DNA from: a virus
Length of the DNA stretch: 23,219 nucleotides
IMG/VR virus record: IMGVR_UViG_3300029990_000054
Span: 1 to 23,219 of that record
Reading direction: 5' to 3' (one strand)
Under the pieces are notes generated by a model. That model worked only from the letters and a program-made list of their open reading frames with translations. It had not been told where the DNA came from and did not search any database. A program made the position numbers and the translations under genes. This document shows, piece after piece, positions 1-23,219 of the stretch (position 1 is its first letter; the number at the start of each line of letters is the position of its first letter).

Positions 1-114
1 GACCACTTCTAGGAAACGCATGGCGCGGTCGTCGTTTGCGACTTGCAGGCCTCGTTGCTTTAGCAGTTCCAATTGCTGTTCTACGCTGAGGGCCGGCTTG
101 TCGAAGGGCCTCAT
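1..114 (-). CDS. Abi_2-family abortive infection protein (AbiF/AbiD-like), N-terminal fragment
   Basis: The first 38 codons are in the window; the gene runs off the left edge. The N-terminus reads MRPFDKPALSVEQQLELL, then KQRG, NDDRAMRFL. This K-P-(A/L)-x-x-x-E-Q-Q-x-x-x-L-K-x-R-G opening is typical of Abi_2 proteins (AbiD/AbiF), which abort phage infection and whose AbiF branch has been proposed as an ancestor of Cas13. The C-terminal HEPN-type catalytic motif is outside the window, so activity cannot be judged. The start is set by a GGAG Shine-Dalgarno eight bases upstream. A small terminator-ended RNA sits immediately upstream on the same strand, the arrangement reported for AbiF. The gene lies outside the prophage attachment core, so it belongs to the host chromosome or to a neighbouring element. 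The family call is from memory of conserved residues. Confidence 0.72.
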   Translation of the reverse strand, partial: MRPFDKPALSVEQQLELLKQRGLQVANDDRAMRFLEVV

Positions 115-130
115 GTAGTTTTCTCCAGGC

Positions 131-191
131 AAAAAAAACCCGCACGATTTGAGCTTGCTGACTGGGTCAGCCTAGGCTTGGCGGGTGTGTT
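131..191 (-). ncRNA. Candidate abiF-type small RNA upstream of the Abi gene
   Basis: A ~60-nt transcript is predicted between a near-consensus promoter (-10 at 204-199) and a run of eight U (138-131). Its ends pair through ACCCGC (186-181) with GCGGGU (143-138), directly followed by the U-run, so the closing stem doubles as an intrinsic terminator. Inside is a perfect 6-bp hairpin, GCUGAC-CCA-GUCAGC (171-157). A structured RNA upstream of AbiF genes (the abiF RNA motif) is known from comparative genomics and has been reported to act as the RNA antitoxin of AbiF. That this locus is such an RNA is inferred from position, promoter and structure; I could not compare it with a covariance model. 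Alternatively it is only an attenuator in the abi leader. Confidence 0.6.
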
Positions 192-198
192 GGGGTGC

Positions 199-226
199 AT
201 TATAGGTAGCTGCGGCAGGTCGTCAA
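199..226 (-). promoter_or_regulatory. Sigma-70 promoter for the small RNA / abi gene
   Basis: On the minus strand TTGACG (226-221) and TATAAT (204-199) are separated by 16 bases. The -10 hexamer is perfect and the -35 differs at one position. The expected start, around 192-190, lies just before the structured RNA, so the promoter should make the RNA first and the abi mRNA only by read-through of the terminator. Confidence 0.7.
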
Positions 227-409
227 CGTGATGCTGAAGCGAATTTGTAACGTGCGGGAGGGCCGGCAGGTTTTGGTGCAGGGCAGGAATTTTGGGGAAG
301 GGGGTCATTTGAGAGAGGCTGGAAGCTTAAGCCTTTTAGCTTGACTCGCGGGCTAGGCAGCTCTTCTCAAGGAGGTGTAGCAGTTGGATTTTTTATGGGT
401 ACAAACAAC
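227..409. other. Intergenic flank, no gene recognised
   Basis: Reading both strands I find no supported gene here. Short open frames on either strand have low-complexity or proline-rich translations and run across the RNA, the terminator or the tRNA fragment. A GGAGG at 371-375 precedes an ATG at 395, but that frame would read through the tRNA remnant into the antisense of the integrase. Confidence 0.5.
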
Positions 410-437
410 AAGGCCCCTGCATTTCTGCAGGGGCTTT
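410..437 (-). terminator. Intrinsic terminator of the tRNA-Thr transcript (possibly bidirectional)
   Basis: GCCCCTGCA (413-421) and TGCAGGGGC (426-434) form a perfect 9-bp stem with a TTTC loop, extended by A/T pairs on both sides. T-rich sequence follows in both directions. It lies directly 3' of the tRNA fragment (CCA end at 446), as expected for the native tRNA terminator, and marks host sequence left of the attachment core. Confidence 0.8.
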
Positions 438-445
438 GTTTTGTA

Positions 446-490
446 TGGTGCCGGCACCAGGAATCGAACCCGGGACCTACTGATTACAAG
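446..490 (-). other. Attachment core: 3' 45 nt of tRNA-Thr(UGU)
   Basis: On the minus strand the sequence starts in the anticodon loop (CTTGTAATCA), continues through the variable region and T-arm (GTTCGATTCC) and ends in the acceptor strand TGCCGGC plus CCA. The 5' half of a tRNA is absent: bases above 490 do not continue an anticodon or D-arm. This is therefore not a functional tRNA but the phage-host junction left by site-specific integration into the 3' end of a tRNA-Thr gene. The integrase lies 118 bp away. The intact tRNA should be at the other end of the prophage, outside the window. Confidence 0.85.
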
Positions 491-530
491 AAAACCGTTT
501 TCGGCCTGCTGGTCAGTCACTTAGGTCGCG

Positions 531-593
531 GCTTGTTACGTAATGACAGCGCTGACGGCCGGATTCCATGCGGAGTCCGGCGCGCTTGTTACG
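531..593 (+). repeat. 10-bp direct repeats beside the att core (candidate integrase arm sites)
   Basis: GCTTGTTACG occurs exactly at 531-540 and 584-593, 53 bp apart, in the short non-coding stretch between the attachment core and the integrase stop codon. Tyrosine integrases with an N-terminal arm-binding domain use short direct repeats placed like this. An inverted repeat, CCGGA(TTCCATGCGGAG)TCCGG, lies between the two copies at 559-580. Function is inferred from position only. Confidence 0.5.
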
Positions 594-607
594 CAGGTTT
601 CAGGGGA

Positions 608-1750
608 TCAGAGTGCGGAGGGGGCGACCTTCGGGACGCTCAGATCGTAGATGTCGAGCATGGACTCGTCGCGGTGGCCGCTGGCTTCCTGCTTGTCGGC
701 CCTGGTGCCGGGGGTGTCAGTAATGCCGCGGCGCTTGAGATCGTGCAGGCCGAAGCGTTGCTCGGCGGTGATGACGCCCGCCACGATGGCGTTACGCATG
801 AAGCGGTTCCAGGCAGTGTCCAGGCCGGACTTGCCCAGTGGCCCGCCATGATCGGCGGTGATGATGAAGCGTTTATCGGGATTGACCGGCACGGCCGTGC
901 CCCGGGCTTTCCATACCTGGGCGCGGCGGGCCTTTGCAGCGTCCCAGGCTGCCCGCAGGCGCGGCGTCCAGGTGACCACGTTGTCACGGCTGCCCTTGCG
1001 TCGGTTGGTGAGCACGCCGTCTGCCAGCTCGTTGGCGTCGGTCAGGGTGACGACCTCGATGCCGCGCAGCCGGCAGAGGTAGGCCAGCTCCATGACGTAG
1101 CTTAGGTGCGGAGGTACCGCGTCCTTCTGCCCGCGTTTCAGCTGGCCCAGCTCGCGGGCTCGGGCAATCAGACGCTGCATCACGTCATGCGATGGCAGGC
1201 GGCGCTGCTTGCGCTCTGCAGGAGCCTCGATGCCCATGGCCGGATTGTTGTCCAGGTAGCCGCGGTTGCGGCCCCACTGCATTACCAGGCGCAGGTACCG
1301 TAACGCATGCGCAGCCTTCGACGGAGTGCCCTCGTCGGCGATCCGGTCAATGAGCCGCTGGATCAGCGCAGGGGTGAACTTGCGCACGGCCAGTTCGCCG
1401 AGGGGTTTGCCGAGCTTGGTGGGAATATTGGCCAGAACATCGCGCGACCAGGTGTAGCTGTCCTGGGTTTTCGGCGCGAGCCTCTTGAACCTGGCGCTGT
1501 CGTGGTATTGCTCGCACAGGTGGTTGAGACTCTCGCGGTCGACGCCGTTGCGGACTTCCATGATCTTGTGCAGCTCGGCCAGCGTGGCCGAACTGTTGGC
1601 GATGTTCTGCCGGCGCTGCCGGCCGGCCTCGTCACGGTGCAAGGCGTACCAGCTTCCCTTGCCTCGGTGGTCAAAGAAAACGGCCGCTGGGATAGCGGCC
1701 TGGTCGATGTGCGGGGGGATGTTGGGGTTGTTCTTCCTGGATCGCCTCAT
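608..1750 (-). CDS. int: Tyrosine-recombinase phage integrase
   Basis: This 380-aa protein catalyses integration and, with an excisionase, excision at the adjacent tRNA-Thr core. Residues 1-65 (MRRSRKNNPNIPPHI, then GKGSWYALHRD) resemble the lambda-type arm-binding domain, residues ~70-170 the core-binding SAM-like domain and ~185-375 the catalytic domain. Visible catalytic residues are Arg229 (CRLRGIE), His336 in GLHDLKRRG, His359 in ASGHRD and the nucleophile Tyr368 in LDIYDL. The start at 1750 gives an ATGA overlap with the stop of the DUF4224 gene, indicating translational coupling. An in-frame upstream extension to 2059 would cover that whole gene and has an arginine-rich, out-of-frame look, so I reject it. 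It is the last gene of the leftward operon. Confidence 0.95.
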   Translation of the reverse strand: MRRSRKNNPNIPPHIDQAAIPAAVFFDHRGKGSWYALHRDEAGRQRRQNIANSSATLAELHKIMEVRNGVDRESLNHLCEQYHDSARFKRLAPKTQDSYTWSRDVLANIPTKLGKPLGELAVRKFTPALIQRLIDRIADEGTPSKAAHALRYLRLVMQWGRNRGYLDNNPAMGIEAPAERKQRRLPSHDVMQRLIARARELGQLKRGQKDAVPPHLSYVMELAYLCRLRGIEVVTLTDANELADGVLTNRRKGSRDNVVTWTPRLRAAWDAAKARRAQVWKARGTAVPVNPDKRFIITADHGGPLGKSGLDTAWNRFMRNAIVAGVITAEQRFGLHDLKRRGITDTPGTRADKQEASGHRDESMLDIYDLSVPKVAPSAL

Positions 1751-1956
1751 AGAATCTCGACGCCGTACTGCTCCTGGGTGCCGGCTTTCAGTCCGCCGGC
1801 CTGGTTGATCAGTTCCACGGTGGTCCAGGGACCAGCGCGGCCCCTGAAAATGCGGATACCCTGCTCGTGCAGGGTCCGCTCCACGTCTGCCCGTCGGGCA
1901 TATCCTGTAATGCGCTTGAGGTCGTCGAAAGTCAGCACGCGGGAGGCTTCGCTCAT
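1747..1956 (-). CDS. DUF4224 protein, candidate excisionase / recombination directionality factor
   Basis: A 69-aa protein beginning MSEASRVLTFDDLKRITGY and containing GIRIFRGRAGPWTTVELINQAGG. The first half looks like a small winged/HTH fold (LTFDDLKRITGYARRADVERTL) followed by a beta hairpin, the DUF4224 pattern common in proteins encoded directly before phage integrases. It overlaps the integrase start by four bases. The start is supported by GGAGG eight bases upstream. Its size, fold and coupling to int suggest it is the directionality factor that biases the integrase toward excision, but this is inference: DUF4224 has no assigned activity that I know of. Confidence 0.8.
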   Translation of the reverse strand: MSEASRVLTFDDLKRITGYARRADVERTLHEQGIRIFRGRAGPWTTVELINQAGGLKAGTQEQYGVEIL

Positions 1957-2034
1957 GGCTGGGCCTCCAGTGTACTGCGGGGGGCCGGTGGCCACCGCCG
2001 AGAATCGCAGCTCCGGCCTTCTCGCCGCATGTCG

Positions 2035-2241
2035 TTACCCATGCTCCTTCCCCAGCCATTCATGGCGACGCCGCCACTGCTTGCGCATTTCCTCAATGAG
2101 CAGGTTGATGGCCTGCTCGCCGCGCTTCTTGAGGTGGGTTTCTTTGAGCTCGGCCACCTTCTCCGGCGTGGTGTTCCCACGCCGGAGCCAGTACCGGGCC
2201 TCGCATTCCAGCATGTGCTGGCGTTCATCCTGGTCAGCCAT
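2035..2241 (-). CDS. Small charged helical phage protein (DUF7696-like)
   Basis: A 68-aa protein starting MADQDERQHMLECEARYWLR, rich in Glu, Lys and Arg and predicted almost entirely helical (TTPEKVAELKETHLKKRG, then INLLIEEMRKQWRRRHEW). It resembles the small early-operon proteins of pseudomonad phages catalogued as DUF7696. The function is unknown. The start is chosen at 2241 because it gives an 8-bp ATGGCTGA overlap with the stop of the preceding gene, the overlap pattern used repeatedly in this operon; the longer open frame to 2277 would need a larger overlap. A 78-bp gap follows before the DUF4224 gene. Base composition matches its neighbours. Confidence 0.7.
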   Translation of the reverse strand: MADQDERQHMLECEARYWLRRGNTTPEKVAELKETHLKKRGEQAINLLIEEMRKQWRRRHEWLGKEHG

Positions 2242-2506
2242 GGTAGATGGCCACCCCATGCGCAAGGTCCACCACATTCATCCGGTCAGCTCTGGCAAGG
2301 AGGGCCAAGGCGTTGCGGACAGCACGCCAATCGCTCGGCGTTTTGCTGGTGTGGATGATCGGCCGCTCAGGCTTGGTAAAGCGCAGGTGGCCGCCGTTGG
2401 TGTAGACGACTGACCAGCCGTTACCCTGGGCGTATTGGAGCAGCGGTAGCAGGCGTTTAAAGCGACCGCATCGGCGGCCGCTTTGGACTATCAGTGGGCG
2501 GCTCAT
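2234..2506 (-). CDS. HicA-like dsRNA-binding-fold protein (no HicB partner seen)
   Basis: A 90-aa protein (MSRPLIVQSGRRCGRFKRLL...). The middle reads WSVVYTNGGHLRFTKPERP and then IIHTSKTPSDWRAVRNAL. The G-G-H-L-R-F-x-x-P segment followed by a beta strand and a final helix matches the HicA pattern, where the His of G-S-H is needed for mRNA cleavage. HicA toxins are normally paired with a HicB antitoxin; neither flanking gene looks like HicB, so this may be a domesticated RNA- or nucleic-acid-binding protein rather than a toxin. Start at 2506 overlaps the previous stop (ATGA), and its own stop overlaps the next start by 8 bp, so it is embedded in the early operon. Confidence 0.65.
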   Translation of the reverse strand: MSRPLIVQSGRRCGRFKRLLPLLQYAQGNGWSVVYTNGGHLRFTKPERPIIHTSKTPSDWRAVRNALALLARADRMNVVDLAHGVAIYHG

Positions 2507-3129
2507 GGCGCATTCCTCGCGCCGCAGTTGGGGCAATCGTCGAAGCGTTGGCGGTCGCTGAGGAAGCGGCCGCAGCCTTCACAGTTGAGCCGGTAACAGT
2601 AGCTGCGATAGCGCAGACGCTTAAGCTTGGGGAGCTTGAGGCCGACCGAGTGTAGTGCCTGCTTGCGGTCGAGCAGCGCGGCCAGGACTACCGGCCGGGA
2701 ACGCTCGACGATGTATCCGCATGGCCACAGCTCGAAGCCTTGGGCCAGGTACCCAGCGGCATCCGCCGCCCCCGGGTGGATGGCGTCTTCCAGGTTGGCA
2801 GTTGGGCCTTTGCCGCCGCGCCATACCAGATCGTTGCCGTCCCACTCGCGGGCGTAGGCCACATATACGCGGCCGTCTTCGTTGCGGTAGGCCTCGGCTT
2901 CCGACCTGGTGAGGTATTGGCAGTCAACGCCGACCTCTGCCCGGGCGCGGACATAGTCCACGGGCCAGGGCAGGTCGGTTTCGCGGCACTCGTACTGCTT
3001 GACCGCGGCCTCACGGGTGAACTGCTCGGCATCGTCCAGGTTCGAGGTGTAGCCGCCGCCTTCGCGCCAGAACATCGCCCGGCTGCCGACATTGCTGCGA
3101 CTGTCCTGCAGGTAGAAGAGGTCAGACAT
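2503..3129 (-). CDS. Unknown phage protein with C-terminal zinc ribbon
   Basis: A 208-aa protein starting MSDLFYLQDSRSNVGSRAMF. The first ~115 residues contain two similar segments, FWREGGGYTSNLDDAEQFTR and LVWRGGKGPTANLEDAIHPG, each a G-G-(Y/K)-x-(T/P)-x-x-L-x-D/E-A motif; this suggests an internal duplication. The C-terminus carries a four-cysteine zinc ribbon, CEGCGRF near residue 183 and CPNCG near 199. I do not recognise a characterised family. The start at 3129 gives an 8-bp ATGTCTGA overlap with the previous stop; a longer frame to 3180 is not supported. The zinc ribbon suggests nucleic-acid binding or a structural metal site, but this is inference. Confidence 0.75.
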   Translation of the reverse strand: MSDLFYLQDSRSNVGSRAMFWREGGGYTSNLDDAEQFTREAAVKQYECRETDLPWPVDYVRARAEVGVDCQYLTRSEAEAYRNEDGRVYVAYAREWDGNDLVWRGGKGPTANLEDAIHPGAADAAGYLAQGFELWPCGYIVERSRPVVLAALLDRKQALHSVGLKLPKLKRLRYRSYCYRLNCEGCGRFLSDRQRFDDCPNCGARNAP

Positions 3130-3316
3130 TGGCCACCTCCATGTCGGCGCAGAAAGCTCGCCACTTGGCGGCGTCTTCATTCAAAGAAACTTCAGCCTTT
3201 AGCCGCGCCTTCTCTCGAAGAGCCCAGTTCATACGCCACTCGCATGGTTCAACCAGATACTGGACGACGCGCTCGTCATCGCCGCATTGGTTCAGGCAGT
3301 CGCACGGTTCAGCCAT
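3122..3316 (-). CDS. Small Cys-containing phage protein, unknown
   Basis: A 64-aa protein beginning MAEPCDCLNQCGDDERVVQY and ending KWRAFCADMEVANV. The N-terminal cluster C5-x-C7-x3-C11 could bind metal, with C23 and C55 further on; the C-terminal half is helical and charged. The start is fixed by GGAGG at -7. That Shine-Dalgarno lies inside the 3' end of the 19-codon frame upstream, whose stop overlaps this ATG as ATGGCTGA. No family recognised. Confidence 0.7.
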   Translation of the reverse strand: MAEPCDCLNQCGDDERVVQYLVEPCEWRMNWALREKARLKAEVSLNEDAAKWRAFCADMEVANV

Positions 3317-3368
3317 GGGCCACCTCCAGGAACAGCAGCGGCTGGACCGAAGTGTTATCAGTTTGCAT
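3309..3368 (-). CDS. Possible 19-aa peptide / coupling leader
   Basis: An ATG at 3368 preceded by a strong GGGAGG Shine-Dalgarno opens a 19-codon frame, [19 protein letters not shown]. It overlaps the stop of the upstream gene by 11 bp and the start of the downstream gene by 8 bp (ATGGCTGA), keeping an unbroken chain of translational coupling. It could be a real microprotein, or simply a device that carries ribosomes to the next start. Without comparison to relatives I cannot say whether the peptide sequence is conserved. Confidence 0.45.
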   Translation of the reverse strand: MQTDNTSVQPLLFLEVAHG

Positions 3369-3555
3369 GGCGGCGGCCTCCCTGGGCTTTCTTGGCGGCG
3401 ATGTTGTCCATGTAGCTGGCCCACTCTTCGCGCTTGAGTTGCTGGCGGGTACGGCTGCAGGCGGCGTGCTTGCGGGTGGATCGGGCCTTGCCACAGATGT
3501 CGCAGATGCTGGGCAGGTCCAGGCGGTGACTGGCCATGGTTGGACGCTCACGCAT
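3358..3555 (-). CDS. Small zinc-finger-like phage protein
   Basis: A 65-aa basic protein, [20 protein letters not shown] onward, with C18-x2-C21 (ICDICGK), K-H30 and C33, followed by a basic helix ([17 protein letters not shown]) and a Lys/Arg-rich tail ([11 protein letters not shown]). The arrangement suggests a small zinc-binding, nucleic-acid-associated protein; no exact family recognised. The start at 3555 has GGAGG six bases upstream, which itself lies within the end of the FtsK-gamma gene, and gives an 8-bp ATGCGTGA overlap with it. An internal ATG at 3537 is possible but lacks as good a signal. Confidence 0.7.
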
Positions 3556-3970
3556 GAGGCACCTCCAACATCAGCACGGCGCGGGCGCCTTCGCTGTTCA
3601 TGCCGCTGACGATGCGGTCGCGCTCCATGCCCTCGATAATGCGGGCTGCGCGGTTGTAGCCGATGCCGAAGCGGCGCTGCAGGAAGGAAGCGCTGGCACG
3701 CTGATTCTTGACGACTGCCTCGACGGCATCGCGGTAAAGCGGGTCAGCGGTTTCAGGTTTCATCGGATGGGTGGCGACGTAGCGGGACGTGCGCTCAAGC
3801 ACTTCCACGGCGGTTGCCTGGTCGTTGTACTTTTCGATGGCTCGAGCGGCTTTGCTGATCAGATGCTCGCAGGCCTTGCGCAGGTCGTCCGGCGTCTCGG
3901 TACCGGCCGCGCTGCAATAGGTGGTGATGAGGTCCTCGGCGATTTGGCCGACTTCGACTGGCGTCTTCAT
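3548..3970 (-). CDS. Stand-alone FtsK gamma-domain protein
   Basis: A 140-aa protein whose C-terminal part (residues ~76-138) reads [20 protein letters not shown] then [20 protein letters not shown]. This is the FtsK gamma winged-helix domain, which in the chromosome translocase FtsK recognises the octameric KOPS sequences that orient DNA pumping. There is no ATPase motor or membrane part; residues 1-75 are a helical, unrelated N-terminus. Such a DNA-binding domain on its own could read host KOPS polarity or compete with FtsK, or it may have been recruited as a phage regulator. It is translationally coupled to the gene upstream (ATGA) and downstream (8-bp overlap). The domain call is firm; the role is unknown. 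Confidence 0.88.
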
Positions 3971-4407
3971 GCTGCACTTCCTTGCACGACAGGGGCAGCC
4001 TGCTGCAGCAGAGCATGCATGTACTCAATCGCCTGGATGGCGTCGTCATGTGATTCGCTGAACACTTCGCGGGCCGTTTGTGCTGCACGGTTAACCGAGG
4101 CCTGCCAGTCTTCGGGCTGTTTGTCCGCCTCCCAGCCCAGCTTGCTGCGACGCTCCATCAGATCCAGTGCCTCGCGCGCCTTGGCACTCAGCCCAGGGCT
4201 GATGCCGCAGTCACCATCGGCCACGTAGTTGACGAACTCCAGTAGGGCGTCTCCGGCGGCAAGTTCATGGCCGCGTGCCCAACTGACCACTTCGCCGCCG
4301 TCGACGCTGCGGGGGACTTCCTTGCCGGTGGCACCACGGATGACGATAGTGTCGTAACGTGGTGTGGTAGCCTTCCCGACGCTGACTTCTTGGGGGTTCA
4401 CTTGCAT
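3967..4407 (-). CDS. Unknown phage protein, 146 aa
   Basis: The protein begins [20 protein letters not shown] and has a beta-rich N-terminus ([20 protein letters not shown]) and a long helical C-terminal half with [20 protein letters not shown] and [20 protein letters not shown] do not recognise a family. It is the leftmost gene using the repeated AAGGAGAAGCACC leader, 3 bases after which its ATG follows at 4407. Its stop overlaps the FtsK-gamma start (ATGA), so the two are likely made together. Confidence 0.75.
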
Positions 4408-4435
4408 GGTGCTTCTCCTTGGGGTTGGTCGGTCT

Positions 4436-4455
4436 CGGAGGGTTGCCGCCCTCCG
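4436..4455 (-). promoter_or_regulatory. Leader stem-loop 1 (CGGCAA hexaloop) before the 146-aa gene
   Basis: On the minus strand CGGAGGG-CGGCAA-CCCTCCG is a perfect 7-bp stem with a six-base loop, lying between the upstream stop (4466) and the Shine-Dalgarno AAGGAG (about 4420). No U-run follows, so it is not a typical terminator. It is one of five related elements with different stems but the same loop. Confidence 0.7.
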
Positions 4456-4465
4456 GGACCATCTT

Positions 4466-5428
4466 TTATGCCGCCACGTAACCGGCGGCTGTCTTGTTCA
4501 GCAGGCCGGCTTCGGCTGCCTTCTGCATCAGCCTGGTGGCTCTGTCGCTGCCTATCCGCAGAACCTTGGCGACCTGACGCACTGCTACCTTCGTTCCTCT
4601 TTCCGTGCTGCCTATGAGCTGCAGCAAATCGGACGGCAGCGCGTCGTTGGTGGCTTGTGCCTGCTCCGTTTCTCGATGTTCCTGTTGCTGTTCCTCGGCC
4701 CGTTCCTGTTCCGCTGCTACTGGTACCGGGGCGCGTTCCTGCGCGGGTGTTGGACGCAGGGCGGAAAGGATCAGGGCCGGCACAATCTCCAGCGCAGCGG
4801 CGAAGCCGAGGCAGAGCAGGGTGGCCAGTTCAAGCGGCAGGCCCGCGGCCTTGGCTGGCAGGGCCAGCAGGGCGGTGAGCTCCTGCGACGCTTGGTCCCG
4901 ACGCACCTGAGCGCGCTCCCGTTCGGCGTCGATGCGTGTCATGGCGGCTGTCTCCAGCTCTAGGGCGCGGGTGACCATGCCTCGCTCGCGCAGTGCGTTG
5001 GCCTGCTGGTGGACGGCGGCCGTATCGCTGTCAAGTTGCTCGATGCGGGTGGCGTCGGCGTCGCGCTGCTCCACCAGGTCGATCTGGCGTTGTTCCTGGC
5101 GGGCCTGGTGCTCGGCGCGGCTGTTGATGATCGAGGACATGAGCCGGTCGTAAGTGGCCCAGCCGGAGACGACGCCCAGGGCCAGCGCGCAGGCCATCAT
5201 CAACAGCGCGCACATGGTTCGGCGCACGACCAGCAGGCCGAGGGCCAGCGGCCAGGCGACGTACTTGAACAGGTCCAGGACCACCGCGGCCGAGGCGAAC
5301 AGAACGGCGAGCAGTGTGTTGTCGATCAGCGCGGCTATGGCCAGTGCCACCGACGTGGCAGTCACGCCTGCCAGTGCTGCGACCATGGCCAGCAATGGCC
5401 AGCGGTGGTGCTGTTGTAGTTGGTGCAT
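4466..5428 (-). CDS. Membrane protein with coiled coil and C-terminal winged-helix-like domain
   Basis: A 320-aa protein. Hydrophobic segments lie at about residues 11-34, 37-68 (one or two spans) and 71-93; a heptad-rich, Gln/Glu/Arg coiled coil fills 100-190; a fourth hydrophobic segment is at 198-226; an acidic Gln/Glu linker follows (230-265). The end (276-320: KVAVRQVAKVLRIGSDRATR...) looks like an HTH or winged helix. The layout would tether a DNA- or protein-binding domain to the inner membrane through an antiparallel coiled coil. I know no characterised homologue. The start at 5428 is set by the repeated leader CCCAAGGAGAAGCACCATG; a longer in-frame extension to 5809 runs antisense-like through the neighbouring gene and is rejected. 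Confidence 0.75.
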   Translation of the reverse strand: MHQLQQHHRWPLLAMVAALAGVTATSVALAIAALIDNTLLAVLFASAAVVLDLFKYVAWPLALGLLVVRRTMCALLMMACALALGVVSGWATYDRLMSSIINSRAEHQARQEQRQIDLVEQRDADATRIEQLDSDTAAVHQQANALRERGMVTRALELETAAMTRIDAERERAQVRRDQASQELTALLALPAKAAGLPLELATLLCLGFAAALEIVPALILSALRPTPAQERAPVPVAAEQERAEEQQQEHRETEQAQATNDALPSDLLQLIGSTERGTKVAVRQVAKVLRIGSDRATRLMQKAAEAGLLNKTAAGYVAA

Positions 5429-5448
5429 GGTGCTTCTCCTTGGGGGAT

Positions 5449-5478
5449 GGCCCTGCCGAGTTGCTGCTCGGCGGGGCC
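5449..5478 (-). promoter_or_regulatory. Leader stem-loop 2 (CAGCAA hexaloop) before the membrane-protein gene
   Basis: GCCGAG-CAGCAA-CTCGGC forms a 6-bp stem (5472-5455) that continues, after one A/C mismatch, as GGCCC/GGGCC (5478-5474 with 5453-5449). The loop differs from the other four copies at one base. It lies between the upstream stop at 5488 and the shared Shine-Dalgarno leader. Confidence 0.68.
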
Positions 5479-5487
5479 TTCGTGTGG

Positions 5488-5877
5488 TTAACGCACTCGA
5501 ACTTTCTTGCCGTCTTCGATGACGTACAGGTTCACGTCCGCCAGGCGGTACTGGCCACCCGGTCCCCCGGCGACGCAGTACAGGCCGCCGCGGTCGTCTA
5601 CGACTCGAACAGGGAACGGGTACTGCCCCTGGCTCTTTGCCCAGGTCGCCTGGTGCGCGTACTTGCTCGATTTCTTGATTTCCGCGTACAGCTGCTGACC
5701 CTCGGGACGTACGCCGTGCGGCCCGTGGGCCAACTCGAACCCTTCCCAGCGCGCCTGCGTGATCGGGTCGACGTAACCGGTGTCGGCCTCGTTGCGCGTC
5801 GTCGGCCACTTGTTGGCGGTGGCCACGTCCTCGAAAGCGAACAGCATGTTCAGGTCTGCGAGTGGTTGAGTGCTCAT
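5488..5877 (-). CDS. Unknown phage protein, 129 aa
   Basis: The protein starts MSTQPLADLNMLFAFEDVAT and ends LADVNLYVIEDGKKVRVR. It appears beta-rich, with aromatic and glycine residues (GGLYCVAGGPGGQYRLADVN) and no transmembrane segment or clear motif. I do not recognise a family. The start at 5877 overlaps the stop of the 196-aa gene as ATGA, so the two form a coupled pair; no stem-loop leader is present at this junction, unlike the uncoupled junctions nearby. An open frame extending to 6144 has no support. Confidence 0.7.
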   Translation of the reverse strand: MSTQPLADLNMLFAFEDVATANKWPTTRNEADTGYVDPITQARWEGFELAHGPHGVRPEGQQLYAEIKKSSKYAHQATWAKSQGQYPFPVRVVDDRGGLYCVAGGPGGQYRLADVNLYVIEDGKKVRVR

Positions 5878-6464
5878 GCGCGCTCTCCCAACTTGGCTAC
5901 GCGGGCGGACTCGTATTCGCTCGGCAAAATCTCCACCGCGCCGCTGATCCAGCCGGACGTTGGTTTGCCGGCTGCGACGTTGGCTTCGTGCTGGGCCTGG
6001 TTGATATCGAAACCGAGGCAGAAGTAGGCCACGCCTTGGTGCTCGAACTTGATACCGCCGCAGAGCATCAGGTTGCCGGTGTTCACATTCAGCCGATCCC
6101 AGTAGCCATGGGTGTCCAGGCGAGGCGGGCAGTGTTCCTTCCACAACTCGCGCAGGCGCTCGTGCTCGGCTCGAATAGCTGCGCGCTGCTCCTTGGTGAT
6201 GCCCTTGGGTGGCACTGCCTGTTGGCGGAGGCTGCGGTAGCCGTACTCGTCAGGACGGCACCAGTGGACGTCCAGTTCGCGGCTGGCGGACAGCTTCACG
6301 CCACCGGCGAAGTGCGAAGTGATGTCGCGCATCGGGGCGATGGCTCCGCCGAACAGCTTACCCAGCTCGGCCAGCTGCTCATTGAGCAGGTCTTTTGCCT
6401 GGTAGAACTCCCGGACGATGGCCGCCACTTCGGGGGCTTCGGACATGTAGAAGTAGTTCTGCAT
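5874..6464 (-). CDS. Unknown phage protein, 196 aa
   Basis: The protein begins MQNYFYMSEAPEVAAIVREF, has a helical first third (FYQAKDLLNEQLAELGKLFG), a basic/charged helix in the middle (TKEQRAAIRAEHERLRELWK) and a conserved-looking C-terminal part (DRLNVNTGNLMLCGGIKFEH, then AYFCLGFDINQAQ). It may be a two-domain soluble protein. No family recognised. The ATG at 6464 is placed by the repeated leader AAGGAGAAGCACC, and the gene is followed by an ATGA-coupled partner. Given its location between the helicase paralogue and the membrane protein, a role in phage DNA metabolism or host takeover is possible but unproven. Confidence 0.75.
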   Translation of the reverse strand: MQNYFYMSEAPEVAAIVREFYQAKDLLNEQLAELGKLFGGAIAPMRDITSHFAGGVKLSASRELDVHWCRPDEYGYRSLRQQAVPPKGITKEQRAAIRAEHERLRELWKEHCPPRLDTHGYWDRLNVNTGNLMLCGGIKFEHQGVAYFCLGFDINQAQHEANVAAGKPTSGWISGAVEILPSEYESARVAKLGERA

Positions 6465-6486
6465 GGTGCTTCTCCTTGGGTTGGTG

Positions 6487-6508
6487 CCCAGGCGTTGCCG
6501 CGCCTGGG
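6487..6508 (-). promoter_or_regulatory. Leader stem-loop 3 (CGGCAA hexaloop) before the 196-aa gene
   Basis: CCCAGGCG-CGGCAA-CGCCTGGG is a perfect 8-bp stem with the same loop as copies 1, 4 and 5 but a different stem sequence. It is positioned between the stop of the helicase paralogue (6522) and the shared Shine-Dalgarno leader. Confidence 0.72.
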
Positions 6509-6521
6509 TGGGGGTTCAGGC

Positions 6522-7313
6522 CTATTCGGTAATCAGGCACATGGCTGCAATTTCGATGTGAGCGTCTTCGCGGGCTTCCGTAGGCAGAACGAACAGGTCA
6601 TCCAGGACGCCGAGCAGTGCGTGTAACTGGGCGTGGTTGAACGCGGCTCGCTTGTTGTCGTGCGGCTCTACGAAGTAGGCGGTTGTGTGTTGCAGCAGGC
6701 CTCCCAAGCGTTCGCCAGCAGCCTTGAAGGTGTCGTAGAGGTAGAGGCCGCCGGTGTTGTGCATGTCGAGCAGGTCTCGCAGGGCCTGAGCGGATTCTTC
6801 GGTGCGTTGTGAGTGATCAAGCTCAACGAACACGAAGCGGGAGCGCAGTGCGTCCGATAGCGGCGGATTGCCGACGATGACCAGAGCGCCGCGAAACTTC
6901 ACGTCTTCTACCGGGGCTCCGGCGCTGCGAAAGCTCATGCGCTCGCCGGTGAAGCAGGTTTTCAGCGCATCCCAGTCAAACGGCTCGCCGGCCCCTTGCC
7001 GGTCGGGCTCCTCGATTACTACAGGCATATCCACCGCGTTGTGCACGCTGCGCATCACGGCCGTCCTGGTGCTGTGCGCGAGATTGATGGTGTGGCTCCG
7101 CTCGGATCCGAGCAGCTTCCACAGCACTGACAGGATCAAGCTGCTATGGGCTGAGCAGGTGCCGGTCACTTCGAGACACGGGTAGCTGCGCTGCGCGGCA
7201 CGGATGCGCTCCGCGTGCAGCGCGCCCAGCCACCAAGCCAGGACAACCAGGCCCTTGGCGCCGAAGGCGGTGATGAAGAGGTTTATCCATTTCGGGGTTT
7301 GTCTCGGTTGCAT
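6522..7313 (-). CDS. Walker-A-degenerate paralogue of the phage helicase domain
   Basis: A 263-aa protein that aligns with residues ~530 onward of the toprim primase-helicase encoded just upstream. Shared blocks include VVLAWWLGAL-x-AE-x-IR, the segment around the nucleotide site (LE-x-x-G...LWK), PVV-(L/I)-x-E and FDWD-x-LKT. In the primase-helicase the P-loop reads GEAGAGKTT; here the aligned bases encode GTCSAHSSL (residues 51-59), so the catalytic lysine is Ser57 and two P-loop glycines are Ser and His. ATP hydrolysis is therefore unlikely. The frame is intact, uses the shared stem-loop leader and is not obviously decaying, which suggests a retained regulatory or structural role, for example as an inactive subunit in the helicase ring. 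The N-terminal primase and toprim parts are absent. Confidence 0.8.
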   Translation of the reverse strand: MQPRQTPKWINLFITAFGAKGLVVLAWWLGALHAERIRAAQRSYPCLEVTGTCSAHSSLILSVLWKLLGSERSHTINLAHSTRTAVMRSVHNAVDMPVVIEEPDRQGAGEPFDWDALKTCFTGERMSFRSAGAPVEDVKFRGALVIVGNPPLSDALRSRFVFVELDHSQRTEESAQALRDLLDMHNTGGLYLYDTFKAAGERLGGLLQHTTAYFVEPHDNKRAAFNHAQLHALLGVLDDLFVLPTEAREDAHIEIAAMCLITE

Positions 7314-7335
7314 GATTCTTCTCCTTGGGTTAGTT

Positions 7336-7359
7336 GCCCGGACGTTGCCGTGTCCGGGC
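7336..7359 (-). promoter_or_regulatory. Leader stem-loop 4 (CGGCAA hexaloop) before the helicase paralogue
   Basis: GCCCGGAC/GTCCGGGC form an 8-bp stem closed at the top by an A/C mismatch around the CGGCAA loop. It lies between the stop of the 46-aa gene (7367) and the leader CCCAAGGAGAAGAATCATG, which differs from the other copies only near the start codon. Confidence 0.7.
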
Positions 7360-7366
7360 GGTTGGG

Positions 7367-7507
7367 TTAGTGCAGGACCACGGCCAGCAGGGACGGGGCG
7401 TAGTAGCCGGCCAGCACGAGGGCCAGCAGGGTCAGGCCGCTAATGGCCAGCGTGAGCAGCGTGTCGCCGCGGTTGCTCTGGTAGAAGTTGTCGTTGTCGT
7501 TTTGCAT
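7367..7507 (-). CDS. 46-aa single-span membrane peptide
   Basis: ATG at 7507 with the shared leader AAGGAGAAGCACC opens a 46-codon frame starting MQNDNDNFYQSNRGDTL, followed by one hydrophobic span (LLTLAISGLTLLALVLAGYY) and a short tail (APSLLAVVLH). The N-terminus is polar and acidic, so an N-in or N-out topology cannot be decided. Too small for routine gene callers but well supported by its leader and by stem-loops on both sides. It sits between the replicative helicase and its inactive paralogue. Function unknown; candidates include a membrane anchor for the replication proteins or a small host-envelope effector. Confidence 0.75.
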   Translation of the reverse strand: MQNDNDNFYQSNRGDTLLTLAISGLTLLALVLAGYYAPSLLAVVLH

Positions 7508-7529
7508 GGTGCTTCTCCTTGGGGTTGAA

Positions 7530-7549
7530 GCCGGCGTTGCCGCGCCGGC
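7530..7549 (-). promoter_or_regulatory. Leader stem-loop 5 (CGGCAA hexaloop) after the primase-helicase gene
   Basis: GCCGGCG-CGGCAA-CGCCGGC is a perfect 7-bp stem. It lies five bases after the primase-helicase stop codon and before the leader of the 46-aa gene. Same loop, different stem from the other copies. Confidence 0.72.
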
Positions 7550-7553
7550 GGGG

Positions 7554-10277
7554 TTACACGAGCTGGAATATCCAGCAGCGAACCGTCCTTGCCGTGCCGT
7601 GGGTGTCGACGGCGATGGCTGAGTTGATCGGTTTGTTGGTTTCCAGGAATTTGGGCGACTTGCTGGTCTTGAGCACGCGCTTGAGCTCGCTGAGGTTCGG
7701 CAGCTGCTGGCGCTTGTTGGCCGCCGTCTCGACGAACTCGTTGAGATTGATGGCGAAGAAGGCCGACTTGCGGGAGTGGTTCAGTTTGCCGCCGGTGTCG
7801 CCCAGTGGGCCGTTGAGGAACTCGACCATGTCCCAGAACTCACGCACGAGTGGGTGGTCGGCGTTGATGGCCTCCTGACGTTCCTGGGCCATGCGTTCCA
7901 CCTCGGCATGCACCAGGGCCGCGCGCTCGTCGCTCAGCGGGACGACCAACTGCAGGGCGTCCACCAAGCTGCGCAGTTGGGCGTGATTCTTGGCGATACG
8001 CACAGTGCGAATGCCCGGGAGCGCCAGGAGCTGCTGCTCGTAGCCGGAGGTACGCTCGTCCAGCAGGCTGAGGACCTTTGCCTCGGGCTGCAGCGCCTTG
8101 ATCATGAAACCGCTGAGCTGTTCCACCGGCATGCGCTCCAGCTGCTCGGCGAACAGCTTGGTTTCCGGTGTCTGGTGTTCACGTGTCAGGTGCACATGAC
8201 CCAGGCGCTGGAGGATCGGCTCTGAGGCGTTGACCGCGTTGTTCTGGGCGATCAGCAGGGCGGCCCGGAACGGCGGTTCGCGGGTGTCGTTGCCGTTGTT
8301 CTTCACGCCAGTGGAGCGCACGCTGCGGCCGTTGTAGGCGGTCTTGAGTTCGTCCCAGTCGAAGTGCTTCACCGGGGCGCCTTCCTTCTGCTCGCGCTCG
8401 GACTCGATCAGCACGACCGGCAGGTTGCCGACTTGGGCGAAGTTCCGCGCACGGCTGGCAGGGGTGGCCTTAGACGGGTCGAAACCTTCATATTCAACGC
8501 GCCCGGTGGTTTTCCAGAGCAGTTCCACCAGAGTGGTCTTGCCGGCACCGGCTTCGCCGATCAGCTCAAGGAACAGGTAGGACTTGTGAATCTGGCGGAT
8601 TTGCTCTGCATACAGGGCGCCCAGCCACCAGGCCAGCACCACAGCGCCGCGCACGCCGAAGCATTTCCAGAACAGTTCGAACCAGCCTTCGTTGTAGGCG
8701 CTGAGGTCTGGGTTGATGTGCAGCACTGGGGACTGGCTCTGCGACTTCACACTCAAATTGCCGACGTCGAAGAAGTCCTCTTCGTTGAGCTTGTGCACCT
8801 TGCCGCCGGCGATGGCCAGTTCGTTGAACACGTAGACGCCGTGTTCACGGGTGTAGCCGATCCAGTCGATGGTGTTGACGGTCTTGAGGTCGTCGAGCTG
8901 GAAGCCGAGCATGCGCTCCAACTGCTGCGCAGTGCCGGTGAACATGGCCCCATTGCACTCGTTGAGCAGGCGCTTTTTAAACTCCGGTGCGGCAGTAATC
9001 TGCGAGGCGGTGAAGGTTGTCTTGACGGCACGGCTGTCTGGTCGATCTACGCGGAAGTAGTACCAGGCCTCCTGGGTCACGTCGTTGCGCATGTAGTACA
9101 GCGCTTGGAAAGCGCAGTTGGCGATACGCACAACGGACGAGCTCTGGCGCAGGGCCTTGTCCCGACGCTGCTTGTCGCTGAGTAGCTGATCTTCCTGGCG
9201 ATCAGAGCTATCCAGCTCGCGGGTAGCGCGCTCGTACTTTTCCAGGTCAAGGTTGAACCAGTACAGACGGGAGCGGTAGGTAAAGTTGAATTCCCTGCGC
9301 TCGTCCCACTCGTACATGAGCAGGCCTTTTTCCTCGGCCGAGTCGGCCAGCAGCAGGGCGCCCTGGTGACGGGCCTCTGCAAGGTCAAGCTCGACGCGCT
9401 TGGCGCGTTCGTCGTCGCCCTCAATGAAAGCCCAGCGCTGATGCAGGTCATTCCAGTCGATCTTTTTGGCGCCGCGCTGCGGGATGACAGCGGCTTCGCA
9501 CTTGAAGCCCAGCGCGCGGGCCTCTTTGGCCCAGCGGCGCATGTTGGCCTTGGCCACCGGCTCGTTATCCAGTGCCCAGACCAGGCGCGGCAGGCGCTTG
9601 TCCGCCTCCTGGCAGGCCTTCTTGAGGGCGCGGAGCGATTCCTCGGGGAAAGGAGCGCTGCTCATCATGGAAACGGCAGGTATATCGTTGTGCAGCAGGG
9701 CGATGGCGTCGAAGATGCCCTCGACGATATACAGCTCGTCGACCTCCATTAGCGTGAACGAAGGCGGGCACCACCAGACGCCCTTGTAGCTCTCGCCCGG
9801 TTTGAAGCGGGCCTTCTGCTTGCCGAAGCGCTCGGGGCGATCGATCAGGCGCTCCCAGTAGCCCCCCTTCTCCAGGGGAAAGCGAATGGTCGCGCTGCCG
9901 GCACCAATTTCGCGGCTCCAGTAGTTCTCCTGGGTGAACCAGCCAGCGATAAGTTCGACGCGAAAGCCTCTGGCCATTTCCAGATAGGCGCGGGCAGTGG
10001 CAGTGGGGTTGTCCGCGGTTGACGGCGCCTGCTCACTCCAGTCGTTGAATAGGTCGCTGTAGATGTCCTTGACATGGACGCGGTGATTGCAGGCTTCCGG
10101 CCGGCCACAAATCAGCATCCAAGGCGAGTCATGGAAGGTGTAGAGGGTGTTTTTACCGCACTTGTGCGCCGGGCATCTGCCTTTGCGCATGTAGTTGGTG
10201 TTGGTCATGTGCTTGAGGCCGAAGTCGGACTCAAGCCGGCGCAGCACCTCTACCCGTAGTTTCTCGTGCATCGTCAT
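7554..10277 (-). CDS. Toprim primase-helicase (phage replication protein)
   Basis: A 907-aa replication protein. Residues 35-65 form a CHC2-like zinc site (CPAHKC...CGRPEACNH). A toprim domain follows at ~180-285, with the acidic residues in LYIVEGIFDA (Glu186, Asp190) and VWALDNE (Asp237). The C-terminal AAA/SF3-like motor has Walker A GEAGAGKTT at 574-582 and an acidic Walker B-like PVVLIESE. This would make RNA primers and unwind DNA at the phage origin, replacing the rolling-circle gpA of classical P2 phages. The start at 10277 has AAGG upstream; an ATG two codons later (10271) is also possible. It is the largest early gene, and a truncated, Walker-A-dead copy of its motor lies just downstream. 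Confidence 0.9.
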   Translation of the reverse strand: MTMHEKLRVEVLRRLESDFGLKHMTNTNYMRKGRCPAHKCGKNTLYTFHDSPWMLICGRPEACNHRVHVKDIYSDLFNDWSEQAPSTADNPTATARAYLEMARGFRVELIAGWFTQENYWSREIGAGSATIRFPLEKGGYWERLIDRPERFGKQKARFKPGESYKGVWWCPPSFTLMEVDELYIVEGIFDAIALLHNDIPAVSMMSSAPFPEESLRALKKACQEADKRLPRLVWALDNEPVAKANMRRWAKEARALGFKCEAAVIPQRGAKKIDWNDLHQRWAFIEGDDERAKRVELDLAEARHQGALLLADSAEEKGLLMYEWDERREFNFTYRSRLYWFNLDLEKYERATRELDSSDRQEDQLLSDKQRRDKALRQSSSVVRIANCAFQALYYMRNDVTQEAWYYFRVDRPDSRAVKTTFTASQITAAPEFKKRLLNECNGAMFTGTAQQLERMLGFQLDDLKTVNTIDWIGYTREHGVYVFNELAIAGGKVHKLNEEDFFDVGNLSVKSQSQSPVLHINPDLSAYNEGWFELFWKCFGVRGAVVLAWWLGALYAEQIRQIHKSYLFLELIGEAGAGKTTLVELLWKTTGRVEYEGFDPSKATPASRARNFAQVGNLPVVLIESEREQKEGAPVKHFDWDELKTAYNGRSVRSTGVKNNGNDTREPPFRAALLIAQNNAVNASEPILQRLGHVHLTREHQTPETKLFAEQLERMPVEQLSGFMIKALQPEAKVLSLLDERTSGYEQQLLALPGIRTVRIAKNHAQLRSLVDALQLVVPLSDERAALVHAEVERMAQERQEAINADHPLVREFWDMVEFLNGPLGDTGGKLNHSRKSAFFAINLNEFVETAANKRQQLPNLSELKRVLKTSKSPKFLETNKPINSAIAVDTHGTARTVRCWIFQLV

Positions 10278-10286
10278 GGAGTTGCC

Positions 10287-10520
10287 TTACTGATTGGCGG
10301 CAAGGGCGGCTTGCAGCGCGCCGATGGTGCGTTTGTGGCCGGCAAGGGCCGGGTAGTCGTCGAGGATGCGGTTGCTGCGCAGACCAGCCGGAACGGTGCG
10401 GTAGCGATCGTCATACCAGTGTTCGGTCATGCTCCGGCGCAGCTCGGCGCGCAGGCTGTTGAGCAGCGCTTCGGCCCAGGGCTTGGGCAGGTCCATCTGG
10501 ATCGCAACGGCGTTTTGCAT
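10287..10520 (-). CDS. Unknown small early phage protein, 77 aa
   Basis: The protein reads MQNAVAIQMDLPKPWAEALL and is mostly helical, with a basic/aromatic centre (RRSMTEHWYDDRYRTVPAG) and a final helix (HKRTIGALQAALAANQ). No family recognised. GAGG lies upstream at a normal distance from the ATG at 10520. Its TAA stop is nine bases before the start of the primase-helicase gene, so the pair is probably co-translated. Confidence 0.68.
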   Translation of the reverse strand: MQNAVAIQMDLPKPWAEALLNSLRAELRRSMTEHWYDDRYRTVPAGLRSNRILDDYPALAGHKRTIGALQAALAANQ

Positions 10521-10532
10521 GGCGCGTCCTCG

Positions 10533-10582
10533 GATTACGGGTGCAACTTCCCCAAACCCACGGGAGTGGGCCTGGGCGTTTT
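10533..10582 (-). promoter_or_regulatory. Intergenic stem-loop before the 77-aa gene
   Basis: On the minus strand CCCAC-TCCC-GTGGG forms a 5-bp stem, and flanking CCCAAA and TTTGGG can close an outer stem with an internal bulge. The loop is unrelated to the CGGCAA family. No U-run follows it, so termination is not indicated. Confidence 0.4.
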
Positions 10583-10586
10583 TGGG

Positions 10587-10940
10587 TTAGCGTGGGGCCG
10601 GGTTGGCCAGGAAACGGTGTGGTAGGTCCCGGTGCGGTACCTGGATGATCTTGTTGAAGCGGGGATCATGGAAAATGCACAGGTCCCGGCCGCTGGCCAT
10701 GTCTATGCCGATCCAGCGGCCGCTTTTGGGTGAACGCTCAGTCATGGCCAGGTGGACGAGGCGGTCGGCCATGAATACGGGCACGTCCCACACTCCAACC
10801 AGGTGGTCGACGGTGCGGTCGAACAGACTGTCGTCGTGCAGGTGTTCCTGCTGGTGGCGTTCGATGAAGGCAGCAGCGTTGCTCTGCATGACGGTGCGGT
10901 AGTCGTTGAGCTGCGGGGCGGTGAACTGGACGAGTTCCAT
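10587..10940 (-). CDS. Unknown early phage protein, 117 aa
   Basis: Starts MELVQFTAPQLNDYRTVMQS, has a helical, His-rich middle (AAFIERHQQEHLHDDSLFDR) and a C-terminal part reading GRWIGIDMASGRDLCIFHDP. I do not recognise the family. The ATG at 10940 is four bases after the stop of the Ogr-like gene (10944), so it is translated directly after it. No membrane segment. A cytoplasmic accessory role in the early programme is all that can be inferred. Confidence 0.7.
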   Translation of the reverse strand: MELVQFTAPQLNDYRTVMQSNAAAFIERHQQEHLHDDSLFDRTVDHLVGVWDVPVFMADRLVHLAMTERSPKSGRWIGIDMASGRDLCIFHDPRFNKIIQVPHRDLPHRFLANPAPR

Positions 10941-10943
10941 GGC

Positions 10944-11246
10944 TTAGGCCTCCAGGACAGCGAGCATGTCGAGCTGGTTGGTTTTCTCTGCGCTGTCGCG
11001 GATGGCCTGCATTCGCTTGACCGAAGGTGCGACGGGGAGGCGGACACGGGGCCGGTCCAGACCTGACGTGGTCAACTCGTACTCCCAGGACAGCGAGCCG
11101 CCATAAGTCGCGCCGCAGCCCAAGTTGGTGCATTCGCCGTACATGGTTTTAAAGATGGGCGTCTGCTCTTCCGAATTGCGGATGCGCATCCTGCTGCCGC
11201 AGGCCGGACACAGACACTTGTAACCGCCGCCGTGATTGGTGCTCAT
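10944..11246 (-). CDS. ogr: Ogr/Delta-type zinc-finger late-transcription activator
   Basis: A 100-aa protein with the Ogr/Delta zinc-finger layout: C13-P-x-C16 (CPACGSRMRIRNS), then C39 and C44 in YGECTNLGCGATYGGSLSWE. In P2-group phages this small activator binds TGT-N12-ACA dyads near -55 of late promoters and contacts the RNA polymerase alpha subunit to turn on head, tail and lysis genes. P2 encodes ogr after gene D; here it sits in the leftward early operon. The start at 11246 has a GGGGGAG Shine-Dalgarno; an upstream in-frame extension crosses two hairpins and is rejected. The C-terminal ~30 residues are longer than P2 Ogr (72 aa). A probable target dyad lies upstream of FI. Confidence 0.85.
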   Translation of the reverse strand: MSTNHGGGYKCLCPACGSRMRIRNSEEQTPIFKTMYGECTNLGCGATYGGSLSWEYELTTSGLDRPRVRLPVAPSVKRMQAIRDSAEKTNQLDMLAVLEA

Positions 11247-11259
11247 GAACTCTCCCCCT

Positions 11260-11311
11260 GCCGCCAGTGCGGCATTGGCCGAAGCCGAAAAATTGCGACG
11301 CCTCGTGCGTC
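11260..11311 (-). terminator. Two hairpins before the ogr-like gene (weak attenuator candidate)
   Basis: On the minus strand GACGC-ACGAG-GCGTC (11311-11297) is followed by GCAATTTTT, a weak intrinsic-terminator pattern. A second hairpin, GCCGC-ACTG-GCGGC (11273-11260), sits just before the ogr Shine-Dalgarno. Together they could limit read-through or translation of the late activator until it is needed. Stems are only five base pairs. Confidence 0.4.
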
Positions 11312-11316
11312 TGTTG

Positions 11317-11796
11317 CTATTCCTGGTTGCCCGGATTTTTCCGGTGCAACGTGATAACGGCCCCCACCTCGGCATGCCGGGCGGCGATGTGCGCGCGGTG
11401 GGCAGCGATGATGTCGCCGAGCTCGGCCTCGTCTAGGCGGCCATCGGCCAAGGCCTTGGCAATGATCTGGTCGACCCGGCCCTCGGCCACGTCGGTGACC
11501 AAAGAGCGCTGGTACAGGTCCAGGTTGTCGAGCGGGGTGTCGTCTGGCATTGGGACGAAAACGCCCCCGTAGAGGCCGGACACGTAGTCGGGCAGGAAGC
11601 TGGTACCGCCTACCCGTTCCAGCTGGCGAACCTGCTCGTCGGTCAGCGGGCGATGGCCGGTGTTCTCGTACAGCTTGTTGTCAAACTGTTTGAGGTCCAG
11701 CCCCAAGTGGGCGGCGGCGCACTCGCGGCCGCCCGGGAAGGCGGCGACGGCGGCCATCACGGCCTTGCGGCGGCTATCAAGAATTGGGCGGGTCAT
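11317..11796 (-). CDS. YmfL-like phage regulatory protein
   Basis: A 159-aa protein, MTRPILDSRRKAVMAAVAAF onward. The sequence FPGGRECAAAHLGLDLKQFD, then NKLYE, and further on GGTSFLPDYVSGLYGGVFVP match the pattern of YmfL-type regulators (F-P-G-G ... L-G-x-x-x-x-x-F-x-N-x-L-Y-E ... G-G-V-F-V), which occupy the CII-like position in many prophages. The N-terminal half is an HTH-like fold; the C-terminal half (ALADGRLDEAELGDIIAAHR) is helical. It is the second gene of the leftward operon, after the Cro-like gene, consistent with a role in the lysis-lysogeny choice. The ATG at 11796 has GGGAG upstream. Confidence 0.78.
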   Translation of the reverse strand: MTRPILDSRRKAVMAAVAAFPGGRECAAAHLGLDLKQFDNKLYENTGHRPLTDEQVRQLERVGGTSFLPDYVSGLYGGVFVPMPDDTPLDNLDLYQRSLVTDVAEGRVDQIIAKALADGRLDEAELGDIIAAHRAHIAARHAEVGAVITLHRKNPGNQE

Positions 11797-11825
11797 GTTC
11801 TCGTTTTCTCCCTGAGCCAGCCGCA

Positions 11826-12038
11826 CTATCGTGCGACCGTGCCCTCCTTGATGCCGAGCAGGACGGCGGCGCGATGAGACTCTCCGCGCAGACATTTCTT
11901 CTGGCCATTGAGCACGGCGTAGACGGTGGAGGGGGACAGGCTGTTTTGCTCGGCCCATTCCTTGGCACTGAGTCCCTGCTTGCTGATCAGGGTTCGTGCC
12001 TTTTCTCGCGCTTGCTCGGTGGGGTATCCGTTCGGCAT
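11826..12038 (-). CDS. Cro-like DNA-binding protein (BcepMu gp16 family)
   Basis: A 70-aa HTH protein with LSAKEWAEQNSLSPSTVYAV then LNGQKKCLRGESHRAAVLLG. The S-x-x-x-W-A-x-x-x-x-L-S-x-x-x-V-Y-x-V-L-x-G and C-x-R-G-x-S-H-x-x-A-V-L-L-G-x-K pattern matches the BcepMu gp16 family of phage DNA-binding proteins. As the first gene of the leftward operon, divergent from the repressor, it occupies the position of Cro, Cox or Apl. It probably binds the control region, perhaps the tandem repeats in its own leader. Start is the ATG at 12038; a longer frame reaching 12224 would cross the promoter and is rejected. Confidence 0.82.
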   Translation of the reverse strand: MPNGYPTEQAREKARTLISKQGLSAKEWAEQNSLSPSTVYAVLNGQKKCLRGESHRAAVLLGIKEGTVAR

Positions 12039-12046
12039 AGTTCCGT

Positions 12047-12066
12047 TTCGTGTGATTTCGTGTGAT
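12047..12066. repeat. Perfect tandem 10-bp repeat in the early leader
   Basis: TTCGTGTGAT occurs twice head to tail (12047-12056, 12057-12066). It lies between the expected start of the leftward transcript (about 12070) and the Cro-like start codon. The position suits a binding site for the Cro-like protein (P2 Cox uses direct repeats) or an RNA-level signal. Function not demonstrated. Confidence 0.55.
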
Positions 12067-12075
12067 GACGAGCAA

Positions 12076-12104
12076 AGATTATTCAACGAATGTTGAACTG
12101 TCAA
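12076..12104 (-). promoter_or_regulatory. Leftward early promoter
   Basis: On the minus strand TTGACA (12104-12099) and TAATCT (12081-12076) are separated by exactly 17 bases, a strong sigma-70 promoter. It reads into the Cro-like gene and the long leftward early operon. Its whole spacer is occupied by a perfect dyad, so a bound repressor would occlude polymerase. Confidence 0.85.
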
Positions 12105-12128
12105 CGCCATATGGAGCGTTTTGTTGAA
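12082..12128. promoter_or_regulatory. Candidate repressor operators
   Basis: TTCAAC-GAAT-GTTGAA (12082-12097) is a perfect dyad inside the early promoter spacer. A second, overlapping dyad GTTGA-ACTG-TCAAC (12092-12105) covers the -35 side. A further GTTGAA half-site (12123-12128) overlaps the repressor start codon, which would allow autorepression. Which protein binds is inferred from the geometry. Confidence 0.65.
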
Positions 12129-12450
12129 TATTGGTGAGCGTTTGAAAGAGGAAAGAAAGCGCCTCGGTCTGAACCAGACAGAGTTCGCTGTGCTGCTGGG
12201 TGCCTCTAAGACGTCGCAGTTCAACTACGAGAAAGGTGACCGGAGCCCAGATGCAACATATCTGGCGGCAGCTGCTGAGCAGGGTGTCGATGTGTTCTAC
12301 GTCCTAACTGGTCAAAGGGTTCCGCAGCCTGCCGACAGCATCAGCGCCCGGGAAGCCACATTGCTGGGTTACTTCCGGCAACTGCCCGAGGGCGAGCAGT
12401 CCAACCTGGTGCGTACGGCGTCTGCGCTGGCCGCGACCCTCGATCAATAG
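12124..12450 (+). CDS. XRE-family phage repressor (short, CI/C-like)
   Basis: A 108-aa protein: NIGERLKEERKRLGLNQTEF, then an HTH (AVLLGASKTSQFNYEKGDRS) and the segment AAAAEQGVDVFYVLTGQR typical of XRE phage repressors. It is divergent from the Cro-like gene. There is no S24 peptidase domain and no Ala-Gly cleavage context, so, as with the P2 C repressor, RecA-stimulated self-cleavage is not expected; derepression would need an antirepressor or zygotic induction. The start is TTG: GGAG at 12113-12116 is seven bases before the TTG at 12124 (four before the alternative TTG at 12121), and relatives usually begin M-N-I-G-E-R-L. The weak start codon would keep repressor levels low. Confidence 0.85.
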   Translation: MNIGERLKEERKRLGLNQTEFAVLLGASKTSQFNYEKGDRSPDATYLAAAAEQGVDVFYVLTGQRVPQPADSISAREATLLGYFRQLPEGEQSNLVRTASALAATLDQ

Positions 12451-12462
12451 CGAGGTGCTGTG

Positions 12463-12687
12463 ATGCCCCTGCACTTGGATGAAGACCCCGACTTCGGCGC
12501 TCGCCTGCAGGAAGAGCGCGAGCGCCTTGGGATGGAGGTTCACGAGCTCGGCCACCTGGCTGGCAAGCCCGTCAATATCCAGCGGCGCTACGAGAAGGGC
12601 TCTGCCACGATCCCGATCCGGTACCTTCAGGCCATCGCCCTGCGCACGGACATTTCCGTCCAATGCCTACTGACCGGCAAGCGCTGA
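12463..12687 (+). CDS. Second small XRE-like DNA-binding protein
   Basis: A 74-aa protein, MPLHLDEDPDFGARLQEERE onward. It contains the repressor-like FGARLQEERERLGMEVHELG, then a short HTH-like region and a YEKGSATIPIRYLQAIALRT segment ending in the CLLTGKR motif shared with the repressor (FYVLTGQR). It looks like a diverged XRE domain without further domains. The ATG at 12463 has GAGG at a normal distance and starts 12 bases after the repressor stop, so the two are co-transcribed. It may modulate the repressor, for example by heterodimer formation, or control the adjacent genes; no direct evidence. Confidence 0.78.
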   Translation: MPLHLDEDPDFGARLQEERERLGMEVHELGHLAGKPVNIQRRYEKGSATIPIRYLQAIALRTDISVQCLLTGKR

Positions 12688-13176
<489 letters not shown>

Positions 13177-13195
13177 GCGGCGCTTCCAGCCCAGG

Positions 13196-13222
13196 AGCCC
13201 GGCCTTAGCGCCGGGCTTTTTT
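13196..13222 (+). terminator. Intrinsic terminator of the repressor operon
   Basis: GCCCGGC-CTTAGC-GCCGGGC (13197-13216) followed by six T. It lies 20 bases after the DUF2511 gene stop and closes the rightward repressor operon. Confidence 0.9.
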
Positions 13223-13224
13223 AT

Positions 13225-13245
13225 GACCTTTTGTAGCCAAAGGTC
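13225..13245. repeat. Inverted repeat between terminator and 61-aa gene
   Basis: GACCTTT-TGTAGCC-AAAGGTC is a perfect 7-bp dyad with a 7-base centre, lying just after the terminator and upstream of the 61-aa gene. It could be an operator for that gene. I see no convincing promoter around it. Confidence 0.4.
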
Positions 13246-13313
13246 CAATCCGTGCGAGCTGCGGCATACCTGCCGTTATGGTCAAGGTTCACTGCCATTA
13301 ACGGAGTATGCAG

Positions 13314-13499
13314 ATGAGTTGTGAGGTAGTTGTTGCGGTTGCGGTGCCGGAGATTAACGGAGTGTGCGCGCCTGAGCTCGAGGCCCTGACGCCAGAGGAA
13401 TGGATGATTATTCGGCTCTACCGTGGCCTTGATGAAGACGACCAGGCCTGGGTGCGGCGGATGATATCGGCGCTAGCTGCGCGATCAGTGCCCGGTTGA
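13314..13499 (+). CDS. Unknown 61-aa phage protein
   Basis: Starts MSCEVVVAVAVPEINGVCAP and continues LEALTPEEWMIIRLYRGLDE, then DDQAWVRRMISALAARS. The C-terminal helical part resembles the tail region found in some XRE-family regulators, but no DNA-binding domain is present. GGAG is seven bases before the ATG at 13314; the in-frame ATG at 13308 is too close to it. A strong terminator follows directly. It is bracketed by terminators, so it has its own promoter and is a separate unit beside the late operon end. The phrase ATTAACGGAGT occurs twice (13298-13308 and 13353-13363), once over its ribosome site and once inside the gene. Confidence 0.68.
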   Translation: MSCEVVVAVAVPEINGVCAPELEALTPEEWMIIRLYRGLDEDDQAWVRRMISALAARSVPG

Positions 13500-13505
13500 T
13501 ATGAG

Positions 13506-13534
13506 AAGGCCCCTTCACGGGGCCTTTTGCTTTT
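13506..13534 (+). terminator. Intrinsic terminator of the 61-aa gene, shared with the late operon end
   Basis: AAGGCCCC-TTCAC-GGGGCCTT (13506-13526), with T-rich sequence to 13534 on the plus strand. On the minus strand the U-run is poor, but the hairpin also overlaps the end of gene D, whose TGA stop lies in the loop. Confidence 0.85.
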
Positions 13535-14792
13535 CCTGCATCCGCTTCCACTCTCGATCAAGGGCACGCTTGGCAGCTGCTTTGCTCTGGTAGAGGTGGG
13601 TGAGGCGGCGGGGCTTGGTTTGGTCGCCCTCGGTGACCTTATGCTGCTGGCCGGTCTTCTCATCGCGGTACCAGGTTACGAGGCCGGTGTAGTCGCTGTC
13701 GTCGTCGGCCAGGCTGGCCAGGTCGTCGCCCTCTGGTAGTTGCGACTCCAGCTCCATGGAGGTGGTGAGGCTGTCTGGCGTGAAGCTGTGGCGCAGGTTG
13801 CCGCCGAGCCAGATGATGGCAGCGATTTCGGCCTTGATGCCGGTGAGGCTGTATGTCTGGTCTGGGATCAACTCTGGGCGGCCCCTGGCTAGGGTATAGC
13901 TGAGTGTGGCGGTACCGCGCTGCAGGCGGTTCCACTCGGCGCGGGCGGCTTGCAGGGCGCTGGCCTGGTCGGTGAAGCTGTGGCGCAGCTCCTTGATGTT
14001 CTCGCCGCCCCCGGTGATAGCCTCTTTCTTCTCGGCGCTGTTGACCTCGTAGTAGTAGGCCTTCACGCCGGTATAGGCGTCGCGGTCGGCCTGCAGGAAG
14101 CGGTGCTGATCGCCGTCTGCCCTGGTGAGGGTGACATGGGGCAGGGCAAGGCCGCTGGCGGTGGTGGCCTTGCCGGTAGGCAGGAACAGCAGGCGGTCGG
14201 CCTTCACGGTGGCGAAGGCGTCATGCTCTCGGCCGAGGCGGCTGAGCAGGTTGGCGTCCGACTCGTTGGCCTGGTCCAGGTGCAGCAACTCGATGCCGGC
14301 GAGCACGGCGCTGACCACGGGGGTGAGGCCCTGAGCGGTGGCGATGGCGCCGATGATCGCGCCCAGAGTGGTGGCGTCGAAGCTGCGCTCTTTCTTGGCC
14401 TTGAGGCCGCCGCGCAGGTCCGCGCTGCGGGCGCGGATGCTGAGTGTGTCCGGTGCGCCGCTGTGCTCGGTTTCGTCCACGGTGAAGCTGCCCTTGTCGA
14501 CCAGGCCGGTGTCATCCCAGCCAAGCCAGAGGCGTACGGTGGCGCCCCGAGGCGGGATGGCGAGCAGGCCGTCGTGGTCGCTGAGGGTGATGTCGAGCTG
14601 ATCGGCCTCCAGTCCGCGGTTGTCGGTGAGCTCGATGCTGACCAGGCGCGGCTGCTGCCCGCCGAGCAGCAGGTCGGTGATGTCGTTGCCGTTGACCACC
14701 ACTTTGCAGATCGGCCGCGGGTAGGCGGTGAGCTCGCGGTACTTCTGGGCGGCTTGGCCGAGCAGTTCGTCGGCCTGGTTCAGCAGGCTCAA
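13515..14792 (-). CDS. D: P2 gpD-like tail hub / late control protein
   Basis: A 425-aa homologue of the P2 D product, a gp27/VgrG-like hub protein at the tip of the tail tube. Typical segments include PICKVVVNGNDITDLLLGGQ, LSDHDGLLAIPPRGATVRLW, HLDQANESDANLLSRLGREH and the C-terminal TGLVTWYRDEKTGQQHKVTE. The start is a TTG at 14792 forming a TTGA overlap with the stop of gene U; no ATG is available until well inside the conserved part, and the longer frame to 14966 would lie antisense-like across U. It is the last gene of the tail operon. The P2 name refers to an old late-control phenotype. Its TGA stop lies in a terminator hairpin. Confidence 0.92.
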   Translation of the reverse strand: MSLLNQADELLGQAAQKYRELTAYPRPICKVVVNGNDITDLLLGGQQPRLVSIELTDNRGLEADQLDITLSDHDGLLAIPPRGATVRLWLGWDDTGLVDKGSFTVDETEHSGAPDTLSIRARSADLRGGLKAKKERSFDATTLGAIIGAIATAQGLTPVVSAVLAGIELLHLDQANESDANLLSRLGREHDAFATVKADRLLFLPTGKATTASGLALPHVTLTRADGDQHRFLQADRDAYTGVKAYYYEVNSAEKKEAITGGGENIKELRHSFTDQASALQAARAEWNRLQRGTATLSYTLARGRPELIPDQTYSLTGIKAEIAAIIWLGGNLRHSFTPDSLTTSMELESQLPEGDDLASLADDDSDYTGLVTWYRDEKTGQQHKVTEGDQTKPRRLTHLYQSKAAAKRALDREWKRMQEKQKAP

Positions 14793-15241
14793 AGCAGGCC
14801 CCCGAGGGCACCGCGCAGGATGCCGCCGACCGAGCCGATGAGACTGCCGAGCATGTCGATGCGGCCGTCGTCGATGCGCTTGAGGCTGATGGTGAACTCG
14901 TAGCGGCGCGGTGTGCCGTCCTCGAAAAAGACCTGCTGCGTCTCGCTTATCGAGGTGATAACCCAAGTGCCATAGATGCGGCCGGTGCCGCCGATCAGGG
15001 GCCAGGCCTTGCCGGTGTCGGCCATCTTGCGCAGCACGTCAAGGCTGAGGGGCGAGCCGACCAGGCCGGGCAGCAGGGTGCCGGGCAGCGTGATGGTGTC
15101 TTCGCCGCGGCCCAGGAACTGGCTGGCCGGGTTGGTACCGATGCGGCTGGTGGAGGCGTGGCGCCATTCGGTGGTGCGCTGGAGCTCCTGGTAAGCGAGC
15201 GTGGGCAGTCCGAAAACGAACATGCCGAGGGTCATCATCAT
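14789..15241 (-). CDS. U: P2 gpU-like tail completion protein
   Basis: A 150-aa protein beginning MMMTLGMFVFGLPTLAYQEL and containing WRHASTSRIGTNPASQFLGR, then GEDTITLPGTLLPGL and FFEDGTPRRYEFTISLKRID. These match phage P2 gpU (about 159 aa), a baseplate/tail-tip assembly protein. AGGAG lies nine bases before the first of three consecutive ATGs, so the exact start is uncertain by two codons. The stop overlaps the TTG start of D. The order T-U-D is the P2 order. Confidence 0.92.
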   Translation of the reverse strand: MMMTLGMFVFGLPTLAYQELQRTTEWRHASTSRIGTNPASQFLGRGEDTITLPGTLLPGLVGSPLSLDVLRKMADTGKAWPLIGGTGRIYGTWVITSISETQQVFFEDGTPRRYEFTISLKRIDDGRIDMLGSLIGSVGGILRGALGGLL

Positions 15242-15247
15242 GGTGGG

Positions 15248-17833
15248 TTACTCCTGGTCGCCCAAGCGCGAGCGGATGCGGGCGGCCTTGGCGCGCTCGC
15301 GTTCGTCCAGCAGCTGGTTGAGCATGTTGCGCAGCCCGTCAGTGTCGGTGCCCGGGGTGGCGCTGATGTTGATTGCGATGGTGTCACCCTGGACAACTAT
15401 GCCGCTGCCCGCGTTGGCCGACAGCGGCTGTCGATTGTCCATGGCGATGGCGCCGCCGGCAGCCCCGAAGCCGCTGGCCCCGGCCGCTACCAGTTGCTTG
15501 CCCATGTTGGTGACGGCAGCCAGTGGCCCCTGCTGGCCGTTGACGAGCCCCTGCTCCAGGCCGGCCATGGTGAAGCCGCCCAGGCTGGCGAAGACTCGCG
15601 ACGGCGAGTGGATCCCGAGCTTCTCCTTGAACCAGGTGACGGTGCTGTCTGCGGCGCCGGTGACGGCACCTTTCACTGCCGCGAGGCCGTTGGTTATGCC
15701 TTGCACCATGCCCTGCATGAGCATGGTGCCGAACTCGCTGAATTTGCCGGGCATCTCGACGCCGAAGTAGTTCATCACGCCGGCGAAAGCGCGATAGAAC
15801 AGGCCCAGCGGGGAAAAGTTGAGGATCAGTGCGGCGATGCCGGCGAAGCCGCCGTTGAAGCCTTCCTTCACCTCTGCCCAGAGGCCGAGGAAATAGGCCT
15901 TGATGGGGTCCCAATACTTGTAGATCAGGTAGGCGGCGGTGGCGATGGCCATCACTGCCAGGCCGATGGGGTTCATCATCAGCGCACGGCCGAGCAACAG
16001 CACGGCCTTGCCGGCCCACAGCAGGGCGCTGCCCAGGCCTTTCAGGGCGGTGACGGCGCCGAGGCTCTTGATGCCGAAGAAGGTGAGGGCGTAGCGGGCC
16101 ATGGCGAAGGGGCCGAGGAAGCTGGCTATCATCAACGTTACGCCGCCGCCGACGGCCAGCAACATGGCCAGTCCGCCCGCAGTTTTGACGAGGGCGGCGG
16201 TGAGGCCGGGGTTTTCCTTTACCCAATTCTTGACGTTAACGGCGAGCTCGCCGAAACCGTTGATGAGGGCCTTGAGTTCGGGCGCGATGGTGGCACCGAT
16301 CTCGCTCATGGCGTTGGTCCAGCTGCCTTCGGCTGCCTCGATGGTGTTAGTGAGGGTCGCGAGCTGCTCGTTGACGCGGGTGCGCAGGTCGGCCTGGTCC
16401 TTCATCTTCGCCGCAACTTCGTCGTAGCCGGCCAACCCTTTATTCATCATGGTATTGAGGACCTGGAGCGTCTCGGAGTCGTCGCCGAAAAGGTCCTTGA
16501 TGACACTGAGCCGGTCCTCGGTGGTCAGGGTCTTCAGCTTGTCCAGTTGCTTGAACAGGTTGTCGATGCCAGCGAATTCGCCCTTGCCGTCGGTGAAGTC
16601 GAGGTTGAGCTTGATGCCTTTCTCGGCTTTTAGGTCCTTGAGCACCTTGTCGATTTTGGCGGTGTCCATGGCGCCCTGGAACACTTTGCGGAAGGCGTTG
16701 CCGGCGCTCTCTCCGGCCATGCCAGTCTGGTCCATCATAACCAGCAGCGGCGCGAAGGTGTTGGCGGCCTCCAGGCCAGATTTCTTGATGATGTCCATCA
16801 CCGGGCTGATCTTGCTGAAGCCCTGGAGCATGTTGGTGTCGTCGACGCCCAGGTAAAAGGCCCGCTGGATGGTGTCCATCAGGCCCATCATGTCCTTTTC
16901 GGTGGTGCGGGTGGCGTCCTGCATTTTGGCCGCGAACTCGGCGGCGTCGGCCACTGGCTTCTGCAACTGGACGCCCAAGTAGGCGGCAGCCTCGCCGGTA
17001 CCGCCCAGGATCGACTGGGCGCTAATGCCCTGACGGCGCAGCATGGTCATCATGTCCTGGAAGTCGGCGGTGGTACCGGGCAGGCGGTCGCCCAGGCCGG
17101 TGGCCAAGTCGCTGATCTTCTGGAAGTCGGCCGGGACCTGGCCGGTGCTATCCATCATGGCCACCTTGAGTTGGGTGGCGGCGTTTTCGGCCGGCGCGAA
17201 TGCATCCACGATGCCCTTGAGAGGCCTGGAAATGGCGTAGGAAGTACCGAGCCCCGCGGCGCCGCCGGCGGCCATGCTGCCGGCAAGCTGTTGTGACTTG
17301 TCATACTGGGCGCGGGCGTTGGCTAGGCGCTTGGATTGGGCGGCCAAGCGCTGCATGCGCTGGGTCTGGTCGCTGATCTGCTGATTGGTACTGGCGATGC
17401 GGTCGCGGAGTTCGCGCTCGCCCTGCACGAGATTGCGCGTGCTGATACCGGCGGCGCTGAGCTTATTGCGCAGGCCCTGCAGCTCGGCCTGCTGTTCCTG
17501 GTGCTGTTTCTTGAGAGTGGTGGCGGCGCGGATGGCGTCCTGCATGTCCGCCGTCATCTGCTTGGTCGGCGCGCCGGTGTCGGCCATCTGGCGGCCGAGT
17601 TCCTTCACTCGATCACGCGCGCCCTGGAGGGCGGTTTCGGTGTTGGCGCTGATGGCGCGCAGGCGCTGCCAGCTGCTGACATCGTTCTGCGTTGCCTGCA
17701 GTTGCTTGAGCTGGTCGCGGGACTCCTTGAGTGCGCGGCCGAGGCCGACACTTCCTTGCATCACTGCGCGGATGGGGCGGGTGGCGCGGTCGATGGCCTG
17801 GAGGATCACCTCCATTTTCAGATCATTGGCCAT
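15248..17833 (-). CDS. T: Tail tape measure protein (P2 gpT-like)
   Basis: An 861-aa tape measure that sets tail length and probably enters the cell during DNA ejection. Residues ~1-190 are helical and Gln/Arg-rich with MEVILQAIDRATRPIRAVMQ and coiled-coil stretches; ~200-530 hold the conserved phage tape-measure core (MMTMLRRQGISAQSILGGTG, GESAGNAFRKVFQGAMDTAK); ~555-700 has hydrophobic membrane-like segments (GGLAMLLAVGGGVTLMIASF, LLWAGKAVLLLGRALMMNPI); the end carries KLGIHSPSRVFASLGG. It overlaps the end of the E+E' frame by 11 bp. P2 T is of similar size. Start at 17833 fits the conserved MANDLKMEV N-terminus. Confidence 0.95.
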   Translation of the reverse strand: MANDLKMEVILQAIDRATRPIRAVMQGSVGLGRALKESRDQLKQLQATQNDVSSWQRLRAISANTETALQGARDRVKELGRQMADTGAPTKQMTADMQDAIRAATTLKKQHQEQQAELQGLRNKLSAAGISTRNLVQGERELRDRIASTNQQISDQTQRMQRLAAQSKRLANARAQYDKSQQLAGSMAAGGAAGLGTSYAISRPLKGIVDAFAPAENAATQLKVAMMDSTGQVPADFQKISDLATGLGDRLPGTTADFQDMMTMLRRQGISAQSILGGTGEAAAYLGVQLQKPVADAAEFAAKMQDATRTTEKDMMGLMDTIQRAFYLGVDDTNMLQGFSKISPVMDIIKKSGLEAANTFAPLLVMMDQTGMAGESAGNAFRKVFQGAMDTAKIDKVLKDLKAEKGIKLNLDFTDGKGEFAGIDNLFKQLDKLKTLTTEDRLSVIKDLFGDDSETLQVLNTMMNKGLAGYDEVAAKMKDQADLRTRVNEQLATLTNTIEAAEGSWTNAMSEIGATIAPELKALINGFGELAVNVKNWVKENPGLTAALVKTAGGLAMLLAVGGGVTLMIASFLGPFAMARYALTFFGIKSLGAVTALKGLGSALLWAGKAVLLLGRALMMNPIGLAVMAIATAAYLIYKYWDPIKAYFLGLWAEVKEGFNGGFAGIAALILNFSPLGLFYRAFAGVMNYFGVEMPGKFSEFGTMLMQGMVQGITNGLAAVKGAVTGAADSTVTWFKEKLGIHSPSRVFASLGGFTMAGLEQGLVNGQQGPLAAVTNMGKQLVAAGASGFGAAGGAIAMDNRQPLSANAGSGIVVQGDTIAINISATPGTDTDGLRNMLNQLLDERERAKAARIRSRLGDQE

Positions 17834-18316
17834 CGCTCTTCTCCCAGCGGCTTCTGGCCCGCTCGCGCCATTCCATCAGTTCCGATAGGGACAACGGGTC
17901 CAAGTCCGCCGGCCCCCAGTGAAAGACCATGGCCAGATCGGCCATGGCTTCTTCTACGCGACGAGGACAGCTTCCTTCGCCGACTTCTGCAGCAAAAAAC
18001 TCGCGACAGCCAGCCCGCACTGGAACAGGTCCGCCGGGTCCATGCGGCCGACCTCGATGTCGGTGAGGCTGGGAGTGCTGATGCGCGGCAATACCTTGCG
18101 CAGGGCGAGCACGTCCATCTGTGCCAGGTCAGAAAGGGTCACGCCGCGTAGTTCGCCGCTCATGGGCTTGCGCAGGGTCACCTGCCCGATCTTCTGCTCG
18201 CCACGGATGATCGGGGTGTCGAGGTCGATAACTTCCTCGTTTGGGTTCTTGGTCGGGGCCGGTGCAGTCGCTGCAGTGGTGGTGCTGTCGTCGTGCTTGG
18301 CTTCTGGGGTCTGCAT
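17823..18316 (-). CDS. E': Frameshifted tail assembly chaperone E+E'
   Basis: A -1 slip at T TTT TTG (17999-17993) joins the first ~106 residues of E to a second frame that ends at 17823. The second frame contains the GpE signature DLAMVFHWGPADLDPLSLSE then LMEWRERARSRWEK, absent from E alone. Programmed -1 frameshifting at exactly this heptamer is known for P2 E/E' (the counterpart of lambda G/GT): the short and long products are tail assembly chaperones that recruit the tape measure. An internal ATG at 17948 might also start a short GpE, but no Shine-Dalgarno supports it. The fusion product is about 164 aa. Confidence 0.85.
17954..18316 (-). CDS. E: Tail assembly chaperone E (P2 gpE-like)
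   Basis: A 120-aa protein with a low-complexity acidic/Thr-Ala N-terminus and the core IDLDTPIIRGEQKIGQVTLR, then KPMSGELRGVTLSDLAQMDV and LRKVLPRISTPSLTDIEVG. This is the usual layout of P2-type tail assembly chaperones (Phage_TAC_7-like). It sits between tail tube and tape measure, and its end overlaps the E' frame. The start at 18316 has CCAAGGAGCACCACCCC before it, a relaxed version of the early leader, with a hairpin further upstream. Confidence 0.92.
   Translation of the reverse strand: MQTPEAKHDDSTTTAATAPAPTKNPNEEVIDLDTPIIRGEQKIGQVTLRKPMSGELRGVTLSDLAQMDVLALRKVLPRISTPSLTDIEVGRMDPADLFQCGLAVASFLLQKSAKEAVLVA
17993..17999 (-). promoter_or_regulatory. Programmed -1 frameshift site T TTT TTG
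   Basis: In the E frame the codons are AGT TTT TTG, giving the slippery heptamer T TTT TTG. The E stop (17956-17954) is about 37 bases downstream. The heptamer is the one described for phage P2 E/E'. Confidence 0.85.
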
Positions 18317-18344
18317 GGGGTGGTGCTCCTTGGTTCAGGGGAAG

Positions 18345-18362
18345 GCCGGCATGGGCGCCGGC
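18345..18362 (-). promoter_or_regulatory. Intergenic stem-loop between FII and E
   Basis: GCCGGC-GCCCAT-GCCGGC, a 6-bp stem with a six-base loop and no U-run, 11 bases after the FII stop. It has the size and position of the early CGGCAA stem-loops but a different loop. Confidence 0.55.
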
Positions 18363-18372
18363 GAGTGGCGGA

Positions 18373-18888
18373 TCAGAGGCCGATGTTCTTGCGGTGAGCT
18401 GCGAGCAGGTCTTTGCCGTCGACGATGAACACGAAGTTCAGGAGGTCGATTTCGGTGATGACCTCGCCGTCGACGGTGAGCTTGTAGTAGGTGCAGGTGG
18501 TGCTGATCTGGTGCTCGGTATCTTCGCCCGGGGTGGACTCGCCGAAGTCGATCTCTTCATGTCGACCGCGCACGGAGATTTCCACGGAGCTGGTGCCACC
18601 GTCGTCGTCGCGCTGGACTGAACCGGCGAAGCGCAGGGCGACGCCATCGGCACGCACCGCGCCGAACTGGCGCAGGGCTAGCAGGTCCCAGCCGCCCAGG
18701 GTCCAGGCGAGGACGATGCCGTCGTCGCCGAAGCCGAGGTCGACCTTGACCGGGCCGTCCATGCCACCGCCGCGGTAGGCCTCCATCTTGCGGGCCAGCT
18801 TGGGCAGGGTGACGGTCTTGGCGATGCCGCCGTAGACGTTACCGTCGTTGAACAGGTTGAAGTGCTTGAGCTTCTTGGCTAGGGCCAT
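18373..18888 (-). CDS. FII: Major tail tube protein (P2 gpFII-like)
   Basis: A 171-aa protein opening MALAKKLKHFNLFNDGNVYG and containing VTLPKLARKMEAYRGGGMDG then PVKVDLGF, with CTYYKLTVDGEVITEIDLLN near the end. This is the conserved P2-type tail tube protein, which polymerises into the inner tube of the contractile tail. AGGAG precedes the ATG at 18888. P2 FII is 172 aa, so this is full length. It follows FI directly, separated by a hairpin that may tune the ratio of sheath to tube. Confidence 0.95.
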   Translation of the reverse strand: MALAKKLKHFNLFNDGNVYGGIAKTVTLPKLARKMEAYRGGGMDGPVKVDLGFGDDGIVLAWTLGGWDLLALRQFGAVRADGVALRFAGSVQRDDDGGTSSVEISVRGRHEEIDFGESTPGEDTEHQISTTCTYYKLTVDGEVITEIDLLNFVFIVDGKDLLAAHRKNIGL

Positions 18889-18905
18889 GGTTGGGCGCTC
18901 CTACG

Positions 18906-18923
18906 GCGCGGCCGGAGCCGCGC
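18906..18923 (-). promoter_or_regulatory. Intergenic stem-loop between FI and FII
   Basis: GCGCGGC-TCCG-GCCGCGC is a perfect 7-bp stem with a stable UNCG-type loop. No U-run follows. Located between the FI stop and the FII ribosome-binding site. Confidence 0.55.
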
Positions 18924-18935
18924 GGGTGAGTGGGA

Positions 18936-20126
18936 TCAGGCCTTGACGCTCTCGGCGAAGGTCATGAGGTAGCGGTCGGTGATGCGCTGGCGGAACAGCA
19001 GGTTTTCCAGCGGCGGGACGGGGGTGTAGTCATAGTCCAGGAACAGCTTGCCGACCTTGAGGGTGGCGGCGTCGTTGGCGGCAGGGTCGAACCAGCACTG
19101 CCCGTCGATGATGTACCCACCGGTTTTCAGCTCGCGGAACTTGGCGTTGACGCCGTCGACGATGTCTTTGACTAGGCTGCCGTGCATGGGTTTATCCACA
19201 GCCCAGAAGTGGGCCTCGGCCATGGTGTCGGCGAGCACTTGGGCGGTGCGGGTGTAGTTTTCGAAGGCGAACAGCGGATCGGCGCTGGTGGTGCGGTTGC
19301 CCCAGAAGCGGAAGCCTTCGCGGCGGATCAGAGTGGTGACCTCGGCGGCGTTGAGCAGGCCGGCGTCGGTAGCGGGGTTCTGCAGGTCCCAGAAGATGTC
19401 CTTGGACAGCCCCGACACGCCGTTGACCGGCACGTTGGACAGGGTCTTGTGCCAGCCGACTTGTTCGTCGATCTTGGCGCGCAGGCCCAGGGCGCGAGCG
19501 ACGGCCGAGGCCGGGGCGTTGGTGCTGGTGGCAGTGTCCCAGTTGACGAAGTCCGGCCAGATGAGCATGAGCTCGCGGGAGCCGAAGCCGTCACGATAGG
19601 CGATGGCCTCGGAGGCGTTCTCGCAGTCCCAAGCGCTGGCGTAGGAGAAGGCACGCATCTGCTCGGCGATGGCCGCCAGCTCGGTGGTGACGGCGAGGTT
19701 GTCCAGGCCTGGTACGCCCAGGATGCGTGGGCGCACGCCGAGCTGCACTTCGGCCGCCATCAGGGCCTTGAGGCCGGTGTACTGACCCTGGGCCGTAACG
19801 CCGCCGATGATCTTGGTGGTTTGGTTCGCTTCCTTGGCGGCATCGTCGGCGCCTTCGCCGTCGGCCACGCGCACCACGACGGTGACGGGGCTGGCCTGGT
19901 CAGCGATGGCGTCCAGGCTGCGGGCCAGGGTGCCCAGCTCGCCGGCTTTGCCGGAAGCGGTGAGCACGTCGGTTAGCAGGACTGGGGTGTTGAGCGGAAA
20001 GGCAGCCGCGTCGGCGTCGCTGCCGGTGCAGACCATGCCCACCACGGCGGTGGCGATAGTGCGAATGGGGCGGATGCCCTCGTTGATTTCGAGGACGCGA
20101 ACGCCGTGATGGTAGTCGGTGGCCAT
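18936..20126 (-). CDS. FI: Major tail sheath protein (P2 gpFI-like)
   Basis: A 396-aa sheath protein. Its N-terminus has YHHGVRVLEINEGIRPIRTI and VVGMVCTGSDADAAAFPLNT. The central part includes RPRILGVPGLDN and SRELMLIWPDFV, then NVPVNGVSGLSKDIFWDLQN. Its C-terminus has REGFRFWGNRTTS, TRTAQVLADTMAEAHFWAVD and NLLFRQRITDRYLMTFAESV. All are hallmarks of P2-type sheath subunits, which contract to drive the tube into the cell. P2 FI is 396 aa. CCAGGAG precedes the ATG at 20126. It is the first gene of the FI-FII-E-T-U-D operon, downstream of a terminator and a candidate Ogr-type dyad. Confidence 0.96.
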   Translation of the reverse strand: MATDYHHGVRVLEINEGIRPIRTIATAVVGMVCTGSDADAAAFPLNTPVLLTDVLTASGKAGELGTLARSLDAIADQASPVTVVVRVADGEGADDAAKEANQTTKIIGGVTAQGQYTGLKALMAAEVQLGVRPRILGVPGLDNLAVTTELAAIAEQMRAFSYASAWDCENASEAIAYRDGFGSRELMLIWPDFVNWDTATSTNAPASAVARALGLRAKIDEQVGWHKTLSNVPVNGVSGLSKDIFWDLQNPATDAGLLNAAEVTTLIRREGFRFWGNRTTSADPLFAFENYTRTAQVLADTMAEAHFWAVDKPMHGSLVKDIVDGVNAKFRELKTGGYIIDGQCWFDPAANDAATLKVGKLFLDYDYTPVPPLENLLFRQRITDRYLMTFAESVKA

Positions 20127-20209
20127 TGGGCAGCTCCTGGTGGGCGTGATGCCGTTTCAGTGAGCCTTGAGGGTGACGCGCGCGCGCAAGCGGGGCGAGT
20201 GGCGGGCGG

Positions 20210-20228
20210 TGTAGCGGGGCGCGGTACA
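20210..20228 (-). promoter_or_regulatory. Candidate late promoter dyad for the Ogr-like activator
   Basis: TGTACCGCGCCCCGCTACA is a TGTA...TACA dyad, i.e. TGT-N13-ACA, one base longer than the P2 late-promoter consensus TGT-N12-ACA. It lies after the terminator at 20237 and its centre is ~93 bp before the FI start, consistent with a transcript beginning ~55 bp downstream and a ~38-nt leader. No strong -35 or -10 is visible, as usual for activator-dependent late promoters. Confidence 0.45.
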
Positions 20229-20236
20229 GGACGCGC

Positions 20237-20262
20237 AAGAAAAAGCCCCGACTCGCGGGGCC
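20237..20262 (-). terminator. Intrinsic terminator after the tail-fibre operon
   Basis: On the minus strand GCCCCG-CGAGT-CGGGGC is followed by TTTTTCTT. It ends the I-H-DUF4376-DUF1353 transcript (last gene stop at 20295) and separates it from the FI operon. Confidence 0.85.
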
Positions 20263-20294
20263 TTGTAGGCGTGGGGGTTACTGGTGGCAGATGA

Positions 20295-20672
20295 TCAGGC
20301 GGGGGTGATCTTGTAGCGTTTGCTGCCGCCGATGCGTACACCGGCCCAGAACAGCCAGGCACGCCAGCGTGCGACCCCTTCGGCACGCAGGCCACGATAC
20401 AGCACCGCGTCGGCTTGTTTGCGAGTGAGCGGTCCGGTGGTGTAGAGCCAGTCGTGCACGGTGGCCGCGTAGTTGCCGTAGCCGGCGAGCAGGGCGTACA
20501 GCACGAACAGAAAGATGTTGTGCAAGAACCGGATACTGGCGAAGTCAGTCCTGAAGCCTGTCGGTACAGTGATCAGGCCGTGGTCATCGTCTTGGAGTGA
20601 CAGTTCGGCCAGTAGCGTGCGGTCCCATTTGCCGTCCTGTTCGGTCTTGAGGGTGTTCAAGAATTCGCTCAT
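20295..20672 (-). CDS. DUF1353 phage protein
   Basis: A 125-aa protein with VPTGFRTDFASIRFLHNIFL, YGNYAATVHDWLYTTGPLTR and AVLYRGLRAEGVARWRAWLF. The G-F-x-T-D-F-A-S and (A/V)-V-H-D-x-L-Y motifs define DUF1353, common near tail or lysis genes of phages. One hydrophobic stretch (~50-65) may associate with the membrane. Its function is not known to me; a role in lysis or host wall interaction has sometimes been assumed because of its neighbours. The start overlaps the stop of the DUF4376 gene (ATGA). It is followed by a terminator. Confidence 0.85.
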   Translation of the reverse strand: MSEFLNTLKTEQDGKWDRTLLAELSLQDDDHGLITVPTGFRTDFASIRFLHNIFLFVLYALLAGYGNYAATVHDWLYTTGPLTRKQADAVLYRGLRAEGVARWRAWLFWAGVRIGGSKRYKITPA

Positions 20673-21178
20673 TCAGGCCACCACTGATCATCCGTGTAGT
20701 TTTCGGGAATCGCCGGCATATCCTTCAGTGCGCGACCGGCATAGATCAGCTCCGACTTACGCAGCGCGGCAGCTCGCCCGAACTCCACAACGGTCTGTGC
20801 GTCCATCGGCACCAGGGTGTTTTCGGCGCAGATCCAGGCGAAGTCCTGGTCAGGGTTCGACCAGCGCAAGTCGCCCGGTTGAGCGCCGCCGACCACTGCC
20901 ATGAAAGCCATCTGTGCCGCACCAGATATGTTTTCCCGGTCAGTAGTCCTAGACTGGTAAAGGACGCCGTTGAACATCACCCCTGCATCAATTCGGCGAT
21001 CTCGCTCTAAATCAACCTGTACTGCGCTAACTATTGCCGGTCCATTAAGTGGACTAGTTTCAGGCTCTGGCCCATCGTTGATATCGACAAAGTGCTCATC
21101 ATCCAGAAGCTGATTGTGCTCACTATCAAATGAACGCTTACCCGATAGATCGTTTTTAACAGCCCAACCAATGCTCAT
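20669..21178 (-). CDS. DUF4376 protein, probable tail-fibre-associated chaperone
   Basis: A 169-aa protein. The N-terminal half is short and variable (MSIGWAVKNDLSGKRSFDSE); the C-terminal part (ERDRRIDAGVMFNGVLYQSR ... GDLRWSNPDQDFAWICAENT, LVPMDAQTVVEFGRAAALRK) matches DUF4376, found in proteins encoded directly after tail fibres. It overlaps the H stop (ATGA) and the DUF1353 start (ATGA). By position it corresponds to gpG of P2, the fibre assembly chaperone, but the sequence is a different family; a chaperone role is therefore inference. The first third is AT-richer than the rest of the tail operon, matching the fibre C-terminus, which would be consistent with the two being exchanged together. 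Confidence 0.82.
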   Translation of the reverse strand: MSIGWAVKNDLSGKRSFDSEHNQLLDDEHFVDINDGPEPETSPLNGPAIVSAVQVDLERDRRIDAGVMFNGVLYQSRTTDRENISGAAQMAFMAVVGGAQPGDLRWSNPDQDFAWICAENTLVPMDAQTVVEFGRAAALRKSELIYAGRALKDMPAIPENYTDDQWWPE

Positions 21179-23061
21179 ACACTGTCCTCATAACCCAGGC
21201 AGAATAAGTTTTCGTTTACCGACGCCCAGTAAATGTTGGGCGACTCCAGTAACAGCCAACCGGTATTCTTTGAATGCGCCCCACCTGACCCGCCGACAAA
21301 AAACGAGGCAATTGGCGGAGGATTTAAATAGTCGGCAACTGAGCCGTATCCCGCATTAGGCGCAACGCCGGCAGCGTTAGCCGTGTAATTGACGAGTTCA
21401 ACTTTGATCGAAATAGCCGTAGGTGATACGTAGGCGGTAGTCGATACCGGAACCCACGTCGGCGTGCCAGGATTTCCAGCAGCACCGTTCGCCATGCGGC
21501 GCGGCGTGGCCACGTTACTGCCTGGAGCGGTCTTCCAGACCACCCGCTTGTCTTTCTTGATTTGAGATAGCGGGTACTTATTAGCTGTAGCATCGGTAAA
21601 GACCCAGCCCACCAGGGCCTTATGGGTAAACCCCGCCGGCAACAGCGGCGCGGTGCCACTCAGTGACAGTAGGCCCGCAATGGCCGCCGTAGCACCATTC
21701 CAGATAACCCAAACGCTGTACCACGTCGAGGCTGCCATGGCCCCACTGTCCAAGCCATTGGCGCCCACGGACAAACTGTTGATGGTGAAGCCGACGTTAT
21801 TCAGCGTTTTAACGTATTCCGCACCACCCACTGTTACCTGCTCGGCAGTAACAGCGACATTCCCATCTAATCCAGTGGTCACAATCGACAGCCGTCGATA
21901 ACCACCCACGACCGCCATTGTTTTCAATTTCTGGATATCAGCCGCCAAAGCCGCGATATCAATGTTTCCCTGATTGATCGGCGCGTTCCAGGCCTTGATA
22001 CACATCACCACGGCTACGTTTCGGCCGCGTGTCTCTACACCGCCAGTCGAGACTGTAACGTTGCCGGTAGGATTGAGTGAGCCGACGTCAGACCAACCTG
22101 CTGGACCATTACCGTTGTTGTTAGCACCTGTCCAACCGTTAAGAGGATGGGAGTGATTCTTTAATTCGTCAGCCTGATACGTACCAACACCGCGCCCAAC
22201 ATCCACTCCGCGCCCATGGTCCCAGCCACGCTCAAACTCGCCGCGCGACTCCGGCAACCGGAAATTGCCGGCCCCCTCATCCCCCCGGTTGAACGCACCG
22301 CCAAGGTACGCCGCCAGATCCGGATAGAGCGCAATGGGCTTGACGCTACCGTCACGCTCCAGAAAACCGGGCGGGATATTGTTCACCGGAAATGACATTT
22401 GCGCCCCGACCGGCAACGCCGAGGCCTGCGCGATCATCGACTCAATTTCGGCCTTGGTGTAGGTATCGGTTATACCGAAGCCGGCCAGCGTGGTCGGATT
22501 CGACCCCGACACGAATACACCGCGATCATTGACCGTGACCTTGGTATAGCTGCCGGCGGGCTTGTTGGCCGGCAGCAGACCGTTAACCATCTCATCAACG
22601 TACTGACGCGTGGCCAGCACCACCGACGGGTCAATTTTCAACTGAATGTTCGACGTGCCGCTGGTGATGATGTGCATCCGCACCACCTGATTACGGCCTG
22701 AGCCTTGCGCCAGTAAGGGCTTGTAGCTAGGCGCGGCGTTGGCCACCGCACAAAACACCCCGTCCTTATCTTCCAGGGCCAACTCACGAATCCACCAGCC
22801 ACCCACATCAGGCGGCAACACCAGCTCAGCGATCAGGATATTGGCGTCAGTCGGAGAGACACGCAGTTGATTGAGCTGCGCCCGATAGACCTGATTGACC
22901 AGTTTTGTTTGCGTCGGGCTGGGCACCGGATCGGTGCCGTTCGCATCGCCGATAAGCATGTAACGCGGCTCCCACGGAATACCGAGGGCGTCGCAATTGG
23001 TTTTCTTGGCGGCCCCTTGCGTCGTAAGCATGCCGCCGAAAAGAGAGTTTTTATCAACCAT
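21175..23061 (-). CDS. H: Tail fibre protein (P2 gpH-like N-terminus, distinct C-terminus)
   Basis: A 628-aa receptor-binding fibre. Residues ~1-160 match P2 gpH (TTQGAAKKTNCDALGIPW, GGWWIRELALEDKDGVFCAV, LKIDPSVVLATRQYVDEMV), the part that attaches to the baseplate. A fibre repeat follows (NPTTLAGFGITDTYTKAEIE). Then a phage tail-collar domain, ~225-360 (PVGAQMSFPVNNIPPGFLER, NFRLPESRGEFERGWDHGRG, ADELKNHSHPL). The last ~260 residues are unrelated to P2 H and are lower in GC. They probably carry receptor specificity and end GWLLLESPNIYWASVNENLF. The start is the ATG at 23061, which forms an ATGGTTGA overlap with the stop of I; an ATG at 23073 is possible but redundant. Confidence 0.93.
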   Translation of the reverse strand: MVDKNSLFGGMLTTQGAAKKTNCDALGIPWEPRYMLIGDANGTDPVPSPTQTKLVNQVYRAQLNQLRVSPTDANILIAELVLPPDVGGWWIRELALEDKDGVFCAVANAAPSYKPLLAQGSGRNQVVRMHIITSGTSNIQLKIDPSVVLATRQYVDEMVNGLLPANKPAGSYTKVTVNDRGVFVSGSNPTTLAGFGITDTYTKAEIESMIAQASALPVGAQMSFPVNNIPPGFLERDGSVKPIALYPDLAAYLGGAFNRGDEGAGNFRLPESRGEFERGWDHGRGVDVGRGVGTYQADELKNHSHPLNGWTGANNNGNGPAGWSDVGSLNPTGNVTVSTGGVETRGRNVAVVMCIKAWNAPINQGNIDIAALAADIQKLKTMAVVGGYRRLSIVTTGLDGNVAVTAEQVTVGGAEYVKTLNNVGFTINSLSVGANGLDSGAMAASTWYSVWVIWNGATAAIAGLLSLSGTAPLLPAGFTHKALVGWVFTDATANKYPLSQIKKDKRVVWKTAPGSNVATPRRMANGAAGNPGTPTWVPVSTTAYVSPTAISIKVELVNYTANAAGVAPNAGYGSVADYLNPPPIASFFVGGSGGAHSKNTGWLLLESPNIYWASVNENLFCLGYEDSV

Positions 23062-23219
23062 GGGGGTACACATCCAATTCGTCGAGGTTGTATTCGCTAA
23101 CGCCGTGATAGCCCTGGATCACCACCTCAAGGTCGGGATTGCTCCAGGGGTAAACATCGATCTCGTCGCCGTCATAAACGGCGAAGCCGACATGGGCGTT
23201 TAAGCGGGTTTCCAGCGTG
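23054..23219 (-). CDS. I: Tail protein I, C-terminal fragment (P2 gpI-like)
   Basis: The last 54 codons are in the window; the gene continues beyond the right edge. The end reads TLETRLNAHVGFAVYDGDEI, then DVYPWSNPDLEVVIQGYHGV, and closes EYNLDELDVYPHG, a pattern of P2-type baseplate wedge protein I C-termini. It overlaps the H start by 8 bp (ATGGTTGA). I before H is the P2 order (V-W-J-I-H), so baseplate genes are expected next. Confidence 0.8.
   Translation of the reverse strand, partial: TLETRLNAHVGFAVYDGDEIDVYPWSNPDLEVVIQGYHGVSEYNLDELDVYPHG

Follow-up and report, generated by a model that had tools for sequence, protein, structure and literature searches.

An abiF RNA and the start of an AbiF gene at a contig edge

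The DNA analyzed here (the window) is the 23,219 nt IMG/VR viral record IMGVR_UViG_3300029990_000054. Its left edge carries, on the minus strand, a promoter, a small structured RNA, and the beginning of an Abi_2 family gene (Table 1). Position 1 is a contig edge only, and the AbiF gene is truncated there, with 38 of ~329 codons present. The promoter has 11 of 12 consensus bases, whereas 0.1 such sites are expected in the region from shuffled sequences, and its −35 and −10 elements are largely kept in Pseudomonas moorei and other Pseudomonas. From the promoter spacing, transcription is predicted to start at ~191. The RNA motif lies directly 5′ of the Abi_2 start codon on the same strand. A U tract of U6 to U9 is kept at the same position in intact Pseudomonas loci, and most clade-A relatives also have the GGAG Shine–Dalgarno sequence 5′ of the gene. 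A simple terminator scan reported no terminator in the region because its loop limit is 8 nt. The original prediction had named the −35/−10 pair, a segment with paired ends and an internal 6 bp hairpin, the eight U, and the Shine–Dalgarno sequence; all are present on the minus strand where it put them. Judged by sequence features, the layout is that of a type III-like toxin–antitoxin locus, with the antitoxin RNA 5′ of the toxin, one promoter, and a terminator between them.

Table 1. Features of the window and of related loci (L numbers denote loci in other sequences).
Feature	Location	Strand	Basis
Sigma-70-type promoter, TTGACG-16-TATAAT	226–199	minus	−35 TTGACG 226–221, 16 nt spacer, −10 TATAAT 204–199
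abiF RNA (putative antitoxin), predicted ~60 nt	131–191	minus	Promoter spacing, fold, RF03085; both ends predicted
abiF RNA motif	138–185	minus	RF03085 full-length match, R1 model, covariation
Basal stem of abiF RNA	185–180 paired with 145 and 143–139	minus	Ends pair, ACCCGC/GCGGGU
Inner 3 bp stem of abiF RNA	178–176 paired with 154–152	minus	Fold
Apical 6 bp hairpin of abiF RNA	171–166 paired with 162–157	minus	Fold
U8 tract just 3′ of basal stem, predicted intrinsic terminator made by the antitoxin RNA	131–138	minus	Sequence
Shine–Dalgarno GGAG, 8 nt before ATG	123–126	minus	Read from sequence
AbiF (Abi_2/AbiD family) toxin gene, first 38 codons	1–114	minus	ATG at 114–112; cut by contig edge
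3′ part of tRNA-Thr(TGT), attachment core	446–490	minus	Host match ends at 490
Prophage tyrosine integrase, right of junction	608–1750	minus	PHROG 1 integrase, E = 1.1e-38
Stand-alone abiF RNAs in phages, no Abi_2	L120:2507–2543, L121:2508–2544, L122:2505–2541, L126:2502–2537, L249:1497–1534, L253:1497–1532		RF03085 at or above gathering score
Stand-alone abiF RNAs (RF03085 at or above gathering score) in viral contigs, no Abi_2, including	L002, L004, L016, L020, L145, L160, L190, L205, L206
RNA kept, AbiF truncated, frameshifted, or missing	L030, L031, L032, L034, L036, L038, L042, L044, L046, L057, L058, L067, L068, L081, L085

The RNA belongs to the abiF family

In a lenient search, the Rfam model of abiF RNA (RF03085) aligned over its full length (model positions 1–37) to window positions 185–138 with a score of 34.2 bits (E = 1.5e-4). 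The gathering score of this family, 37, is 2.8 bits higher, and abiF RNA is therefore absent from the output of a default Rfam scan. The shortfall arises because the loop is 19 nt long instead of ~9 nt; the 10 extra nucleotides, relative to RF03085, are closed by a covarying hairpin. Every pair of the model is formed at the window site, and the core CCAAGCCU...GCUCAAAUCG is identical. A covariance model (R1) built only from a second Pseudomonas clade and two outliers, with no close relative of the window RNA among them, recovered the site as its sole match in 23 kb (55.4 bits, E = 2.6e-11).

Across 25 Pseudomonas RNAs, 99.5% of the cells in the paired columns are paired, compared with at most 37% for control structures shifted by 1 to 3 columns. 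Two-sided changes occur in 6 of the 15 pairs, five of them in the 6 bp apical hairpin, and the inner stem shows an A-U to U-A swap between two clades. The basal stem is invariant across this set; covariation support for it comes from the phage copies described below, where the stem varies freely. By energy alone the fold is modest (minimum free energy −18.4 kcal/mol, z = −2.2 relative to shuffles), as a chance hairpin or an ordinary terminator beside an Abi gene would be, but that reading is refuted by the compensatory changes in the 25 RNAs and by the R1 match; the RF03085 match also speaks against it. The candidate RNA antitoxin of the original prediction, which named a covariance-model search as its check, thus emerges as an RF03085-type RNA with support from both models (the Rfam match standing below gathering) and from covariation; antitoxin action is known for such an RNA elsewhere, in Clostridioides difficile.

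The AbiF protein and its linkage to the RNA in Pseudomonas

Over the 38 codons present, the window protein is identical to residues 1 to 38 of a 329-residue AbiF in a Pseudomonas prophage contig (L003), in keeping with the Abi_2-type N terminus first proposed for it, and these 38 residues match PADLOC AbiD with E = 4.7e-5. The full-length L003 protein matches PF07751 (E = 2.7e-45), PADLOC AbiD (E = 4.7e-62), and the solved PbAbiF, 8VZ6 (phmmer, E = 6e-47). The AbiF of P. moorei is likewise complete at 329 amino acids (PF07751, E = 4.8e-45). The orthologs, including that of P. moorei, carry the HEPN motif RNCCAH at R235/H240, a position that in the window protein falls beyond the contig edge. 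These two residues align in spacing and context with R210/H215 of PbAbiF, which are reported as needed for activity (PMC12373285). The full-length relatives thereby uphold the assignment of the gene to AbiF. We rejected membership in CRISPR-Cas13, which requires two HEPN domains; the orthologs are ~329 amino acids long and have one R-x4-H motif. Between AbiF and Cas13, only an ancestral relationship has been proposed (PMC12165695, PMC12737573).

Every inspected Pseudomonas AbiF with about 43% identity or more to the window AbiF, a clade at ~47% among them, has an abiF RNA directly upstream, and no intact AbiF of this subfamily lacking the RNA was seen among the inspected Pseudomonas loci. Distant Pseudomonas Abi_2 proteins (30–37% identity) have no abiF RNA upstream, so the RNA belongs to one subfamily. 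In a second Pseudomonas AbiF clade (L105–L115, about 43–49% identity) the RNA has changed in step: AUGCC...GCACAAAUUG replaces AAGCC...GCUCAAAUCG, and the apical hairpin covaries. Further copies were sought with the relaxed pattern GCCAAGCYN{4,34}RGCTCAAATCG; its matches L021, L022, L024, L025, and L027 were dropped as chance matches within coding genes.

Of 40 Pseudomonas loci in which the sequence downstream of the RNA could be read, 15 retain the RNA beside a decayed toxin gene; the set was picked by RNA core, so this proportion is not to be taken for a population frequency. Several of the 15 also have a broken basal stem. The toxin is broken in 5 of 6 broken-stem loci versus 10 of 34 intact-stem loci (Fisher p = 0.02, ignoring shared ancestry, and with L050, which has a frameshift near the gene end, counted as intact); that broken basal stems accompany broken toxins is suggestive only. 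The asymmetry by which the RNA is often kept with a broken toxin, and no intact toxin of this subfamily was seen without the RNA, would be expected of an antitoxin and lends comparative support to that role. The same frequent decay could mean that the window copy is a relic in which RNA and promoter persist and the AbiF gene is broken beyond the contig edge. We consider this unlikely, although it is the most serious of the alternatives for this copy: the basal stem is intact here, the gene of the nearest genome is intact at 329 codons, and the 38 codons present show no lesion.

Stand-alone abiF RNAs in phages

A first pattern scan returned viral contigs that have an abiF RNA and no AbiF beside it. 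With RF03085, RNAs at or above the gathering score, in records without any Abi_2 gene, were found in Acinetobacter phage Acj61 (58.0 bits), Mycobacterium phages Thibault (54.9 bits) and LittleE (49.9 bits), Roseobacter phage CRP-143 (50.8 bits), Salicola phage CGphi29 (50.1 bits), and Rhizobium phage RHEph21 (38.0 bits). Scores were slightly lower in Whirlwind, DuncansLeg, Vibrio phage VH-5, and Sulfurimonas phage SNW-1. The AbiF-bearing phage phiC2, our positive control, was detected in both the RNA and the Abi_2 searches. The carriers include T4-like (Acj61) and T7-like (CRP-143, RHEph21) phages as well as Omegavirus mycobacteriophages; T4-like and T7-like phages are usually virulent.

Among viral-contig records with a candidate RNA copy, a PF07751 search found no Abi_2 in 39 of 40, and all 12 candidate copies tested with Rfam pass gathering. 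The loop motif matched 117 times, and 40 of these matches are flanked by a stem of 6 bp or more, versus a mean of 4.0 and a maximum of 11 in 1000 shuffles that permuted the right-hand arms among loci. The 40 stem-bearing copies use 26 different left arms and far outnumber the shuffled expectation, so what is conserved in the basal stem is its structure and not its sequence. The stand-alone copies occupy intergenic spots and tRNA arrays, and their basal stems covary freely. One such RNA has been reported in cyanophage S-CREM1, with three more phage copies in Rfam and no anti-AbiF reading (PMC9964418).

Lactococcal phage sk1, for which a reference in PMC12737573 is cited as describing a region of its DNA by which phage 712 is protected from AbiF, yielded no hit to RF03085 with the E-value limit relaxed to 10. 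Two blast matches were discarded: that in Pseudomonas phage Cygsa01 lies inside a gene and has no RF03085 match, and that in Bacillus phage P59 has no RF03085 match either. Other candidate structured RNAs lie beside phage tRNAs (L121:3888–3969, L253:2530–2611, L252:1427–1496): DUF3800-IV-like RNAs, below gathering, in Omegavirus phages, and in Bacillus phage P59 a skipping-rope RNA that scores above gathering.

The phage copies bear on how the RNA beside abiF would act. A motif that doubles as a terminator 5′ of the start codon must affect readthrough, and the C. difficile RNA RCd22 also reduces transcription of abiF in cis (PMC12373285), as would suit a cis-acting attenuator (terminator or leader) of abiF with no antitoxin action of its own. 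Such a purely regulatory role is improbable, however: the conservation of the loop (CAAATCG and flanks) exceeds what a terminator needs, relatives of the RNA act in trans and bind AbiF (PMC12373285), and the same RNA is kept in many phages without any AbiF gene, where it has no abiF to regulate in cis.

The module lies in host DNA beside a tRNA-Thr attachment site

Window positions 1 to 490 match P. moorei CCUG 53114 at 93.7% nucleotide identity, and the match stops exactly at 490, inside tRNA-Thr(TGT). Beyond this point P. moorei continues into a complete, uninterrupted tRNA-Thr(TGT), and the window into phage DNA. ARAGORN detected the whole tRNA-Thr gene in P. moorei but no tRNA-Thr in the window. 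P. moorei, the nearest genome, thus has the empty site, with the same abiF RNA and a complete AbiF beside an uninterrupted tRNA-Thr gene. Because the same 490 bp adjoin the uninterrupted gene there, the module is, by this comparison, host DNA outside the prophage, with the junction at 490, downstream of the tRNA gene used as attachment site. This agrees on both counts with the original prediction of a pseudomonad locus just outside an integrated phage.

Prophages do carry Abi_2 genes in some cases (PMC12373285), and the contig is classed as viral, so that the module might instead be cargo of the integrated prophage. That origin is highly improbable in view of the P. moorei empty site; moreover, the orientation of the tRNA fragment places abiF host-side, and the tRNA 3′ end with its abiF RNA flank is common to eight other viral contigs (L003, L005, L007, L011, L014, L015, L017, L019). 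By blastn, the window start had no match among phages and two weak matches among plasmids, one of them to an Abi gene.

The module lies 140 to 334 nt after this tRNA in many Pseudomonas genomes. The tRNA-Thr(TGT) 3′ end is a prophage attachment site used repeatedly in Pseudomonas, and the abiF module is left host-side each time. In L014 (47–94, minus strand), an abiF RNA in the tRNA-Thr flank runs straight into a second terminator, after which the contig ends; no AbiF start is visible, and this is possibly an RNA-only host locus.

Discussion

The Pseudomonas pair is an additional member of the known AbiF/abiF RNA group of type III-like toxin–antitoxin systems, of which the window has 38 toxin codons. 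The locus itself is very probably a chromosomal AbiF-type, type III-like toxin/RNA–antitoxin module of a Pseudomonas close to P. moorei, 3′ of a phage-occupied tRNA-Thr(TGT).

A close functional reference is AbiFCd/RCd22 of the C. difficile prophage phi027, for which toxicity, neutralization in trans, direct binding, and the catalytic R/H have been shown (PMC12373285). There, a promoter lies upstream of abiF and transcripts mostly terminate before the gene; RCd22 binds AbiF and neutralizes it in cis and in trans, requiring intact stems; and the toxicity of AbiF depends on R202 and H207 (PMC12373285). Both systems have a sigma-70-type promoter, an abiF-motif RNA, a terminator, and AbiF in one transcription unit (predicted for the window), and they share the HEPN motif RNxCAH (RNQCAH in C. 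difficile, RNCCAH in the Pseudomonas orthologs). RCd22 differs in having two abiF motifs and a separate terminator hairpin, whereas the window RNA has a single motif, an extra 6 bp apical hairpin, and a basal stem that with U8 forms the predicted terminator. AbiFCd/RCd22 also sits in a prophage lysis module, unlike the window module in host DNA beside tRNA-Thr. With one motif instead of two, stoichiometry and regulation may differ from those in C. difficile. PbAbiF with its AbiFr ncRNA (PDB 8VZ6; Zilberzwige-Tal et al., as cited in PMC12373285 and PMC12737573), a 300-residue protein from a Prevotellaceae bacterium whose catalytic R and H align with those of the orthologs, resembles them at the protein level; it is described as binding one RNA molecule per monomer, which would suit the one-motif window RNA.

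A contractile-tailed temperate phage has integrated into tRNA-Thr(TGT) just 5′ of the module. On the model of these relatives, we infer the following scheme for the window copy. A single promoter would drive both abiF RNA and AbiF, and most transcripts would end after ~60 nt, the basal stem and U8 of the abiF RNA acting as its own terminator. The released RNA would bind the HEPN ribonuclease AbiF and hold it inactive, and occasional readthrough would yield AbiF mRNA. A disturbed balance of RNA to protein, with phage infection as the presumed cause, would leave AbiF free to cleave RNA, and growth would stop.

The phage abiF RNAs may serve in counter-defense, as surplus or decoy antitoxin for host AbiF by which the abortive response would never be triggered; we regard the case for this as evenly poised. 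The host module in the window would, if so, be the kind of target against which the phage RNAs evolved. The pseudo-ToxI of phage PhiTE is likewise a phage copy of a host RNA antitoxin without its toxin (PMC3475682). ToxIN belongs to a different toxin family, and counter-defense by PhiTE has been shown experimentally (PMC3475682), whereas for the phage abiF RNAs it is suggested by their occurrence without AbiF. Since several phage copies sit in tRNA arrays, these RNAs might instead have a different, tRNA-related role. The copies might also only seem toxin-free, owing to divergent AbiF genes missed by PF07751 or to incomplete contigs.

Because AbiF is the proposed ancestor of Cas13, and its RNA the proposed forerunner of a guide, there is use for well-defined pairs from a tractable genus such as Pseudomonas. 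That of P. moorei is a compact version in which antitoxin fold and terminator are one element, and the second clade, with its RNA changed in step, makes cross-neutralization and specificity directly testable. Interest beyond a new Pseudomonas member rests on the orphan RNAs of phages. Anti-phage pressure could not be demonstrated for the AbiF studied in PMC12373285. If the phage copies do block AbiF, they would constitute RNA counter-defense across many unrelated phages and would speak for AbiF as a genuine selective force on phages in nature.

Follow-up and report, generated by a model that had tools for sequence, protein, structure and literature searches.

The window, a virus record of 23.2 kb analysed over its full length (23,219 nucleotides), is P2-like in content: genes for sheath, tape measure, baseplate hub and tail collar occur together with an early operon on the minus strand. 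Its annotated relatives are Peduoviridae, mainly phages of Pseudomonas. Behind the gene for a TOPRIM primase-helicase in this operon lies a gene for a stand-alone helicase-domain protein, termed the accessory protein here; the features of both are collected in Table 1. An earlier note on this DNA had placed the two genes 240 bp apart, which is correct, and the gap contains a small ORF. ORFs of 46-48 aa resembling it are also found in the related loci L010, L012, L014, L015, L028 and L041. Elsewhere in the window, an FtsK gamma (winged helix) domain is encoded as a small separate protein at 3548-3970 on the minus strand (Pfam E 7.6e-25). A sub-threshold match to the abiF RNA (RF03085, 34.2 bits against a cut-off of 37, E 0.008) occurs at 138-185, minus strand, at the edge of the window beyond the integrase, where any Abi gene would fall outside the record; seven sister loci gave no abiF RNA match at the gathering score.

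Table 1. Features of the accessory gene, its primase-helicase neighbour and the shared leader (window coordinates unless a related locus is named)
Feature	Position	Strand	Remark
Accessory helicase-domain protein, 263 aa, ATG start	6522..7313	-	Stand-alone paralogue of the primase-helicase motor domain
Kept block VVLAWWLGAL, residues 23-32	7218..7247	-	
Degenerate Walker A GTCSAHSSL, residues 51-59	7137..7163	-	GEAGAGKTT in the primase
Walker B-like strand PVVIEE, residues 97-102	7008..7025	-	Acidic residue kept
Region of the lost primase loop GVKxxGNxTxEPPF	6894..6932	-	Presensor-1 DNA hairpin, by position
SRF, residues 158-160, with R159 as putative trans-acting Arg finger	6834..6842	-	MCM 'SRF' motif
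R222, sensor-2-like arginine	6648..6650	-	Invariant in accessory proteins (38/38), conserved in primases
46-aa ORF, one hydrophobic segment, membrane-helix-like	7367..7507	-	Between primase and accessory gene
TOPRIM primase-helicase, 907 aa, parent-type protein	7554..10277	-	phrog_1139, 1200 bits
Intact P-loop GEAGAGKTT of the primase-helicase	8532-8558	-	
Leader copies in the window (five)	4405-4465, 5426-5487, 6462-6521, 7311-7366, 7505-7553	-	
Leader of the accessory gene	7314..7366	-	Stem-loop and AAGGAG
Leader before the 46-aa ORF	7508..7553	-	
Leader before ORF 5874-6464	6465..6521	-	
90-aa protein in the accessory slot of related loci	L010 8966-9238; L012 3210-3482; L015 8963-9235		Walker A GAPATGKT, Walker B VICIDECS

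The accessory protein is related to the helicase domain of its larger neighbour. A tblastn search of the window aligned residues 8-258 with that domain at 33% identity (E 5e-30), and the DNA primase profile phrog_1139 matched the protein over positions 505-777 of 895 (E 3.2e-33). Only the helicase segment is represented; the TOPRIM part is missing (no Toprim match was obtained), as is the C-terminal region. The description of the gene as a stand-alone helicase paralogue without the Walker A lysine is borne out by the alignment, which sets the degenerate motif opposite the intact P-loop of the primase with S57 at the position of the lysine; the blocks VVLAWWLGAL and FDWDxLKT, said to flank the site, are indeed kept. 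The GxxxxGK[ST] form of Walker A that marks an active hexameric AAA+/SF3 helicase is not found in the window protein.

Structure prediction agrees with this kinship. An AlphaFold2 model of the window protein, built from 26 sequences, had a pLDDT of 82.9 and a pTM of 0.86, and its best structural match was the SCCmec helicase Cch (Foldseek E 5.6e-6). Cch (5dgk; VIA Z 17.2 over 239 residues at 3.5 A) and the SaPIBov1 Rep protein (Z 14.3), both MCM-like hexameric helicases of mobile elements, are the closest solved folds; MCM subunits gave Z scores of 12-13. For the core of the primase, modelled with a pLDDT of 75.7 and a pTM of 0.69, Cch was again the top match (E 1.5e-9), and a profile search of PDB sequences with this core returned P-loop look-alikes only. 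Matches among predicted viral structures were to larger proteins, chiefly replication proteins some 450-1000 aa long. One relative of the accessory protein, L059 of clade II, lies narrowly above the Pfam cut-off for DUF5906. The accessory protein is therefore given a predicted AAA+ fold of the MCM-like (presensor-1 hairpin) type.

Relatives of the gene occur in a number of viral contigs. A scan with the paralogue itself returned one more phage, whose copy is 86% identical and has the P-loop GTCSAHGSL (L004, L005 and L014 are one contig), together with one identical fragment, L003. When the primase-helicase was used for the scan, 80 loci were recovered, 28 of them with a free-standing second helicase-domain copy directly downstream. 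Later scans contributed six contigs of the L036 type (97-99% identical), L112, and L098-L110, which partly overlap the same contigs. The family is apparently uncatalogued in annotated phage and plasmid collections, since tblastn there found full primase-helicases only and no accessory gene. Two scans of genome contigs with the paralogue detected no relative, a result that is weak evidence of absence given a method based on short peptide patterns. Literature searches, of partial coverage, gave no description of the accessory gene or of the leader hairpin treated below. The family appears to be new to the libraries searched; paralogues without catalytic residues are already known from this class of AAA+ rings in cells.

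An IQ-TREE tree was built from the helicase domains of 38 accessory proteins and 35 primases. It places all accessory proteins in a single clade, separate from the primase domains, with a support of 100/100 on all columns and of 100/99 after removal of the P-loop columns. The Walker A lysine is kept in 33 of the 38 and lost in five. Every member of clade II (32 sequences, where the accessory gene follows directly behind the primase with a spacing of 26 bp) has the lysine. All losses fall in two lineages of clade I (six sequences), with the P-loops GTCSAHSSL or GTCSAHGSL in the window type, and GDTGVGQDSL in the L036 type, of which L097 has GDTEVGQHSL; within each lineage the degenerate P-loop is stable. 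L112, of the same subclade, has an intact GDAGGGKST. The best tree requires two losses, a count not adopted as established because a single origin is not rejected (AU p 0.112).

The earlier note had named relatives with an intact P-loop as evidence against its reading, and for the family the 33 sequences with the lysine, L112 among them, are such relatives. Its reading of an inactive paralogue is supported in part: the separate clade, the purifying selection described below and the GTCSAHGSL motif in the independent phage L014 speak for it, and the same 33 relatives speak against it. The predicted loss of ATP binding is a trait of lineages and not the defining feature of the accessory gene, and many members of the family, with a full Walker A, may still bind or hydrolyse ATP.

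The gene is maintained by selection. Between the window and L014, dN is 0.073 and dS 0.344, a dN/dS of 0.21 (bootstrap 0.13-0.33); for the exact lineage without the P-loop, purifying selection is read from this one pair of phages. Four other sufficiently diverged accessory pairs, all with an intact P-loop, gave 0.15-0.19. Around the P-loop (codons 47-68), S57G is the single amino-acid difference between the window and L014, alongside two synonymous changes. In the L036 lineage the values of 0.30-0.42 have intervals reaching above 1 and are too shallow to be used. For the helicase part of the primase in the window-L014 pair, dN/dS is 0.086. On codon comparison, then, the accessory gene is under purifying selection, weaker than that on the primase, and is hardly a decaying duplicate, for which the earlier note had proposed a dN/dS near 1 as the sign.

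What has been lost across the family follows a pattern. All 35 primases have the loop GVKxxGNxTxEPPF, or a close form of it, between Walker B and sensor 1, with the columns G, N, T, E, P and P invariant in at least 97% of them; this loop is absent from all 38 accessory proteins. By its position it is the putative presensor-1 hairpin, around which the primase model has a pLDDT below 50 and is too weak to display a hairpin. Several residues invariant in the primases between Walker A and Walker B (the EGFDPSK stretch) are also lost, and the asparagine of motif C is kept in 26 and lost in 12 of the accessory proteins. Three charged residues do not vary in either family: R38, close to the N-terminus, R159 (38 of 38 accessory and 35 of 35 primase sequences) and R222. 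By motif and position, R159 is the putative Arg finger and R222 the putative sensor 2.

In helicases of the MCM-like and SF3 types, the presensor-1 hairpin is the channel loop that binds DNA. MCM from which this hairpin is deleted no longer unwinds DNA; its Walker A serves the subunit's own site, in cis, and its SRF Arg finger and sensor 2 work in trans, on ATP bound by the adjacent subunit (PMC4619765). Read through MCM, the motif losses set against the retention of R159 and R222 suggest that the cis-acting and DNA-gripping parts erode and that the parts serving a neighbour persist. Loss of the loop and retention of the arginines, both family-wide, would fit an inactive ring partner.

The accessory gene is preceded by a leader with a hairpin whose loop is C[GT]GCAA (CAGCAA in one copy), followed by CCAAGGAGAAGCACCATG. 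The earlier note had counted a stem-loop leader of its own as an argument for the gene. That argument does not stand, and the leader was rejected as a mark of the accessory gene: the same element precedes five genes of the operon in the window, and 84 distinct copies were found before early-operon genes across related loci. Among 30 leaders compared, changes on both sides were seen in seven of eight stem pairs, and 91.5% of cells were paired as against 63% in shuffles. No Rfam family was matched at the gathering score in seven sister loci. The leader can be regarded as a shared, covarying element that is a likely crossover point, and it is possibly a new translational control element as well as a recombination junction.

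Crossover at the leader can be illustrated by L036. Over its accessory gene and the following 2.4 kb or so, identity to L093-L096 is 95-99% (in L097 the comparison covered about 1.5 kb), and the jump in identity starts at L036:3222, within the leader that precedes this gene; the primases that precede the jump in L036 and L093-L097 have about 69% DNA identity where compared. L036 and L097 share 98% accessory identity, yet their primases are 53% identical. To judge from these alignments, this is a recent exchange of a cassette between phages with different primases. The converse is seen as well, with primases 95-98% identical beside accessory proteins down to 36% identical, and overall the identities of the two proteins are loosely linked (Mantel r 0.55). 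In L010, L012 and L015 the slot is occupied instead by a 90-aa P-loop protein for which no family was found over the cut-off. The accessory gene occupies a slot open to exchange, and its evolution is largely uncoupled from that of the primase beside it, which makes rival phages a plausible target of its product.

Several known systems offer a comparison. The TOPRIM primase-helicases of phrog_1139 in P2-like phages (e.g., Pseudomonas phage Dobby, phi3 and Stenotrophomonas phage Smp131) have the homologous helicase domain, from which the accessory protein differs in standing alone at 263 aa, without TOPRIM, C-terminal part or channel loop, and in having lost Walker A in the window lineage. Phage T7 makes gp4B, a helicase-only form, beside the gp4A primase-helicase; this form, the product of an internal start, has helicase activity. 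The accessory protein is likewise helicase-only beside a primase-helicase, but it is encoded by a separate, diverged gene and is probably non-motor. The eukaryotic Mcm2-7 and MCM8-9 heterohexamers, of the same AAA+ class, are built of paralogous subunits with unequal ATPase sites, all of which retain Walker A; in contrast, the accessory paralogue is without the channel loop and in some cases without Walker A. Phage genes for non-motor subunits of homohexameric replicative helicases are not often described. Cch is described as an active helicase, and the partner-type Cch2 requires its Walker A residue (PMC7581432). That residue is absent from the window protein.

The reading preferred here, with a probability of about 45%, is that the accessory protein is a non-motor subunit that is taken up into primase-helicase rings and modifies them; both the entry into the ring and the effect there are what we infer. 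The reading is based on ancestry, the separate clade, purifying selection, the motif pattern, the predicted fold and modular exchange. The gene duplicates the MCM-like/SF3 AAA+ domain of the phage's TOPRIM primase-helicase and omits the primase and C-terminal parts. Its product lacks the loop expected to grip DNA in the central channel and, in the window lineage, the Walker A lysine, and it retains the putative Arg finger and sensor 2 that would reach into the ATP site of a neighbour. Assembled beside active primase-helicase subunits through the conserved interface, it would complete the neighbour's ATP site, yet be incapable of the next step, and the mixed ring would thereby be slowed, stalled or gated.

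The rings concerned could belong to the phage itself, for control of dose or copy number, or to superinfecting relatives or satellites. The place of the gene in the operon speaks for the phage's own helicase. Optional presence, exchange among primase backgrounds and fast diversification favour the helicases of rivals. Since the accessory protein and the local primase are only loosely coupled, a dedicated partnership is less convincing, and the rings of rival phages or satellites are at least as likely a target.

Superinfection or satellite interference, where a prophage-borne dominant-negative protein would poison the primase-helicase of related phages or satellites that enter the cell, is one possible use of such a ring subunit, and the alternatives overlap with the preferred reading. 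As an explanation of its own it adds that the resident phage's ring is less sensitive, or the dose low, and it is rather unlikely in that form. No more than roughly one close relative in three has the gene (the 28 of 80 loci), a different gene fills the slot in sister phages, near-identical accessory copies stand beside very different primases with the breakpoint in the shared leader, and the accessory protein diversifies faster than the adjoining primase. P2-like phages of E. coli are also known to carry competition hotspots (PMC9122126), at other loci and with other genes. Against interference, a place in the replication operon directly behind the phage's own primase means that the protein would be made during its own lytic cycle, and no PADLOC defence model was matched.

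A role in loading or assembling the helicase, with an AAA+ protein opening the primase-helicase ring or loading it and with ATP binding by now dispensable in clade I, is improbable. The gene adjoins that of the helicase on the same strand and is probably co-transcribed with it, 33 of 38 members have an intact Walker A, the predicted fold is AAA+, and the DNA-channel loop is gone, all as a loader might have it; however, the accessory gene is missing from some two thirds of related phages, including phages whose primases are 93-98% identical, and the protein descends from the helicase itself and not from any loader family. Equally doubtful is an independent ATPase-derived protein with a new task off the helicase rings, e.g., partitioning or the sensing of host DNA. 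Retention of Walker A in clade II, scant coupling to the local primase and the lost channel loop would suit a new task, but no member has lost the inter-subunit arginines, not even those with a predicted loss of ATP binding, which suggests that an interface with an ATP-bearing neighbour still matters. A functionless, decaying duplicate of the primase-helicase, for which the erosion of Walker A, motif C and channel loop and an evolution faster than that of the primase helicase part (0.21 vs 0.086) might be cited, is very improbable given a dN/dS far under 1 (0.13-0.33), an open frame, start codon and AAGGAG kept in phages at a dS of 0.34, one old clade common to many phages and two arginines invariant in all 38 sequences.

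If the accessory protein is indeed a non-motor ring subunit, it would be a natural example of a motor-domain derivative that regulates or attacks the kind of helicase ring from which it diverged, and one open to study in a small phage system. A tentative extension, with the odds clearly against it, is that a widespread, unannotated family of prophage helicase look-alikes acts as a ring poison, its members, with no hold on DNA and in some lineages no ATP binding, entering the primase-helicases of competing phages or satellites, blocking their replication, and being exchanged as leader-flanked cassettes. The family is in addition a natural set of sequences that appear to have shed catalytic residues acting in cis and retained those acting in trans.
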